From contig NZ_CP038143.1 in assembly GCF_006542375.1 (NCBI RefSeq), forward strand, positions 434,001 through 498,000: a stretch of 64,000 nt of DNA. The letters are read 5' to 3'. The notes below the pieces were generated by a model. The model was not told the origin of the DNA, made no database searches, and saw nothing but the letters and a program-made list of their open reading frames with translations. The stretch comes from Oecophyllibacter saccharovorans (lineage in GTDB: Bacteria; Pseudomonadota; Alphaproteobacteria; Acetobacterales; Acetobacteraceae). Below, one piece after another: positions 1 to 64,000 of the stretch (positions are counted from its first letter, which is position 1; each line of letters begins with the position of its first letter). Both the position numbers and the translations under genes were made by a program.

Positions 1-160
1 TCCGGTGCTGGTCAAAAGCGTTCATCTGCCAGCACAGCAGGCCCAGCTGCAGCCCCATGCCCAGCACGATGACGCACACCAGGCCGAGTGTCAGGCGGAA
101 AGGCGCTGTGCGGAACAGTTCCGCAGGCGGGCGCAGCGCATTCCAGAACACGCGTTTCAT
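1..160 (-). CDS. Sensor histidine kinase, N-terminal fragment
   Basis: Only the first 53 codons are present, because the gene runs off the left edge. The ATG overlaps the stop of the response regulator by 4 bases (ATGA), so the two are translationally coupled. The visible part has a short basic N-terminus (MKRVFWNALRPP) and a hydrophobic stretch at about residues 22-45 that reads as a first transmembrane helix, as in membrane-bound sensor kinases. The kinase identity is inferred from this topology and from coupling to an OmpR-type regulator; no HisKA or HATPase motif lies inside the window. Confidence 0.7.
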   Translation of the reverse strand, partial: MKRVFWNALRPPAELFRTAPFRLTLGLVCVIVLGMGLQLGLLCWQMNAFDQHR

Positions 161-870
161 CCCCGGGTGCGCAGGCAGAATCCGGCGCCGCGGATACTCT
201 CTATGATCGAGGCTTCCCCCGGCGCGTCAATCTTGCGCCGCAGCTTGCCCACATGAACATCGACCAGATTGGTCTGGGGAATGAAACGATAGTTCCAGAC
301 GTCCTCCAGCAGCATGCTGCGGGTCAGGACAGTGTCAGGCCGGCGCATCATGTATTCCAGCAGGCGGAATTCACGCGGCAGCAGGTCGATCTCCCGCGCT
401 CCCCGGCGCACCGTGCGTTCGATCAGGTCCATTTCCAGCTCGCCCGCCCGCAGGACGGTGGCACGCGTTTCAATGGGGCGCCGCAGCAGCGCTTCCAGGC
501 GGGCCACCAGCTCTTCCATAGCAAAAGGTTTGGTAAGGTAATCATCCCCCCCGGCCTTGAGGCCGTTCACCCGGTCATCCACCGCCGAGAGAGCGGACAG
601 CACCAGGACGGGAACGGGATTGCCCTGACCACGCAGAGCGGCCAGCACTTCCAGCCCTTCCATCTCCGGCAGCATGCGATCGATGATCAACAGGTCATAC
701 ACGCCGCTCCGGGCGGCCTGCAGACCGCCCGTCCCTGTCGCTTCGCGCTGCAGCTCATAACCACGCGCCGTCAGTTCTTCAACGATTTCACCAGCCAGGC
801 TTTCATCGTCCTCAACGAGAAGAACACGCGGCGCGGTTTCCCGCTCCCTGCTGCCGTCAGCCTCTGTCAT
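157..870 (-). CDS. OmpR/PhoB-family response regulator
   Basis: A 237-residue cytoplasmic transcription regulator. Receiver domain at about residues 14-125: acidic pocket D21/D22, phospho-acceptor D64 in the motif LLIIDRMLP, and the conserved Lys in LTKPF. Winged-helix DNA-binding domain at about 137-235 ending in the usual HVGKLRRKID and IRGAGF motifs. Its partner kinase follows with a 4-base overlap. The signal sensed cannot be told from the sequence. The start has a G-rich ribosome site (GATAGGGGT) just upstream. Confidence 0.93.
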   Translation of the reverse strand: MTEADGSRERETAPRVLLVEDDESLAGEIVEELTARGYELQREATGTGGLQAARSGVYDLLIIDRMLPEMEGLEVLAALRGQGNPVPVLVLSALSAVDDRVNGLKAGGDDYLTKPFAMEELVARLEALLRRPIETRATVLRAGELEMDLIERTVRRGAREIDLLPREFRLLEYMMRRPDTVLTRSMLLEDVWNYRFIPQTNLVDVHVGKLRRKIDAPGEASIIESIRGAGFCLRTRG

Positions 871-975
871 ACCCCTATCTCCCTGCCTTTCGCCTATCAG
901 GACATGCGTCCTTTCCCTGGCAGGCGGTTACTCCGGCCCTCTCAGGGAACAGCATCTTAGGGAAATTGCAGGGAG

Positions 976-996
976 AAAAAAATAAAACCGGTTTTA
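976..996 (-). terminator. Possible terminator of rmuC
   Basis: A 14-bp palindrome (TAAAACCGGTTTTA, 983-996) lies 37 bases past the rmuC stop and, read on the minus strand, is followed directly by seven Ts. The stem is AT-rich with almost no loop, so this is a weak candidate. Confidence 0.4.
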
Positions 997-1032
997 GCGC
1001 CTCTGCTGCACAAACAGGTCCGCTTCAGCCGA

Positions 1033-2295
1033 TCAGGAACCGGAAGATAAGCGCTGGGAAGCGGCAGCCGTTTCATCGTTCTGGAAATCCGTCTCCCCTG
1101 CATCGGCGGAATCCACCTCTCCAAGGGCGTTGAGCTTGCGGCCCAGCACCCTGGTCCGGCGGCGCGCCTCTTCGATCGTGTTGCCGATCGTGCCGGCATT
1201 GCGCTGGAGTTTTTCCAGCACCTGGTCCATGCGCAGCATTTCCTGGCGTGTTTCCCCAAGCAGGCCGGCAATCATTTCCGTGCGCTCTTCCAGCGCCATC
1301 GTCACGTAACCGAGATGCACGCTCCGCAGCAGCCCGGGCAGCAGTGACGGGCCCAGCACGAGAACACGGCGCGTGCGCCCGACTTCATCAATCAGCCCCG
1401 GAATATGCGCAATTTCCGCATACAACCCATCAGTCGGCACGTACAGCACAGCAAATTCCACCGTGATGGGCGGGCGGATGTATTTATCAGCGATCTTGCG
1501 GGCTTCAAGACGCACCACATTCTCCAGCGCCTTGCGTGCCGCCTTCTCTTCCTCCGCCTCTCCCGTTTCCACGGCATTGAGCAGGCGTTCGTAGGCTTCC
1601 GTGGGAAACTTGCTGTCGATAGCCAGCACAGGCGCACGCGCCGTCCCCCTGACAGGCATGCGCAAGGCGAATTCCACCACCTCGCCACTTTCAGGTGAAA
1701 GGCGGAAATCACGCTCATAGCTTCCGGCAGGCAGAATGTCATCCAGGATGGCCTGACATTGCGCCTCGCCCCAGCCCCCACGTGTTTTCACGTTGGAGAA
1801 CAGCTTTCTGAGGTCACCGATCTGGGCCGTCATGCCCTGTACTTCACCCACCGCTTTCTGCAGGGCGGCAAACTGTTCCACAACGCGCTGGAAGCTGCTT
1901 TCCATCTGGCGCTCCACCGCCTCCTGCAGGCGCTGGTTCACACTCGCCTGCAGCTGCGCCATCTGCTCCTGCTGCAACGTGCCCATCTCGCGCAGCCCTT
2001 CCGACAGCAGCAGGCGCAGGTCCGACTGGTCCTGGCGCGCTTTCTGCACCAGGGTTTCAAACATCTGGCGGTTTTCAAGCCGGCCCTGTTCAAGACGACT
2101 GCCCAGGGCCCGTTCACTGTCGAGCTCCTGGGTCACCACCTGATGACGCACCCCTTCAAGGTCACGCCGCAGCGCCTCGAACATCACCGCAGGCTCCTGG
2201 TCCGATCGGGCGCGCCGGACCAGCCCCCACCAGAACGCGCCCAGGGCAAGGAAAAGAGAAAAGCCCGTCACGAGCCAGGGAAGCATCTCCTGCAT
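1033..2295 (-). CDS. rmuC: DNA recombination protein RmuC
   Basis: About 420 residues. A hydrophobic N-terminal helix (residues about 4-24) anchors the protein. A long Gln/Glu-rich coiled coil follows (about 30-140), then the RmuC nuclease-like domain with typical segments KTRGGWGE, AIDSKFP and VEFAVLYVPTDGLYAE. RmuC limits inversions at short inverted repeats; its exact activity is unsettled. The ATG at 2295 is preferred over one 30 bases upstream because GGACGGAG sits at a suitable distance. It lies 47 bases downstream of the flavoprotein gene on the same strand, so the two may be cotranscribed. Confidence 0.93.
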   Translation of the reverse strand: MQEMLPWLVTGFSLFLALGAFWWGLVRRARSDQEPAVMFEALRRDLEGVRHQVVTQELDSERALGSRLEQGRLENRQMFETLVQKARQDQSDLRLLLSEGLREMGTLQQEQMAQLQASVNQRLQEAVERQMESSFQRVVEQFAALQKAVGEVQGMTAQIGDLRKLFSNVKTRGGWGEAQCQAILDDILPAGSYERDFRLSPESGEVVEFALRMPVRGTARAPVLAIDSKFPTEAYERLLNAVETGEAEEEKAARKALENVVRLEARKIADKYIRPPITVEFAVLYVPTDGLYAEIAHIPGLIDEVGRTRRVLVLGPSLLPGLLRSVHLGYVTMALEERTEMIAGLLGETRQEMLRMDQVLEKLQRNAGTIGNTIEEARRRTRVLGRKLNALGEVDSADAGETDFQNDETAAASQRLSSGS

Positions 2296-2342
2296 GGTCC
2301 TACAGCTCCGTCCTTTCCGGTCCATTCTGATTCATGCACGCT

Positions 2343-3572
2343 TCAACCCGCGCGCGCAGCCAGCGCCCGTCCGGCAGCAGTGCCGCTCGCCCAGGCCCAC
2401 TGGAAATTGTAGCCGCCCAGCCAGCCCGTGACATCCACGGCTTCCCCCACCGCAAACAGGCCTGGCACGGTCTTGGCTTCCATCGTTTTCTGCTCCAGTC
2501 CATGCGTGTCGATCCCGCCGCGCATCACTTCCGCCTTGGCGTAGCCTTCCGTTCCCGAAGGGGTAAGCTCCCAGCGCGTCAGGCGTTCGGCCAGCCTGCG
2601 CATCGTTGCAAGCGATTGTGCACCGACCGGGCGCTCATCCATCGTCTCGGCCACCAGCATCCTGGCCAGGCGCACAGGCAGTCCCGGCAGCAGAGCCGTC
2701 CCCTGCGCCTTGGGGCGCGCCTGGCGCAGGGCAAGCAGAGATCCCAGCACATCTTTTTCATGAGGCAGCAGGTTCAGGCAGACCGGCTGCGGTCCCTGGC
2801 GGTAGGAGGAGATCTGCAGGATGGCCGGTCCCGACAGACCCCGATGCGTAAAAACCAGCCCGTCCGTAAACCGGGGCGCCTGTCTGCCAGCTTTTCCTGC
2901 CCCACCCGCCAGGGAAGCGGTTACCGGCAGGGAGACCCCGGCCAGCTCAGCCAGGGACGGCGACAGGGTCAGAGGCACCAGTCCGGGGGCTACATCTGTC
3001 GTTTTCAGGCCGAACTGACGCGCCAGCTGCAGGGAAAGCCCGGTTGCTCCCAGTTTGGGAATGGCGAGCCCCCCGGTCGCCAGGACCAGGGTGCGCGACT
3101 GCCACAAGCCGCGATTCGTGCGGACATGGAAACAGTGACCATCGTGGGAAACATCCTCGATCTGCTGCCCCAGCGCCAGCTTCACCTGGCCACGCGTGCA
3201 TTCAGCGAGCAGCATCTCGACGATCTGACGCCCCGAGCCATCGCAGAAAAGCTGTCCCGCATCCTTTTCATGCCAGGCAATGTGGTGGCGCTCCACCAGG
3301 CCCAGAAAGTCCTGCGGCGTGCAGGCTGACAGAGCAGAGCGGGCAAAACGTGGATTGGCCGAGATATACCGGTCCGACTGCGCCTCAAGATGAGTGAAAT
3401 TACAGCGCCCACCGCCGGAAATCAGAATCTTGCGCCCCGGCTCATCTGCATGGTCAAGCACGGCCACGCGCGCGCCGCCCTGTCCAGCCACAGCGGCGGT
3501 CATCAGCCCTGCAGCGCCTGCCCCGAGAACAAGTGCATCCAGAAGAACGGATTTATCAGCCTGAGATTCCAT
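2343..3572 (-). CDS. BaiN/HI0933-family FAD-dependent oxidoreductase
   Basis: About 409 residues. An N-terminal Rossmann FAD motif (LGAGAAGLMTAA, about residues 16-27) is followed by the family signature GGGRCNFTH, by TGGLAIPKLGATG, and by a C-terminal FAD-contact segment FAVGEAVDVTGWLGGYN. These mark the HI0933/YhiN/BaiN flavoprotein family, whose substrates are mostly unknown; one gut member reduces bile-acid intermediates. The first ATG (3572) is preferred over an upstream TTG. Downstream lies rmuC. Confidence 0.9.
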   Translation of the reverse strand: MESQADKSVLLDALVLGAGAAGLMTAAVAGQGGARVAVLDHADEPGRKILISGGGRCNFTHLEAQSDRYISANPRFARSALSACTPQDFLGLVERHHIAWHEKDAGQLFCDGSGRQIVEMLLAECTRGQVKLALGQQIEDVSHDGHCFHVRTNRGLWQSRTLVLATGGLAIPKLGATGLSLQLARQFGLKTTDVAPGLVPLTLSPSLAELAGVSLPVTASLAGGAGKAGRQAPRFTDGLVFTHRGLSGPAILQISSYRQGPQPVCLNLLPHEKDVLGSLLALRQARPKAQGTALLPGLPVRLARMLVAETMDERPVGAQSLATMRRLAERLTRWELTPSGTEGYAKAEVMRGGIDTHGLEQKTMEAKTVPGLFAVGEAVDVTGWLGGYNFQWAWASGTAAGRALAARAG

Positions 3573-3684
3573 TTTCCGGTCTTCTTCTGTTAGGGCTGAT
3601 TCTATCAATCAGTCGTGTAATTCGACATGACGGCTTTCAGTGATGGCCCGAGACCCTGGGGGGAAGAGCCGCAAAAACACCAGC

Positions 3685-4353
3685 TCAGAAATCGAGGTCT
3701 GAGTAATGAGGGGGTGGTTGCAGGCCGCTGACCTTGTCATTGAGCAGGGTGCGGAAGCAGGGTCGGGATTTGACGCGCGAATACCAGTCCCGCACGGCCG
3801 GCGCCGTCGCCCAGGCGACATCCCCCAGAAAGTCCAGCGCAGACAGATGGGCGGCGGCGGCGAAATCAGCAGCCGATAATGAGGGCCCTGCAAGCCAGGT
3901 GCGGGTTTCAGCCAGGTAACCGATATAGTCGAGATGATAGCGCAGATTCTTGTAGCCCGTCCGCAGTACACTGCCTGTCGGATGGCCAAGGCCGAAATGA
4001 CGCTTCATCACCTTCTCACCCAGCAGGTTCACGGTCACTTCCTGCTGGAACAACCCGTCAAACCAGTCCAGCAGGCGCCGCACTTCCACGCGCTCGGCCA
4101 CGTTGCGGCCCAAAAGGGGGGGCTCGGGATAAACGTCTTCAAGATACTCGCAGATCACCCGCGCTCCCGGCACCACCATGCCGCTGTCCTCGACCAGCAC
4201 CGGCACTTCCCCGGCCGGGTTGAGACGCCGAAATTCCTCGCTCGGCTCCCAGATCTTCTCGACCGCGAGTTCACAGGGGAGGCGTTTCTCGCCAAGCATG
4301 AGCCGGGCCAGACGTGATTGCGGAGACAGGGGAAGATGGTGCAATATGCGCAT
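3685..4353 (-). CDS. Glutathione S-transferase family protein
   Basis: About 222 residues. The N-terminal thioredoxin fold starts MRILHHLPLSPQSRLARL and carries the cis-Pro motif EVPVLVED; the all-helical C-terminal domain contains AADFAAAAHLSALDFLGDVAW, typical of bacterial GSTs. Substrate is unknown. The ATG at 4353 is preferred over an upstream in-frame GTG; GGGAGG lies just before it. It is transcribed divergently from minC, leaving a 170-base shared upstream region. Confidence 0.9.
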   Translation of the reverse strand: MRILHHLPLSPQSRLARLMLGEKRLPCELAVEKIWEPSEEFRRLNPAGEVPVLVEDSGMVVPGARVICEYLEDVYPEPPLLGRNVAERVEVRRLLDWFDGLFQQEVTVNLLGEKVMKRHFGLGHPTGSVLRTGYKNLRYHLDYIGYLAETRTWLAGPSLSAADFAAAAHLSALDFLGDVAWATAPAVRDWYSRVKSRPCFRTLLNDKVSGLQPPPHYSDLDF

Positions 4354-4524
4354 GACCTCCCTTCTACGGCAGCCCTGCCCCGTGGAACAAGACACTTAAA
4401 TCGGGTTGAAGCCGTGGGTCCGGCTTTTCGTCCCTTCACGTGCTGCCGGCGCTCAACGCGCCAGGGGCCTTGCCGAAACAGTCGGGGCATGACGCAGCTT
4501 TAAAGTTTTGATAGTCGGGAACGC

Positions 4525-5268
4525 ATGTCCAATACGCCCAGTGCCTCTACAGTGCCTGACCCCGCCGCTTCTCAACGCCGCATCCGCGCGCGCGGACGCT
4601 CCTATCTGGCGCTCATCCTCTCCCCCGAAGCCCCACTCGACAGCTGGCTGCAGGCTCTGGACGCCCAACTCGCCCGCTCGCCGGACTTTTTCCGCTCCCG
4701 CCCCCTTATTCTCGATCTCGAGCTGATGACACCGGACGCAGCAGGGCTGGCAGAACTGCAGGAGGCGCTGCGCCAGCGCGGGCTCAACATTATCGGCATT
4801 GAAGGGGGCCAGCGCGACTGGCCGGCTCTAAAAGGCTGGGACTGGCCCTCCCGCCTGAATGGCGGCCGCGCAACCGGACCGGTCGCCCTGCCAGAAGAGC
4901 CAGCGCCTGCCCCCCTGGCAAGCAGTGGTGAAACCCTGGTCGTGGAAGGGCCGGTGCGTTCAGGCCGCTCCATCGAGAACCCGGATGGTGACCTGATCAT
5001 CCTTGGCGCCGTGTCTTCGGGCGCCGAGGTGGTGGCAGCGGGCTCGATTCACGTTTATGGTCCCCTGCGCGGTCGTGCCATTGCCGGAATAGCAGGCAAT
5101 GCGCAGGCCTGTATCTACACCACCCGCCTGGAAGCGGAGCTGCTGGCCCTCAATGGCTATTACATGGTTTCCGAGGAGCTGACTGCGGATTGGATCGGCC
5201 AGCCAGCCCGGATCCAGCTTCAGGACGACCAGCTCATCCTCCATCCCCTGGATGCCGAGCGCCGCTGA
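4525..5268 (+). CDS. minC: Septum site-determining protein MinC
   Basis: A 247-residue inhibitor of FtsZ polymerisation that, with MinD, blocks division at the poles. The N-terminal MinC_N domain (about 15-95) is followed by a Pro/Ala linker and a C-terminal beta-helix domain (about 140-245) with the conserved run RSGRSIENPDGDLIILGAVSSGAEVVAAGSI-like repeats (only part quoted: VSSGAEVVAAGSI) and HVYGPLRGRA. Length and domain order are normal. MinD and MinE follow on the same strand but after a 358-base gap. Confidence 0.95.
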   Translation: MSNTPSASTVPDPAASQRRIRARGRSYLALILSPEAPLDSWLQALDAQLARSPDFFRSRPLILDLELMTPDAAGLAELQEALRQRGLNIIGIEGGQRDWPALKGWDWPSRLNGGRATGPVALPEEPAPAPLASSGETLVVEGPVRSGRSIENPDGDLIILGAVSSGAEVVAAGSIHVYGPLRGRAIAGIAGNAQACIYTTRLEAELLALNGYYMVSEELTADWIGQPARIQLQDDQLILHPLDAERR

Positions 5269-5626
5269 GGATTTCAATTCTCCAGGGGGCCGCTTGCAGG
5301 AGGGGCTAAACAGCCTGACAAAACTGCAACCCCCAGAAGAAATTCCGATAAGATTTCAAAAACTTCATCCAGAATCCTGATCCGTAACATTTTTCTGTCG
5401 CAATTTTCCTTCTATAGAGTTTCTTTCTGTCTGCAGGCTGGCTCTGACCGGAAACTGCTATAAACTGGCGAAGACCGCAGAGCCGGGTACGGGCGGTGGG
5501 GACTGCCCCTCCTCGCTGTCTGAGCTCCCTCCGCGGCAGAAACGCAGATAGCGGCCATGGGGGCTGCCGGGTACGGGGTCAAGTACCGGGGAATGCGCAA
5601 CAACGAAGCACGGGGACAGACCGTTC
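5269..5626 (+). promoter_or_regulatory. 358-base gap between minC and minD
   Basis: No gene is visible. The first half is AT-rich and contains a TATAAA box near 5458-5463 that could be a -10 element for minDE. The second half is G-rich and carries a 12-base direct repeat GCCGGGTACGGG at 5482-5493 and 5566-5577; the second copy is followed by GTACC, so GGTAC/GTACC can pair locally. This suggests minDE has its own promoter and perhaps a structured leader, but no known riboswitch was recognised. Confidence 0.4.
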
Positions 5627-6442
5627 ATGGCAAAAATCATTGTCGTTACCTCAGGCAAGGGAGGTGTTGGCAAGACGACGACGACCGCAGCTCTCGGCGC
5701 AGCGCTGGCCCGCAACGGCCAGAACGTCGCCGTAGTGGATTTCGATGTCGGGTTGCGCAATCTTGATCTCGTCATGGGGGTGGAACGCCGCGTGGTGTTC
5801 GATCTCATCAATGTCGTGCAGGGCGATGCCAAGCTGGGCCAGGCCCTGATCCGCGATAAACGTTGCGAAAATCTCTCCATTCTTCCCGCTTCGCAGACCC
5901 GCGACAAGGACGCATTGACCGCCGAAGGCATTGCACGGGTCATGGATGAGCTGCGCGAAAAATTCGACTGGGTGCTGTGTGACAGCCCGGCCGGCATCGA
6001 ACGCGGGGCCCAGCTGGCCATGTATCATGCCGATCATGCCGTGATCGTCACCAATCCTGAAGTCAGCTCCGTGCGCGATTCAGACCGTATCATCGGTATG
6101 CTCGACAGCCGCACCGCGCGGGCGGAAAAAGGAGAGCAGGTCCAGAAACACCTGCTGGTGACCCGCTATGATCCCGCCCGTGCGGCACGCAATGAGATGC
6201 TGAGCGTCGAGGACGTGCTGGAGATCCTGTCTGTTCCGCTGGTGGGCATCATTCCGGAGAGCGAGGATGTTCTGAAAGCCTCCAATGTCGGCGCGCCTGT
6301 CACTCTGGCTGCGCCTGACAGCGCGCCGGCACGCGCTTATGCGGAAGCTGTCCGACGCCTGGAAGGCGAGGATATCCCTGTCACCATTCCTGCTGAAAAA
6401 CGGGGTTTCTTCTCCAGCCTGTTCGGGAAAAAGGGGTCATGA
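5627..6442 (+). CDS. minD: Septum site-determining ATPase MinD
   Basis: A 271-residue ParA-type ATPase that binds the membrane with ATP, recruits MinC and oscillates through MinE. Deviant Walker [13 protein letters not shown] at residues 9-20 (K11, K16), switch I region FDVGLRNLD, Walker B-like [12 protein letters not shown]. The C-terminal tail [13 protein letters not shown] is the expected amphipathic membrane-targeting helix. It overlaps minE by 4 bases (ATGA). Confidence 0.98.
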
Positions 6443-6783
6443 GTTTTTTCAACAATTTCTTTGCACGCCGTCAGACTCCCAGCAGCACCGTCGCACGGGA
6501 CCGCCTGCAGATTCTCCTGGCCCATGAACGCGGCGCCGGCCAGGAAGGCGATTCAGAGCTGATCCGCAAGCTGCACAAGGAAATCCTGGAAGTGCTGTCG
6601 CGCCATGTGACGGTTGATCAGGACATGGTCCAGATCAAGCTCGACCGCAAGCAGGGCTGCTCCACCCTGGAGATCGACATCGAAGTTCCCCAGGAAGTCG
6701 CTTCCAATACAGGACGCCAGCCGGGTCAGAACCCTGCACGAGCCGTTTCAGGGTTGCACCCTCACCCTCGGCACCTGACCTGA
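6439..6783 (+). CDS. minE: Cell division topological specificity factor MinE
   Basis: 114 residues, slightly longer than usual owing to a tail rich in Gly, Pro, Arg and His after residue 92. The N-terminus MSFFNNFF is the amphipathic membrane-binding helix; [13 protein letters not shown] is the MinD-binding segment; the C-terminal topological domain has [17 protein letters not shown] and LEIDIEVP. The start overlaps the minD stop, consistent with coupling. A strong hairpin terminator follows 24 bases later. Confidence 0.96.
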
Positions 6784-6806
6784 GCCGAAAAACAGAACAG
6801 ACTCAA

Positions 6807-6850
6807 CGTAAAAAAGCCTGCCTGCTCAAAAAGCGGCAGGCTTTTTTACG
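6807..6850. terminator. Bidirectional terminator between minE and the PiuC-type gene
   Basis: Arms CGTAAAAAAGCCTGCC (6807-6822) and GGCAGGCTTTTTTACG (6835-6850) form a perfect 16-bp stem with a 12-base loop. The A-run on one side and the T-run on the other let it work on both strands, fitting the convergent minE (+) and piuC (-). Confidence 0.9.
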
Positions 6851-6881
6851 TTTCGGGCAATGCGCACCGCAAAAGCAAAAT

Positions 6882-7565
6882 TCACAGCTCGGCCCAGCTA
6901 CGCAGAAGATTGTGATAGACATTCGTCAGCCGCAGGACTTCGGAAGATTTGGGACCTTCACGTTGGGTCAGCGCCTGGATGCTCTGGTCAAGATCGAACA
7001 GGATGGCACGGTGCTCCTGCGAGCGGATGGTCGACTGACTCCAGAAAAAAGCTCCTATCCGGCTGCCGCGCGTAACCGGTGTGACAGCGTGCAGAGCGCG
7101 TGTGGGATAGACGATCATGTGACCGGCCGGCAGGCGCACGGCTTTTTCCTCCGATGGGCCGTAAAGCACCAGCTCTCCCCCCTCATATTCTTCCGGTTCA
7201 CTGAGAAACAACGTGCTTGAGACGTCAGTGCGCACGCGCTGCCCTGAGCCTGGAATGGGCCGCAGAGCATTATCGACATGGGCGCCGAAGAACATTCCTT
7301 CATCGTAACGGTTGAAAAGCGGAGGTACCAGCCGCAAGGGAAGCACGGCGCTGTTGAAAAGAGGGTTGGTGCCAAGCTTGCGCAACAGGAAAGTCGAGAG
7401 TTCCCGTCCTAGCGCACTGCCAGGGGCGATCTGAAGATTGTTCTTCACGCTGCCGGACTGCGCCCCGGCCGTCAGGCGGCCGTCTTCCCATTCAGCCCGG
7501 GCCAGGCGCGCCCGCAGCCCATTAACCTCCTCACGGCTCAGAACATCGGGAATATGAAGCATCAT
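6882..7565 (-). CDS. piuC: PKHD-type Fe(II)/2-oxoglutarate hydroxylase (PiuC/YbiX family)
   Basis: 227 residues. The double-stranded beta-helix core carries the HxD...H iron triad: GAHVDNALRP (H and D) and ALHAVTPVTRGSR (distal H, with the 2-oxoglutarate-binding Arg). The start MMLHIPDVLSREEV and QSGSVKNNLQI are typical of the PiuC family. Family members sit beside TonB siderophore receptors and are iron-regulated; the substrate is unknown. Here it lies 63 bases downstream of such a receptor on the same strand, so the two probably form a Fur-controlled unit. Confidence 0.93.
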   Translation of the reverse strand: MMLHIPDVLSREEVNGLRARLARAEWEDGRLTAGAQSGSVKNNLQIAPGSALGRELSTFLLRKLGTNPLFNSAVLPLRLVPPLFNRYDEGMFFGAHVDNALRPIPGSGQRVRTDVSSTLFLSEPEEYEGGELVLYGPSEEKAVRLPAGHMIVYPTRALHAVTPVTRGSRIGAFFWSQSTIRSQEHRAILFDLDQSIQALTQREGPKSSEVLRLTNVYHNLLRSWAEL

Positions 7566-7628
7566 GAGACTGATCCTTGTGCGTGAAGATTCTGAGAACC
7601 TTCGGGGTTGTGGTGGTTTTACCTGGGG

Positions 7629-10019
7629 TCAGTAATCCAGCGTCAACCGCCCGATAAAGGCCCGTCCGGGTGCCGGGGTAACGCGATTGACAAAGAGGCT
7701 GCCGTAATTGAGGTGGTTGGCGAGATTGTAGCCGTTGAGGGAAAGGCGCCAGTGGCGGCTGATCCGGTGCTCGATCATGGCATCGAACTCCACATTGGCC
7801 GGCACGCGGGCCGTATTGGCCAGGTCCAGCCAAACCCGCTGCCTCCAGGTCACCCCGCCGCCGACCATCACATTCCAGGGCGTGTTGGGCCACAACCTGT
7901 AAGCCGTCCAGAGCGTGGCCTGATTATGCGGCACATACTGCATCATCTTGCCGATCTGGTTGGGAGACTGCGACTTCAGGGTACGGGGATCATACAGGGC
8001 GTAAGTTGCTGAAATGTTCCAGTTTCGTGTCGGGTTGCCGCTGACTGAAAGTTCCAGCCCCTGGTTGCGTTGCGTGGCGCCTGTGCTGATGGTCTGCCCC
8101 GTTGCCGGATCAGCGCTCAGAGCGTTGTCCTTGGTCAGGCGGAAGAGTGAGGCCGTAAAGCCCATGCGGTCATGAAAAGCGCTGATCTTGGCGCCGAGTT
8201 CAAACAGGGTGGCGTGTTCCGGCTTGTTGATCAGCTGACCGGGCGGGCGGATCGGCACAGCGCCGCTGGTCACGTACATGCCGGTCGGGGTGGTTGAAGT
8301 GGCATAGGTGAAGTAGTAGGTCTGCCGCGCGGTCGGCATGTACATGAGACTGGCTGTCGGGTTGATGACGTTGGTGGTGTTGTTGAAATGCCTGTTGGGG
8401 TCAGCCGGGTTGCCGCCGGTGGCATTGTAGCCGGTCTGCCAACGGTCCCAGCGGAAACCGCCTTTCAGCGACCAGGCCTGCGTGAACCAGATCTGGTCAT
8501 ACAGGAAAATCCCCGCATCGAAGGCATAACCGGAACTGTCGGCTTTCTGGCCCAGGCCGGGCAGATTGACGAGATTCCTCCAGCCCCGTGCGCTGTCACC
8601 CCGCACTTTGACAAGCGGGCCGACATCCGCATCAGGGTGGAGCAGATTGGCGGCCGGAATGGGCGTGAGAAACGTGTATTGGTGACGCTGATCATGCACG
8701 TATTCAATGTCAAAGCCGCCAACCAGCTGGTGGCGCAGCGGACCGGTGCGGAAATCGTAAACTGTCGAGGCGACGTCCTGAAAAGACCAGCTATCCTGCT
8801 TGTAGGGCTGCGGCGCGCCTCCCACATTCTTGCCTGGCCCTCCCCCGCCCGTCGCCCGGCTGACCCAGCCGTCTTGCGGCTCTCCCGCCAGGAGCGCTCT
8901 GGCGCAGGCTGCATCACAGGCGGCCTTTGAGGCCTCGAAGTCACGCCCGTATTCCCCGAAGCGCAAATCATTGTGGAAGACCAGATGATCATTGAAACGG
9001 TGCTTGAGACGCACTGTTTCCATCGTGTCCTGCGTGCGGTCGTGATCCTGGTCCTTGCCGTACCAGTTGGAACGCGGAATGCCCATCTGCGTGACAGGAC
9101 GACCTATATGGTCCGCTCCCGGCACGACCGGAACGCCGTAATCAGGCTTCCCGTCACCTGACTGGTGCATGATCTGCAGCAGCAGGGTCGTGTCTGTACC
9201 CAAACCGAAGGCCAGAGAAGGCGCGATGCCCCAGCGGTGGGAAAAAACCTTGTCACGTCCCACCACATTGTTGGAATTGGCCACGCCTTCGACCCGGAAG
9301 GCGGAGGTGTCGCTCAGTTGCCGGTTGACGTCCACCATGCCACGAAAATACATAGCTGACCCGCCGTCGAAATCAACATGTTCCCTGTTGTTCAGCTGCG
9401 GCGTCTTCGTAACGATATTGATGGCCCCGCCCGTGGTGCCATTGCCGAATATTTCAGAAGACGGACCCTTGATGACATTGACAGCCTCATAGTTGAAGCT
9501 GTCACGCGTATAGACCCCGAAATCCCGCAGGCCGTCCTCGTAAATATCGTTCTGGGCAGCGAATCCGCGGATGAGAAACTGATCCCCGCTCAGTCCGCCT
9601 GCCCCTTCACCCACCGATGAGGTGATACCGGGAACGTTCTTGAGCGCCTGATCGAGCGAACGGACATTCTCCTGCACCATTAGGGCATGGGGAATGACGT
9701 CGATCGTGCGGGGGGTATGGAGGATATCCTGCGGCAGGCGGCCCCCCACATCATTGCCTGCCCCCAGAGTGTTGAACGGATGCGCCGTCACATGAATCTG
9801 CTCAACGCCGCGTGCCTCCATATTATGGGAAGCATTGTGAGCAGCAGCCCCTGCCTGCGTTCCTGCAACACCCTCCTCACCTGCTTGCGGATGCGCCCGG
9901 GCAATGCTCTGAGAGGCCGGAGCTGGCGGCTCTGCTGCGAAAGCACCGAAACCAGCCGTGCCACTGAAGGAGAGAACAGCTGAGACTGGCTTCAGACACC
10001 GGCGGATGCAGGAACTCAT
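7629..10019 (-). CDS. TonB-dependent siderophore receptor (Fiu-like)
   Basis: 796 residues, outer membrane. Signal peptide at about 1-29 ending AFAAEP. The plug domain has PRTIDVIPHALMVQENVRSLD and the siderophore-receptor segment FLIRGFAAQNDIYEDGLRD, then IKGPSSEIFGNGTTGG. The C-terminal beta-barrel ends GRAFIGRLTLDY with the terminal aromatic. Plug sequence and the neighbouring PiuC gene resemble the catecholate receptor Fiu/PiuA group, but substrate cannot be proven. A near-perfect Fur palindrome lies 65-80 bases upstream of the start. Confidence 0.95.
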   Translation of the reverse strand: MSSCIRRCLKPVSAVLSFSGTAGFGAFAAEPPAPASQSIARAHPQAGEEGVAGTQAGAAAHNASHNMEARGVEQIHVTAHPFNTLGAGNDVGGRLPQDILHTPRTIDVIPHALMVQENVRSLDQALKNVPGITSSVGEGAGGLSGDQFLIRGFAAQNDIYEDGLRDFGVYTRDSFNYEAVNVIKGPSSEIFGNGTTGGAINIVTKTPQLNNREHVDFDGGSAMYFRGMVDVNRQLSDTSAFRVEGVANSNNVVGRDKVFSHRWGIAPSLAFGLGTDTTLLLQIMHQSGDGKPDYGVPVVPGADHIGRPVTQMGIPRSNWYGKDQDHDRTQDTMETVRLKHRFNDHLVFHNDLRFGEYGRDFEASKAACDAACARALLAGEPQDGWVSRATGGGGPGKNVGGAPQPYKQDSWSFQDVASTVYDFRTGPLRHQLVGGFDIEYVHDQRHQYTFLTPIPAANLLHPDADVGPLVKVRGDSARGWRNLVNLPGLGQKADSSGYAFDAGIFLYDQIWFTQAWSLKGGFRWDRWQTGYNATGGNPADPNRHFNNTTNVINPTASLMYMPTARQTYYFTYATSTTPTGMYVTSGAVPIRPPGQLINKPEHATLFELGAKISAFHDRMGFTASLFRLTKDNALSADPATGQTISTGATQRNQGLELSVSGNPTRNWNISATYALYDPRTLKSQSPNQIGKMMQYVPHNQATLWTAYRLWPNTPWNVMVGGGVTWRQRVWLDLANTARVPANVEFDAMIEHRISRHWRLSLNGYNLANHLNYGSLFVNRVTPAPGRAFIGRLTLDY

Positions 10020-10083
10020 ACAGACTCCGAAGGGGAAGACACCCCCAGGAGGGGTGGAATAAGAGAAAGCCCCTTCAGTTAAA

Positions 10084-10104
10084 TGAGAATTATTCTCATT
10101 ATCA
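10084..10104. promoter_or_regulatory. Fur-type operator
   Basis: A perfect 15-base palindrome TGAGAATTATTCTCA (10084-10098) continues into TTATCA, closely matching the Fur box pattern of GATAAT-like hexamers. It sits 65 bases upstream of the receptor start and is the obvious site for iron repression of the receptor-piuC unit. It is also the only strongly AT-rich patch in this intergenic region. Confidence 0.85.
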
Positions 10105-10226
10105 ACGTATAAGCTGACAGAAATATCCTGTCACACCTTCCTCCATGATCGTTATTTCCTGAGGTCGTGTACAGATGCCAGCTTCTGCATCGCTCTCTTC
10201 TTCCTGGGGAAAAGGAGATTTTCCCG

Positions 10227-11222
10227 CTAGACCGCCCGCCCCAGACGCGCCAGATGGCGCTGACACAGCAGAATGTCAGGTGCGCCGCTCTGTTTGCAGG
10301 CCAGCTCCAGCGCCTGGGTGGCGGCGGCAGCGCGTTGCAACCCCTCTCCAGACCAGCGCTCCAGAGCCCGCAGAAACATTTCCCTGCGGCGGAAGAAAAC
10401 CGGCGGACGCAGCGCACTTATCGCCTCCTGCCGTGACTGGCCGGCCTGAACATGCAGCGAGGCCAGCTGCAACCGCTCCAGAACATTCAGCACGACACGG
10501 GTAAAGGCAATGGGCGAAGCGCCATCAGCAAAAGCGCGCTCAAGGGCCTGGTCGGCACGCTCGCGCTGACCTGCCAGTGCGGCATAAACCGCTTCCTCCA
10601 TCGTGCTGCCAGCCGAATCACCGATGCAGTTGCGAACGTCTTCCAGCTCCAGCTGCTCGCCCGGCCGCCCGTAAAGGGAGAGCTTTTCAAGTTCTCCGCG
10701 CACCAGGCTCCGGTCTGAGCCGAGATGGGCCAAAAGCCAGGTCATGGCCTCACGCGAAAGACTGATTTTTTCCTGCGCCAGGGCCGAGGAAATAGTCTGG
10801 GAAAGGGCACGGCCTTCTTCGGGGTAACAACCGATCGCCGCGACAGCTTTGTTTTTTTCAGCAAAACTTCGCAGCTTGGACCGCGGCGTCAGCCCGGCCG
10901 CTTCCAGGATGATCAAGGTATCGCTTTCGCCCTTGAGAACACGTTCAAGTTGGGGGACCAGAGAATCCTGCGCTTCACGAACCCACACTACCCGCCGCCC
11001 ACCCGTCAGTGACAGGGCGGTCGCCTCCTCTTCCAACCGGTTCTGTTCCTCGCCTTCAAGACACGCCACACGGAAAGGGTCCTTCAGGTCACCCGCCACA
11101 CTTCGCGCTGCCTGTTGCGCCCGTTCACGGATCAGACCGCTGTCTTCCCCGTAAAGAAGCAGGCCCCGCCATGAACCGACCTCGCCCAGAACCCGCCCGA
11201 CATTCCGTGTTTCGATTTTCAT
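10227..11222 (-). CDS. holA: DNA polymerase III subunit delta
   Basis: 331 residues, the clamp-loader subunit that opens the beta clamp. The N-terminal motif LLLYGEDSGLIRERAQQ, the central FAEKNKAVAAIGCYPEEG and LLAHLGSDRSLVRGELEKL are typical of HolA. The C-terminal domain ends with an Arg-rich helix. It follows lptE by 12 bases on the same strand within the common alphaproteobacterial leuS-lptE-holA run. Confidence 0.95.
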   Translation of the reverse strand: MKIETRNVGRVLGEVGSWRGLLLYGEDSGLIRERAQQAARSVAGDLKDPFRVACLEGEEQNRLEEEATALSLTGGRRVVWVREAQDSLVPQLERVLKGESDTLIILEAAGLTPRSKLRSFAEKNKAVAAIGCYPEEGRALSQTISSALAQEKISLSREAMTWLLAHLGSDRSLVRGELEKLSLYGRPGEQLELEDVRNCIGDSAGSTMEEAVYAALAGQRERADQALERAFADGASPIAFTRVVLNVLERLQLASLHVQAGQSRQEAISALRPPVFFRRREMFLRALERWSGEGLQRAAAATQALELACKQSGAPDILLCQRHLARLGRAV

Positions 11223-11234
11223 GTCCCAGGCGCC

Positions 11235-12173
11235 TTACTGACTGCCCGGCCCTTCAGGCAGCCCGTCCGGCCCCGCATTGTAAGCACCATCCGGCATGGC
11301 ACCGGAATCAGCACTGCTTCCCCGGGGTTGGCCGGAAGGGCCGTTTCTGTTCCCGCCTGTAGTGCCGTTTCCAAGCGGATGGCCAGGCGTGCCGGCCGGG
11401 CCACCGGTGTCGATATCAGGCATGGCGGTCAGGGTAGCATCGGTCGATTGACCGGATGTGCGCCCGGTTGCAGCAGCGGGGAAGCCGTCTGCGCCAAGCT
11501 GCTGATAGCGTGCCCCACCACTGCCTGTATCTGCCGCATTGAGATACATTTCAGGATGCGCGGTATCGATGGCGCCAAGCGACTGATGGGAGCGGAACCA
11601 GATCGCCACCTGTTCGCTGATCTGGTGGGCGAGGTTTTTTGCCACGCGTTCCGTCCCGGTCTCGGCATTCAGCGTCTGGGCGAAGGTCTGGTCGATCAGG
11701 GGGTTGAAGCCATCAAGCGTGGAGGTATGGCCCTGCGCCAGCAACTTCGGATGCACGCCGACCGTGAAAAGCTGCCAATTGGCCGTCCCCAGCATCCGCA
11801 TGCGGCCTGACGTGTTGTCCTCATGGATGTCAATCGCTTCGAAGGAAACATTGCCCCAGGCATTGAGGGTATAGCCGCTGGGCGGGGCCGAGCTGGGGCC
11901 AGCCATTTCCTGCTGCAGGCCAAGCCGCAGGACCTGGCCGAAACGCCCGCCCCCCGTATTGGCGACAAACACGTTCTGCATCTGGGCTGAAACGGTTGAG
12001 TTAGTCCCGCGCGCATGGCCGTAAAGCGGTTTGAATCCACATCCCCCCAGCGGAATGCAGACCAGACTGACGCTTGCCAGACCAAGAGCGCGCAGCATCC
12101 GCAGCAGATCCCCTGAAACAGACAGGTGAGGCCGGTTTCCGGCCTGGTTTCCAGCTGTCCGACTGCGTTTCAT
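11235..12173 (-). CDS. lptE: LPS assembly lipoprotein LptE
   Basis: About 312 residues. The lipoprotein signal ends in LGGC followed by GFKPLYG, the standard LptE opening. LptE plugs the LptD translocon in the outer membrane. The first 190 or so residues align with usual LptE features (EDNTSGRMRMLGTANWQL, READ-like helices before IWFRSHQ). The remaining 100 residues form a Gly/Pro/Asn/Ser-rich low-complexity tail not expected in the family. Start chosen at 12173 because the longer frame runs into leuS. It sits between leuS (40-base gap) and holA. Confidence 0.9.
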   Translation of the reverse strand: MKRSRTAGNQAGNRPHLSVSGDLLRMLRALGLASVSLVCIPLGGCGFKPLYGHARGTNSTVSAQMQNVFVANTGGGRFGQVLRLGLQQEMAGPSSAPPSGYTLNAWGNVSFEAIDIHEDNTSGRMRMLGTANWQLFTVGVHPKLLAQGHTSTLDGFNPLIDQTFAQTLNAETGTERVAKNLAHQISEQVAIWFRSHQSLGAIDTAHPEMYLNAADTGSGGARYQQLGADGFPAAATGRTSGQSTDATLTAMPDIDTGGPAGTPGHPLGNGTTGGNRNGPSGQPRGSSADSGAMPDGAYNAGPDGLPEGPGSQ

Positions 12174-12213
12174 CTCGCCTTCCCCTTCCCTGCCGCCCTT
12201 CGGTCGCTGCCTG

Positions 12214-14886
12214 TCAGCCTTTGACGACGAAATTGATGATGCGGCCCGGCACATAGATCTCCTTGACGATGGTTTTCCCCGCCAGTGCACGCGCAACGTT
12301 CGGCTCTGCCCGGGCCAGGGCCAGCACTTCATCACGCGGCAGGTCTGGCGGGCAGGAGATCGTGCCACGCAGTTTGCCCAGCACCTGCACGCCAAGCGTG
12401 ACGCTGGTCTGAGCCAGCAGGGCGTCCTGGGCCTCCGGCCAGGGGCGTTCAACCACCATGGGACCGTCCGGCTCCAGCACGGCCATCAGCTCTTCGCCCA
12501 GATGCGGCATCATCGGCGCAACCAGCTGCGCCAGCACGGTGGCTGCCTCACGGCGCGCAGCCGGCAGACCGTCGCCTTCCTTTTTCTCCGCCTCACCCAG
12601 CGCGGAAGCGAGCTCATGCAGGCGCGCCACAGCCACGTTGGGGCTGAAGCCTTCCAGCGCCTCGGTCACCGCGGCAATCGTGCGGTGCGTGGCACGGCGC
12701 AGCTCTTCGCCTGCCGGGCCGTGCGCGTTCTGCAGGCCGTCACGTTCCGCCACCGAACGCGTCAGGCGGTAGAGGCGCTGCATGAAACGCGCCGCTGCTG
12801 CCACGCCGGCTGCGGTCCACTCCATGTCACGCTCGGGCGGACTGTCGGAGAGGACAAACCAGCGCGCGGTATCAGCCCCGTAACGTTCGATGATCTCCAC
12901 GGGCGAAACGGTATTACGCTTTGATTTGGACATTTTCTCGGAACGCCCGACCCTGACAGGCGCGCCACTGTCCTTGCGCACGACTGTCCCGTCGCGCTTT
13001 TCGACCTCTTCCGGATAAAGCCACTGCTCACCGTCGCGGTAGCTTTCATGGGTGACCATCCCCTGCGTGAACAGCCCGCTGAAGGGTTCGTCCACATCGA
13101 CATGACCGGTTTCATGCATGGCACGCGTAAAGAAGCGCGCATAGAGAAGGTGCAGGATGGCATGCTCGATCCCGCCGATATACTGGTCAACGGGCAGCCA
13201 CCCATTGGCTGCGGCAGGCACGGTCGGCGTCGGTGCATGGGGGCTGGTGAAGCGTGCGAAATACCAGGAACTGTCCACAAAGGTATCGAACGTATCGGTT
13301 TCCCGGCGCGCAGGCTGGTCACATTGCGGGCAGGTGACGTGCTTCCAGGTCGGGTGGTGGTCAAGCGGATTGCCGGGCCGATCGAAGCTCACATCCTGGG
13401 GGAGTTCGACCGGCAGCTGATCTTCAGGTACCGGCACCGCCCCGCAGGTCTCACAGTAGATGATCGGGATCGGACAGCCCCAGTAACGCTGGCGGGAAAT
13501 GCCCCAGTCGCGCAGGCGCCAGTTGGTAACTGCCTCGCCGGCACCAAGCTCTTGCAGCCGTGCAATCGCCGCCTTACGCGCTTCCTTGGGCTTCATTCCA
13601 TCCAGAAAACTGGAATTGTAAAGCGTGACCGGGCCGGTCACGGCTTTATCCCCCACCTGGAAGGTCGCCGCATCCTCGCCCTTGGGCAAAAGCACCGAGG
13701 GAACAGGCAAATCATATTTCCGCGCAAAGTCCAGATCGCGCTGATCCCCGCACGGACAGGCGAACACGGCGCCCGTTCCGTATTCAGTCAGGACGAAATT
13801 GGCAATCCACACCGGCGCGGTCTGTTGGGGATTGAGCGGATTGGCCACGCGCAACCCCGTATCGAAGCCGCGCTTTTCAGCCGTGGCAACAGCTTCCTCC
13901 GAAGTGCCCATGCGGCGGCATTCCTCAGCGAAAGCGGCAATTTCCGGATTCGTTTCCGCCAGTTTCCGGGCCAGAGGATGGTCAGCAGCGATGCCGATGA
14001 AGCTCAGCCCGAACAACGTATCGGGGCGTGTCGTGAATATCTCGATATGCTGCCCTTCAGGCCCCAGCGCTGCCAGCTCGGCTGGGGGGGACTGCAACGG
14101 GAAACGGATTTTCGTGCCTTCAGATTTGCCGATCCAGCGTTCCTGCATGGTGCGAACACGTTCGGGCCAGCGTTCAAGATGTTTCAGGCCCTCAAGCAGG
14201 GGCTCGGCAAAATCCGTGATTTTCAGAAACCACTGCGAGAGAAGCCGCTTTTCGATCGGAGCACCTGAACGCCAGCCCCTGCCATCCACGACCTGCTCAT
14301 TGGCCAGAACGGTGTTGTCGACCGGGTCCCAGTTGACCGAAGCATCGCGTCGTTCCACCAGCCCTGCGCGCAGCATGTCGAGAAAGAGCTTCTGCTGCTG
14401 GCCGTAATACTCAGGCAGGCAGGTGGCGATCTCGCGCTTCCAGTCCAGCGAGAAGCCCAGGCGCTGCAAAGTTGTGCGCATGGCGGCAATGTTCTGCATG
14501 GTCCAGACGCCCGGATGCACGCCCCGCTCCCGCGCCGCGTTTTCCGCCGGCAGCCCGAAGGCATCCCATCCCATCGGATGCAGCACTGAAAAGCCGCGGG
14601 CCCGCTTGTAGCGCGCCACCACATCGCCCAGGGCGTAATTGCGCACATGGCCGACATGCAGCTGGCCGGAGGGATAAGGGAACATCTCCAGCACGTAATA
14701 TTTCGGCTTATCTGCTGGCGGCACGTCCGGCACGTCGAACACGCCGCTCTCAGCCCAGCGTTTCTGCCAGTAAGGCTCGCGCGCCTGGAAATCAAAGCTT
14801 TCCTGCTCCGCGCCCTGAGACTGCGGGGCCCCTGACTGTTTCAGCCCCTCCGGCACATGAGGGAACGAGGTAGAAGGCTTGCTCAT
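12214..14886 (-). CDS. leuS: Leucyl-tRNA synthetase
   Basis: About 890 residues, class Ia aminoacyl-tRNA synthetase that charges tRNA-Leu. HIGH-type motif [16 protein letters not shown]1 editing domain with [10 protein letters not shown], and KMSKS signature [10 protein letters not shown] are all present, followed by the anticodon-binding domain and the C-terminal LeuS domain ending [12 protein letters not shown]. The ATG for MSKPSTSF is preferred over one 15 bases upstream. First gene of the leuS-lptE-holA run. Confidence 0.97.
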
Positions 14887-15015
14887 AAAAACGCGTCGCA
14901 TCCGTCAGCGAAGGGAAAAACCGGAAACAGAGCAAACCGAAGACCATCTGTCCCTTCAGCCGCCAGGCGGCGGTCTTTCAGAAAGGGAAACGGTGCCTGC
15001 TCCGGAAAAGCGGGG

Positions 15016-15609
15016 TTATTTGCCGGCCTTGTTCTCAGCACGCAGCTGGCGAGCGCGTTCAAGAATGCGCGCCGTGATGTCAGACACGGTGGTGGGGGCT
15101 ACCGGCGTATCCTCCCACTCCCCGCTCTTTGTGCGCACCTGACGGAAAATCACCACCCGCAATGCATCGGAACGCAGCTGACGGTCCAGAATATAGGCGG
15201 CAATCTTGAACCGCTCTCCCTGCGTGCCCGGGGGTTCATACCAGTCGGTCAGGATCACGCCGCCCTGTGCGTCGGCAGAGGCCAGCGGCATGAAGGAAAG
15301 CGTGTCAATCGCGCCGCGCCACAGATAGGCATTCACCCCGCCGCGCAGCTGGTCACTGCCGCCCTGCGCGCCGCGGTCAATGCCGAGCAGGTGATTGCGC
15401 GGCTTGGTCAGGGAGGAAGGATCGCGCCCGCCGCCGCAGCCCTGCAGACTGCCCAGCACAACAGTGCTGAACAGAACCAGCCCCGCCAGACGCCCCACCT
15501 GCAGCAGGCTGCCACGCCATGACCCGACCTGCCGGTCCGGTGAGTGAAACGGAAGGAAGCGGGCCAGTCGGACCGGCGATTGCCGGAACATCAAAAACTG
15601 CTGAGACAT
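15016..15609 (-). CDS. DUF3576 lipoprotein
   Basis: 197 residues. A long basic N-terminus (about 35 residues) precedes a hydrophobic stretch and a lipobox-like LQGCGGG near residue 58. The conserved domain contains VNAYLWRGAIDTLSFMPLASADAQGGVILTDWY and VRTKSGEWEDTPVAPTTVSDIT-type motifs (quoted in part) of the alphaproteobacterial DUF3576 family, which commonly sits next to leuS. Function unknown; probably a periplasmic or outer-membrane-linked lipoprotein. A later start (for example near MFRQSP) is possible. Confidence 0.85.
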   Translation of the reverse strand: MSQQFLMFRQSPVRLARFLPFHSPDRQVGSWRGSLLQVGRLAGLVLFSTVVLGSLQGCGGGRDPSSLTKPRNHLLGIDRGAQGGSDQLRGGVNAYLWRGAIDTLSFMPLASADAQGGVILTDWYEPPGTQGERFKIAAYILDRQLRSDALRVVIFRQVRTKSGEWEDTPVAPTTVSDITARILERARQLRAENKAGK

Positions 15610-15834
15610 GAAAATCCTGAAAGGGCGTTTCTGCAGGGCCGTGCCAGGGCCGGTTCACGAAAGCGCTCCTGGCTGGCTGTCACCGGAGACGACTGGAAAG
15701 CCTGCCAACATATCGCGCTCCCCGCCACAGGCCAACCCGTCTTTGCCTGCTTGCAGGATATTAGCACCCACCCTGCATGAGCCCTCTTCTCTCTTGTCTG
15801 CAACAGGCGGGCAGGGTAGATACATTGGTCGTGT

Positions 15835-16199
15835 GTCCACGTAGCTCAGCTGGATAGAGCACAGGATTCCTAAATCAATTGGGCGCCGTGCGCGGGAAAC
15901 CGCCGTGGTGGATTCGCTCAAATTCGGGGAAAGCTCTGGCCTCCTGGCCGTGCCGATCCCGAGCCAAGCCGGTTCCCGCTCCGACCCTGCCAGATCTCTG
16001 GAAGAGTCGCCGGGATCCGGAAGGTGTAGAGACTGAACGGGCGACACCGTCCGGAGGAGGGTTCTCCTTCTCCACGGTGAAGAGACAGTCCAGACCACGA
16101 ACTTTCCGCCCCTGCCCTTCGGGCGCAAGTGGAAAGGCGGCGAAAGCCGAAGTGGCATGAATCCTGGGGTCGAGGGTTCGAATCCCCCCGTGGACACCA
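15835..16199 (+). tRNA. tRNA-Arg(CCT), split by a group I intron
   Basis: The mature tRNA is 15835-15871 joined to 16160-16199 (77 nt with encoded CCA). Acceptor GTCCACG pairs with CGTGGAC (before discriminator A and CCA). D-arm GCTC/GAGC; anticodon stem CAGGA/TCCTG with loop TTCCTAA giving anticodon CCT (codon AGG); T-arm GAGGG-TTCGAAT-CCCCC. Without removal of the 288-base insert the anticodon arm cannot form. A terminator follows at 16236. Standard tRNA finders may miss it because of the insert. Confidence 0.95.
15872..16159 (+). ncRNA. Group I intron (probably subgroup IC3) in the tRNA-Arg anticodon loop
   Basis: A 288-nt self-splicing ribozyme candidate. The 5' exon ends with U (15871); the intron ends with the omega-G at 16159. 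Guide sequence ATTGGG (15878-15883): GGG pairs with exon CCU (P1, with the U-G wobble), ATT pairs with exon AAU (P10). P3 TCGCTC (15914-15919) with GGGCGA (16039-16044); P7 GACTG (16031-16035) with CAGTC (16086-16090); P8 CACCGT (16045-16050) with ACGGTG (16074-16079); P9 CTTTCCGC with GTGGAAAG, capped by a TTCG loop, then a GGC-GAAA-GCC hairpin. Motifs TCAAATTCGG, GAGCCAAGC and GGTGTAGAGACT match the Azoarcus tRNA-Ile intron as I recall it. No homing endonuclease frame. Confidence 0.93.
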
Positions 16200-16235
16200 A
16201 AAAAGTTTCCAGAACAGTCCATATCAGTATGAGAC

Positions 16236-16259
16236 CCGCAGAAAACTGCGGATTTTTTG
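16236..16259 (+). terminator. Terminator of the tRNA-Arg transcript
   Basis: Stem CCGCAG/CTGCGG with an AAAA loop followed by ATTTTTTG, 37 bases after the tRNA CCA end. A simple rho-independent signal. Confidence 0.85.
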
Positions 16260-16313
16260 TTGTCTCTTGTCTGAATCAGTCTAAGGGTGTCTTAGTGCAT
16301 CCAGCGCAAAGCT

Positions 16314-16375
16314 GGGTAAAATCACGGGTATCAAATCGGGTGCTGGGGATAATTACTCCCCGAATTTACCCCTGA
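16314..16375. repeat. Iterated GGGTA-type motifs downstream of tRNA-Arg
   Basis: GGGTA at 16314 and 16326 and GGGTG at 16338 are spaced exactly 12 bases, followed by GGGGAT and, inverted, TCCCC and TTACCCC. The remainder of 16200-16414 contains only the tRNA terminator and no gene. Such arrays beside a tRNA can be integrase/excisionase arm sites, so this may be a remnant of a mobile element; that is inference. Confidence 0.4.
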
Positions 16376-16414
16376 ATTTTCAAGTTCCTGATGCAACGAC
16401 GCTATCGGAATAAT

Positions 16415-16804
16415 TTACCTTGCGTCAGGATATTCCGCCTTTTTCCAGGCTTTGAGCTCATCCACCTCGATCCGTGCATCCAGCGCGCCGGGGATTTTCA
16501 GGCCCTGCAGGGCTGAAACCAGGGCGCCGACCGGGGCCAGCTCGGGATTGTAGGGCGCGGCCCAGACCAGGTCACGGGCGACACGGCGCTTTTCGGCAGG
16601 CGTGCCCTTTTCCAGCAGGTCAATCTGGCTCTGCACACCTTGAGCTCCCATGGAATCGGGGGGCGCATACAATGTGACCAGGCTGGGCGTGATGTTGACG
16701 CGCAGTTTCTGCAGCAGCACGCGCTGGCCCTTGAGGCCCTCGGCATACAGGGAAAGAACCGCGAAGACCTTCGGCGCGGCGGAAGATTTGCTGGACTGCG
16801 ACAT
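16415..16804 (-). CDS. Hypothetical protein
   Basis: 129 residues from the ATG at 16804 (an upstream TTG would add four). Predicted soluble and mildly basic; no signal peptide, transmembrane helix or known motif. It opens with a Ser/Lys-rich segment, then a beta/alpha-looking region (FAVLSLYAEGLKGQRVLLQKL) and a charged C-terminus. It lies 42 bases downstream of the next small gene on the same strand, so the two may be an operon. Codon use is like the host. Not recognised. Confidence 0.6.
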   Translation of the reverse strand: MSQSSKSSAAPKVFAVLSLYAEGLKGQRVLLQKLRVNITPSLVTLYAPPDSMGAQGVQSQIDLLEKGTPAEKRRVARDLVWAAPYNPELAPVGALVSALQGLKIPGALDARIEVDELKAWKKAEYPDAR

Positions 16805-16846
16805 GGTATCTTTCAACTTTTCAGGCTGCTCTGGCGGAGGGCGGAA

Positions 16847-17071
16847 TCAGAACGGGCATTCCTCAAAGGCGTGGTTCATCAGGTCGTCATCGTTGATCGG
16901 GGCCTGATAGGCTGAGATCATGTCCGGGTCTTCCGCGCTCGTGCCGCCGGCTTCCGAGCAGAGCACGTTCAAGGCGGCTTCCCGGCTTTCAGCAGGACCT
17001 GCCCATTGCAGGATGCCCCCATCCTGCGGATAGAGCTCATAGGTCGTAGAGGAAGGATCCGGGGAAGTCAT
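16847..17071 (-). CDS. Small acidic hypothetical protein
   Basis: 74 residues, strongly acidic (many Asp and Glu, only one Arg), no signal peptide or membrane segment. A good ribosome site AGGAG lies 9 bases before the ATG, supporting translation. Contains two Cys (LCSEAGG and EECPF). Found between another unknown gene and the tRNA-Arg region. The acidity is reminiscent of small regulatory or nucleic-acid-mimic proteins, but there is no evidence for such a role. Not recognised. Confidence 0.6.
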   Translation of the reverse strand: MTSPDPSSTTYELYPQDGGILQWAGPAESREAALNVLCSEAGGTSAEDPDMISAYQAPINDDDLMNHAFEECPF

Positions 17072-17173
17072 TCGGGGTTCTCCTGCTCACAAGGCTGCAA
17101 GACTTTGCCACCAACAATCTTCAGAGCAAAGCCCAACCCGCCTCTCCTGACAAGCCCAATTCTGCCAGGTCCC

Positions 17174-17611
17174 TCAACCGTTTCGGGGGTCTGGCGCGCG
17201 TTCGGAGCCGGTCGGGGCGTTTCCCGCAGGGTGCGTGACACGCTCGTGCAGACCTGATGCCCGGTCCTGTCCAGCCTGCCAGTGACTGTAGCCTGTCATC
17301 AGCACCAGGGCGATCAGCAGGCTCAGAAAAGCGAGGAACAGCCCGTAAGCCCCTTTCAGGAGCAGGCGCTGGCGCGGAGAAAGGCGTTCAATGAGGGTGG
17401 CCAGCTCTGCTTCTTCTCCGCTCTTCATTGAAGAGGTGGCAGAACCCGTCTTTTCCTCCACCTTTCGCAGCACGGCTTCCCGCAGCGCCTGCAGGGAGGG
17501 ATCAACCCCCATCGCCTCTGAAAGCCGTTCCTCCAGCTCTTCCTCTCCCGGAGCGCTTGCCCCTGGTTTCGGCAGATCTTCATCGCCATGCTGCTCAGCA
17601 ATCTGCTTCAT
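17174..17611 (-). CDS. Hypothetical single-pass membrane protein
   Basis: 145 residues. An acidic N-terminal region (about 1-90, predicted helical, with EELEERLSEAMG and EEAELATLIERLSPRQR) precedes one transmembrane helix (about 98-117, YGLFLAFLSLLIALVLMTGY) and a short polar tail. The topology resembles small membrane-anchored helical proteins with a cytoplasmic N-domain. No family recognised. It is divergent from the phosphatase gene. Confidence 0.65.
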   Translation of the reverse strand: MKQIAEQHGDEDLPKPGASAPGEEELEERLSEAMGVDPSLQALREAVLRKVEEKTGSATSSMKSGEEAELATLIERLSPRQRLLLKGAYGLFLAFLSLLIALVLMTGYSHWQAGQDRASGLHERVTHPAGNAPTGSERAPDPRNG

Positions 17612-17824
17612 TGCGTTACCAGGTTCCTCTGCGGGGGCTTGACGGTTTGTGATTGAGAGCCCGTTGCCCGTTGCCTATGCCTGCACGCCTCATAACACCC
17701 CTTTCCCCAGCGCGGAAAAGAGCCGTGCCAAAAGATGCATGAAAGTTGCATCCGGCAGCGGTTTGGGCCCAGGGTAGAGCTTACACTGCTGCCCAGATCG
17801 AGCCGCCGCATCAACAGGACCGCC

Positions 17825-18292
17825 ATGACCTCTTCACCTTCCTTTCTCTTCGTCTGCACAGGCAATATCTGCCGCTCCCCCCTGGCGGAACTGGCGATGC
17901 GCCAGGAAGCTGAACGGCGCGGGCTGTCGCTGGACATTGATTCTGCCGGCACAGGCAACTGGCATGTCGGCGCACCGCCCGACCACCGCTCACGCGCCAT
18001 TGCCGAAAAACACGGGCTGACCACCAGAGGCCAGCACGCCCGCCAGGTGAAGCCGGAAGATTTTGACCGTTTCACCCATATCGTCGCGTTGGACAGGTCG
18101 CACCTCAAAGCCCTCAAACGCCTCAAACCCGCCCATTCCCAGGCCGAGCTGGTGCTTATGCTTGATGACGTGCCGGGCCGAAAGGGCGACGACGTTGCGG
18201 ACCCTTATTACGGCACACCTGAAGATTTCGAAACGACCTGGCAGGACGTGACCGCTGGCTGTGCCGCTCTGGCACGCAAGGTGCTGGATTGA
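17825..18292 (+). CDS. Low-molecular-weight protein-tyrosine phosphatase
   Basis: 155 residues from the ATG at 17825. The P-loop CTGNICRSPLAE holds the nucleophilic Cys and the phosphate-binding Arg (CX5R), and the general acid Asp is in DPYYGTPEDF near the C-terminus. The upstream frame (30 more codons) lacks family sequence and is not part of the gene. LMW-PTPs dephosphorylate tyrosine kinases or small substrates; the partner is not visible here. Confidence 0.94.
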   Translation: MTSSPSFLFVCTGNICRSPLAELAMRQEAERRGLSLDIDSAGTGNWHVGAPPDHRSRAIAEKHGLTTRGQHARQVKPEDFDRFTHIVALDRSHLKALKRLKPAHSQAELVLMLDDVPGRKGDDVADPYYGTPEDFETTWQDVTAGCAALARKVLD

Positions 18293-18352
18293 ACGCCGTT
18301 TCCAGCTTTGAACGCCCCCTGCGAAGTTTCGTTGAAAAAAGGATATCTGGCC

Positions 18353-19348
18353 ATGCCCACCACGCCAATCACCCCGATGCCTGCTGAGCAGACCTCCACC
18401 GGCCCCAATACCGGTATCGGTCTTCTGGTTCTCGAGACCTTCCCGGAAGATGTCATGGCCCGCCTACGGAAGAGCTTTGACGTGCACAGCTTCACCACTC
18501 TCGAAGCCGTCCAGCCTTATGCCGATAGCATCCGTGCCATTGCGACTGGTGGTGGGCCAGGCGTACCCCCCGCTCTCATGGCCATGCTGCCCAATCTGCA
18601 GATCATCGCCGTCAATGGCGTGGGAACGGACGCCATTGATCTGGGCGAGGCTGAAGCCCGCGGCATCCGCGTCACTACCACGGCCGGACTGCCCACCAGT
18701 GATGTCGCCGACCTGGCCATGGCCCTGACGCTCGATGTCAAGCGTAACATTCTGCCCAATGACCGCTTCATGCGCGAAGGCAGATGGCGTGAGGGGCCGC
18801 CGCCTCTGAGCAGCAGCCTGACCGGTTGCCGTATGGGCATTGCTGGGTTCGGGCAGATCGGCCAGGCCATCGGTCGCCGCGCTCAGGCCTGCGAGATGGA
18901 AGTGGGCTATTTCAGCCGCCGACCGGTCCAGGAAAACGGCAAGCCTTCTCCCCTTCCCTATTTCCCGGATATTCTGTCGCTGGCCAGCTGGGCGGATGTG
19001 CTCATGCTGGTCGTGCCGGGCGGCCCTGCCACCCGCGGCATGGTGAACGCGGAAGTTCTCAAAGCCCTCGGGCCGAACGGATATCTCGTCAATGTCGCCC
19101 GTGGCAGCGTGGTGGATGAGCCGGCCCTGATCGAGGCCCTGCGACACAAGACCATCCGCGCCGCAGGGCTCGACGTGTTCTGGAACGAGCCAGATATCAA
19201 TCCGGCTTTCTTTACCCTAGAGAACACGGTCCTGCAGCCGCATCAGGGTTCGGCGACCGTTCAGACACGTCAGAAGATGGGCGACAATGTCATTGAGAAC
19301 CTGCTTAATTTCTTTGCAGGTAAACCGCTCCTGACCCCGCTTGTCTGA
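18353..19348 (+). CDS. D-2-hydroxyacid dehydrogenase (glyoxylate/hydroxypyruvate reductase-like)
   Basis: 331 residues from the ATG at 18353, which has AAGGA upstream. NAD(P)-binding motif GIAGFGQIGQAIGRR near residue 160; catalytic Arg in NVARGSVVDEPAL, Glu in the FWNEPDINP region and His in QPHQGSAT. This order is that of D-isomer-specific 2-hydroxyacid dehydrogenases, and the sequence is closest in feel to the glyoxylate/hydroxypyruvate reductases. Substrate and cofactor preference are not provable. It lies 60 bases downstream of the phosphatase. Confidence 0.92.
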   Translation: MPTTPITPMPAEQTSTGPNTGIGLLVLETFPEDVMARLRKSFDVHSFTTLEAVQPYADSIRAIATGGGPGVPPALMAMLPNLQIIAVNGVGTDAIDLGEAEARGIRVTTTAGLPTSDVADLAMALTLDVKRNILPNDRFMREGRWREGPPPLSSSLTGCRMGIAGFGQIGQAIGRRAQACEMEVGYFSRRPVQENGKPSPLPYFPDILSLASWADVLMLVVPGGPATRGMVNAEVLKALGPNGYLVNVARGSVVDEPALIEALRHKTIRAAGLDVFWNEPDINPAFFTLENTVLQPHQGSATVQTRQKMGDNVIENLLNFFAGKPLLTPLV

Positions 19349-19368
19349 AAACGCGTTTTTGCTTTCAG

Positions 19369-19401
19369 CCCTGCCCGCTCAATGAGCCTGAGCGGGCAGG
19401 G
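19369..19401. terminator. Strong inverted repeat between convergent genes
   Basis: Perfect 13-bp arms CCCTGCCCGCTCA and TGAGCGGGCAGGG with a 7-base loop, extended by GCGTTTT/AAAACGC outside. It lies between the convergent dehydrogenase and nadK and probably ends transcription on both strands, although neither side has a clean T-run directly after the stem. Confidence 0.6.
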
Positions 19402-19416
19402 GAAAACGCCGGATTT

Positions 19417-20181
19417 TCAGGCGGCAAACTGTTCAGCGATGATGCGCTCCGACAGGGCATGATCAGGATCGAACAGCAGCGTGACTTCCTTGCCCTCAGC
19501 GATTTTGACCGTCACTTCCCGCACGTCTCGGACTTCAGTCGGGCCTGCAACGGCTGAAGTCGGGCGTTTATCTGTATCCAGCACCTCAAATCTCACCACT
19601 GCATCAGCTGGCAGCAGCGCTCCACGCCAGTGACGGGGATGAAAGGGAGAGATGGGAGTCAGGGACAGGAGATCACTGCCAAGGGGAATGATCGGTCCGT
19701 GAACAGAGCGGTTATAGGCTGTCGAGCCCGCAGGAGTTGCCACCAGCACACCATCGCAGGTCAGCTCATCCATGCGGACCCTGCCATCCACTTCAATCCG
19801 GATACGGGCACTCTGGCGGGTTTCACGGTAGAGAAAGACATCATTGAACCCCAGTCCGCACTTCTCTTCCCCCCCAACGGTTGTTGCCTGCATGAAAAGC
19901 GGGGAAATTCTCGTCGGTTCCGCCTGGGCCAGCCGTTTAGTGAGCCCCGCATCGGCCGGGGGGTTCATCAGGAAGCCGACGGTGCCATAATTCATGCCGT
20001 ACACAGGCAAAGCATGGTTGAGCGCCAGAATGCGGTGCAGGGTTTCGAGCATGAAGCCATCTCCCCCCAGGCAGACCAGGACTTCCGCCTCCTGCAGGGG
20101 CACGTTTCCATAGCGTTCCGCCAGACGATGCAGGGCTTTCTGGGCTTCCTCAGTACGTGAAGCGACGAAGGCGATTTTCAT
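19417..20181 (-). CDS. nadK: NAD kinase
   Basis: 254 residues; phosphorylates NAD to NADP. The GGDG motif (CLGGDGFMLETLH), the segment YGMNYGTVGFLMN, the NDV-containing GFNDVFLYRE and CDGVLVATPAGSTAYNRSVHGPI are all characteristic. Length is typical for the shorter alphaproteobacterial form. It is preceded by a secreted unknown and purH on the same strand. Confidence 0.97.
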   Translation of the reverse strand: MKIAFVASRTEEAQKALHRLAERYGNVPLQEAEVLVCLGGDGFMLETLHRILALNHALPVYGMNYGTVGFLMNPPADAGLTKRLAQAEPTRISPLFMQATTVGGEEKCGLGFNDVFLYRETRQSARIRIEVDGRVRMDELTCDGVLVATPAGSTAYNRSVHGPIIPLGSDLLSLTPISPFHPRHWRGALLPADAVVRFEVLDTDKRPTSAVAGPTEVRDVREVTVKIAEGKEVTLLFDPDHALSERIIAEQFAA

Positions 20182-20261
20182 TCGATTCCCTTGCCGATTT
20201 CAGAAAACAGCCAGAAGGCGGAAAGACCAGACCCGTTGCCTGACCCCGGTGGCCTAGGTTT

Positions 20262-20726
20262 TCAGAGCCCCGGATTGACACCGTGAATGATGATGTCATA
20301 GGCGGGCGAGCCCGGATAGGCTCCCATATGCACGTCGTGCAAGCTGGGACAGATAGGGGGATTTCCGGCAATGGCCAGCGCCCAGACCTTTTTTCCCTTC
20401 AGGGCTTTCAGGCCCAGAACTTTCAGAGGCTGGTCCAGGCGCGGATAGGGCAGCAGAGATTCAGGCAGGACCACATCCGTTCCATCGGTGAACATGAAGC
20501 CATCTGGCGTCACGCGACTCACCACGCCGCCGAATACCGGCAACACGTTGACGTCATACTGACAGGGCGCACCCTGGGCCTGCACCCTGCCGACCGATTG
20601 GCTGCCAAGCCCTGCCCCCAGCACCAGAAGGCCCAGAAACACGGATACCCTCCGAACGAAACGTCGCCTGCCGACAGGGCGGGAAGCAGACTGAAAACAA
20701 CTGCAAAACATCTTCTGGCTCATCAT
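20262..20726 (-). CDS. Hypothetical exported protein
   Basis: 154 residues from the ATG at 20726 (AGGGGG precedes it). A twin-basic N-terminus (RRRFVRRVSVFLGLLVLGAGLG) and cleavage near VQAQGA give a clear signal peptide. The mature part is about 105 residues with two Cys (PCQYDV and PICPSL) that could form a disulfide, and ends IIIHGVNPGL. Not recognised. It sits just downstream of purH; a link to nucleotide synthesis is not implied. Confidence 0.65.
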   Translation of the reverse strand: MMSQKMFCSCFQSASRPVGRRRFVRRVSVFLGLLVLGAGLGSQSVGRVQAQGAPCQYDVNVLPVFGGVVSRVTPDGFMFTDGTDVVLPESLLPYPRLDQPLKVLGLKALKGKKVWALAIAGNPPICPSLHDVHMGAYPGSPAYDIIIHGVNPGL

Positions 20727-20770
20727 GTTTCCCCCTGCTCCCTCATTTATCGACGCAGGCGCCGCCGGCC

Positions 20771-22375
20771 TCAATGCCGGAAATGTCTCATTCCAGTAAA
20801 CACCATTGCAATCCCGGCTGCATCAGCTGCGTCAATCACTTCCTGGTCACGAATGGACCCTCCCGGCTGAATGACAGCCGTAGCGCCTGCTTCAATGATG
20901 CTCTCCAACCCATCCGCGAAAGGGAAAAAGGCATCCGAGGCAGCGACAGAATTTTCAGTCAGCGCCCCTTCCTTCCCCGCCGCACGGGCGGCATCACGGC
21001 TTTTGCGCGCAGCGATCCGGGCGCTGTCAACGCGTGACATCTGGCCGGCGCCAATCCCCACCGTCGCCTGCTCGCGCGCATAGATCACCGCATTGGATTT
21101 CACATGCTTAGCCACCCGGAAGGCAAAGAGAAGATCTTCCATTTCCTGCGCAGTGGGCTGGCGCTTGGTAACGACTTTCAGTTCTTTAGGGCGGAGGCGG
21201 CCATTGTCGCGCGTCTGGGCCAGAAAACCTCCGGAAACGGAACGCAGGCTCAGCCCGTCGGCAGCGGCATCAGGCATGCCACCCGTCTCGAGAACGCGCA
21301 GATTTTTCTTTGCCGATAGCACTTCCCGAGCCTCAGGCGTGATCTCGGGGGCCACAATCACCTCGGTGAAGATCTGACTGATCTTTTCAGCCGTCCTGCC
21401 ATCCAGAGGGCGGTTCAGCGCCACAATACCCCCGAACGCCGAAACCGGATCGCAGCGCAGGGCTGCCTCCCAGGCTTCCGCCAGGCTGTCCGCACTTGCC
21501 ACGCCACAGGGATTGGCGTGTTTAACGATCACCACGCTTGGGGCCTGAAACTCGGCTACCGCCTCAAAAGCGGCATCCGTATCGTTGAGGTTGTTGTAGC
21601 TGAGCGCCTTGCCCTGGAGCTGGCGGGCCGTTGCCAAGCCGGGGCGCTGACTGCCGTCCCTGTAGAAAGCGGCCTGCTGGTGCGGATTTTCTCCATAACG
21701 CAGCAGCGTATCGCGCTGTCCTCCCACCATCAGCACAGGCGGCAGCGTCTGGGGCGTCGCTCCTTCAGCCGTTCGGGTGAACCAGCTGGCGATCATGGTG
21801 TCATAAGCAGCAGTATGGGTAAAAGCGGCCGCAGCCCACTCACGTCGCTCTGCCAGGGATGTACCGCCCGTCTGAAGGGCTTCAATAAAGCCCGCATACT
21901 GGTCAGGCGCACACAGAACGGCCACGTCCGTGAAATTCTTGGCCGCAGCCCGCAACATGGCCGGGCCCCCGATGTCAATATTCTCCACGCAGGCAGCCTC
22001 GTCCGCGCCTGACGCAACAGTGCGGGCAAAGGGATACAGATTGACACAGACCAGATCGATCGGCGCGATATCATGCGCTTCCATCTGCGCGCGGTGTGTC
22101 GCCAGATCACGCCGGCCGAGAATCCCGCCATGAATCCAGGGCACCAGCGTTTTGACGCGCCCATCGAGAATTTCCGGAAAGCCGGTATGTTCCGATACAT
22201 CTTTCACGGGGAGGCCGGCTTCACGCAGAATGTGAGCTGATCCCCCGGTGGAAAGGATCTCGACATTAGCGTCTGCCAACGCACGCCCGAGAGTGACCAG
22301 GTCCGTCTTGTCGGAAACCGAAAGCAGAGCCCGCCGGGGCATAAGACGCGGATCAGTCGTCGTGTCTGTTGTCAT
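20771..22375 (-). CDS. purH: Bifunctional AICAR transformylase/IMP cyclohydrolase
   Basis: 534 residues from the ATG at 22375 (40 further upstream codons read as non-family). The N-terminal MGS-like IMP cyclohydrolase domain starts [20 protein letters not shown] and contains [19 protein letters not shown]; the C-terminal AICARFT domain has [26 protein letters not shown] and ends [20 protein letters not shown]. Catalyses the last two steps of IMP synthesis. Confidence 0.97.
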
Positions 22376-22473
22376 AGGTCTGAGATATCCCGCCCCTCTT
22401 CCCGGCGCAAGACAGCAGAAGCCAGAGAAGCCAGGCCCACACCCGCCTAGCCTCACCCGGAAACGCATGCAGA

Positions 22474-22508
22474 ACAAAAACAGCTCCCGCCACACAGGGC
22501 AGGAGCTG
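22474..22508 (-). terminator. Terminator of the edd-eda operon
   Basis: On the minus strand CAGCTCC and GGAGCTG form a stem with inner GCC/GGC pairs, followed by TTTTTGTT. It begins 36 bases past the eda stop and lies upstream of purH, separating the two units. Confidence 0.85.
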
Positions 22509-22543
22509 CATAGAAACGTTACTGCTCAAGAAGCAGAGAACGC

Positions 22544-23170
22544 TTATTTCTTCAGGCCAAGGGCCTTTGCGCGCTGAGCGACCACTTCCGGAGACGCATC
22601 GCCCGCCGTCAGCCAGGAACCACCGACACAGGCCACGAAGGGCAGAGCCAGCCAATCCTTGTAGGTCTGCTCGGTAATGCCGCCCGTGGGGCAGAACCGC
22701 ACACCCAAGCTGCCGAATACGGAAGCCAGGCTCTTGAGGCCCGGAATGCCACCATTGGTCATGGCCGGGAAATACTTGAAGCGACGCAGCCCCAGATCAA
22801 GCCCGCACATGATGTCACTGGCATTGGCGATGCCTGGCAGGAAAGGAACGCGGTGACGATGAGCCGCTTCCGCCAGCGGACGCGTCAGGCCCGGGCTGAC
22901 CAGGAACTTGGCGCCGGCCTCGGCAGCCTGCTCCACATGCTGGCCATGCAGAACCGTGCCAGCACCGACGAGCGCTCCCGGCACCTTGGACATTTCACGG
23001 ATCACTTCAAGGGCGCAGGGCGTCCGCAGGGTCACTTCCAGGGTGGTGACGCCATTGGAAACCAGGGCCTCGGCCAGCGGGCGGGCCAGAGCAACATCCT
23101 TGACGACCAGCACCGGCATGATCGGGCAGGCGTCCATGATGGCATCAAGTTCCTTAACGAGATCGGTCAT
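22544..23170 (-). CDS. eda: KDPG aldolase (2-dehydro-3-deoxy-phosphogluconate aldolase)
   Basis: 208 residues. Class I aldolase that splits KDPG into pyruvate and glyceraldehyde-3-phosphate, the second unique step of the Entner-Doudoroff pathway. TTLEVTLRTPCALEVI holds the active-site Glu, FKYFPA the Schiff-base Lys, and FCPTGGIT the phosphate-binding loop. Overlaps edd by 4 bases (ATGA), indicating coupled translation. Confidence 0.97.
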   Translation of the reverse strand: MTDLVKELDAIMDACPIMPVLVVKDVALARPLAEALVSNGVTTLEVTLRTPCALEVIREMSKVPGALVGAGTVLHGQHVEQAAEAGAKFLVSPGLTRPLAEAAHRHRVPFLPGIANASDIMCGLDLGLRRFKYFPAMTNGGIPGLKSLASVFGSLGVRFCPTGGITEQTYKDWLALPFVACVGGSWLTAGDASPEVVAQRAKALGLKK

Positions 23171-25038
23171 ACTGTAAACTCCCCAGAGAAATTATCGCCA
23201 ACCTTTTCCAGGTCTTCGTCCATGAGCCGCAGCATGGCCGAACCGCCCTCTTCAGGGCATGGCGCGAAGTGGCGCATCATCGCAAACAGTTCACGGCCCG
23301 TGCCGATATCCGGCTTGACCGGCGGAACGGCTTCACGCGCATCAAACTCTTTTTTGTCGACCAGGACTTCCAGTTTGCCGGTACGGCCGTCGACACGGAT
23401 CATGTCGCCGTCGCGCACCTTGGCAAGCGGACCGCCCACCTGCGCTTCCGGCCAGACATGCACCGCGGAAGGCACTGACCCGCTGGCGCCCGACAGACGT
23501 CCGTCCGTCACCAGGGCCATATGATAGCCCTTGTCCATCTGCACGCCGAGCACGGGGATCAGCATGTGCAGCTCCGGCATGCCGTTGGCACGCGGCCCCT
23601 GATGCAGGACCACCACCACCGTATCCTGATCCAGCTCGCCGTTCTTCTGGGCTGCTTTCACGGCATCCTGCGTATGGAAGACCTTGGCCGGTGCTTCGAC
23701 GACCAGATTCTGCGGCTCGACGGCACTGACCTTGGTCACACCGCGGCCGAGATTGCCTTCCAGCATCTTCAGGCCACCCGTCTTGCTGAACGGATTGCTG
23801 AGCGGACGCAGAACCTCATGGTTCTTGGAAGGCTCGGCCGGCGCATAGACGATGTCCTTGCCCTTGAGGATGGCGCGCTGGGCATAGTCCTTCAGGTTAT
23901 CGCCATAGACGGTCTTGACATCGGTATGGAGCAGATCGGCACTGATCAGCTCGCTGATGACCGAGGGCACGCCACCTGCCTCGTTGAAGGCGTTGATGTC
24001 AGCAGCACTGCTCGGATAGATCTTGGCCAGATCAGGCACCACGTCGGAGAGAAGGTTGTAGTCCTCCCAGTCGATGATGATGCCGGCAGCGCGCGCGATG
24101 GCAGGCAGATGGATGGTCAGGTTGGTCGAGCCGCCGGTGGCCATGAGACCGACGATGGCGTTCACGACCGATTTCTCGGTCACCACTTCCGTCAGCGGGC
24201 GCGGATTGGCACTGTGCAGACCCATCTCGGCAAGACGGTGGATCGCAGCTCGGGTCAGGCCCTGGCGCAGCGGGGTATTGGTGATGGCAAAAGCGGAATC
24301 GGGCATCATCAGCCCCATGAATTCCACCACCATCTGGTTGGTGTTGGCCGTGCCGTAGAAAGTGCAGGTGCCAGGCGCATGATAGGACGCCATTTCGGCA
24401 TGCATCAGCTCGTTCTCGGACACCTTGCCTTCGATGAAGAGCTTGCGGATCTTCACCTTTTCCTCATTGGGCAGGCCAGACGTCATCGGGCCACCCGGGA
24501 TCAGCATGGTCGGCAGATACCCGAAGCGCAGGGCCCCCATCAGCAGGCCAGGCACGATCTTGTCGCAGATTCCGAGCAGCGCAGCGGCTTCATACATGCC
24601 ATGCGACAGGCCCACGGCGGTGGACTGACCGATGACATCGCGCGAAAAGAGCGAAAGGTCCATCCCTTCCTGACCCTGCGTCACGCCGTCGCACATGGCC
24701 GGCGCGCCGGCCGCAACCTGGGCGGTCGCACCCACTTCACGGGCGAACAGCTTGATCTGCTCAGGATAATGCTCATAGGGCTGATGGGCCGAGAGCATAT
24801 CGTTATAGGTGGTGATAATGCCGATATTGGGATGGCGCGGCTTGGGATGGATCAGTTCTTCCTTGATCGCATCGGGTTCGGCAGCCACGGCATGCGCCAT
24901 ATTGCTGCACGACAGGCGCGTACGATTAACACCCTTCTGGCGATTGCGTTCCATCAGCTCCAGGTAACGGCGGCGCGACCCTTTCGACCGCTCGGTCACC
25001 CGGGCTGTTACGCGTTCGACAACGGAATTCAGAGACAT
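23167..25038 (-). CDS. edd: 6-phosphogluconate dehydratase
   Basis: 623 residues from the ATG at 25038. IlvD/Edd-family [4Fe-4S] dehydratase converting 6-phosphogluconate to KDPG. Conserved segments include IGIITTYNDMLSAHQPY, the Cys-containing GAPAMCDGVTQGQEGMDLSL, PGTCTFYGTANTNQM (second cluster Cys), and the C-terminal DGRLSGASGSVPSAVHVWPEA (quoted in part). The paired eda and the lack of a glycolytic locus nearby fit an organism using the Entner-Doudoroff route, as acetic acid bacteria do. Confidence 0.97.
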   Translation of the reverse strand: MSLNSVVERVTARVTERSKGSRRRYLELMERNRQKGVNRTRLSCSNMAHAVAAEPDAIKEELIHPKPRHPNIGIITTYNDMLSAHQPYEHYPEQIKLFAREVGATAQVAAGAPAMCDGVTQGQEGMDLSLFSRDVIGQSTAVGLSHGMYEAAALLGICDKIVPGLLMGALRFGYLPTMLIPGGPMTSGLPNEEKVKIRKLFIEGKVSENELMHAEMASYHAPGTCTFYGTANTNQMVVEFMGLMMPDSAFAITNTPLRQGLTRAAIHRLAEMGLHSANPRPLTEVVTEKSVVNAIVGLMATGGSTNLTIHLPAIARAAGIIIDWEDYNLLSDVVPDLAKIYPSSAADINAFNEAGGVPSVISELISADLLHTDVKTVYGDNLKDYAQRAILKGKDIVYAPAEPSKNHEVLRPLSNPFSKTGGLKMLEGNLGRGVTKVSAVEPQNLVVEAPAKVFHTQDAVKAAQKNGELDQDTVVVVLHQGPRANGMPELHMLIPVLGVQMDKGYHMALVTDGRLSGASGSVPSAVHVWPEAQVGGPLAKVRDGDMIRVDGRTGKLEVLVDKKEFDAREAVPPVKPDIGTGRELFAMMRHFAPCPEEGGSAMLRLMDEDLEKVGDNFSGEFTV

Positions 25039-25125
25039 TGAAAGAAACACTCGCTGTTCGAGGGACGCCCTACAGACAGGAGGGACCATTCCCCCTGAGA
25101 GCCTCGGCATCACATGATCATCCGA

Positions 25126-25145
25126 ACGCACCTGATATGGTGCGT
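25126..25145. promoter_or_regulatory. Inverted repeat upstream of edd
   Basis: ACGCACC-N6-GGTGCGT, a perfect 7-bp inverted repeat with a TGATAT spacer, 88 bases before the edd start and 107 bases after the slt stop. No T-run follows on either strand, so an operator for the edd-eda operon is as likely as a terminator for slt. Confidence 0.35.
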
Positions 25146-25251
25146 CTCGGAAGCATTAAACGCCAACCGGGCTTTTCGGGCAAGCAAGGGAGGGCTGGTT
25201 TCCGCCCAAGGCAGCCACGCATCCTGTGCAGGGCTGCACGCCTCAGCCGGT

Positions 25252-27573
25252 TCAGCTGGGTGTGTTCCCCAGCTGGCGTTCAGCTCCGACACTGGGCCAG
25301 CGGCCCTGGCTCAGCGCGGACAGGGAGGGGGTATCGAGCCCCATTTCCTGAGCATAGCGCCAGGTGGCGCTCAGCACGCCGTGCACGTAATGGCGCGTTT
25401 CATCATTGGGGAGCACTTCCATGAAGTAGAGCGGATCCATGATCGCATCCTGACGGGCTTCCCAGTGCAGGATGGCGCCGGGCCCTGCATTGTAGGAAGC
25501 CAGCACGTGCAGCAGATCCCCTTCCACCGGTTTGTTCGCAACCAGGCTGCTGTTAGGCGGCAGTGAGCGCAACTGGGCGGTTTTCGGCAGGCTTCCGCCC
25601 GGCACGCTTTCCGCAGGAGCGAATTCCACGCCTGTCGCCCCCGCAAGATACAGCAGGTAAAGCTGCCCGACTTCCAGGTTGTAAGCCGGCTCGGTCAGGC
25701 GTTTTTCGATGCCGGGCACCACCGGAATGACGGGTTGGCCATGCTGATCATAAGTAATGCGACTGGCCACGATGAAACTGGCCGTCTGCGGGCGGATCTG
25801 CATAAGGCCCCGCGCGCCGGCCGAGGACTGGGCCTGGGTGTCAAAATTCGATTCCATGCGCACGACGCCGTAAACCAGAGCCGGATCCAGACGGAAACCG
25901 TGTTGCGGCTTGAGCTGGGCAGAGACGAGAGACGGCCCTTCACGTCTTCCAACATCCTCTGCTGTGTTGGAAGCGGATGTGTTAGAAGCGGATTTCTGGG
26001 GCTGGGAGGAAACCGGCTCCTGCACTGGATGCAGCCGGTCCAGCGCCGCTTCCATCTGGGCAGCCAGACCGCTCATGCCTGCTGTCCGCGTCACCACTGC
26101 AAGCGAGCGGGCCCGCATCGGATCATTGCGGATGTCCGGCCACATACGCCGCACCAGCGCTTCAGCACGTCCCTGTTCCCCCAGCTGCAGCAAGGCGAAG
26201 AAATGCTGTCCTTCCGACAGGGTCGAAACGGCTGCAAGGTCGATTTCCCCCATCATGCGGCCGCGCCCGGAAGGTCTGGCAGACTTGGAGCTGTGAGCTC
26301 TGAAGAAACCGATCAAACGCTGCCGGAACAACCGCAAGCGGTTCGAAAACTTCTGAGTGGGTGATTTTTCAGTTTCTGTGGCCAGCCAATGCCGGGCCAG
26401 AAGAGCATAAAAGGCCTTCCCGTCCCCCGCTTCCACACCGCTGGCATCAGATAAAGAGGCGTCTGCTGAGACATTTCCCTTCCGGGCAGCTGCACGCTTG
26501 AGCCAGACCAGGCGCACATGACGGTTGCGCGCCGCACGCGCCGCCCAGAAAGCAGCGCCTGCCCGCACCCCGGGCTCAAGCACCGGCGCATCGGCCGCCT
26601 GCGCAAACAACGCGTGCGCATTGTCAGTCTTGCCAGTTTTCCATGCCGCCAGACCCGCTATGAAAGCGGGGAATCCGTATTTCTGCTCCCCCCGTTTCAT
26701 ACCGCGCATGCCGATGCGAAACGCATCATGAACCTGCCCCTGGCTGAGCAGCGACAAGGCGATCTCCCCATAAAGCTGGGCTGCGTAAGGATTCGTCATG
26801 CCGGGCGTGGCATCAATCAGACGCAACGCGTTTTCAGCACCAGTGATCCCTGAACTGCTCCACTCAGAAACCGTCCGGTCCAACAGAGGATTGCGCACCA
26901 GCCCTCCGTAGGATGACCTGAAGGGAAGCGCCGCTGGCGGCTGGGAAGCGCCTGTCCGAGCGGCCGCTGGCGCCGGCGTGCGCGCACCGGGCAGGAGAAT
27001 ATGCGCCCGCACTGCCGGCAGTGTTCTGGCCAGATGCGGGGCGCGTTTTTCCAGCAGCGCCCGGATGGCAGGTGCATCAGGCGCATGGGGATAGGCATGC
27101 AGCCAGGCGCGCAGCTCGGCTACGGAAGGATCAGCATCCGTGTGCAGATACAGCTCAGCCAGCAGATCAGGCAGCACGACTGAATCAGCTTCGGTCTCCG
27201 ACGCGCCCAAAGCGGCTGCCAGTTTCACGGCTTTGCGTGCATTCCCTTCCCGCAGGACACGGAAAATCTCTCTGTAACGGTTCACTGCGGAAGGGGAGAG
27301 CGGTTGCGGGAAAGCGGGGGCCACACCCTGGCCCGACCGGTAAGGCGCGAAACTGGTCAGCTGCCCTTCCGCGCCTCCCCCTCCAGCCTGGGAGGCGTGC
27401 AAAGGGGGCACCAACGAAGCAACTTCCGGCGGCGTGGCAGTGGGCTCCCTATGCGCAAGCGCTGGATAGGCGAGACAAAGTGTAAGGCTTGTTGAGGCAC
27501 CTGCCAGAAGCGCGGCACTGACCATTGCGGTCCGGACCGACACAACAGGTACCGACGCAAGTATCCTTCGCAT
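25252..27573 (-). CDS. slt: Soluble lytic murein transglycosylase (Slt type)
   Basis: 773 residues, periplasmic. Signal peptide at about 1-40. A long helical superhelix with TPR/Sel1-like repeats (about 90-530) is followed by the SLT catalytic domain (about 575-740), with the catalytic Glu in YGVVRMESNFD, then GARGLMQIRPQTA and ASYNAGPGA. A Ser/Gln/Lys linker with repeated SASNTSASNT precedes the domain. It cleaves peptidoglycan glycans to 1,6-anhydromuropeptides. The unusually AT-rich 338-base region upstream must carry its promoter. Confidence 0.93.
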   Translation of the reverse strand: MRRILASVPVVSVRTAMVSAALLAGASTSLTLCLAYPALAHREPTATPPEVASLVPPLHASQAGGGGAEGQLTSFAPYRSGQGVAPAFPQPLSPSAVNRYREIFRVLREGNARKAVKLAAALGASETEADSVVLPDLLAELYLHTDADPSVAELRAWLHAYPHAPDAPAIRALLEKRAPHLARTLPAVRAHILLPGARTPAPAAARTGASQPPAALPFRSSYGGLVRNPLLDRTVSEWSSSGITGAENALRLIDATPGMTNPYAAQLYGEIALSLLSQGQVHDAFRIGMRGMKRGEQKYGFPAFIAGLAAWKTGKTDNAHALFAQAADAPVLEPGVRAGAAFWAARAARNRHVRLVWLKRAAARKGNVSADASLSDASGVEAGDGKAFYALLARHWLATETEKSPTQKFSNRLRLFRQRLIGFFRAHSSKSARPSGRGRMMGEIDLAAVSTLSEGQHFFALLQLGEQGRAEALVRRMWPDIRNDPMRARSLAVVTRTAGMSGLAAQMEAALDRLHPVQEPVSSQPQKSASNTSASNTAEDVGRREGPSLVSAQLKPQHGFRLDPALVYGVVRMESNFDTQAQSSAGARGLMQIRPQTASFIVASRITYDQHGQPVIPVVPGIEKRLTEPAYNLEVGQLYLLYLAGATGVEFAPAESVPGGSLPKTAQLRSLPPNSSLVANKPVEGDLLHVLASYNAGPGAILHWEARQDAIMDPLYFMEVLPNDETRHYVHGVLSATWRYAQEMGLDTPSLSALSQGRWPSVGAERQLGNTPS

Positions 27574-27911
27574 AACATTTTTAAGTTAATGGCGTTCTAT
27601 TCCATTTGTAAATTCAATAATTTTTAAAGATGGGAAAGAAGCTCCTTCTTTGTCTGGTTCTTTGTCTGGAAAACTCTCTGAAATCCGCCTAAACCCCTAA
27701 TGGATCAGCGAAATATTTTCTCCTCCTGGTTATTCTTTTTTCGCGGCTTTATTGGAACCACTTCCTTAATTTCATTCTTCTTTTCTTGTCATCTGCCAGA
27801 GCGTAGAATGTTTTTTCTGAAATACATGTTAAATTAATCAATGCACTTAAAATGCATTAAATACATTGATTGAATGTACTTCTGAACACTCTGGTTCTGG
27901 GAGCGTATCCC
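27574..27911. other. AT-rich gene-free stretch upstream of slt
   Basis: About 338 bases with visibly much lower GC than the genome and no gene of either strand. It contains many T-runs and, at 27836-27871, an inverted repeat AATCAATG...CATTGATT enclosing ATGCA/TGCAT-type sequence. It presumably holds the slt promoter and may bind nucleoid proteins; a trace of transferred DNA is also possible. Confidence 0.5.
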
Positions 27912-28769
27912 TCACCCGCCGGCCAGCTTGCGGCGCAGGGCCAGCATATCCTTCCAGAGTGCTCTACGGGGCGCCGGCCCGCCGGCCAGCTGCAGGGGAT
28001 GGAGGGTCGGTAGCAGCGGCAAGGGCGTGTCAAGACCCGGCACAGTGACTTCAACCCATTGTCCTCGCAGCTGGGCCAGTCGTTTTTCCGTCCCCAGCAG
28101 CATGGCTGCAGCGGTAGCACCCATCGTTACCAGAAAAGCAGGACGACAGAGGGCGATGCTGCGTTGCAGAATCGGTAAAGCCGCCTGGCGTTCACCTGCA
28201 GAAAGCGGTCTTCCCCCAGGTGGGCGCCAGGGAATAGCGGGCGCCATGCTCAGCTGCCCGGCACTCAAACCGATCGACGCCAGGACCTGTCTCAACAGGA
28301 TGCCCGCTTCTCCGGCGAAAAGCTGTCCTGACCGATCTTCATCCGCATTCGGCACTTCGCCGATCAGCATGAAGGGGGCCTGCGGCACCTGGACCGGATG
28401 CAGATGATGCATGGCGGTTCGGGCCAGCGACAATCCAGCCACCTGGCCTGAACGCGCTGCCAGCTCCTCGAAACTGCCTGCCCCCAGCACATCTGCCTCG
28501 CCTGCTTCTTCCAAATCCTTGGCTGCAGATATCTCCTGAGAGGGCTGTGGGCTTACAGGCGCAGGCGTGCTGACAGACGCAGGCGTGCGGGCTGCGTGAA
28601 GAGACTGGACAGGAGGGGCTTTTGCCGAAATGACCGCCCAGGGCTGGTCTTCAATCAGCGCTTCCGCACCCCATTCCTGCTGCAGGCGCAAGGCAGCCAG
28701 CAACGTCTCCGTGCTCTGTGCAGCAAGCGGCGTCTCCTGGTCGGTAGATTGAGGCGTGACCCGGCTCAT
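27912..28769 (-). CDS. Uracil-DNA glycosylase superfamily protein without Fe-S cysteines
   Basis: 285 residues. The C-terminal 170 residues match family 4-type UDGs: FMLIGEVPNADEDRSGQLF, then IPWRPPGGRPLS, VTMGATAAAMLLG and LLPTLHPLQL. But the family 4 [4Fe-4S] ligands are missing: the whole protein has one Cys (ALCRPAF). The GEAPG motif reads GEVPN. The N-terminal 100 residues form a Pro/Ser/Ala-rich linker after an opening helix. It may be an inactive or altered glycosylase, or a lineage-specific cluster-free form. Confidence 0.8.
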   Translation of the reverse strand: MSRVTPQSTDQETPLAAQSTETLLAALRLQQEWGAEALIEDQPWAVISAKAPPVQSLHAARTPASVSTPAPVSPQPSQEISAAKDLEEAGEADVLGAGSFEELAARSGQVAGLSLARTAMHHLHPVQVPQAPFMLIGEVPNADEDRSGQLFAGEAGILLRQVLASIGLSAGQLSMAPAIPWRPPGGRPLSAGERQAALPILQRSIALCRPAFLVTMGATAAAMLLGTEKRLAQLRGQWVEVTVPGLDTPLPLLPTLHPLQLAGGPAPRRALWKDMLALRRKLAGG

Positions 28770-29079
28770 GACTGCAGTGTTTTCCTCCTTCTGCGCCTTT
28801 TCACACTTCAGGCATTGTGTCTGCGTGTCTGCCGACCGGCTTTTCAGGAAGCCGGCTCCTTACCTGAACCTGACCTGACCTGACCTGACCTGACCTGACC
28901 TGAGAACAGGGAACGCCTTATGGCCTCTCCATGTCCTCTTCGGCACGTAAAAATTTCCACGATCGGCAGGATCCATTAAGCTGCGCAAATTGAGCGGAAG
29001 CGCCAATCAAATGATCAGGCACGGACCTTTCGTCAGAGTCTGCCTCTCTCCACTTCCTGCCCTACGGAATCTCTCCTTC
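28770..29079. promoter_or_regulatory. Divergent promoter region between udg and ispE
   Basis: 310 bases without a gene. It carries the CCTGA tandem repeat at 28869-28903 and presumably the promoters of both divergent genes. No clear sigma-70 pair could be picked. The ORF reading upstream of the ispE ATG has no family sequence. Confidence 0.4.
28869..28903. repeat. Pentanucleotide microsatellite, seven CCTGA units
   Basis: Seven perfect tandem copies of CCTGA, preceded by one further copy at 28863-28867 separated by an extra A. It sits 100 bases upstream of the udg start and 177 bases upstream of ispE. Such repeats change copy number by slippage and can vary promoter spacing. Confidence 0.9.
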
Positions 29080-30114
29080 ATGGACCCTGAAACGCCGACA
29101 AGTCCTTTACCGTCACCAAGCACGCCTCCCAGAATGGAGCGTGCCTGTGCCAAGATCAATCTCTACCTTCACGTCACTGGCCGACGTGCTGACGGCTATC
29201 ATCTTCTCGACAGTCTTGCCGTCTTTACAGACGCCTGCGACCGTCTCTTCCTGGAAACCCTTCCGCCTCCAGAGGCGTCTGGCCCCCGAAACATCCCCTC
29301 TGACCAGCCCCCTTTCACCCTGCATCTGGATGGGCAGTTCGGCAGGAAACTGCTCAACGAAGGCAAAGCTGTTGCCGGAAACGACAATCTGATCCTCAAA
29401 GCGGCGCGCTTCCTGGCTGAAGCCGCCGGGCAGACAGGAGAACTTCCAGACAACCTGGCCCCGATTGCCTTTCGCCTTGAAAAGGATCTGCCTGTCGCTT
29501 CCGGCATCGGCGGCGGCTCTGCTGATGCCGCTGCCGCCCTGCGCCTTCTGACAGCCTGCTGGGATCTGAAACCTGAGCTGCAGGTACAGGTGGGCCCCCT
29601 TCTGGGAGCAGACGTGCCTGTGTGCCTTCTGCAGCGGCCGGCCCGCATGGAAGGCATTGGCGAGCAGCTCAGCGCGGCACCTGCACTGCCTCCTGCAATG
29701 GGCATGCTGCTGGTCAACCCCGGAGTCGCAGTTGCCACGCCGGCAATCTTCAAAGCCCTTGCGGCTGGCGGAGGGCCAGCTGCCCGCGCGCCTTTGGTTC
29801 TTCCCTCTCAAGGCTGGCAGAGCGTGGAGGAGCTGGCCGGATGGCTGCAGACTCATACCACCAATGATCTCGAAGGCCCTGCTATTGCCCAGGCCCCCGT
29901 CATACAGGACGTTCTGACGATCTTGCGCCAACTTCCCGAAATAAGACTTGCCCGGATGAGCGGCTCGGGGGCGACGTGTTTTGCCCTGCTCGAATCCCCG
30001 CAGGCAGCGCAACGCGCACGCACAGCCCTTGCCAGCCACCCGCAAGCCGCCTCATGGTGGCACTGGGCAGGCGGCATGACATCTTTGCCGCACAAGACAG
30101 GACCACAAGCATGA
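29080..30114 (+). CDS. ispE: 4-diphosphocytidyl-2-C-methyl-D-erythritol kinase
   Basis: 344 residues from the ATG at 29080. GHMP-family kinase of the MEP isoprenoid pathway. MERACAKINLYLHVTGRRADGYH is the usual N-terminus (shown in part: AKINLYLHV), DLPVASGIGGGSADAAAALR the ATP-binding loop, and RMSGSGATCFALL the third GHMP motif. An internal Met at 29134 would give a shorter form closer to the family start, but no ribosome site precedes it. Overlaps the next gene by 4 bases. Confidence 0.95.
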   Translation: MDPETPTSPLPSPSTPPRMERACAKINLYLHVTGRRADGYHLLDSLAVFTDACDRLFLETLPPPEASGPRNIPSDQPPFTLHLDGQFGRKLLNEGKAVAGNDNLILKAARFLAEAAGQTGELPDNLAPIAFRLEKDLPVASGIGGGSADAAAALRLLTACWDLKPELQVQVGPLLGADVPVCLLQRPARMEGIGEQLSAAPALPPAMGMLLVNPGVAVATPAIFKALAAGGGPAARAPLVLPSQGWQSVEELAGWLQTHTTNDLEGPAIAQAPVIQDVLTILRQLPEIRLARMSGSGATCFALLESPQAAQRARTALASHPQAASWWHWAGGMTSLPHKTGPQA

Positions 30115-30674
30115 CAAGCCCGCTCAAGCCTTTCATTTCACTAGTCATGGCCGGCTTCCTGGCCGGGACAGTTTTTCTCTCAGCTGGGCCTGCCTCCGCC
30201 CAATCGGTTTTCGGCCCCCTGCCTGTCCAGAGCCAGTTTCAGACCTTTGTGGCAGACGGCCACCCAGTAGAAGAGCTGGATGAAAGCTTCGGTCCGAGCG
30301 CGGTTGTCTTTCAGAAACGTCTTGTAGGGCCCGGCCAGGCAAAACTCTTCGTGGCCGTTGCGGTCAGCAATGCTTATTTCCCCTGCGGCAATAACCTAAC
30401 AGGGCACAGCATGATGCTGGGCAGCTGGAACAGCCAACCCCCCGTTCTGCAGAGTGACCCGCAGGCTTTGGTTCTGGAAGGGGTTGTCTGTCGTTCCGGT
30501 TTTGTCCTGGCTCATAGCGGCCCCGAACAATCGGAAAGGCTTGCAGCGTTGCTTCAGGCAGATCTGAAAGCTCAACCCTCCGGGCGCCTGGCTCTCAAGC
30601 TGGGTACCCACACGGTTTTTCTGGCCCCAGCTTCCCCGCAAAGCCAGGTTCAGCTGCTTCACATGCTACCCTGA
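30111..30674 (+). CDS. Hypothetical exported protein
   Basis: 187 residues. The ATG overlaps the ispE stop (ATGA). A clean signal peptide (FISLVMAGFLAGTVFLSAGPASAQS) predicts export. The mature 155 residues include VDGHPVEELDESFGPSAV-like polar sequence and two Cys (YFPCGNN, GVVCRSG). No family recognised. Coupling with ispE is probably incidental to function. The next gene is convergent. Confidence 0.7.
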   Translation: MTSPLKPFISLVMAGFLAGTVFLSAGPASAQSVFGPLPVQSQFQTFVADGHPVEELDESFGPSAVVFQKRLVGPGQAKLFVAVAVSNAYFPCGNNLTGHSMMLGSWNSQPPVLQSDPQALVLEGVVCRSGFVLAHSGPEQSERLAALLQADLKAQPSGRLALKLGTHTVFLAPASPQSQVQLLHMLP

Positions 30675-30721
30675 CTTCAAGGATCTCCTGAAGACCAAAA
30701 GAGAAAAAGGGAACCGGCCAG

Positions 30722-30754
30722 AAAAAATCTGCCAGCGCTTGAAGCACTGGCAGA
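30722..30754 (-). terminator. Terminator for the downstream minus-strand gene
   Basis: Read on the minus strand, TCTGCCAG and CTGGCAGA enclose GCTT/AAGC, followed by TTTTTTC. It lies 67 bases beyond the stop of the gene at 30821, past the tandem palindromes. Confidence 0.85.
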
Positions 30755-30793
30755 TACAGGCCCGAACGCCTTAGGAGGCAGGGCGCTGAGCGC

Positions 30794-30822
30794 AAGTTAT
30801 ATAACTTCAAGTTATATAACTT
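30794..30822. repeat. Tandem AT palindromes at a gene end
   Basis: AAGTTATATAACTT occurs twice (30794-30807 and 30809-30822) separated by one C. Each copy is a perfect 14-base palindrome. The second overlaps the stop codon of the minus-strand gene. Outside them, AACGCCTTA (30765-30773) and TAAGGCGTT (30822-30830) form a further inverted repeat, so the stretch could extrude as a branched cruciform. Confidence 0.85.
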
Positions 30823-31387
30823 AAGGCGTTGCAGCCTTCAGATGGGCATTGCACTGCGACCAGTAACCGCCGCCCTTCTGGATCCATTTCAGCTGGCCAT
30901 TGGCGCCCTTGGGCTTGTTGGCACGGTACTGGGCAGCACAGGTCTGGAGGCGAGCCTTACCCGGAGTAAGTTTGGAAAACTCCGGTGCAATCGCCTGCGG
31001 AAAGACCACGCCCGCCGCGCTGGTCGTGGTCACGGCTGCAGCTGCGCTCGGCTTCACCATATCGGAATTTTCAGACGTCTTAGCCTCCGGCACAGCCCCG
31101 GCAGGCACGCTACCGGAAGCAGCCGCCCCAGAACCAGCAGGGGTCGCAGCGCCCACATCAGCCGTCTGGCACTTGGCCGCCTTGAAGGCAGCGTAGGTCT
31201 GGCCATTCAGGCTGCCGTCTTTTTTGGCGGCCTGAAAAGCCTGGTGACATTGCCGGGCTGACACCGCACCGGCTGCTGCAGCATGAGCCGCGTTACCCGG
31301 CAGCGCCGTTCCCAGCGCCAGCCCCAGACCGGCTGCAAGAACTGTCATTCCGGCGGGCTTCCTGTTCATCGTCTTTTTCATGCTCAT
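30821..31387 (-). CDS. Exported protein with two Cys-containing repeats
   Basis: 188 residues from the ATG at 31387 (MKKTM at 31381 is an alternative). Signal peptide ending AAHAAAA. Two short modules share a C...F/Y...AKxxG...W/F...C pattern: QCHQAFQAAKKDG...FKAAKC and QTCAAQYRANKPKG...YWSQC, joined by an Ala/Ser/Thr/Pro linker. Similar modules occur in small exported alphaproteobacterial proteins of unknown role (PsiF-like in appearance). Likely periplasmic with paired disulfides. Confidence 0.75.
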   Translation of the reverse strand: MSMKKTMNRKPAGMTVLAAGLGLALGTALPGNAAHAAAAGAVSARQCHQAFQAAKKDGSLNGQTYAAFKAAKCQTADVGAATPAGSGAAASGSVPAGAVPEAKTSENSDMVKPSAAAAVTTTSAAGVVFPQAIAPEFSKLTPGKARLQTCAAQYRANKPKGANGQLKWIQKGGGYWSQCNAHLKAATP

Positions 31388-31575
31388 GCGAACCCCCAAA
31401 GCGTTGAAATCCAAAACATTAAAACAAGGTGAAAATTAGCACCCTAAAATAATTATACAAATATTCTGACGTGTATTGAATTCAGCTCTTCCGTCATTCA
31501 ATTGCCTGCGCCATCACCATGATTTTACCGCGACACTTTACTGCAGGCCAGTTGAATCCTGCCAGCGCGCTTCCC

Positions 31576-32850
31576 TCAGTTCAGGCGTTCACCGTGCTGT
31601 GTCAGATCGAGCCCTTCCTGTTCTTCATCTTCACTGACCCGCATACCCACCAGCCGATCAACCCCCCAGACCAGCAAGGCTGTCATGACAGCCGACCACA
31701 GCACGGTCACCGCCACCGCCTCTGCCTGTCTGCCCAGCAAAGACAGGCTGCCGCTGATGCCGGGCGTGATTGCAGTAGCTGAAAGGGGCCCCCAGGCCAG
31801 CACACCGGTCAGCAAGGCCCCGATGATGCCGCCGATACCGTGAATGCCGAAGGCATCCAGAGTATCATCATATTTCAACCAGTGCTTGAGACGCGTCACA
31901 CAGAAAAAACAGCCCAGCGCCGCACATCCCCCGATCGGCAGGGCCGCCCAGGGCAACACGAAGCCGGCAGCCGGCGTGATGCCCACCAGACCGGCCAACG
32001 CCCCTGAGACGATGCCCAGAGCCGTGGGCTTGCCAAGCAGGCACCACTCCACGCCCATCCAGGCGCATCCGCCTGCTGCAGCCGCCAGTTGGGTGACCAG
32101 CATGGCCATACCGGCCCGACTGTCCGCCGCCAGGGCTGAGCCGGCATTGAAGCCGAACCAGCCAATCCAGAGCAAAGCGACACCGATCAGGGCATAGACT
32201 AGATTCCAGGGTGACATATCCTCCTGACCGATGCCGCGGCGCCGGCCGAGCATGATGGCACAGACCAAACCGGCAATGCCGGCATTGACATGCACCACCG
32301 TGCCGCCGGCGTAATCCAGCGCGCCCAGCCTGGCCAGCCAGCCGCCAGGGCTCCAGACCCAATGGGCGAGCGGCGCATAGACCAGCAGCGACCACAGGAC
32401 TGAAAACACACACAGCCCGGCAAAGCGCACCCGACCCGCCACCGCGCCGGTGATGATGGCCGGTGCGATAACGGCAAAACCCATCTGAAAAAGCAGATAC
32501 ACACTTTCAGGCAGGGTGGTGGGGACAGCATCGGGCAACCCGGCACCCAAAACGAACGCCCTGTCCGCACCTTGCGGGCCCAGCAGGAAATTATCTGCCA
32601 CGCCCCGCAATCCGAGACGTTCCAGCCCGCCCAACCAGGGTGTGCCATTGGTGAAAGCCAGGCTGTAGCCCAGCAGCATCCAGGCCAGCGAAACCAGGCA
32701 ACAGATCACAAAGGATTGCGCCAGCGTGGACAGGACATTTTTGCGCCGTACCATGCCGGCATAAAACAGGCCGATTCCGGGAATGGTCATCATCAGGACC
32801 AGCGCTGCGCTGATCAGCATCCAGGCGGTATTGCCGCCGTCCACTTTCAT
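31576..32850 (-). CDS. amtB: Ammonium transporter
   Basis: 424 residues with about eleven transmembrane helices. The N-terminus TAWMLISAALVLMMTIPGIGLFYAGMVRRKNVL is typical (partly quoted), and the two pore histidines are in GGTVVHVNAGIAG and FGIHGIGGIIGALLTG. Conducts ammonia/ammonium across the inner membrane. glnK lies 41 bases upstream on the same strand, the classical glnK-amtB pair in which GlnK blocks the channel under nitrogen excess. Confidence 0.96.
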   Translation of the reverse strand: MKVDGGNTAWMLISAALVLMMTIPGIGLFYAGMVRRKNVLSTLAQSFVICCLVSLAWMLLGYSLAFTNGTPWLGGLERLGLRGVADNFLLGPQGADRAFVLGAGLPDAVPTTLPESVYLLFQMGFAVIAPAIITGAVAGRVRFAGLCVFSVLWSLLVYAPLAHWVWSPGGWLARLGALDYAGGTVVHVNAGIAGLVCAIMLGRRRGIGQEDMSPWNLVYALIGVALLWIGWFGFNAGSALAADSRAGMAMLVTQLAAAAGGCAWMGVEWCLLGKPTALGIVSGALAGLVGITPAAGFVLPWAALPIGGCAALGCFFCVTRLKHWLKYDDTLDAFGIHGIGGIIGALLTGVLAWGPLSATAITPGISGSLSLLGRQAEAVAVTVLWSAVMTALLVWGVDRLVGMRVSEDEEQEGLDLTQHGERLN

Positions 32851-32891
32851 CTCTGGTCCCTCCCCTGCAGCGGATGACTTGAGCGGATGAC

Positions 32892-33230
32892 TTACAGAGC
32901 GATGTCCCCGCTTTCTCCCGTGCGGATGCGAACCACCCTTTCCAGAGGGGAGACGAAAACCTTGCCATCGCCGATCTTGCCAGTGCGGGCCGCCTGAACG
33001 ATCACCTCGACCGCCTCGTCCACCCGTTCATCGGCCACGGCGAGGTCAATCCGGGTCTTGGCGACAAAATTCACGTGATATTCCGCCCCCCGGTAGATCT
33101 CCGTCTGGCCTTTCTGATGGCCGAAGCCCCGCACATCACTGGCCGTAAGCGCAGGGAAGCCGGCCTCAACCAGGGCTTCGCGCACGTTTTCCAACCTGAA
33201 AGGTTTGATGATGGCAGTGATGAGTTTCAT
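32892..33230 (-). CDS. glnK: Nitrogen regulatory protein PII
   Basis: 112 residues. T-loop motif YRGAEYHVNF has the uridylylated Tyr51; the B- and C-loop segments TGKIGDGKVFV and RIRTGESGD bind ATP and 2-oxoglutarate. Named glnK because amtB follows; sequence alone does not separate it from glnB. No sigma-54 promoter was seen in the 195 bases shared with the divergent hydroxylase gene. Confidence 0.96.
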   Translation of the reverse strand: MKLITAIIKPFRLENVREALVEAGFPALTASDVRGFGHQKGQTEIYRGAEYHVNFVAKTRIDLAVADERVDEAVEVIVQAARTGKIGDGKVFVSPLERVVRIRTGESGDIAL

Positions 33231-33425
33231 GACTTTTCCATTCCGCCGGTTGCGCTGACAGCTGCCGCGAATTCACAACAGATTTCCTTGCCTGCAGCAC
33301 CCGATACCCACCTCTTTCGTATCATAACCGCAACGAAAGGACCAGCTTCTTTCCCGCCCAGCTCCCCTTTCCTTTCCAGCATCCACACGGTAGGAACAGA
33401 AGCCCCTGGCCCGGAGAGCAAGCTG

Positions 33426-34664
33426 ATGAGCAAGCATTACGATCTGTGCATCAATGGCGGCGGCCCCATCGGCAGTACCCTGGCCGGTCTTGTAGCCCGC
33501 CAGGGCAGACGCGTGCTGCTGCTGGAACGCAATCCATTCGTGACAGAGCCTCTCTCCTCCCTGGACGGACGCGCCTATGCGCTGGCGGAAGGGGTCATTC
33601 CCCTGCTTGAGCAGGCGGGTATCTGGGCCCAGCTGCCACGTCCCGCCGAAGCCATCCGGGCCATTCACGTCCTTGACGGCCAGGGACCCCTCCCGCGAGC
33701 CAGCAGGCGCCAGATAGCCTCAGACGGCCTTACCTTCCAGCCCGAGGACGCCCCTGAGCAACGGCCTTTCGGGTGGATGGTGGAGGCCTATGACCTTCTG
33801 GCGGCCATCGCTCGTACGGTTTCCAGCCACCCTGAGCTTGACGTGCGCGCGCCCGAAACCGGCAGTTTTGACTTCCGGGAGGACCGGGTCGACATCACCC
33901 TGAGCTCAGGCGAAAAAGCCAGTGCTTCGCTGGTTGTCGCGGCAGACGGGCGCCGCTCCGCCCTGCGGCAGCAGGCTGGTATCGGTGTTCAGGTCACGCC
34001 TTTTCACAAACATGCGCTCGTGGCGGCAATGGCCCATGAAAAGCCCCATCATGGCAGCGCGTTGGAAAACTTTCTGCCTCAGGGGCCTTTTGCAAGGCTG
34101 CCTCTGCCGGCAAGTGACCGTCATCCCCACCGCTCAGCCATTGTCTGGACCGACACGCCGCAGCGCATAAAGCATTTTCACGATATGCCGGCTGACGTCT
34201 TCGCGCGCCTGGTGGAAGAACGTCTGGGCGGCGAGGACCTGGGCAAGATAACACTGACCGGGCAGCGTTGGCTGTATCCGCTGGCCTCACAATACGCCTT
34301 GCGCTATACCGCCCCGCGCCTGGCCCTGATCGGTGATGCGGCGCACGGTCTCCACCCTGTGGCCGGACAGGGCATGAATCTGGGTTTCCGGGATGTACGC
34401 ACGCTCGCAGCCCTGCTGGAAGAAGCCTGGAATGAAGGCAGCGGGACAGCCAGGGTGGACCTCGGCGCGCCCGCACTTCTGGCGCGTTACCAGCACTCCA
34501 CCCGCCCCGGCAACTTTGCCATGCTTCTGGCCTGCAACGGGATGGAGCACCTGTTCAGCACCCATAATCCTTTCCTGCGCGGTGCCCGCCAGCTGGGCCT
34601 CAAAGCGTTGGAGCGCCTGCCCGGGCTGCGACGCAGCTTCGTGCAGCAGGCCATGGGGCTTTAA
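33426..34664 (+). CDS. UbiH/UbiF/COQ6-family FAD monooxygenase
   Basis: 412 residues from the ATG at 33426; the frame extends 117 codons further upstream but over glnK. FAD motif INGGGPIGSTLAGLVARQG at the N-terminus; the second FAD motif IGDAAHGLHPVAGQGMNLGFRD (quoted in part: GDAAHGLHPVAGQGMN) marks ubiquinone hydroxylases. Probably hydroxylates a ring position in ubiquinone synthesis. A downstream cysE is 12 bases away. Confidence 0.92.
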   Translation: MSKHYDLCINGGGPIGSTLAGLVARQGRRVLLLERNPFVTEPLSSLDGRAYALAEGVIPLLEQAGIWAQLPRPAEAIRAIHVLDGQGPLPRASRRQIASDGLTFQPEDAPEQRPFGWMVEAYDLLAAIARTVSSHPELDVRAPETGSFDFREDRVDITLSSGEKASASLVVAADGRRSALRQQAGIGVQVTPFHKHALVAAMAHEKPHHGSALENFLPQGPFARLPLPASDRHPHRSAIVWTDTPQRIKHFHDMPADVFARLVEERLGGEDLGKITLTGQRWLYPLASQYALRYTAPRLALIGDAAHGLHPVAGQGMNLGFRDVRTLAALLEEAWNEGSGTARVDLGAPALLARYQHSTRPGNFAMLLACNGMEHLFSTHNPFLRGARQLGLKALERLPGLRRSFVQQAMGL

Positions 34665-34676
34665 GGTCTTTTCTGT

Positions 34677-35525
34677 ATGCAGCAGCCAGCCGGCACCCCT
34701 CATGCCCATGAGGAAAAGCGCAGGGCCGCTTTGCCTGAACCCCGCTTCACCCCTCTCATGGACAGCAGATATCATGGAGCACTGACGGGCTTTTGGCACG
34801 ACTTCCGCGCGGAAGCCAGTTGCTGCAATGATCCTCTCATCCGCGACCTGTACGCTGTCAATATCTGTGACCACAAGGATTTCGCCTCTGCCCTCTCCTC
34901 CCTGCTGGCCACAAAGCTCAAGGACCGCGCCCTTTCGGAAGTGGCACTCAAGGGCCTGATCACCCACGTGCTGGAAGAGGCGCCTGAAATAGCAGCGGCG
35001 GCGGCAGCCGACATTCTGGCTACGCATGAACGTGATCCGGCCTGCCCTGATCTCGTTACACCGTTTCTGTTCTTCAAAGGCTGGCAGGCAGTGCAGGCCT
35101 ACCGCATCGCCCACCAGCTCTGGCTGCAGGGACGCAGGCCTCTGGCTTATCACCTGCAGAGCCGGGTGAACGAGAAATTCGCCGTTGATATTCATCCGGC
35201 GGCCCAGCTGGGTTGGGGCCTGACAGTCGATCACGGGACCGGCATCGTCATCGGGGAAACCGCAATTGTGGAAAACGACGTCATCCTTTTTCAGAATGTC
35301 ACGCTGGGGGGTACGGGCAAAACAGGAGGGGACCGCCATCCGACCGTGCGGCAGGGAAGCCTGCTCGGTGCAGGCGCCATTGTGCTGGGCAATATTGAAA
35401 TCGGAACTCAGGCGCGGATCGGAGCTGGCGCAGTCGTGCTGGAGAACATTCCCCCTTACGCCACAGCCGTTGGAAATCCTGCCCGAATTGTCCGGGTTGA
35501 CACACCCGGGGCCAAACAGACCTGA
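34677..35525 (+). CDS. cysE: Serine O-acetyltransferase
   Basis: 282 residues; makes O-acetylserine for cysteine synthesis. The helical N-terminal domain (about 35-150) is followed by left-handed hexapeptide repeats with DIHPAAQLGWGLTVDHGTG (His/Asp pair), VIGETAIVENDV, and the C-terminal VGNPARIV. Follows the hydroxylase by 12 bases, so it may share its transcript. Ends in a gap with repeated GGGATAAC-type elements. Confidence 0.95.
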   Translation: MQQPAGTPHAHEEKRRAALPEPRFTPLMDSRYHGALTGFWHDFRAEASCCNDPLIRDLYAVNICDHKDFASALSSLLATKLKDRALSEVALKGLITHVLEEAPEIAAAAAADILATHERDPACPDLVTPFLFFKGWQAVQAYRIAHQLWLQGRRPLAYHLQSRVNEKFAVDIHPAAQLGWGLTVDHGTGIVIGETAIVENDVILFQNVTLGGTGKTGGDRHPTVRQGSLLGAGAIVLGNIEIGTQARIGAGAVVLENIPPYATAVGNPARIVRVDTPGAKQT

Positions 35526-35937
35526 AGCAACACCGGCCGGTCCGGTTATCCCCAGAAAAGGGGATAACGCCGGGTATGATCCTGTGCATGAGCCTGTGGA
35601 CAAAAGTGGATGAATCTCCGGACTCCTTGTGCCTCAAGGAGTCGCGCTGTGGGGATCTCAAATAACGGGAAAAGAGCTTTTCCCTGCCTTGCAGGCATAT
35701 GCCTGCCCAACTTACAGCGCGGGAGAAAGGCCGAGCTGTGCAGGGGAAGAAGATGTGGACAGAATGGGATAACCGGTTGCTGGGAAATCTGTTTCCTGAA
35801 GCCAGGCCATAAAAAAGGCAGGCCCTCCTGAAAGGCACCTGCCTCTTTATCCCGGCTTCTGCAGAGCAAGCTGAACTCCGGTCCTTTCACGCGCCTGGAA
35901 GCGACCGGAACCTTGTTTCAGCCCTGTTTCCTCCGGC
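35526..35937. other. 412-base gap with DnaA-box-like repeats
   Basis: No gene. GTTATCCCC-AGAAAA-GGGGATAAC (35545-35568) is a perfect hairpin; CCGGTTATCCC (35542-35552) recurs inverted at 35766-35776. TGTGGACAA (35595) and TGTGGACAG (35754) differ by one or two bases from the DnaA box, and their flanks align over about 20 bases. GCAGGCATATGCCTGC (35691-35706) is a perfect palindrome. The galM terminator occupies the right part. Origin-like or regulatory use is speculative. Confidence 0.4.
35811..35845 (-). terminator. Terminator of galM
   Basis: On the minus strand AGGCAGG...CCTGCCT forms the stem and is followed by TTTTTT, 93 bases after the galM stop. Confidence 0.85.
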
Positions 35938-37161
35938 TCACTTCTCGGTTGAGAAATGGAACACGGTGGTAAAATCGTAGGTCTGGCCCGGCTTCAGCTC
36001 AATGCTGGGAAAAGCAGGCTGATTGGGGCTGTCAGGGAAAAATTCCGGCTCAAACGCCAGCGCATCGGTCTGGCGATAGGTGCGACCGGAAGGGCCGACA
36101 TAGTTACCCAGAATATTATTGGTGGTGTAGAACTGCATGCCTGGCAGGTTGGTCAGCACTTCCATGACGCGGCCGGAACGCGGGTCAATCAGCTTGGCGG
36201 CCAGACGCACCTTGTGGCCGTTGCCGTAAGGACCGTCGATCACCCAGCATTTATCATAACCGCGCGGCACTGACATCTGCGGATCAGGACTGCGCAGGCG
36301 TTCGCCTACCCTGTGGGGCTGGCGGAAATCAAACGGCGTTCCTTCCACAGGGGCCAGTTTTCCGGTCGGAATGGAAAGATCATTGGTCGGGATGTAACGG
36401 TTGGCAAAGATCTGCAGGATTTCCGGTTCATCGCTGCCCGAGCCCTCACCGTTGAGGTTCCAGTAATTATGTGTGGCCAGGTTGACGATCGTCGGCGCAT
36501 TGGTGGTCGCCTTGAAATTCAGGGACAGGTCGTCATCGTTGTTGAGCTTGTAGGTTGCCAGCGTCGTCAGCTCACCCGGAAATCCCTGGTCGCCATCTGG
36601 GCTGACAAGTCGCAGCGTCACCCAGGCGCCATTCGCGTCATGGCCTACGCCGGCGATGGTCCACAGCTTGTCCTTGAAGGAAACCGGGCCGCCATGCAGC
36701 GTATTGGGCGCCTGGTTGGTCGGCAGGTGATAGGTCTTGCCTTCCAGCTGGAAGCTGCCGCCTGCAATGCGGTTGGCGACACGGCCAAGAACCGCGCCGA
36801 AAAAGGCATCGTCATTGTATTTGAGATAATCCTGCAGGTTCGGGAAACCGAGTGCGATGTCCTGCTCCTTGCCGGCCCGGTCAGGCGTATCCACTGACTG
36901 GATCGTGGCCCCGTAGGTGAGAATACGCGCCGTCACCCCGTGATCATTATGCAGGGTGATCATCTGGACGGTCTGTCCGTCAGGCATCTTGCCCCAATCC
37001 GTCACGGTCACTGTGGGCTCAGGAGCAGCCATGGCACTGCCGCCGACTACTGCCAGGCTCAACGCACTGGCGCAAAGCAGCCCCGCCACATGACGGCCCT
37101 TGCGGGACAGAAGGGGGGATAAGAGACGACGGGCGGGCAGCGTGTTCGATATACTGGACAT
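35938..37161 (-). CDS. galM: Aldose 1-epimerase with signal peptide
   Basis: 407 residues from the ATG at 37161 (AGGAAA precedes it). A signal peptide (LLCASALSLAVVGGSAMAAPE) predicts export. The mutarotase core has NRIAGGSF, the active-site His in NTLHGGPVSF and NLATHNYWN, and the catalytic Glu in ALAFEPEFFPDSPNQP. Interconverts alpha and beta aldose anomers, here in the periplasm, which suits periplasmic sugar oxidation by PQQ dehydrogenases in acetic acid bacteria (inferred). Confidence 0.94.
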   Translation of the reverse strand: MSSISNTLPARRLLSPLLSRKGRHVAGLLCASALSLAVVGGSAMAAPEPTVTVTDWGKMPDGQTVQMITLHNDHGVTARILTYGATIQSVDTPDRAGKEQDIALGFPNLQDYLKYNDDAFFGAVLGRVANRIAGGSFQLEGKTYHLPTNQAPNTLHGGPVSFKDKLWTIAGVGHDANGAWVTLRLVSPDGDQGFPGELTTLATYKLNNDDDLSLNFKATTNAPTIVNLATHNYWNLNGEGSGSDEPEILQIFANRYIPTNDLSIPTGKLAPVEGTPFDFRQPHRVGERLRSPDPQMSVPRGYDKCWVIDGPYGNGHKVRLAAKLIDPRSGRVMEVLTNLPGMQFYTTNNILGNYVGPSGRTYRQTDALAFEPEFFPDSPNQPAFPSIELKPGQTYDFTTVFHFSTEK

Positions 37162-37742
37162 AGATTTCCTCGTTCCTGCGATAAGTGGCCCGGCCTGTTG
37201 CAGTCCGGACTTCACTTTCCCTGCCGGAAACACGTCTCTTTAAGTCAATCATGGACGGAACGGCAGAGTACGGGCGCCAGAAGATGCACGGAAGCAGCCT
37301 GATGCTTCTTCAGCTTGCCTCTATAATAAGGGAAGCAACTGAACGTTTCTGACAACCCGTCCTGACTTCACATCTGAGTTTCCTGATTTGGGACTTGCTT
37401 TATCAGAGAGCGCCCTTTCCACCCTCCAGCCCCACAGATCAGACCCCACAGCCCGACCGGAAAAGACCGGGAAAGAAACGTGGCACAAACGACACGTTTT
37501 CCCCTTACCCCCTTTTCACGCCGGAAAGAGGGGTAGGCAGTCAAGGAGGTTTCATTCTACTTTCACGCGCCAGGCAGGTTTCCTGTCCCCTAAACCATGC
37601 GCCCGTTTTCCGCCCTGCAACCTCTGCCCCAGCGCTGCGATGAAACAGGCGCCAGACAACAGGGCGACACAGGCAGAGGTCTGAAGAAAAGGGGGCTGGA
37701 GAAAGGGACTGAAAATTTCGTGGCGGGATTTAAGGACAGCGC
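37162..37742. promoter_or_regulatory. 581-base gap between galM and mlaA
   Basis: No supported gene. A TATAAT box lies at 37322-37327 on the plus strand, with only a weak -35. Downstream are two hairpins: AAACGTG/CACGTTT (37476-37500, T-run after) and TACCCC...GGGGTA (about 37507-37535), then AAGGAGGT (37542) without an ATG behind it. This could be a structured leader or a small RNA. A 73-codon minus-strand frame at 37552-37773 is not convincing. Confidence 0.35.
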
Positions 37743-38642
37743 ATGGGCTCCGGGCAGATGAATGACGGCACAACCACTACCCTGACAGTGCAGAAAAGAG
37801 CGATGATGCAAACGAGCGCCCGAAAAGCCCTGACCTCACGCGCCACGCCGACGCAGCGTCGCCGTTCCGTTCTGAGTATGGTCCCGATCATCCGTGCCCT
37901 GCTAGGCTGTGTCGTGCTTCTGAGCCTTGACGCCTGCAAATCTATCCGCGCCCCTGTTCCGAAAGATCCCGATGCGCTGGCCGACTATAAATTGGCCAAT
38001 GACCCCTATGAGCCCCTGAACCGCAAGATGTACGACATCAACATGTGGGCTTACCATTTCGCCCTGCGCCCCATGGGCAAGGCCTGGAAGAATTACGTTC
38101 CCCATCCTATCCGGCAGTCCATCGCCACGCTGAACGAGACCTGGCGGCAGCCAGCCGTCTTCTTCTCGGATGTAGGCGCAGGCAAGCCGCGCCGTGCCGG
38201 CGATTCCTTCATGCGCTTTCTCATCAACATGACAGCGGGGGTTGCCGGATTCTTCGATGTGGCCGGGCTGGTCGGCTACAAGCAGCACAGCACGGATCCG
38301 GGCATGGTATTCGGAACCTGGGGGATCAAAAGCGGGCCTTATCTCTTCCTGCCCTTCATCGGTCCGAGCAGTTTTCGTGACATGGTCGGGTACGCCGTCA
38401 GCCAGGGCCTGACCCCCATCAACTACGTGCCGCGCGGTTACGGACTGCTCAGCTTTGACTGGGGTTACAACATCCTGGGCACCATGAATGTCTTTGCCGA
38501 CAGCACCGACCAGCTCGATGCCATCGAGCAGCAGAGCCTTGATCCTTACGCCTATCTCCGCAGCGCCTGGCAGCAGAATCGCCAGAACGAGGTGCAGAAA
38601 CTCAAGGACGACAACCGACGCACGGTACCGGACTGGTACTGA
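37743..38642 (+). CDS. mlaA: MlaA/VacJ family lipoprotein
   Basis: 299 residues. A basic N-terminus precedes the lipoprotein signal LLGCVVLLSLDAC. The MlaA domain is clear: NDPYEPLNRKMYDIN, LNETWRQPAVFFSDV, the RFLINMTAGVAGFFDVA helix and TWGIKSGPYLFLPFIGPSSFRD. It removes phospholipids from the outer leaflet of the outer membrane and passes them to MlaC. AGGA precedes the chosen ATG; later Mets (for example at 37803) are possible. mlaC follows after 257 bases. Confidence 0.95.
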   Translation: MGSGQMNDGTTTTLTVQKRAMMQTSARKALTSRATPTQRRRSVLSMVPIIRALLGCVVLLSLDACKSIRAPVPKDPDALADYKLANDPYEPLNRKMYDINMWAYHFALRPMGKAWKNYVPHPIRQSIATLNETWRQPAVFFSDVGAGKPRRAGDSFMRFLINMTAGVAGFFDVAGLVGYKQHSTDPGMVFGTWGIKSGPYLFLPFIGPSSFRDMVGYAVSQGLTPINYVPRGYGLLSFDWGYNILGTMNVFADSTDQLDAIEQQSLDPYAYLRSAWQQNRQNEVQKLKDDNRRTVPDWY

Positions 38643-38899
38643 GACAGATACTGAGGCACAGCGGGAAGCCTGCTGCCGCCCCCGCAACGGCGATCAAGCT
38701 GACGGTAATCAGGCTGAGCGCGGCAAAATATGGATGAATGGATACATATCTGATATCCTTGTCCGGACATGACTTTTCGTCTCAAGACTTTGGCTGCATG
38801 CAGGGTGGTAACCGATTGTACCAACTCCCCATGCGCCCCTATCATTCAACCGTCCTGCCTGTCGCTCAGAAGTCCGGACCTAACAGGGAGATTCCCATT

Positions 38900-39502
38900 A
38901 TGATACTCCGCAGCTTTTCACGCCGCGCCGTTCTGGGAGCCGCCGGCGTTCTGTCTTTGCTGCCTGGCTTGGTCCTTGCCAGCCCCGCGACGGATTTTGT
39001 GGCCTCCTTCGGCGACAAGATCTCGCAGATCCTCAATTCCGGTCAGTCCCTGCAGCGCAAACGGCAGGAGATCCTGCCCCTGCTCAAGGCCAATGTCGAC
39101 ATTCCGGCCATCGGGCGCTACTGCCTGGGCCGTTACTGGCGCATGGCAACCCCTGAGCAGCAGGCAACCTATCTGAAACTGTTCGACCACGTTCTCGTAC
39201 ACGGCGTGATGGCGCAGATCGGCAATTACCAGAACATCAGCCTCCGGATCACCGAGAGCGTTCCCAGCCCGGTCGGTGACAAGGTATCTGTGGAGATCAG
39301 CCGCAAGAACCAGCCGAATGTCATGATGACCGTGGTGGTTGACGGCCACCCGCCCAAAATCATCGATCTTTACGGTGAAGGGGCCAGCATGCGCCTGACC
39401 CAGCGCAGCGATTACCTGGCTTTCATGGCCCGCCACAACGGAAATGTGCAGGCCCTGCTTGATGCACTGCATCAGCAGGTCATGCGCAATATGGGCCCCT
39501 GA
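38900..39502 (+). CDS. mlaC: MlaC-type phospholipid-binding protein
   Basis: 200 residues from the ATG at 38900 (GGGAG upstream). Twin-arginine-like signal FSRRAVLGAAGVLSLLPGLVLA. The Ttg2/MlaC domain has FVASFGDKISQIL, IPAIGRYCLGRYWR, and YLKLFDHVLVH. A periplasmic carrier that shuttles phospholipid between MlaA and the inner-membrane MlaFEDB complex, whose genes are not in the window. The upstream frame to 38738 has no signal sequence features. Confidence 0.93.
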   Translation: MILRSFSRRAVLGAAGVLSLLPGLVLASPATDFVASFGDKISQILNSGQSLQRKRQEILPLLKANVDIPAIGRYCLGRYWRMATPEQQATYLKLFDHVLVHGVMAQIGNYQNISLRITESVPSPVGDKVSVEISRKNQPNVMMTVVVDGHPPKIIDLYGEGASMRLTQRSDYLAFMARHNGNVQALLDALHQQVMRNMGP

Positions 39503-39583
39503 AATCACGTCTCCTGCCACGGCTCACGCCCTGATCTGCGCCCCCCTTACAGACAGACACTGCCAAAAGTCGAGACGACAGGT

Positions 39584-39619
39584 CTGATGGCCGGGCACAA
39601 TCCTTTTCCCGGCTATCAG
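39584..39619 (+). terminator. Stem-loop between mlaC and queA
   Basis: CTGATGGCCGGG and CCCGGCTATCAG pair over 12 bp (one G-T) with a 12-base loop. It ends 21 bases before the queA start and has no strong T-run, so it may end mlaC transcription or affect queA translation. Confidence 0.45.
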
Positions 39620-39640
39620 AACTTTCCTTAAAAGCCTTTC

Positions 39641-40729
39641 ATGACAGATGCCCTCTCAGCCGCGCCCGGCAAGATCGTGGACGATATGGCGCCTTACGAC
39701 TTTCACCTGCCTGAAAGCCGTATTGCCACACACCCGGCCCGACCCCGCGAAAGCGCGCGTTTGCTACATGTCCGTCCGACTTCTGCCAGTCAGGCGGTAC
39801 TGAATACTCACCGGATTGCTGATCTTCCCACCCTTCTCCGCCCGGGCGACCTGCTGGTGGCCAATAATACGGAAGTCATTCACGCAAAGCTGGAAGCAAT
39901 GCGGGGCCAGGCCAGAATCGGCATCACGCTGGATCGCCCGCTTCCGGGAGGCACCTGGCATGTCCTTGCCCGTAATGCCCGCAAACTCCGCGCAGGTGAC
40001 CTGCTGACATTCGGCACTGATTGTGTCACGGCTGAAGTGGTGGCCAATGAGGGCGCAGGCGCTGCCGAGCTGCGCTTTTCAGTGGAAGGCGCACCTTTCG
40101 ACGCCTTTCTTGAACGCTGCGGCGTTCTGGCGCTGCCTCCTTACATCGCCCGCCCGCAAGGCCCCACCGCCCAGGACGAGCGCGACTACCGCACAATCTT
40201 TTCGCGCTACCGGGGCGCGGTGGCCGCACCGACAGCCGGGCTCCACTTCACGCCTGATCTGCTTGAGGCTCTGGCGCAACGCGGCATCGCGCAGCGTACC
40301 GTGACCCTGCATGTCGGTGCGGGCACGTTTCTGCCGGTCCGCTCCAGCCTGGCCGAGCACCGCATGCATGCGGAATGGGGGCATATCGACGAGGCAACCG
40401 CACAGGCCATCAACACCACCCGCGCTCAGGGCGGACGCATCGTGGCCGTGGGCACGACCAGTCTGCGCCTTCTGGAAAGTGCCGCTGATGAAAACGGTCT
40501 TATCCATCCCTGGCGGGGTGAGACGTCCATCTTCATCCGGCCGGGCTACAGATTCCGGGCGGTTGATGTGCTGATGACCAATTTTCACCTGCCACGTTCA
40601 ACCCTTTTCATGCTCGTCTGCGCCTTTGCGGGCACCACCAACATGCAGACAGCCTATCACCAGGCCATCACCGACAGGATGAGATTCTATTCCTATGGCG
40701 ATGCCTGCCTGCTAGAACGCCAGCCATGA
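39641..40729 (+). CDS. queA: S-adenosylmethionine:tRNA ribosyltransferase-isomerase
   Basis: 362 residues; transfers and rearranges the ribose of SAM onto preQ1-tRNA to give epoxyqueuosine. Conserved [67 protein letters not shown] and [15 protein letters not shown] (quoted in part). The first 15 residues before YDFHLPE are variable. tgt overlaps by 4 bases. Confidence 0.97.
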
Positions 40730-41940
40730 CCCAGCAGCACGACGGACTTCTTTCCCAGGACCAGGCTCTCCCCAGGCCGGACCTTACCCCGAGCGACCGG
40801 CTCTACTGGCAGGAGGAAGGCCGGTGCAGCCAGGCACGGGCCGGGTGGCTGCATACCCGCCACGGGCGCGTCCCCACACCGACCTTCATGCCTGTCGGCA
40901 CTGTCGGCACCGTCAAGGGAATGACAGCTGACGCCGTGCGCGCGACGGGGGCTGGTGTCGTTCTGGGCAATACCTATCACCTCATGCTGCGCCCGGGTGC
41001 GGACCGTGTGCAGAAACTGGGCGGACTGCACAGAATGATGGACTGGCCCGGACCGATTCTGACGGATTCCGGCGGCTTTCAGGTCATGTCTCTGGGACCG
41101 TTGCGCAAAATGGATGAGGACGGCGTTACTTTCCGCTCCCACATTGACGGCAGTTCCCACCGCCTGACGCCTGAGATTTCCACGGACATCCAGTTCAAGC
41201 TGGATGCGACGATCTCCATGGCTTTCGATGAGTGCCCGGCCCTGCCGGCCACCAAGGAACGGCTGGAGGAGTCCATGGAACGCTCCATGCGCTGGGCTGC
41301 CCGCTCGCGCGAGGCCTTTACTCCGCGCCCGGGCTACGGGCAGTTCGGCATCGTCCAGGGCGGAACGGAACAGGATTTGCGCGCCCGCTCTGTCAAAGCG
41401 CTGACCGAAATCGGGTTCGAAGGCTATGCCATCGGCGGCCTGGCGGTGGGAGAAGGGCAGGAACTCATGTTTTCCACCCTCGATTTCACCACGCCCCTGC
41501 TGCCCCAGGACAAGCCCCGGTACCTGATGGGTGTGGGCACCCCCGATGACCTCCTGGGCTCTGTCATGCGCGGATGTGACATGTTCGACTGCGTCATGCC
41601 CTCACGCGCCGGGCGGACGGCCCGCGCCTATACCGACCGTGGCCCTCTCAACCTGCGCAATGCCCGGTTTGCCGAGGATACGCGCCCCCTGACCCCTCAT
41701 GAGGACGGGCCTCTCGCCCGCACGTCTCGCGCCTATCTGCACCATCTTTTCCGCGCCAATGAGATGCTGGGGCCGATGCTGCTCACCTGGCACAACCTGG
41801 CTTATTACCAGCGCCTGATGCGCCGCATCCGTGCCGCCATCATGAATGGCACCCTTGAAGCCCTGGCTGTCCAGTTGCGCGCCGGCTGGGCACAGGGCGA
41901 CTGGAACCCTGAGGAATGGCCCTTTCCCCACTATAGCTGA
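40726..41940 (+). CDS. tgt: Queuine/preQ1 tRNA-guanine transglycosylase
   Basis: 404 residues; exchanges G34 for preQ1 in GUN tRNAs. Active-site Asp in [11 protein letters not shown], the nucleophile region [12 protein letters not shown], and the zinc-binding C-terminal part with [17 protein letters not shown]. Coupled to queA by ATGA overlap. queG, the last step of queuosine synthesis, lies 5 kb away. Confidence 0.97.
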
Positions 41941-42317
41941 ACAGCTGAAGCTGCCTTCGACCATCTCAGGACTAGATTAACTGCCCCGCGCTTCCTGGGG
42001 GGCAATCAGGTGAAAAACCCTTTACCTGTCGCGCCTGCCCCTCCAGATTAATCCCCTGAGATCAAGCAACGAAACCTGAGATCTGTAAATAAAACCCCCT
42101 TCCAGCCTCAGAAATTGTAAATCCTTTTCCACCTCGATCACTTGTCATCAAATAGCCCATATTCTGTACAGGCATCTGATCGCCCAGCTCTGTTTCATTT
42201 CACAAAGAAACCCAGTGGCGTCCTGTTCAGATATCACTTTACTTTTTCAACGTTTCTTCCCACACTGAAGAAACGGAAACCCGCCAGTTCTTTTTGACTT
42301 ATCAGCGAGGAACGTTC
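41941..42317. other. 377-base gap before a small lipoprotein gene
   Basis: No gene. AT content is higher than around it, with CTGAGATC repeated at 42056 and 42079. A short GCCCC/GGGGGC hairpin follows tgt near 41978-42003. A GAGGAA ribosome site sits just before the lipoprotein ATG. It presumably holds that gene's promoter, but no clear -35/-10 pair was chosen. Confidence 0.35.
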
Positions 42318-42587
42318 ATGACTCCCAAGACACGTCGTAGCTTTCGCGTTGTCACAGCCGGTGCGACACTGGCGCTTCTGGGACTGGGTGCCTGCACCCA
42401 GCAGGAGATCGACAATCCCACCGATCGCGCATTGGGAGGCGCTCTGCTTACCGGTGCCGCCGGTGCGGCCATCGGTGATATTGCAGGCGGTGGTACAGGT
42501 GCCGCCATCGGTGCCCTTTCCGGCCTGGCAGCCGGCGGCGCTGTGGGCTGGCTGACTGCGCCCGGCACCTCCAACATCAGCAACTGA
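42318..42587 (+). CDS. Glycine-zipper lipoprotein
   Basis: 89 residues. Lipobox LLGLGAC at about residue 24; the mature protein is mostly a Gly/Ala-rich membrane-inserting zipper (GGALLTGAAGAAIGDIAGGGTGAAIGAL; quoted in part). Resembles small outer-membrane lipoproteins with 2TM glycine zippers (OsmB/SlyB-like in appearance). Probably an envelope-stress or structural lipoprotein; role unproven. GAGGAA precedes the ATG. Confidence 0.85.
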   Translation: MTPKTRRSFRVVTAGATLALLGLGACTQQEIDNPTDRALGGALLTGAAGAAIGDIAGGGTGAAIGALSGLAAGGAVGWLTAPGTSNISN

Positions 42588-42814
42588 GGCTCTTCTCGGT
42601 TCCAGCTTGATCCCAACTTTCAGCCACTGTCATGTTGCGGCTGTTTCAAGACCGGTTCTTTTGGAGATCCCGTTTCCGCTCTCCTCTCCCCGTTTAGCTT
42701 TCTGCCTTCCTGGCAGTTCTGTCAGGACCGGAAAGCAGCCATGCAGGGCTGACATGTCCAGGCCTTGCCCATGACAACCAGATGCGTGACAGTCGCTTGA
42801 ATAGGAGAAAACAT

Positions 42815-43747
42815 ATGTCCTCTGCACATTCCTTCATCGGTAAAGGCGCCCTGCTTGGCATGAGCGCGCTCGCCTGTGCCGCTCTCGTCAACGTGGCCCC
42901 GGCTTCCGCCCAGTCACAGCCCCAGGGGCCCATCATGGTTTCGCAGGCCGCCGGCCAGGCGCTGAGCGGTCTCAACCAGTCCGTCTCCGCGCAGGATCAG
43001 GCCACCTCTGCCCTGAACGCCCGCGGCGCCCAGCTTGCCGCTCGCGCTGACCGGCCGCAGACGCTGACCTTCCAGGTCGCTCTGGTCACCCTGCCCGGCG
43101 GTGAGGACGACGTTCAGAACGTGCTCGACAAGGCTCCCAAAGGTGCCGGTTTCCAGCAGCTGAGCACCTATCTGGCCCAAGCGCTCCCCAAAGCCACCCT
43201 GGCAGTCGTGCCGCCTTCAGGCATCGTGACTTCCTGGAACGGCCACATGGTGGCAGACATCGTTTTCGTTCAGCGCATTCCCTTCGTCAGCGCGGCCGGC
43301 AACCTGAACCGTGACATCTTCATCGGTCAGGGCATCATCGGCGGCTGCCAGGCCAATGGTCAGCCCCTGGTTGTCAACGGAATCACCCTGTCTTCGCCCG
43401 TCTGCACGGCCCTGCTGCAAACTGCCGATATTCCCCGCGATGACCGTCATCGCGTGATCGGTGGCACGCTGGCCAATTACGGCACGAGCCTGCATATCGA
43501 CATCACCAATGACGAAATGCCCAATAACCAGATCGGCGGCCACATGCAGGCCATCAACGTCTCCCCGGTCCGGTTCGACAAGATCGAGCATGAAGGCATG
43601 ACCGTCGTGCTGCCGGTCAAGACAGCCAACACGATGGACCGTGAGTTCATTGCCCCCAAGGGCATGGCTTCCATCTATCCGCTGCCTTACAACACCCACA
43701 CCCACAGCCGTCTCGCGGTTGTGCTGCAGCCGAACAACGCGCAGTAA
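42815..43747 (+). CDS. Exported protein of unknown function
   Basis: 310 residues from the ATG at 42815 (AGGAGA upstream). Signal peptide ending AAPASAQSQ. The mature protein has a Gln/Ala-rich helical start (about 30-80), then a mixed region with AVVPPSGIVTSWNGHMVADIVFVQR, four Cys-poor domains with a single C-x-C-like pair (GGCQANG, SPVCTALL) and a repeated N-rich motif (ITNDEMPNNQIGGH). Not recognised; possibly specific to acetic acid bacteria. A double hairpin terminator follows. Confidence 0.7.
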   Translation: MSSAHSFIGKGALLGMSALACAALVNVAPASAQSQPQGPIMVSQAAGQALSGLNQSVSAQDQATSALNARGAQLAARADRPQTLTFQVALVTLPGGEDDVQNVLDKAPKGAGFQQLSTYLAQALPKATLAVVPPSGIVTSWNGHMVADIVFVQRIPFVSAAGNLNRDIFIGQGIIGGCQANGQPLVVNGITLSSPVCTALLQTADIPRDDRHRVIGGTLANYGTSLHIDITNDEMPNNQIGGHMQAINVSPVRFDKIEHEGMTVVLPVKTANTMDREFIAPKGMASIYPLPYNTHTHSRLAVVLQPNNAQ

Positions 43748-43764
43748 TCCTGTTTTGGCAGCGA

Positions 43765-43841
43765 TCCGGAGCCGTTCCATCAACTGAACGGCTCCGGGAC
43801 AGATCCCAGAAAACCCGGTTCCTGCAGGAACCGGGTTTTCT
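43765..43841. terminator. Two strong hairpins between convergent genes
   Basis: The first, CCGGAGCCGTTC/GAACGGCTCCGG (43765-43796), has a 12-bp stem. The second (43808-43841) is a perfect 34-base palindrome of AGAAAACCCGGTTCCTG and its complement, with T-runs on both ends. It serves the unknown (+) and the nucleoside permease (-). Confidence 0.85.
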
Positions 43842-43864
43842 ATTATATCCAAGCCTGCAAATAT

Positions 43865-45016
43865 TCAGGGCACGGTTTTTTCATAATGCGCCCAGTACGT
43901 GGCAAGCTCCCGCACGACCGGGCTTGCCACATCATAAGCCGCTGTTGTCGAGGCTTTCAGGCCACTCATGCCTTCTTCATGACTTTCCTCAGCCAACATG
44001 GAAGCAGCCGATACACCCTGGGGCGGCATGTCGAAATTACTGGCTGTGCGGAGGATAAGCAGTCGTTTCGGATCCACGCGCGCCCCCGCCTGCAGACCGC
44101 CCTGCTGATGCAGGACCTGGCAAAGAGCGATATCCTCTTCAGCAGTCGTCACCATCCGCGCCGCTCCACCCGTCCAATACGCAACCCAGCGTTCTGCCCA
44201 GCCATTCATGAGGGAACCGACCCAGAACGTCTCGCCTGAAATCGTATCTCCCAACATGACTTCCGGCTTTTCCTGGGCCCTTGGAAAACCAGCATAACGC
44301 TGGCGCTGTTTTTTCAGAGCCGGGCTGTCAGGCAAGGGCGTGTTGCGGGTCAGGCGGTAAGCCCACTGCACCAGGGAGGGACGCAACGCATAGGCCATGT
44401 CGGCTGCAATGGAATGCACGGGCGGGCGCGGTTGCTGATAAGGCCGGTCACCCTGCACAGGCGTGAACCCATCTGGCCAGTCAGGAGGAATCTGGCGTGG
44501 ATCAATGAAATGCGCAGCCCCGCCATTCACCACGTAGCGCGCCCAGGCTGCCGATCCCACAGTTCCGGCATGAGGGTTGATCCCGGCAATGCCGGCCAGG
44601 ATGAAATAAGCATGCGACAGGTCGAAACGCGGATCGAGAATGAGCGAAGTCATGGCTGCTGCCATCCGCGTTGGGCCTTCGCCGCTGACCATCCCCAACA
44701 CATGCAGTTCCGGATTATAGCGCAGAACCTCATGATAAGTGGCAGGCGCCGGGATCTTCTGGGGCAAGGGGAACCGTTCCACCCAGTTCTGGAATTCCCC
44801 GGGCAGATCCCCCGTATCCGCCCCGAGCTCAAACGTGGTCACCACCACGACACGCACCGGAATCGGTGCCCGGACCGCGGCAGGAGACTGCGCCAGAGCC
44901 GGGACCGGCAAGTGAAGCCAGAAACCCGCCAGACTCCCCAGAGCAGCCAGGATCCCCAAAGGCTTCCGGATGTATCCTTGACGACGCAAACTCTGTTGGA
45001 ACGAAATACGCGACAC
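43865..45016 (-). CDS. Purine nucleoside permease (NUP family)
   Basis: 383 residues. A GTG start at 45016 follows AGGTAGG. Signal peptide at about 1-43. The NUP domain has PVRVVVVTTFELGADTGD, VLGMVSGEGPTRMAAAMTSL, FILAGIAGINPHAGTVGSAAWARYVV and the C-terminal LRTASNFDMPP. Members of this family are described as purine nucleoside transport proteins and resemble nucleoside phosphorylase folds. It starts 25 bases after an exported adenosine deaminase, suggesting a joint nucleoside-salvage role. Confidence 0.9.
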   Translation of the reverse strand: MSRISFQQSLRRQGYIRKPLGILAALGSLAGFWLHLPVPALAQSPAAVRAPIPVRVVVVTTFELGADTGDLPGEFQNWVERFPLPQKIPAPATYHEVLRYNPELHVLGMVSGEGPTRMAAAMTSLILDPRFDLSHAYFILAGIAGINPHAGTVGSAAWARYVVNGGAAHFIDPRQIPPDWPDGFTPVQGDRPYQQPRPPVHSIAADMAYALRPSLVQWAYRLTRNTPLPDSPALKKQRQRYAGFPRAQEKPEVMLGDTISGETFWVGSLMNGWAERWVAYWTGGAARMVTTAEEDIALCQVLHQQGGLQAGARVDPKRLLILRTASNFDMPPQGVSAASMLAEESHEEGMSGLKASTTAAYDVASPVVRELATYWAHYEKTVP

Positions 45017-45041
45017 GAAAACCTACCTTGTTGGAAGAGGG

Positions 45042-46751
45042 TCAGGGCTGCCTGGCCCGCACACCGCCACCAGTGAGCTGAGCTGGCGGGCCAGGATTGA
45101 AGAGCGGCTCTCTTGCAGCACGCTCTTCAAAAGCCGCCAGATCTTCCTCCAGCTGCCATTGGGCTCGCGCTTTGGCACTGCTCTTCAGCAGCGCCTGGCA
45201 AGGCTGAGGCAGCTCGTGCCCCACTACCGCCTGCCGACACACAGGAACGAAGTGACCTGGCTGACGGTCCTGCCACAGGCTCTGGCCAGGCAGAAAGGCA
45301 TATTCCAACCCTGTGCGTGACAGGGAAACCAGGTCCGGATAGCGCAGTCCGAACCAATCGACGGCTTTCTGATATTCCTGGGTCAGGGAACCGCGTGAAA
45401 TACCTTCATCATCCGTGGACAGCGCCAGTGGAACCCCGGCCTGGCGATACAGTCGGAAAGGGTGTTGATCCCCGCTGACACCGAGGATTTCCTGATTGCT
45501 GGTCAGATTGATTTCCACCAGCACGTGTTTGCGGCGCATCAAGGCCAGCAGTCCGGCCGGATCCTTTTCCCAGCGTACGTCCACCCCGTGGCCGATGCGC
45601 TGCGCCCCGGCTGTCTCGATGGCCTGCCAGACATGCGACTGCAACGCTGCAGGAGGTACGAGGGCCGGTGTCAGTTCACCGGCATGCAGGGAAAGGGCCA
45701 CCCCTGGCATAACGCCGTTCAGAAAATGAAACATCGCCATCTGCAGCCCGTAGTCACGCACGGCAACGGGATTGTCTTCCGGGGCCACGATATTGAGGCC
45801 GACAAAACGCGGATCTGCCCTGACGAGCGCATAGCCTGCTTCAAGCTGGGCAAAGACTTCCGCGGCCGGCAATGTCCGCACGCTCTGGAACAGATAACGC
45901 ACCTGCACCCGGCAGGCCGGTGGAATCCCGCCACTCTGCGAAGAGCCGGAAACACCAGCAGGCGGGCAGTGAAGCAGCTGGCGCGCCCGCTCTTCCATCC
46001 GGTCCACTTCAGCCCGGGCCTGGGCGACCAGGGCCGGCAGACGGGGTGCCAGTGCCGCGTGAGCAGTCGGCAGATCCCCGCTGTCCTTCAGGCCCAGGGG
46101 ATGCCCGCTGGCAATCATCGCCCCCAGGGCTGGGGAAATCATCAGTTCCACATAATGGACATGGTCATCAGCCGCATGCTGGCGCGCTTCGGCGAGCATG
46201 TCGCCCTGCCGGGTAAGCTGAAGCGGCAGAAAACGGTCGAACGTGCCGAAGAAATGATCATGCCCGGAACGGTCACTGACACCGGGGACGAAGTCGCGCA
46301 TCGAAAGGGCATCGACCATCAGGTTCCAGGCTACGGGATCCTGCGGCAAGGCAGTCGCCTTCTCCTGCCCTTCACGCCCCACATCGCAAGAACCTGGCAA
46401 AACCGTGCCCGCGCTGACTGAAACGCACAGCCCCTCTTCACCGGCCCAGCGCAGGAGGCTTTCTGCATAAACGGCCCCGACGAGATGATTGTGCAGGTCC
46501 GCACCCTTGGGAAACTGCCGCAGAAACATCTGCAGGCGCACCGGATCATTTCTGAGATTCTCGAAGACCTGACTGACCTGCGCCGACCTGTCGGGAAGGG
46601 AAGGCGCGGCGTCGGCTACCCCATGACTGAAAGACAGGACCATTACTGCACAGGCCATCACCCGCACCTGAACCGCACCTGAAAACAGGCGGGCCAGCCG
46701 GAAGGGGGAAAAGCGTCCGAGGTGGCTTCTGCAATAAATTTCTGACGGCAT
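45042..46751 (-). CDS. Exported adenosine deaminase-like protein (ADGF type)
   Basis: 569 residues. A signal peptide-like segment (MACAVMVLSFSHGVADAAP) follows a basic N-terminus; a start at this Met is possible. Zinc and catalytic residues of the adenosine deaminase family are visible: HxH in GADLHNHLVGAVY, the His/Glu in LHAGELTP, His in RIGHGVDVRWE, and the TDD-type Asp in LSTDDEGISRGS. Two Cys pairs fit a secreted protein. Deaminates adenosine to inosine outside the cytoplasm. Followed by the NUP permease. Confidence 0.9.
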   Translation of the reverse strand: MPSEIYCRSHLGRFSPFRLARLFSGAVQVRVMACAVMVLSFSHGVADAAPSLPDRSAQVSQVFENLRNDPVRLQMFLRQFPKGADLHNHLVGAVYAESLLRWAGEEGLCVSVSAGTVLPGSCDVGREGQEKATALPQDPVAWNLMVDALSMRDFVPGVSDRSGHDHFFGTFDRFLPLQLTRQGDMLAEARQHAADDHVHYVELMISPALGAMIASGHPLGLKDSGDLPTAHAALAPRLPALVAQARAEVDRMEERARQLLHCPPAGVSGSSQSGGIPPACRVQVRYLFQSVRTLPAAEVFAQLEAGYALVRADPRFVGLNIVAPEDNPVAVRDYGLQMAMFHFLNGVMPGVALSLHAGELTPALVPPAALQSHVWQAIETAGAQRIGHGVDVRWEKDPAGLLALMRRKHVLVEINLTSNQEILGVSGDQHPFRLYRQAGVPLALSTDDEGISRGSLTQEYQKAVDWFGLRYPDLVSLSRTGLEYAFLPGQSLWQDRQPGHFVPVCRQAVVGHELPQPCQALLKSSAKARAQWQLEEDLAAFEERAAREPLFNPGPPAQLTGGGVRARQP

Positions 46752-46846
46752 GATACACCATGATGCTTTGCAGCGCTCTTTCTGGCAAGCTGGGCGAACT
46801 GCCGGAAATTGCAGTCCCTTCCCCGCTTCACTCCCTCCGCTGCATC

Positions 46847-47971
46847 GTGACAGAGAAAAAAAACACGCTCGAAAGCCGTATTCTCCACCAGGCCCGTGCG
46901 CTCGGCTTCGACACGGCCGGGATCACCGCGGCTGTGCTGCCGCCTGAAGTCGAACAGGGGTTACGGGCCTTCGTGGCTGAAAACCGCCACGGCACCATGC
47001 ACTGGATGGAAGAGCGGATCACCCAACGCGCCCAGCCTGCTGCTCTGTGGCCGGAGGTGCAGAGCGTCATCTCCCTGGGGCTATCTTACGCCCCGCCAAG
47101 TCCCGACATCGCTTTTACCACTCTGGCGCGCCCGGAATGCGGCAATATCTCCGTCTATGCCCGCAACCGCGACTATCATGACGTGATGAAAGGCATGCTC
47201 AAGCACCTTGCGCAGCAAGTGGTAAAACTCGGCGGGGAAGGCACGCAGGTCAAAGTCTTCGTTGATACCGCACCTGTGGCCGAACGGGACCTGGCGGTTG
47301 CAGCCGGGCTTGGCTGGCGCGGGAAACACGGTTGCGTGGTCTCACGCCGTTATGGCTCCTGGCTGTTTCTGGGTGAAATCTACACCACCCTCTCTCTCGA
47401 ACGCCTCCGCGCCCCTCTCTCCCCACAACCTGAACAACCAGGCAGCTCGCGCCCCTGCCGGAAATCGGCTCCGACAACAGCCCCTGGTCGCTGCGGCAGC
47501 TGCACGCGCTGCCTGGTTTCATGCCCGACCGACGCTTTTCTGGAAGGCGGCGGCATGGATGCGCGGCGCTGCATCTCCTATCTCACCATCGAACATGAAG
47601 GGCCGATCCCCCTGGAACTGCGTCCCCTGATGGGCAACCGCATCTATGGCTGCGACGACTGCGTGGCCGTATGTCCCTGGAACCGTTTCGCGCCACCGGG
47701 CCAGACTGCAAAGCTCCAGTCACGCCCAGACCGTGAAGCCCCCCTGCTGGCTGATCTGGCCCGGCTGGACGACGCGGGCTTCCGGCGCATGTTCTCGGGC
47801 TCGCCTGTCAAGCGGATCGGCCGGAACCGCTTCATCCGCAACGTTCTCATTGCCATCGGCAACTCTGGGCTACCCGCTCTGCGCCCTGAAGCCGAACGGC
47901 TTTGCCGGGATCCGGACGCAACAGTGGCAGAGTGCGCCCGCTGGGCCGCCGGACGGCTGAGAGCAGTCTGA
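46847..47971 (+). CDS. queG: Epoxyqueuosine reductase QueG
   Basis: 374 residues from a GTG start. A cobalamin-dependent iron-sulfur enzyme for the last queuosine step. Two ferredoxin-type clusters: CGSCTRCLVSCPTDAF and YGCDDCVAVCPWNRF. N-terminal GFDTAGITA and DTAPVAERDLAVAAGLGWRGK (quoted in part) are typical. An ATG at 46760 would add 29 non-family residues and leave only 8 bases to the divergent deaminase, so the GTG is preferred. Confidence 0.93.
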   Translation: MTEKKNTLESRILHQARALGFDTAGITAAVLPPEVEQGLRAFVAENRHGTMHWMEERITQRAQPAALWPEVQSVISLGLSYAPPSPDIAFTTLARPECGNISVYARNRDYHDVMKGMLKHLAQQVVKLGGEGTQVKVFVDTAPVAERDLAVAAGLGWRGKHGCVVSRRYGSWLFLGEIYTTLSLERLRAPLSPQPEQPGSSRPCRKSAPTTAPGRCGSCTRCLVSCPTDAFLEGGGMDARRCISYLTIEHEGPIPLELRPLMGNRIYGCDDCVAVCPWNRFAPPGQTAKLQSRPDREAPLLADLARLDDAGFRRMFSGSPVKRIGRNRFIRNVLIAIGNSGLPALRPEAERLCRDPDATVAECARWAAGRLRAV

Positions 47972-48047
47972 ACCCGCAGTTTTAGGCCGCCGGCTTTTAC
48001 GGGCCGAGGATTTCCAGCCCAGGAAATCTCGGGCAAACTCTTCTCCC

Positions 48048-48308
48048 ATGAATTCCCTGCCCACCACGCCCTCAGGCCTGCGCAAGAGAAGCATCAGCCT
48101 GTCAGGCCACCGCACGTCCATCGCCCTGGAGCCGGAATTCTGGGCGGTGCTTGAAGAGATGGCCCAGCACCAGCAGCAGGCGCTGGCTGCCCTGGTCACC
48201 TCTCTGGATCGCCAGCGCCTGCCCACCCAACCACTTTCCTCGCTGCTGCGTCTGGCAGCCCTGCGCCACCTTCGTGCCCAGCAGCTGCCCTCTGAACAGC
48301 TGAGCTGA
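48048..48308 (+). CDS. Ribbon-helix-helix domain protein
   Basis: 86 residues. RSISLSGHRTSIALEPEFWAVLEEMA is the pattern of the alphaproteobacterial RHH_4-type DNA-binding fold (beta strand, two helices). No partner toxin was found. It may be a small transcription regulator. Between queG and the J-domain gene, 76 bases after queG. Confidence 0.8.
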   Translation: MNSLPTTPSGLRKRSISLSGHRTSIALEPEFWAVLEEMAQHQQQALAALVTSLDRQRLPTQPLSSLLRLAALRHLRAQQLPSEQLS

Positions 48309-48410
48309 AATCTTCATGGGCAGTTACCTGTGTCTCTGCTACTCTGCCAGCCCGGATTACAGGGGCAGGCTGTCAGGCAATACGGCAATGCAGGCAGGAG
48401 GAGACCGCTG

Positions 48411-49250
48411 ATGGCAGTATGGGGCAAGATCTTCGGTGGCGTGGCAGGTCTGGCAACAGGCGGACCCGTCGGCGGGCTGCTGGGGCTGACACTGGGCCAC
48501 ATGGCTGACAAGAAGAAACTTCTCACCCCCATTTCCGGTACCTGGGGTGAGCGCTTCACCGCCCATGGCACACCGGACCCCAACAATGCGGCTTTTTTCA
48601 CCGCGGCCAAACTCGCTTCCCTGCTTGGCAAGCGCGATCAGCTCTTCGGCCTGGGCGTCATCGCCCTGTGTGCCAAGATGGCCAAGATCGACGGGCCCGT
48701 AACACGCCGTGAAGTCGATGCCTTCAAGGGATGCTTTCATTTTCCGCCTGAGCACCAGCGGGAGGTCGGGCTCATGTTCGACCGGGCACGCGAACGCACT
48801 GATGACTATGCGATGTATGCCGATGAGATGGGCAAGGCCTACCGGGGCGTCTCAACTGAACCGCTGGAGAGCCTGCTGGGCGCCCTGTTCCGCATTGCAC
48901 GCGCTGACCTGCCCCCCCATGCGCCCCTGAATCCGCAGGAGATGGCTTTTCTCCGTCGCGTTCACCAGGGCTTCGGCCTCTCCCAGGCCGCCTGGGAGCG
49001 GGCGGAAAGCGGCCAGGCGCGCGCCGCTTCCGCGCCGGACGCCCCCGATGCCTACCGGGTGCTGGGCATCGCGCGTTCAGCCAGCGATACCGATGTACGC
49101 CTGCGCTGGCGTGCCCTGGTGCGCGAACATCATCCGGACGTGCTCGCTGCCCGCCAAGGGTTGACCCCGACCCAGCACCAGGCCGCGCTGGAGCGCATCG
49201 CCCGCATCAATGCCGCCTGGGACCAGATCAAGCGCGACCGGGGCATCTGA
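48411..49250 (+). CDS. DjlA-like TerB/J-domain protein
   Basis: 279 residues from the ATG at 48411 (GGAGGAG upstream). A Gly-rich N-terminal segment (GVAGLATGGPVGGLLGLTLGH) is followed by a TerB-like helical domain (about 60-175) and a C-terminal J domain (about 210-279) with the HPD motif in REHHPDVLAARQG. DjlA-type co-chaperones recruit DnaK at the membrane; the N-terminal helix here could be the anchor. Confidence 0.9.
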   Translation: MAVWGKIFGGVAGLATGGPVGGLLGLTLGHMADKKKLLTPISGTWGERFTAHGTPDPNNAAFFTAAKLASLLGKRDQLFGLGVIALCAKMAKIDGPVTRREVDAFKGCFHFPPEHQREVGLMFDRARERTDDYAMYADEMGKAYRGVSTEPLESLLGALFRIARADLPPHAPLNPQEMAFLRRVHQGFGLSQAAWERAESGQARAASAPDAPDAYRVLGIARSASDTDVRLRWRALVREHHPDVLAARQGLTPTQHQAALERIARINAAWDQIKRDRGI

Positions 49251-49276
49251 AACCCCTGCCTGCTCACCAGCGCTTT

Positions 49277-51061
49277 CTACTTCAGGGGGATAGGTGTCCA
49301 GCGCAGGCCCTGCCCATCCTGCACGAGCAACAGCACTTCGCTTCTGTGCAGATTGCGCGCACGCTCAAGCGCCTTGAGCAGATCGTCAGGGGTGTTGACG
49401 TTGTCCAGACCCACCTGGGTGATGACATTGCCTTCCACCAGACCGCGGCGAGCAGCAGGCGTATTGTCATAAACGCGCGTCACCAGAACACCGCGCTGGC
49501 TGTCGGACAGACCGTACTGGGTACGTTCATCCGGCCCGATGACACTGACCTTCAGACCCAGGTCCTCCAGATTACGGACAGGATGCTCGGGAGGATGGGT
49601 ATCGGAGGGAAGACGGTCCGTCTCCTCGGGAGAGCGCGCCAGGGTCAGGGGCACGCTTCTCATGGTGCCCCTGTGCCAGACCTCAGCGGTGATCTGCGTG
49701 CCGGGCAGGTGTTCGGCCACCAGGCGCGGCAGGGTCTTGCCCGTCACCGCTTCACCGTTCACCCGGACCAGAATGTCACCAACCGACAGACCGGCTTTGG
49801 CAGCCGGACCCTGCGGCACCAGACTCGCCAGGATGGCGCCCTGCCCTGCGCGGCCATCAGGGGCCTTGAAGTCCAGGTCCTCAGCCATCCCGTGCGTGAC
49901 ATCCTGGATCGTCACGCCCAGCCAGCCGCGCGTGACATGGCCGGTCCGGCGCAGCTGCTCGATCAGCCCCCGTGCGTCATCAGACGGAATGGCAAAGCCG
50001 ATGCCGATGGAATCCCCGCCGGCACCGCCATAGATCAGCGTATTAATGCCGATCACCTCGCCGCGCAGGTTGAAAAGCGGGCCGCCTGAATTGCCGCGAT
50101 TGATGGCGGCATCGGTCTGGATGAAGTCATCATAAAGCCCATGCTCCACATGGCGCTGGCGCGAGGAGATAATCCCGGCCGTCACCGTTCCGCTCAGCCC
50201 GAACGGATTGCCGATGGCCAGAACCCAGTCGCCGATCCGGGCCTTGTCGCTATGGCCCAGCGGGACGGCCGGCAGAGGCGCGTGAGGGGTAACCTGCAAC
50301 ACCGCCAGATCCACCTTGCTGTCACGGCCGACGATGCGGGCCGGGAGCTCCGTGCCGTCATAAAGCGTAACAGTCACCACGTCCGCCTTGTCGATCACGT
50401 GATTGTTGGTGACGATCACTCCGGACGGATCAATGATGAAGCCTGAACCCAGAGCCTGGATCTGGCGCGTCGGCTTTTCGCGACCCGGCTTATGCTTCAT
50501 GTAATCATGAAAGAATTTATCCAGGGGCGAGCCATGCGGAAAAGGCGGCGTCTGCGGGCCACCGGGCGTGCTTTGGTCAGGGCCCTGGTCCGGCCCTCTA
50601 CCTGATGGGCCGCCAGGGGCTTTGCCGGGCGGTGTTCGCGGGCTGTCGCGGCGGGGGGTAGCGCCAGGCTTTCTGCCGTCGGGCTTGCCTTCGCCGCTCT
50701 TGCCTTTTCCGTCCTTGTCGCCTTCAGAACCCTCAGGCGCCCCGTCCTCACCGACAGGCACCACGCCTGAGATGGAGATATTCACCACTGCCGGCAGCAG
50801 GCGGGCCGTCAGATCGGCGAAACCCGGCAGAGTTCCCGCTTCCCTGGTCATGGCTTCCGGCACCGGACCGGGTTGCGCACTCCCAGGCAAGACAGCAGAA
50901 CCGTCCTTGGCCTGGGCATTTCCAACTCCCCCCCAACCTGCCAGCCCAGCGAACACTGTACTGACCAGAACCGTGGCCAGCAGGGCTGGCCGCAGGGGTG
51001 AACACCCGGCACGCAGGTGCACCAGGGGACAGGGACGGGTAGAGGAGAACGCGTGCTTCAT
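49277..51061 (-). CDS. DegP/HtrA-family serine protease with low-complexity insert
   Basis: 594 residues. Signal peptide ending GNAQAKD. A 70-residue insert rich in Gly, Lys, Pro, Asp and Gln (about 84-155) lies before the protease domain. Catalytic triad: His in TNNHVID, Asp in SKVDLAVLQV, Ser in NRGNSGGPLF. Two PDZ domains follow (about 345-440 and 500-590). Periplasmic protease/chaperone. The insert is longer than in most relatives. Confidence 0.94.
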   Translation of the reverse strand: MKHAFSSTRPCPLVHLRAGCSPLRPALLATVLVSTVFAGLAGWGGVGNAQAKDGSAVLPGSAQPGPVPEAMTREAGTLPGFADLTARLLPAVVNISISGVVPVGEDGAPEGSEGDKDGKGKSGEGKPDGRKPGATPRRDSPRTPPGKAPGGPSGRGPDQGPDQSTPGGPQTPPFPHGSPLDKFFHDYMKHKPGREKPTRQIQALGSGFIIDPSGVIVTNNHVIDKADVVTVTLYDGTELPARIVGRDSKVDLAVLQVTPHAPLPAVPLGHSDKARIGDWVLAIGNPFGLSGTVTAGIISSRQRHVEHGLYDDFIQTDAAINRGNSGGPLFNLRGEVIGINTLIYGGAGGDSIGIGFAIPSDDARGLIEQLRRTGHVTRGWLGVTIQDVTHGMAEDLDFKAPDGRAGQGAILASLVPQGPAAKAGLSVGDILVRVNGEAVTGKTLPRLVAEHLPGTQITAEVWHRGTMRSVPLTLARSPEETDRLPSDTHPPEHPVRNLEDLGLKVSVIGPDERTQYGLSDSQRGVLVTRVYDNTPAARRGLVEGNVITQVGLDNVNTPDDLLKALERARNLHRSEVLLLVQDGQGLRWTPIPLK

Positions 51062-51210
51062 ACTTCTGAAACTAACGCAGTTTCCCGCAGGCGTCATCCA
51101 CTCATGCCGTCTTGCGGACGAAAGCCTGCCCTCTAATCAGAACTGCACAGGTATTATTTTATGCCGAAGCCCTTTCCCCGCCTGAACAGCCGTGAGATGA
51201 TCCGCCCATC

Positions 51211-52410
51211 ATGAGCGACTCACACACCCAAAATTCAGTTCCTTCCGCAGCGCTTCAGACTGAGATTCAGACTCTGATCAACCAGCTTCTGCGCAGTGAG
51301 GGCTGCCAGACCCCTGCCCGTCTCGCCGGGCTGAGTGTGCGGCCCAGCTCCAATACACTGGCGCAGAAAGAACAGGCAGCTGAAGAAGCCGCACCCAGAC
51401 TCTGGGCCCATGCCGTTATTGAGGCCGTGCCAGGCAATGCCACGCAGCTGGGCGCCTTGCGCCCACGCCTGCAGGAGGAGATCGCAGCGCTTCTGACGCG
51501 CAACGGTCTGGCGGTGGCAGGCACCACGATCGCCCTGACCGCACACCGGGTCGGCCATGAGGCTGCAGCGCCTAAGACTACCGGTCCACGCCCTGCAGGG
51601 CATCGGCCTCTTGGAGTGGGCAAAGAAGAGGAACAGGGCAAACCGGCACTGCCCGGCGTGAAGGCGGTGATTGCTGTGGCTTCCGGCAAGGGCGGGGTCG
51701 GCAAGTCCACCACGGCTGTCAATCTGGCCTGCGCCCTGGCTCAGCGCGGCCTGAAGACCGGCCTGCTCGATGCTGACATTCACGGCCCTTCTCTCGCACG
51801 CATGCTGGGCGAGCAGGAAAAACCCCGTGTGGTTGACCGGAAGCTTCAACCCCTTGAGCGCTGGGGCATCAAGACGATGTCCATCGGTTATCTGGCTGAT
51901 GAAAAACAGGCCATGATCTGGCGCGGCCCGATGGTGATGGGGGCAGTGACCCAGTTCATCACCGACGTGGACTGGGGCGAGCTGGATGTGCTGGTGGTGG
52001 ACATGCCTCCCGGCACCGGAGACGCCCAGCTGACCCTGACCCAGCTTCTGGGCAGCAAGCTGGAGAAAGGCGGGGCGATCATCGTTTCCACGCCCCAGGA
52101 CATCGCCCTGCTGGACGCACGTCGCGGTGTGACATTGTTCGGCCGCACCGGCACGCCAGTCCTGGGCATCGTGGAGAACATGTCCTATTTCTGCTGTCCC
52201 AACTGCCATGAGAAAACCGACCTTTTCGGTCATGGTGGCGCCCGGCGGGAAGCCGAGGAACTGGGAGTGCCTTTCCTGGCTGAAATCCCCCTTCTGCGTG
52301 CCATCCGTGCCAGTGGCGATGAAGGTCAGCCCATCAGCGTGGCCGAACCTGACAGCGAAGCCGGCAAAGCCTATCAAACCCTGGCCGAACGGGTGGCTGC
52401 CATTCTCTGA
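51211..52410 (+). CDS. mrp: Mrp/ApbC-type iron-sulfur carrier ATPase
   Basis: 399 residues. The N-terminal 100 residues resemble the DUF59-like domain. Walker [18 protein letters not shown] with the two signature lysines, switch motifs LLDADIHGPSLARMLG and VVDMPPGTGDAQLTL, and the CxxC cluster site FCCPNCHEK. It carries or assembles [4Fe-4S] clusters. The DegP gene is divergent, leaving 149 bases between. Confidence 0.95.
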   Translation: MSDSHTQNSVPSAALQTEIQTLINQLLRSEGCQTPARLAGLSVRPSSNTLAQKEQAAEEAAPRLWAHAVIEAVPGNATQLGALRPRLQEEIAALLTRNGLAVAGTTIALTAHRVGHEAAAPKTTGPRPAGHRPLGVGKEEEQGKPALPGVKAVIAVASGKGGVGKSTTAVNLACALAQRGLKTGLLDADIHGPSLARMLGEQEKPRVVDRKLQPLERWGIKTMSIGYLADEKQAMIWRGPMVMGAVTQFITDVDWGELDVLVVDMPPGTGDAQLTLTQLLGSKLEKGGAIIVSTPQDIALLDARRGVTLFGRTGTPVLGIVENMSYFCCPNCHEKTDLFGHGGARREAEELGVPFLAEIPLLRAIRASGDEGQPISVAEPDSEAGKAYQTLAERVAAIL

Positions 52411-52519
52411 TACGCTTTCAACGCATTTATTCCCTGTCCTTTTCATACTCTGAGCAGAGCAGAAAAACAGACATGAGGGCTGATATCAGATAAGAAGAGT
52501 TTTTCCGTCCTGCTGGCAC

Positions 52520-52549
52520 CAGGGACATTGGAGCCAGGGACATTGGAGA
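52520..52549. repeat. 15-base tandem duplication that repeats a ribosome site
   Basis: CCAGGGACATTGGAG occurs twice in tandem (52520-52534, 52535-52549). Each copy ends in GGAG; the second lies 5 bases before the ATG of the next gene. A slipped duplication that gives two possible Shine-Dalgarno positions. Confidence 0.9.
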
Positions 52550-52554
52550 TAGAA

Positions 52555-53070
52555 ATGCACGCCCGTTCAGTGACAAAGAAACCCTTGCTGTGCCTATCAG
52601 GCCTGGGGCCGGCACTACGACCGGGCTTCTCCCTGGCTCTTGTGCTCTCCGGCCTCTTCGCAATGAGCGGATGCAGCGGCACAGGCGGGAAGGTCGTCCA
52701 TCGCGGTCTTTCAAAAGATGGTTACGGCTTCATTGACAATGACCCTGTCGAACCACCGCCACCGCATCTCCTGCAGCCTCTTCAACCCGGCAAGGGCCTT
52801 GGCGCTGCGGCAGCCAGCCTGACTGACCCCGCTCCAGCACCCCTCAGCCAGCCCGATATACCAGATACAACTGCGATCACCCCTGCATCCAGCTCTATTG
52901 CCTCCTCAACTTCCCACACTTCTTTCAAGCCACGGAGCCAGGGTGCGCGGCGGGGCGGGAAAATTTCAAGCCGCAACAACCCGGATGCCTTTCCTGATCA
53001 GGCCACCCTCACTGCCAGTGACGGCACCAAAGCCGGAGCAAGTGATCCAGCTGGAGACAGTCAGAACTGA
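52555..53070 (+). CDS. Hypothetical lipoprotein
   Basis: 171 residues. Signal with lipobox LFAMSGC at about residue 37. The mature chain is Pro/Ser/Ala/Thr-rich and largely disordered, with a short ordered-looking start VVHRGLSKDGYGFIDNDPVEPPP. No family recognised. Its ribosome site is duplicated by the repeat just upstream. A stem-loop GCTGAAA/TTTCAGC at 53147-53179 follows. Confidence 0.7.
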   Translation: MHARSVTKKPLLCLSGLGPALRPGFSLALVLSGLFAMSGCSGTGGKVVHRGLSKDGYGFIDNDPVEPPPPHLLQPLQPGKGLGAAAASLTDPAPAPLSQPDIPDTTAITPASSSIASSTSHTSFKPRSQGARRGGKISSRNNPDAFPDQATLTASDGTKAGASDPAGDSQN

Positions 53071-53307
53071 CAGACAGGGAAACAAGCACGCAAACTTGAT
53101 CGCCTTAACAGAAAATTCATGCGGTCCTGCCCAGGCATCACATTAAGCTGAAAACTGGATTTTCCAGCTGCGTTTCAGCTATATCCGGCCCGGTCTTTTT
53201 TCAGTTTTAGCCAGGCTTTCCACCCGGCTTTTTATTTTGCTGGTTTTTCGCCTGCTCTGAACCTTCTGGATGACAAAGCCGGACTGTCTGTCAAGGAGTT
53301 GCCTGCC

Positions 53308-54174
53308 GTGTCTCCCAGAACTTTCTCTGCCCCTGTTCCTGCCCTGCCAGCCAGCATTCTCAAGGCTCAGTCGCCCGATTACACATTCAGCTTCGGTCTC
53401 TCACAACCTGCTACGGCTCTGAAGGGCCAGCTATGCCCAGCCCCTGACTCCTACAGTGCGGCTGCTACAGATCTCCAGCTGGCTGAGAACGAGGGCAATT
53501 ACCGTATCGGGAAGTTCCAGAACGCATCCAACCGCCATATTTCGCTTGATCTGCTGAGCCGTCATGGCATTCCCACCCTCGCTCTGGAATACGCTTTCCG
53601 TGAAAACGGAAAGATCATGGCCGGCACAGCCGCCATCCGCGCCGAGATCAAGCTGGTTGCAGGTTTCGGACCGCTTCTGCGCAGTCTGGAACTGGTCTGG
53701 CCTTCAGGTTTTGGTGCCGGCAGTACCGGCACGACCGCCGTTCTATCACGCGGACTCAATGCCAAGCTGTTCGTGTCAAGTGATGAAGGCGGAATTTTTG
53801 AAGTGCCTGAAGGGCGCGTGCTCATCAACGCCCTGAAGGTATCCACTGATCCTGACGGCACATCGCGCTTCAGCACCCGTAACCGTTCCATTACGACTGT
53901 GCACTGCAAGGACAACCAGCTGACCATTGACGCCGCCCGGCGCGGCTCGGAATGCCATTACGGTTTCAGCTTCGGCAATGAAGAAGGGCGCCGGCTGTTC
54001 ATCCAGATCGCCAATGCCCTTTCAGGCAGTCTTTATACCCGCCTCGCCTTCTCGGAAGACGGAATCCACTTCCATGGGTTCAGCGCGAACGGCAAAACCC
54101 CGGCCAGCCGCCTTTTCCTATGCAACCGCGTGGATGACCCGAATTTCGGCAAGCTGGAATATTACCGGCAGTAA
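53308..54174 (+). CDS. Hypothetical protein
   Basis: 288 residues from a GTG at 53308, which has AAGGAG 9 bases upstream; a TTG three codons earlier overlaps that site. No signal peptide or transmembrane helix. The sequence looks beta-rich with repeated polar strands and ends LFLCNRVDDPNFGKLEYYRQ. Gly/Ser/Thr content is high (PSGFGAGSTGTTAVL). Not recognised. It lies before the tRNA-Thr/integrase boundary and has host-like codon use. Confidence 0.65.
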   Translation: MSPRTFSAPVPALPASILKAQSPDYTFSFGLSQPATALKGQLCPAPDSYSAAATDLQLAENEGNYRIGKFQNASNRHISLDLLSRHGIPTLALEYAFRENGKIMAGTAAIRAEIKLVAGFGPLLRSLELVWPSGFGAGSTGTTAVLSRGLNAKLFVSSDEGGIFEVPEGRVLINALKVSTDPDGTSRFSTRNRSITTVHCKDNQLTIDAARRGSECHYGFSFGNEEGRRLFIQIANALSGSLYTRLAFSEDGIHFHGFSANGKTPASRLFLCNRVDDPNFGKLEYYRQ

Positions 54175-54309
54175 CCCCGGTTTCGCCAGCCGGCCAGAGA
54201 ATACTTCCTGCCGGGTGACAAGACTGCCTGGCAGGGTCAAACAGTTGACAGTGCTTTCCTGAAAGGCTAGCGAAAACCATCCCTGCAGGTGACGCTTCCT
54301 TCAGGGCGG

Positions 54310-54384
54310 GCCGGGTTAGCACAGTGGTAGTGCAGCGGTTTTGTAAACCGAAGGCCGGGGGTTCAAATCCCTCACCCGGCACCA
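54310..54384 (+). tRNA. tRNA-Thr(TGT)
   Basis: 75 nt with encoded CCA. Acceptor GCCGGGT/ACCCGGC, D-arm GCAC/GTGC, anticodon loop TTTGTAA giving TGT, T-arm GGGGG-TTCAAAT-CCCTC. The anticodon stem has a G-A mismatch at its outer pair. An integrase gene begins just downstream on the opposite strand, so its 3' end is the likely attachment site of an island. Confidence 0.95.
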
Positions 54385-54491
54385 GATCGGCAGTTTTCCG
54401 CCACTCTGTTTTGCCGCACAGAGCGCATAGAACGCATATGGCGCACACAGGGTCGGATAAAAACCCGGATATTTTTTTGAGCCCCTTTCCA

Positions 54492-55508
54492 TCAGGTGGG
54501 CGGCCGTGACAGCCACGCGGCGTAGCGCTCGGTTGTCTTCACAGAGCTGTGGCCCAGATGCCGGGCAAGCTCGTAAATGGGGCGGCCGGACTGCAGGCTG
54601 CGGATGGCATATGTGTGACGTAGGTCATGGCAGCGAAAGCGCTTTTCCTCACTGACCCCTGCCAGCACCAGCATGCGCCGGAAAAGGCCGGAGACGTTTT
54701 TATATCTTTCCCCCTGAGCCGATATGAAAACGTGCGCCCCTGTCCTGGGCATCTGCCTCAAATCACGGGCCAGCCTGGGCGGCAGTGGGATCACGCGTGG
54801 AGAGCGCGTCTTGGTGCGAAAGAACGTGCATTTCGGCTTGGCGCCCAGTTCAAGCTGGGACCATTCCAGTGAAGCTGCTTCTTCCTGCCGGCAGCCTGTT
54901 CGTGCCAGAAAGCGCAAAAGCTCCTTGAAGCCTGGGGGCGCCCGGTGGGTCATCCTGGCCAGCTCTTTTAAAGGCACCGGCCGGATGGGCTCCCGGCGTT
55001 CCCTGATTTCCTCCATCTCGTCTGGCACCGGATTGTGCTGGATCCATCCTGCTCTGCGGGCAGCCTTCAACACGCGTCCGGCCACCATGAGATCGCGCCG
55101 GATGGTGGCGCCTGTCACGCCTGCCTGTTTGCGTGCAACCGTGTAGGCATTCACTGTGGCAGGCGACACATGGGCGATGCCTAGGCCGGCAAAATGGCCG
55201 TGCAGCTGCCGTAGGCTGGTCAGGTAGCGCTTTTGCGTATTGGGCCTGAGATCGCCCATCTCAAGATCTGCCCAAAGAGCGACTGCTTCCTCCCATGTAT
55301 GCGTCTGAGGCTCGGCAACGCCGGTTCTCAGGTCCTCTGCCTCGGCAAGGATTTTTTTGAGCCGCTTCTTGGCTTCCCTTTTATCAGCTGTGCGTAGCGA
55401 TCTGCAGGTGTCTTTGCCGTTGATCTGGATGCGAGCGTAATACGTGCCGTTTTTGGCTTGGTAGAGATTTGCCCAGATTTTATTCTGATCAATACCGTCC
55501 TCATTAAT
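54492..55508 (-). CDS. Tyrosine recombinase (phage/island integrase), start uncertain
   Basis: C-terminal catalytic domain is complete: Arg in RTGCRQEEA, Lys region, CHDLRHTYAI (His-x-x-Arg), LGHSS and the nucleophile Tyr in TTERYAAWL. The N-terminal part (IWANLYQAKNGTYYARI..., then the core-binding SAM-like domain from TWEEAVALW) is open in the same frame up to a TAA at 55515-55517, yet has no ATG, GTG or TTG before residue M at 55259. Translation must start at ATT (55508 or 55493), shift frame from an ATG at 55504 or 55525, or give a truncated 255-residue form. It points toward tRNA-Thr. Confidence 0.85.
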   Translation of the reverse strand: MNEDGIDQNKIWANLYQAKNGTYYARIQINGKDTCRSLRTADKREAKKRLKKILAEAEDLRTGVAEPQTHTWEEAVALWADLEMGDLRPNTQKRYLTSLRQLHGHFAGLGIAHVSPATVNAYTVARKQAGVTGATIRRDLMVAGRVLKAARRAGWIQHNPVPDEMEEIRERREPIRPVPLKELARMTHRAPPGFKELLRFLARTGCRQEEAASLEWSQLELGAKPKCTFFRTKTRSPRVIPLPPRLARDLRQMPRTGAHVFISAQGERYKNVSGLFRRMLVLAGVSEEKRFRCHDLRHTYAIRSLQSGRPIYELARHLGHSSVKTTERYAAWLSRPPT

Positions 55509-55555
55509 ATATTGTTAAATATCATTAATTAATGGATTTATTTTAAATAAATATC

Positions 55556-55585
55556 TTGTCAATAAGATGAATGTCTCGTTAATTA
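55556..55585 (+). promoter_or_regulatory. Candidate promoter of the cas operon
   Basis: TTGTCA (55556-55561) and TTAATT/TAATTA (55579-55585) at 17-18 base spacing, inside a very AT-rich stretch (about 55500-55600) with repeated ATTAAT. Roughly 55 bases upstream of cas3. Binding by H-NS-like or other xenogeneic silencers would be expected for such DNA. Confidence 0.5.
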
Positions 55586-55641
55586 TTCAAAAGGTCATCC
55601 GAATTCTTAGTCCTCCTCTGAATAATCTGCGAATTTAAACC

Positions 55642-58419
55642 ATGTCTTCTCCAGCAACTTTGCCTTCGCCGATTGATCTGGGTTTCCCATGGGGAAAATT
55701 TTCACACCCAGACGGTGGACGGAGTTTCGTTGGTGATGGCAGGGATCAGTTCCTCCCCCTCTACCGGCACATGCTGGACGTGGCCGCCTGCTTCCTGGAA
55801 ATCGTTCACCAGCCCGTCTTTCGCGCCAGACTGGAAGCTGCCGCAGGAGAAAAGCTGTCAGAAGGGCAACTGGAGCGTTTGGCCGTTCTGGTTGCCCTGC
55901 ATGATTTGGGCAAACTCAACACTGGATTTCAGTTTAAGATTTTTCCTGACTCTCTCTCCAACGGCCATGTTTTCCCTGGATGGCACATGGTCGAAAAATA
56001 TCTTGAGATTGAGGAGCTGGTAGACTGGTGTGAGGATCTGGAAGGCTTAATCTGGGCTACTCTGAACCATCATGGCAAGCTAACAGTAAATCCCAGAACA
56101 GCTGACCAACCGAATTATCGGAAAGAATATTTCTCTCCATTTCAGGCGTATGATCCACAACAGGCTTTAAATCTCTTGTGGAATCAGATTAAAGCTTCTT
56201 TTCCACGCGCTTTTTCTACAACCACCCTACCTCTTCCTGATGCTCCAGAACTGCAGCATTTTCTCTGCGGTCTTACCAGTCTGGCCGACCAGGTCGGTTC
56301 ACAGGAAGAAACCTTTCCGGTATCCCGACCTGTTTTACCCGCTCCGGAAGCACTGGCTGACAGTCGCAAGAGAGCTGAGAAATTAATAAAGAAATTAGGA
56401 CTCAACGTCCAAGCCCTGAGGGAAAGACAGCATCCAGATTTACCGGCTGCTCATTTATTCGGCTGGCCTGGCGACGCCCGTCCTTCTCGAATGCAGGAAG
56501 CGACCGCCCACTGTTCCGGTCATCTGGTCGTTTTGGAATCTGAAACCGGTTCCGGAAAAACGGAAGCGGCTTTTCTGCGATTTCGAGAATTATTTGAAAA
56601 GGGGGAGGTTGACTCTCTTTACTTCGCTGTTCCAACTCGCGCCGCCGCTTCCGCATTGCAAGAACGTCTCAACCGGGCCAGTGAAAAATTTCTCGAAGCC
56701 GAAACGCTTCTGGCCGTACCGGGATATCTGAAAGCTGGCACGGCTGAAGGGAAGCGCCTACCTGAGTTCAAAGTCTTCTGGCCAGATGACCCGCAGGAAA
56801 AAGATATGCGCTGGGCTGCAGAAACGCCTCGCTTCTATCTGGCTGCCCCTCTGGCAGTCGGTACTGTCGACCAAGCTATGCTGGCAGCTTTGAATGCCAA
56901 ATGGGCCCATTTGCGTGCCAGTTCTTTATCACGGGCTTTACTGGTCATTGATGAGGTCCACGCTTCTGATGCTTATATGACCCGGATTGGTGCAAGGCTG
57001 GTCCAAGACCATGTAAGACGTGGTGGCCATGCACTGCTCATGTCGGCTACTCTGGGCGCTGAGGCGCGCCGCAAATGGCTGGGGGTTCGTCCGAACCCTA
57101 GTGACCTTGAGCAAGGTGCTGTCGAAAAGGGCTGTGCCGTTCCTTACCCTTGCCTGACGACACTTGATAAGAATGGCCAGGAAGAGCATCGGGCTATACC
57201 CAGCATCCAGACGCCCAAAACCGTCAGTATCTCCACTGATTCACACATAGGTGATCCGGAACACATTGCCGCTTTCGCAGCAGAGCAGGCCCGGCTCGGC
57301 TTGCGCGTTCTTATAATCCGCAACACTGTCAGGCAGGCTCTCGAAGTTTTCAAGGCTTTCGAAAAACTGGCAGGCCCCAGCAGCTCTCAACCCGTGCCTA
57401 CCCTTGAGCTCAACGGTGTCCGAACCTTGCATCACAGTCGTTTTTCCGTCGATGATCGCAAAGCGCTTGACACGGCAGTCAATGCGCTGTTCGGCAAGCA
57501 GGCAAGCACAGCTGGAGCTGTTCTGATCGGCACTCAGACACTTGAGCAAAGCCTGGATATTGATGCTGACCTGTTGATTACCGATCTGTGCCCAATCGAT
57601 GTACTCTTGCAACGCATCGGACGCTTACATCGCCATAACCGACCAAGAAGTGAAATGGGGCGACAGGCACGCTGTATTGTTCTCACGCCTCATCAACTTG
57701 CTGAAGATGAATTTCAACCCGATGACGGTACGCTCCTGAAATTCGGCATGGGAACAATCCGACAGAAGTCTAACACTGGCGGTGGGGTTTATCCGGACCT
57801 GCGCATGTTAGAGCAGACAAGGCGGCTCATTACTGATCACCCTCTTTGGACCATCCCACAGGACAACCGTTTTCTTGTGGAAAAAGGCACCAATCCGGTC
57901 TGTCTGGCTCAGCTTCAGAAAGAACGAGCTCAAATAACGCCTCAATGGAATAAACATGCGGAAGAGGTCATGGGATATCAATGCATGGCGGGCCAGGAAG
58001 CAAGTCACTTCTGCCTGGATCGTACAGTGCCTTTAAGCGCAATCCAGACCAGTTTTTCCTCTGATGAACTCATTCGCACCCGACTGGGGTTGTCCAATCT
58101 GAAGATAAATTTTCCTTCTTCTCCCCGGACGCCTTTTGGAACGACCTTAACCAGCCTTACCCTTCCTTCTCACATGGCTCATCATATCAGACCTGTCCCT
58201 AAGGATGAGGAAACTGATTTAAGCCGTTTAAACGAAGAGGAATTACGTCCCAAGATCCTGAACCCACCTTGCAGTGCCACTCAAGATCTGGAAAGTACCC
58301 GAGACATTGTTTTTCAACTCGGTCAGGCGACCTTCCGCTATTCAGCGTGTGGACTCACTTTGGAAAAAGAGGACAGCGAGCTAACTGAAACCACACTGCC
58401 ACCAGGCGATGAAGCCTAG
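55642..58419 (+). CDS. cas3: CRISPR-associated helicase/nuclease Cas3 (type I-E)
   Basis: 925 residues. N-terminal HD nuclease: H43 in YRHMLDVAACF, H87/D88 in LHDLGKL. SF2 helicase: Walker A SETGSGKTEAA (K306), DEVH box D437-H440, SAT 468-470, motif VI QRIGRLHRHNRPR (657-667). C-terminal domain completes the family plan; no fusion or truncation. Recruited by Cascade to the R-loop, unwinds and degrades target DNA in the cytoplasm. First gene of the operon, same strand as the rest, separated from cas8e by 137 bases. Confidence 0.95.
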   Translation: MSSPATLPSPIDLGFPWGKFSHPDGGRSFVGDGRDQFLPLYRHMLDVAACFLEIVHQPVFRARLEAAAGEKLSEGQLERLAVLVALHDLGKLNTGFQFKIFPDSLSNGHVFPGWHMVEKYLEIEELVDWCEDLEGLIWATLNHHGKLTVNPRTADQPNYRKEYFSPFQAYDPQQALNLLWNQIKASFPRAFSTTTLPLPDAPELQHFLCGLTSLADQVGSQEETFPVSRPVLPAPEALADSRKRAEKLIKKLGLNVQALRERQHPDLPAAHLFGWPGDARPSRMQEATAHCSGHLVVLESETGSGKTEAAFLRFRELFEKGEVDSLYFAVPTRAAASALQERLNRASEKFLEAETLLAVPGYLKAGTAEGKRLPEFKVFWPDDPQEKDMRWAAETPRFYLAAPLAVGTVDQAMLAALNAKWAHLRASSLSRALLVIDEVHASDAYMTRIGARLVQDHVRRGGHALLMSATLGAEARRKWLGVRPNPSDLEQGAVEKGCAVPYPCLTTLDKNGQEEHRAIPSIQTPKTVSISTDSHIGDPEHIAAFAAEQARLGLRVLIIRNTVRQALEVFKAFEKLAGPSSSQPVPTLELNGVRTLHHSRFSVDDRKALDTAVNALFGKQASTAGAVLIGTQTLEQSLDIDADLLITDLCPIDVLLQRIGRLHRHNRPRSEMGRQARCIVLTPHQLAEDEFQPDDGTLLKFGMGTIRQKSNTGGGVYPDLRMLEQTRRLITDHPLWTIPQDNRFLVEKGTNPVCLAQLQKERAQITPQWNKHAEEVMGYQCMAGQEASHFCLDRTVPLSAIQTSFSSDELIRTRLGLSNLKINFPSSPRTPFGTTLTSLTLPSHMAHHIRPVPKDEETDLSRLNEEELRPKILNPPCSATQDLESTRDIVFQLGQATFRYSACGLTLEKEDSELTETTLPPGDEA

Positions 58420-58556
58420 GCAAAGCCCGGAAAATATTCAGGCCTGAGCACGATAAGCTGACGAAGTAACCTCTACGAGAAAACAGTGAATATATGATTT
58501 ATTTGCTGATCATTTTAGGGAGCAGAGCCAGTTCAAGGCTCTTACGAGGCAATCAT

Positions 58557-60269
58557 ATGCCAGAGAAACAGAAAACTCATCACAACCTTTTAACCGAACC
58601 TCTTATCCGGATTATCAGTACGTCTGCGGAGGGGGCTGAACAAGTCAGCCATCATACCTTACCTGGAATTTTCGCACTGATGATGCGGGATGAAGTGAAT
58701 GGCTTTCCAGCCTTACGCCCGCATCAACAGAGCGCCTGGCACATGTTTCTCGCACAGCTCGGTGGGCTGGCACTCGAGCAGGAACGTCTACTTACAAATA
58801 ATCAGATCACTCTCCCACCCACTGATGAATCCGAGTGGGCCCGCCTCCTGCGTCAGCTAACCCAACAACTTTCCGGGTTGAAGCTGGATAATTCCTGGCA
58901 GGATGCGCCCTGGTGCCTGGTAGTGGAAAACGACCAATTGCCTGCTTTCCTCCAGCCCCCTATCCCAGGGGGAATCAGTAAAACCGGTAAAGGCGTTTCC
59001 GTTGTTACCACTCCAGACGGTCTCGATCTGCCTATTGCAGCCAAAAACCACGATCTCAAACGTCAGGTTCTACGTGAAGCTGCTGCTGATGACTGGATAT
59101 TTGCCCTGATTTCGGATCAGACTATGAACGGCTATACTGGTCGTGGCCATCAGGGGGCAGCTCGCATGAACGGAGGGCTGTCCTCGCGTCCCTTTTTCGG
59201 TTATGCGCCGCTTTCAGGCCGTCCGGGGGCTCATCTCAAGCGTGATCTCGAACTCATGTTGAGAGAACGTCCGAAACAGCTTGAAACCTATGAACAAACC
59301 TATGGCTCCAAAAAAGATGGGCCTCTCGGCAAAGCGCTTCTCTGGTTGGAACCATGGGACGGTAAAAAAGGGCTACCATTCAATGAACTTGATTTATGGT
59401 TCATTGATCTCTGTCGGCGCATTCGCCTTATCCATACCCCTTCCGGCAAGTTGGAAGCCCTGGAAGCAACGGCTGACACTACGCGCATCATCAATGCCAA
59501 GGATCGCAAAGGCGATACTGGCGATTTCTGGGCTCCCCTGGAGTCAACAAATGAAGGCCCCAAATCCTTCAGTCCCACTGCTCAAGGGTTCACAACCTCG
59601 AAAATCTGCGAAATCCTTTTTAGCACTGACGACAAGAAAACAGCCAGCTGGATACTTCCACCCGCCCTTAGCAACCTACCGACTGAAAGCAAAACTTCGC
59701 TTCTTTTACGCTTGTCAGCTTTGACGCGGGGACAAGGAAAAACAGAAGGATATCATGAACGTGTCATTCCCTTGGCACCACTCCTACGTAAAAGATTAAG
59801 TATCCCTTCGGAACGGGTAATGCTTGGACGTCAGGCACGTGAGCAGCTTGTGGACTTATCCTGCATTGAAAAAGCTCTCAGCACAGCCTGCGCCCAAATG
59901 GCTGCGGGAGGGGAAGAGGTGAAGAAAGACCATTATGCTGCGGTCAATCCTTACCGGGCGCGCTTGCGCAGCAAAAGTGATGAAGAATTCTTCTCTGTTC
60001 TCGGTCAACGCTGTGAAACCCCGGAAAAGGAGGCCAAGATTTACGAGGCATGGCTTGTTGGCCTGGTCGATTACGCAGCGAAAACTCTGCTGCCTGAAGC
60101 TCAGAAAGCCATTCCGTGTCCCGCTATCCGTCGCCTTAAAGCACAGGTCAAAGCCGAAAATGCTTTCTGGAATGTTCTTTTAAGCAAAAAAAGCTCTTTT
60201 ACTGCCCAGAACGCTTTATTGAAAAAGCGCGTGTCTCCATTCCTAGAAAACGCGGGAGAAACCGTATGA
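58557..60269 (+). CDS. cas8e: Cascade large subunit Cas8e (Cse1/CasA)
   Basis: 570 residues from the ATG at 58557 (GAGG upstream; the frame extends 21 codons further). The opening NLLTEPLIRII, the segment HTLPGIFALMMRDEVNGFPALRPHQQ (partly quoted) and the C-terminal four-helix bundle are typical of Cse1. It recognises the PAM and contacts Cas3. Overlaps cse2 by 4 bases (ATGA). An AGAGCC/GGCTCT hairpin lies in the leader. Confidence 0.93.
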   Translation: MPEKQKTHHNLLTEPLIRIISTSAEGAEQVSHHTLPGIFALMMRDEVNGFPALRPHQQSAWHMFLAQLGGLALEQERLLTNNQITLPPTDESEWARLLRQLTQQLSGLKLDNSWQDAPWCLVVENDQLPAFLQPPIPGGISKTGKGVSVVTTPDGLDLPIAAKNHDLKRQVLREAAADDWIFALISDQTMNGYTGRGHQGAARMNGGLSSRPFFGYAPLSGRPGAHLKRDLELMLRERPKQLETYEQTYGSKKDGPLGKALLWLEPWDGKKGLPFNELDLWFIDLCRRIRLIHTPSGKLEALEATADTTRIINAKDRKGDTGDFWAPLESTNEGPKSFSPTAQGFTTSKICEILFSTDDKKTASWILPPALSNLPTESKTSLLLRLSALTRGQGKTEGYHERVIPLAPLLRKRLSIPSERVMLGRQAREQLVDLSCIEKALSTACAQMAAGGEEVKKDHYAAVNPYRARLRSKSDEEFFSVLGQRCETPEKEAKIYEAWLVGLVDYAAKTLLPEAQKAIPCPAIRRLKAQVKAENAFWNVLLSKKSSFTAQNALLKKRVSPFLENAGETV

Positions 60270-60841
60270 TTTCGACGCAAGATCCTCATGAGACACCGTC
60301 TTCTGATCTGGAATCCCCTTCCCCTCAACAGGAACTATCCAGATCAGAAACATTGTGGAAAATTATTAAACGCTTTGGCTCAGTCAGTTCTCCCCTTTCT
60401 ACCGGAGAAGCGGCCCGGTTACGGCGTGGGGGCTCTGGCGGGATGACCCCCAGCTTCTGGCATCTCTGGAATGATTTACAACTGGCACGCTACTGCCCTT
60501 TCCCACTTTCTGAAAACGAACGCCAGGATCGCTGGCAGCGGGTTTTTCAGGCTTATGCGAAATTTCTGCCTACTGGCTCAGCACGGGCAGAGCGACAGCT
60601 GCCTCATGACTCCAAAACCCGTTTGGGGCGCGTGTTGCGCGGCGCAGGAGAGCGCCCGCGGGTCAGTGAAGCACGTATTGCCCGTCTTCTTTCTGCACCT
60701 GAGGAAAAACGCCCCGCTCTCATGATGCGCCTTCTACCCTTTCTGAAAAATGAGAAGTTCGACTTCGTCGAACTCGGAGAATTCCTGCTGAACCCGAACG
60801 AAGAAGCCTGTCGGAAAGTGGCAAAACAATATTATCGCTGA
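60266..60841 (+). CDS. cse2: Cascade small subunit Cse2 (CasB/Cas11e)
   Basis: 191 residues, all-helical; two copies line the belly of Cascade. The family motif TGEAARLRRGG and W/F-rich FWHLWNDL are present near residues 45-75. The first 28 residues are a polar disordered extension. Overlaps cas8e by ATGA. A 110-base gap without a gene separates it from cas7e. Confidence 0.9.
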   Translation: MISTQDPHETPSSDLESPSPQQELSRSETLWKIIKRFGSVSSPLSTGEAARLRRGGSGGMTPSFWHLWNDLQLARYCPFPLSENERQDRWQRVFQAYAKFLPTGSARAERQLPHDSKTRLGRVLRGAGERPRVSEARIARLLSAPEEKRPALMMRLLPFLKNEKFDFVELGEFLLNPNEEACRKVAKQYYR

Positions 60842-60951
60842 AACAATTTCCACTACCCAACCTGAAAACAATTTTCTGTCCAGTTTCCAAAAGCTTCTTC
60901 AAGCCTCTCACCTCTCTAAAGCCCGGCTCTGCCAAAATTCAGGAGATAGTT

Positions 60952-62130
60952 ATGTTCCCTCGTTTTCTTCAAATTCACACGCTTCACAATTACACCGCTG
61001 CTCTGCTGAACCGTGATGATGCTGGACAGGCCAAGCGTCTGCCCTACGGTAATGCGCTGCGCACTCGCATTTCTTCACAATGCCTCAAGCGTCATTGGCG
61101 CGAGACCGGCCCGCTTTCCAAAAAAGAACTGCCGGCCCTCCCTGCTTCCCTGCGCTCACGTGAACTGGTGACAAAAGAAATGCGCCAACCTCTGGAAGGA
61201 CAGATCGACAAAGAAATTCTGGACGCCATTGAATCCGTTTTTCAGAAACTGGTCTATGGCGACAAAGGTGATTCAAGCCGTCAACCTCTGCTGCTCGGTG
61301 TGCCGGAAGTGAAATATCTAGCAGCACAGTTCCGCAAAGTGGCTGAAGAAGCGGCAGCTGAGGGAGACGATGCCAAACAAGCCAAGAAACGTGCTGAAGA
61401 CCTTTTCAAATCCGTCAAGGACGGTCTCAAGGCGATGCGTGAAACCACTCAGGTGCCCGCCGGTCTCGCAGCTGCCCTGTTCGGACGGATGATCACTTCC
61501 GATACAGAAGCCAATATCGAAGCACCGGTCTATGTCGCACATGCTTTCACGACCCATGCCGGCGAGGATGAAGACGATTATTTCACGGTCGTGGATGACC
61601 TAGCCGAGGATGAGACAGGTGCAAGCCATATCGGTGAGACTGAACTGACCAGCGGTCTGTTCTACGGGTACACCGTCATCAATATACCAGGTCTGGTAGC
61701 CAATCTGACCGGTATCTCTGAAGAGGAACAGGCCGAAAAACTCACGCCTGAACAATATGAGCTGGCAGGTGAAGTCGTGCGCCGGCTTATTCATGCCATT
61801 GCGGAAGTTTCCCCAGGTGCCAAGCTCGGCTCCACAGCACCGTTCGGTTATGCCACGACTGTCCTGGTGGAAGCGGGGGACCGCCAGCCCCGCAGTCTGG
61901 CGGGCGCTTTCCGCAAGCCCACGGCACCACGGTTTGAAGAAGCCAACAAGGCCATGACCGACCATCTTGCGGAACTGGAAGAGAATTACGCCACCAATGA
62001 AGCGCGTCGTTTTATGTCCTTGGATAAGACCTCAGAGTTCACAGGCGCACAACGCATGCCGTTACCTTCCCTCGCCGAATGGGCGAAGGATGTCGTCACT
62101 TCGCAGGTGCCTGCCAACGGACACAGCTGA
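60952..62130 (+). CDS. cas7e: Cascade backbone subunit Cas7e (CasC/Cse4)
   Basis: 392 residues. RAMP-type protein that polymerises along the crRNA. Opening FPRFLQIHTLHNYTAALLNRDDAGQAKRLPYG (quoted in part), then RISSQCLKRHWR, and AALFGRMI and TTVLVEAGDRQPRSLAGAFRKP-type motifs of the family. A GGAGATAG ribosome site precedes it. The stop overlaps the cas5e ATG by one base (TGATG). Confidence 0.95.
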   Translation: MFPRFLQIHTLHNYTAALLNRDDAGQAKRLPYGNALRTRISSQCLKRHWRETGPLSKKELPALPASLRSRELVTKEMRQPLEGQIDKEILDAIESVFQKLVYGDKGDSSRQPLLLGVPEVKYLAAQFRKVAEEAAAEGDDAKQAKKRAEDLFKSVKDGLKAMRETTQVPAGLAAALFGRMITSDTEANIEAPVYVAHAFTTHAGEDEDDYFTVVDDLAEDETGASHIGETELTSGLFYGYTVINIPGLVANLTGISEEEQAEKLTPEQYELAGEVVRRLIHAIAEVSPGAKLGSTAPFGYATTVLVEAGDRQPRSLAGAFRKPTAPRFEEANKAMTDHLAELEENYATNEARRFMSLDKTSEFTGAQRMPLPSLAEWAKDVVTSQVPANGHS

Positions 62131-62960
62131 TGCGGTTTCTGGCTCTCAACCTGCAAGCCCCGCTCGCAAGCTTCGGCGGCACGACCGTGGATCATTATGG
62201 AATCACACGTCTCTTCCCGGCTGCCTCAATGTTAACCGGGCTGCTTGGCAACGCACTCGGCTACCAACGTTCGGAAGCAGAAAAACTGATGGAGCTGCAG
62301 GAACGTCTGATTTTCGGCGCCTTCTATCGCGAGACATATCCTGAGCAGATCCGCGATTACCAGACCGTACAGCTACGTGGCGAAACCAGCTGGACCACTG
62401 ATGGAACACGTGCGGAACGAAAAGGCGCCAGCGGAGACAGCACGCATATCCGTTATCGTGATTATCTCACTGATCTCGACCTTTATGTCGTGCTTGCTCT
62501 CACAGCCGCTGAAAAGTCCCCGACACTCGATAACCTGGTTCAGGCGCTGGAACAGCCGGCACGACCGCTGTCGCTCGGGCGCAAAACCTGCCTGCCTTCT
62601 GAACCGCTGCTACTTCCCCCGGCCCTGCGCTTCCAGGAAGCTGCCACTCCTGCAGAAGCCGCGCTGAATCTGGCGCGCGCCCTGCCTTTTCGCAAGCGCG
62701 AGAAAGAGGCTGAGGCAAAAAAATATAACCGGAATGTTTCCCCCGCCATTCATCTCATGCGTCCCGCTCTGCCTGCCGAACGGGCCCTGACCGATACCCG
62801 GGCTCTTCCGCCTGCAGGCCTCGCAACGATCACGGATGAACGGAACTGGCAGGGAGGCTTTCATGGCGGTAGCCGCCAGATCGTAATTGAGAAACTGCCG
62901 ATCAATACGGAATCAATTGAAAAAGAAATCCCGATCGGCATCTCGGGAGAGCCGACATGA
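62130..62960 (+). CDS. cas5e: Cascade subunit Cas5e (CasD)
   Basis: 276 residues from the ATG at 62130 that overlaps the cas7e stop by one base. RAMP protein that holds the 5' handle of the crRNA. LNLQAPLASFGGTTVDHYGITRLFPAASMLTGLLGNALG (partly quoted) is a standard Cas5e opening; LDLYVVLALT and RPLSLGRKTCLPSEPLL follow. Overlaps cas6e by 4 bases. Confidence 0.93.
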   Translation: MRFLALNLQAPLASFGGTTVDHYGITRLFPAASMLTGLLGNALGYQRSEAEKLMELQERLIFGAFYRETYPEQIRDYQTVQLRGETSWTTDGTRAERKGASGDSTHIRYRDYLTDLDLYVVLALTAAEKSPTLDNLVQALEQPARPLSLGRKTCLPSEPLLLPPALRFQEAATPAEAALNLARALPFRKREKEAEAKKYNRNVSPAIHLMRPALPAERALTDTRALPPAGLATITDERNWQGGFHGGSRQIVIEKLPINTESIEKEIPIGISGEPT

Positions 62961-63694
62961 CAGCTGCTGCTCCAAAATCTTTCTACCTACTGCATGCTCC
63001 ACTGAATTCCAGGCAGTTGATGCAGTGGACAGCCGACCAGATATCGGAAGGCCAGACCCCCGATTACGGTCTGGCTCTGCACCGCCTGCTTTCGGCCTCA
63101 TTCGGCAAAGGCGTGGTCCAACCTTTCCGACTGTTTTCACCGCGCGCTGGCAAGTGGGCTCTTTACGGCTACAGCGATCACGATGCCCAGGCTCTTCAGG
63201 AAATTGCGCGCGACTGCGCGCCACCCGAGATTGTCGGGGTTCTGGACGTCCCACAGCTACGCTCCAAGGAAATGCCGTTCTATTTCCCGGTCGGTAAGGA
63301 ACTCGGTTTCGACGTTCTGGTACGTCCGACCCGACGATTCAAAAACGATGCCGGCAAGATGGTCGAAAGAGACGCCTGGCTATGCAAGCTGGAAGAAGCC
63401 AAGAAGGCCAACCTGTCCATCCCGGCGCGGGAAGCTGTCTACCAGGACTGGCTGCGTGAACGGCTGCATCCTGCCGCCACACTTGAAGCTTGCCAGATGA
63501 AAGACTTCCAGCGCGTTCGTGGCAATCGCGATGGTCGCAGAGTGGAGGGACCAAACGTGACTTTTCATGGAAACCTGCGCGTTCAGGAACCGGCAGCCTT
63601 CGCGGAGCTCCTGCGCAAAGGCATCGGACGTCACCGGGCCTATGGTTACGGTATGGTCCTGCTCCGCCCCGTCAACAAAAATGTAATGCCCTAA
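62957..63694 (+). CDS. cas6e: CRISPR RNA endonuclease Cas6e (CasE)
   Basis: 245 residues. Processes pre-crRNA at the repeat hairpin and stays bound as the Cascade head. The paired RAMP folds have the C-terminal glycine loop GIGRHRAYGYGMVLLRP; the DYGLALHRLLSASFG helix contains a His that may be catalytic. The ATG overlaps the cas5e stop (ATGA). Followed by cas1 after 66 bases. Confidence 0.9.
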   Translation: MTAAAPKSFYLLHAPLNSRQLMQWTADQISEGQTPDYGLALHRLLSASFGKGVVQPFRLFSPRAGKWALYGYSDHDAQALQEIARDCAPPEIVGVLDVPQLRSKEMPFYFPVGKELGFDVLVRPTRRFKNDAGKMVERDAWLCKLEEAKKANLSIPAREAVYQDWLRERLHPAATLEACQMKDFQRVRGNRDGRRVEGPNVTFHGNLRVQEPAAFAELLRKGIGRHRAYGYGMVLLRPVNKNVMP

Positions 63695-63760
63695 TCACAG
63701 ACACGCGTCCCAGCCAATAAAAAGCAGGGTTTCCTGCTGGGAAACAAGGAAGCAAGTATC

Positions 63761-64000
63761 ATGCTGAAAGGCCGCCTGGGGCTCGAGAGTTCGCGCATTC
63801 CCCATGCAGACCGGGATGGCCTGCTCTATCTGGAGATGGGCGTTCTGGCGTCCAAAGATGGAACCCTGATCTTCAGGCGCAATCTGGAGGAAGCCAGCCT
63901 GCCACCAGGCGATTACGGTATTCCTGTGCAAGGTCTCTCCATGATTCTCCTGGGCCCTGGCGGCAGCGTCACCCAGGATGCGCTCCGTCTGCTCGCACGT
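63761..64000 (+). CDS. cas1: CRISPR integrase Cas1 (type I-E), N-terminal part
   Basis: The gene is cut by the right edge after 80 codons. The visible start MLKGRLGLESSRIPHADRDG and GDYGIPVQGLSMILLGPGGSVTQDALRLLAR (partly quoted) match Cas1e. AAGGAAG serves as ribosome site. Catalytic residues lie beyond the window. With Cas2 it inserts new spacers. The 66-base gap before it contains a small TTTCC/GGAAA hairpin. Confidence 0.93.
   Translation, partial: MLKGRLGLESSRIPHADRDGLLYLEMGVLASKDGTLIFRRNLEEASLPPGDYGIPVQGLSMILLGPGGSVTQDALRLLAR

Follow-up and report, generated by a model that had tools for sequence, protein, structure and literature searches.

Does the genome of Oecophyllibacter saccharovorans contain a gene for tRNA-Arg(CCT), and if so, what has been inserted into it? 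ARAGORN run without introns reports no tRNA at positions 15835-16199 of the window (the whole 64-kb stretch of DNA analysed here). When introns are permitted, it returns tRNA-Arg(cct) [15835,16199] with an intron of 288 nt. The gene lies on the forward strand, as do all the parts of it described below, and is interrupted after the anticodon by an insert at 15872-16159. The 5' exon (15835-15871) carries the 5' strand of the acceptor stem, the D arm and the 5' strand of the anticodon stem, and ends with the anticodon CCT itself. The 3' exon (16160-16199) supplies the 3' strand of the anticodon stem, the variable loop, the T arm, the 3' strand of the acceptor stem and the CCA. When the exons are joined, ARAGORN folds them into a normal 77-nt cloverleaf for tRNA-Arg(CCT), with an encoded CCA and a seven-base anticodon loop, TTCCTAA. 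The preliminary description of this DNA had proposed a tRNA-Arg(CCT) interrupted in the anticodon loop, whose halves fold once 288 bases are removed; ARAGORN gives the same coordinates, exact to the base. Because the gene is split, a plain tRNA scan misses the tRNA-Arg(CCT) of this genome, though it is present. tRNAscan-SE 2.0 is, according to the statement of its authors in PMC8450103, not designed for detecting such introns.

It is worth considering whether two nearby tRNA-like halves could simply flank an unrelated insert by chance. With the intron setting at 100-400 nt, no other gene in the 64 kb is called as split, and 20 random 64-kb sequences, generated with a first-order Markov model based on the window, gave no split-tRNA call. 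A further 71 genomes moreover have a homologous intron at precisely this site, a comparison that already refutes a chance arrangement, and we regard this reading as vanishingly improbable.

A terminator-like hairpin followed by a run of T (16236-16258, +) was found by a scan 37 bases past the tRNA, in a region where about one such site is expected by chance (mean 1.0). No sigma-70 promoter candidate for the split gene passes the scan. A TTGTCT-17-TAGATA arrangement is visible by eye upstream, at 15794-15822, and is not claimed here as a promoter.

The nature of the insert was addressed using the Rfam group I intron model, RF00028, and by comparison with a sample of 200 Acetobacteraceae genomes, the genome of the window included. 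The insert matches RF00028 at 15866-16101 with E 4e-8, and no other match in the 1.94-Mb genome reaches E <= 0.001; with the ARAGORN boundaries, and with 72 of the 200 genomes having an intron at this position, this identifies it as a group I intron. The Infernal check suggested earlier thus gives a significant match, but one of 37.6 bits, which does not reach the curated cut-off of RF00028, its gathering score of 50 bits. This value is a threshold for detection, not a feature of the biology, but a default Rfam run omits the window intron because of it. Across the sample, 48 genomes have a match to RF00028, ten of them above the cut-off. The relatives in Bartonella, Commensalibacter and Acetobacteraceae bacterium ESL0709 score 55.5-63 bits; the expectation that the proven Bartonella intron would also miss the cut-off was rejected, as it scores 63 bits. 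As an observation on search strategy, RF00028 with strict filters led to 37 of the 72 tRNA-Arg(CCT) introns, and the remainder were reached with a simple core pattern. Since the intron frequently falls below the Rfam cut-off, it is probably under-annotated in Acetobacteraceae.

The splice sites of the window intron can be read directly. An internal guide sequence, AUUGGG (15878-15883), pairs through GGG with CCU of the 5' exon (P1) and through AUU with AAU of the 3' exon (P10). The U of CCU faces the first G of the guide GGG, forming a U.G pair at the 5' splice site, and the final base of the intron as delimited by ARAGORN is the omega-G (16159). Boundaries and guides were counted in 71 of the 72 introns, the window included and L167 left out. 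In all 71, the 5' exon ends in CCT, the intron ends in G and the 3' exon starts with AATCC, and all 71 have a guide of the form A[CT]TGGG (ATTGGG in 52, ACTGGG in 19). The omega-G and the pairing of the guide with both exons are present in the window intron as first described. The insertion just after CCT, the A[CT]TGGG guide and the AATCC 3' exon together place the window intron in the alphaproteobacterial tRNA-Arg(CCT) family. An ACTGGG guide would cost P10 one pair; many of the introns that have it begin TGT, where the window copy begins AAA.

For the remainder of the intron, a structure model of 91 pairs, from P2 to P9, was drawn on the window sequence, where all the pairs are standard by construction; P1 and P10 were read separately. 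The model draws the P3-P8 and P4-P6 domains, with the P3/P7 pseudoknot, that are expected of a group I core. It was then set against an alignment of the 72 tRNA-Arg(CCT) introns, which was not fitted to the model and in which L145, L167 and L170 were kept. On these 72 introns, 88.1% of 4997 cells are paired, compared to 32.3-45.2% for structures whose 3' partners were slid by 1-3 columns, a comparison that favours the unslid version because the model was drawn on one row of the alignment. Cells changed on both sides number 601, against a mean of 210.5 in 500 shuffles, and for each of five measures 0 of the 500 shuffles reached the observed value, although kinship among the sequences can by itself push values above shuffles.

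The helices differ in how well they are supported by the relatives. P2 is a hairpin capped by a GAAA tetraloop (15884-15910; helix 1 of the model), with 85.1% of cells paired and changes on both sides in 8 of its 11 pairs, the base of the hairpin being poorly kept. P3 is formed by UCGCUC (15914-15919) and GGGCGA (16039-16044); this helix (helix 2) is paired in 100% of cells, with double changes in three of six pairs. P4 (15923-15928 with 15958-15963) encloses P5 (15933-15953), the two together spanning 15923-15963. In P4, 91.0% of cells are paired and four of the six pairs are invariant, while the outermost pair, U.G, is poorly kept, being unpaired in 38 of the 72 introns; P5 has double changes in seven of seven pairs. 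P6 and its extension P6a-e occupy 15964-16024 (helices 5-7). Two P6 pairs are paired in every cell and P6a-b show changes on both sides. The distal helix (helix 7, ten pairs) has letters in only one of the 72 rows, that of the window copy, and is therefore without support from covariation.

The guanosine-binding site of a group I intron is laid out as a bulged base beside a G-C pair in P7. In the window intron, P7 is formed by GAGACUG (16029-16035) and CAGUCC (16086-16091), and provides a bulged A16030 and a G16031-C16090 pair, which with the omega-G at 16159 form the predicted site. P7 is paired in 100% of cells with six of six pairs invariant (helix 8), so that P7, like the two invariant P6 pairs, is uninformative on covariation. 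P8 and its distal extension (16045-16079; helix 9) are paired in 68.2% of cells overall; the four outermost pairs are kept in all rows that have letters there, and the distal part is poorly kept. P8 is followed by J8/7, AAGAGA (16080-16085). The P9 domain (16095-16155) comprises P9, P9.1 (16102-16136) and P9.2 (16138-16149, with a GAAA loop). Helices 10, 11 and 14 of this domain are paired in 99.7, 91.3 and 100% of cells, P9.2 being the fully paired one, and P9, P9.1 and P9.2 all show changes on both sides; the inner P9.1 hairpin (helices 12-13), at 50%, is poorly kept. For P9.0, beside the omega-G, inspection by eye shows no more than A16092-U16158. The P3, P7, P8 and P9 helices named in the preliminary description can thus all be drawn with standard pairs and are mostly supported by the relatives. 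Single-strand folding of the window intron gives a z-score of -3.27; the minimum-energy fold misses part of the core, and the P3/P7 pseudoknot cannot be drawn by that method.

The size differences of the window intron are peripheral. Lengths were tabulated for 69 of the 72 introns, leaving out L145 and L170, which contain runs of N, and L167, which was mis-cut (its true length is 236). Only one of these 69 is longer than the window intron, which has 288 nt against a median of 236. Its P6 segment is the longest (55 against a median of 22), its P9 the second longest (68 against 53) and its P3-P8-J8/7 segment the sixth (42 against 35). P2 is also the second longest, but within a narrow range (32; range 29-33), and P5 (24 against 26) and P1 (13 against 15) are slightly short. 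The earlier statement that the extra length lies mainly in P6 and P9 therefore holds to the extent that both are long compared to the 69 relatives, but the P8 segment is somewhat enlarged too.

Such an unusual length, together with the low Rfam score, might indicate a decayed intron that no longer splices. The tRNA-Arg(CCT) gene would then be dead, and AGG codons would be read by a tRNA with the anticodon UCU, which can read AGG by wobble; a tRNA-Arg(tct) gene does exist in this genome. Against this, the family-invariant positions of the core, the P7 pocket, the guide and the omega-G are all intact in the window copy, and both exons are intact and complementary. Decay is thus very unlikely, and an intron that is still spliced is the reading followed below.

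The distribution of the intron gives information on its history. An intron in tRNA-Arg(CCT), confirmed by both exons, is present in 72 of the 200 genomes, and the uninterrupted site in 61, of which 58 have the standard junction and three a variant stem. No genome of the 200 has both intron and uninterrupted site, the three variant-stem genomes giving no match to the core pattern. The remaining 67 genomes were scored neither way, and could contain other variants or gaps, or lack the gene altogether. The core pattern with one mismatch tolerated is found in 90 of the 200 genomes and its reversed control in seven, so part of the 90 must be due to chance. The loci fetched for comparison were the places given by the core pattern and by RF00028; L001 (a duplicate of the window locus) and L003 (another tRNA) were dropped from the early set.

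A further 29 fetched loci lie in other tRNAs or are unassigned. In 23 of these, ARAGORN makes a split-tRNA call of another kind, for example Asn(GTT), Thr(GGT) or Leu(TAA), with the same intron core (L004, L012, L013, L025, L026, L037, L041, L044, L045, L047-L049, L051, L150, L156, L159-L161, L163, L165, L177, L180 and L181). Several of the labels at these non-CCT loci (Phe, Ile, His) appear to be mistaken, and by eye some of the joints read as Leu(TAA). Ten genomes (G009, G017, G020, G024, G075, G078, G107, G111, G162 and G180) have at least two core-pattern places with one mismatch tolerated, and several of them have split tRNA genes of two kinds.

Is the intron then an old resident of this gene, or is it still mobile, or did it arrive recently from a different lineage? 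Of the 34 genera with at least two scored genomes, 17 have the intron throughout, 13 have only empty sites and four are mixed. This test used the 58 genomes with a standard empty site and left out the three with a variant stem. When the labels were shuffled, 22.4 genera were mixed on average, with a minimum of 13 in 2000 shuffles, so that 30 uniform genera out of 34 argue against mobility or recent arrival, while the four mixed genera speak in favour. The intron tree, as read from the drawing, can be used on both sides: copies from the same genus are often together (for example g33, g41, g43, g47, g55, g57, g61, g62 and g73), but those of g18, g31, g64 and g101 do not group, as might follow from transfer.

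The neighbouring genes bear on the same question. The split tRNA is adjoined by a DUF3576 gene (15016-15609, -), identified by Pfam scan, and beyond it lies a gene at 12214-14901 (-) which we take, from recognition of the sequence rather than from a family search, to encode leucyl-tRNA synthetase (LeuRS). A DUF3576 homologue is found at ten other intron-bearing tRNA-Arg(CCT) loci, representing nine genomes because one place was fetched twice, as L009 and L122; seven of the ten have LeuRS as well. The flank searched was about 1.5 kb or less for most loci, so the absence of DUF3576 or LeuRS elsewhere means little. The shared neighbours, which count against mobility, suggest descent in place within one clade. 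Trees of LeuRS and of the intron for eight taxa agree in some groupings and differ in others; the Commensalibacter copy, for example, is placed differently in the two, which would fit transfer, but eight loci are too few for this comparison to separate vertical from horizontal descent.

A homing intron would be expected to contain an endonuclease gene. The preliminary description saw none, in agreement with the Pfam scan, which gave no match at E 0.001, to an endonuclease or any other protein, for the ORFs at 15879-16160 (+) and 15655-16200 (-) that cross the intron. The scan covered these two ORFs, one per strand; a further ORF at 15875-16222 (-) overlaps them. The plasmid and phage records matched at E 0.01 do not match the intron: the six records of each kind all match 35-40 bases of the 5' exon, extending at most three bases beyond it. 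Seven viral contigs have the core pattern. According to ARAGORN, four of these carry a tRNA-Arg(CCT) with the intron, one has a tRNA-His(atg) call, a label that also fell on four CCT introns, and two have no call. The four count in favour of movement. On these contigs (L191, L192, L195 and L196), the split tRNA-Arg(CCT) lies at most about 1.7 kb from a contig end, and could be host sequence beside a prophage.

Horizontal transmission has been argued in the literature for this alpha-purple intron family, in the title of Paquin, Heinfling and Shub (1999), as given in the reference list of PMC7717549. For the window intron, continued mobility or recent arrival nevertheless seems unlikely given the observations above, and the intron is best read as an old passenger, mostly vertically inherited.

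Related introns have been described before. PMC7717549 reports that BbgpI, a group I intron in the tRNA-Arg(CCU) of Bartonella bacilliformis, self-splices in vitro and is spliced in vivo, and it cites Paquin et al. (1999) for an alphaproteobacterial family that includes a tRNA-Arg(CCU) intron of Agrobacterium tumefaciens, which by that description has the same tRNA and belongs to the same family as the window intron. The occurrence of such introns in alphaproteobacteria, which had been noted in the preliminary description, is therefore documented. The window intron is another case of this known family, which, along with the self-splicing of one member, has been published (PMC7717549). We compared it with the copy of B. 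bacilliformis Ver097 (L125), a strain that may differ from the one studied in that paper. The two share the tRNA, the insertion site, the guide ATTGGG and the core stretch used for searching, and are 66% identical (152 of 230 aligned bases); the Bartonella intron, of 230 nt rather than 288, lacks most of the extra sequence in P6, P8 and P9.1. The introns of Commensalibacter intestini A911 (L116, 231 nt) and Acetobacteraceae bacterium ESL0709 (L122, a place also fetched as L009, 233 nt) likewise have the same tRNA, site and core stretch. Both of these loci have the DUF3576 gene, and LeuRS is seen in L116 and L009. In the ESL0709 copy, which was aligned as L009, there is no distal P6 extension.

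When named genomes were scanned for a 21-base core stretch of the window, 41 loci were found, of which 36 have Bartonella in their title; the scan may omit the record of the window itself. The intron is in tRNA-Arg(CCT) at 36 of the 41 loci (34 Bartonella, Commensalibacter and ESL0709); of the others, three are in other tRNAs and two have no call, the match being at the end of the locus. Our literature search gave, among the matches listed, no paper on a tRNA-Arg(CCT) group I intron in acetic acid bacteria. Among introns in other tRNAs, that of the Azoarcus tRNA-Ile also interrupts the anticodon loop, and has a compact core, GNRA loops in L2 and L9 and a length of about 205 nt. The core of the window intron may resemble it, as the preliminary description stated, although the tRNA is different. 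The Azoarcus tRNA-Ile group I intron is named in PMC3984707.

Sequence and structure together establish the gene structure, the helices, the position of the splice sites and membership of the family. Splicing is experimental for Bartonella bacilliformis (PMC7717549), and by family analogy we infer for the window intron self-splicing, the two-step reaction and its efficiency in the organism. Transcription of the tRNA-Arg(CCT) gene would carry along the 288-nt intron directly after the anticodon, and the intron would fold into a bacterial tRNA-type ribozyme, presumably IC3-like. Through P1 and P10, the guide AUUGGG would hold both exons. A guanosine from outside, bound in P7, would then attack after the U of CCU, and the freed 3' OH of CCU would attack after the omega-G at 16159, so that the exons are joined to give a normal 77-nt tRNA. 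We consider it almost certain that this locus is a split tRNA-Arg(CCT) gene whose group I intron is spliced by the group I reaction and is mostly a vertical passenger.

No second tRNA-Arg(CCT) was found among 42 tRNA matches in the ARAGORN reading of the genome, in which the other tRNA-Arg genes have the anticodons tct (L059/L062), ccg and acg. When the whole split gene was searched against the genome DNA, the matches were its own locus and, apart from that, just 22 bases of a different tRNA. The list of tRNAs is not fully complete, because tRNA-Ile(gat) and tRNA-Ala(tgc) are missing from it; these two usually lie within rRNA operons, and the search or the assembly may be incomplete there. With no other tRNA-Arg(CCT) found, splicing would be the sole source of tRNA-Arg(CCU). 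It might be imagined that, in this lineage with its longest P6 domain of the sample, splicing efficiency sets the supply of AGG-reading tRNA and thereby controls translation, for example in response to guanosine or to a protein that binds the extra helix, but we think this very improbable. The window intron leaves the general knowledge of group I introns unchanged; the survey of 200 genomes should help annotation work and research on how introns are gained and lost.
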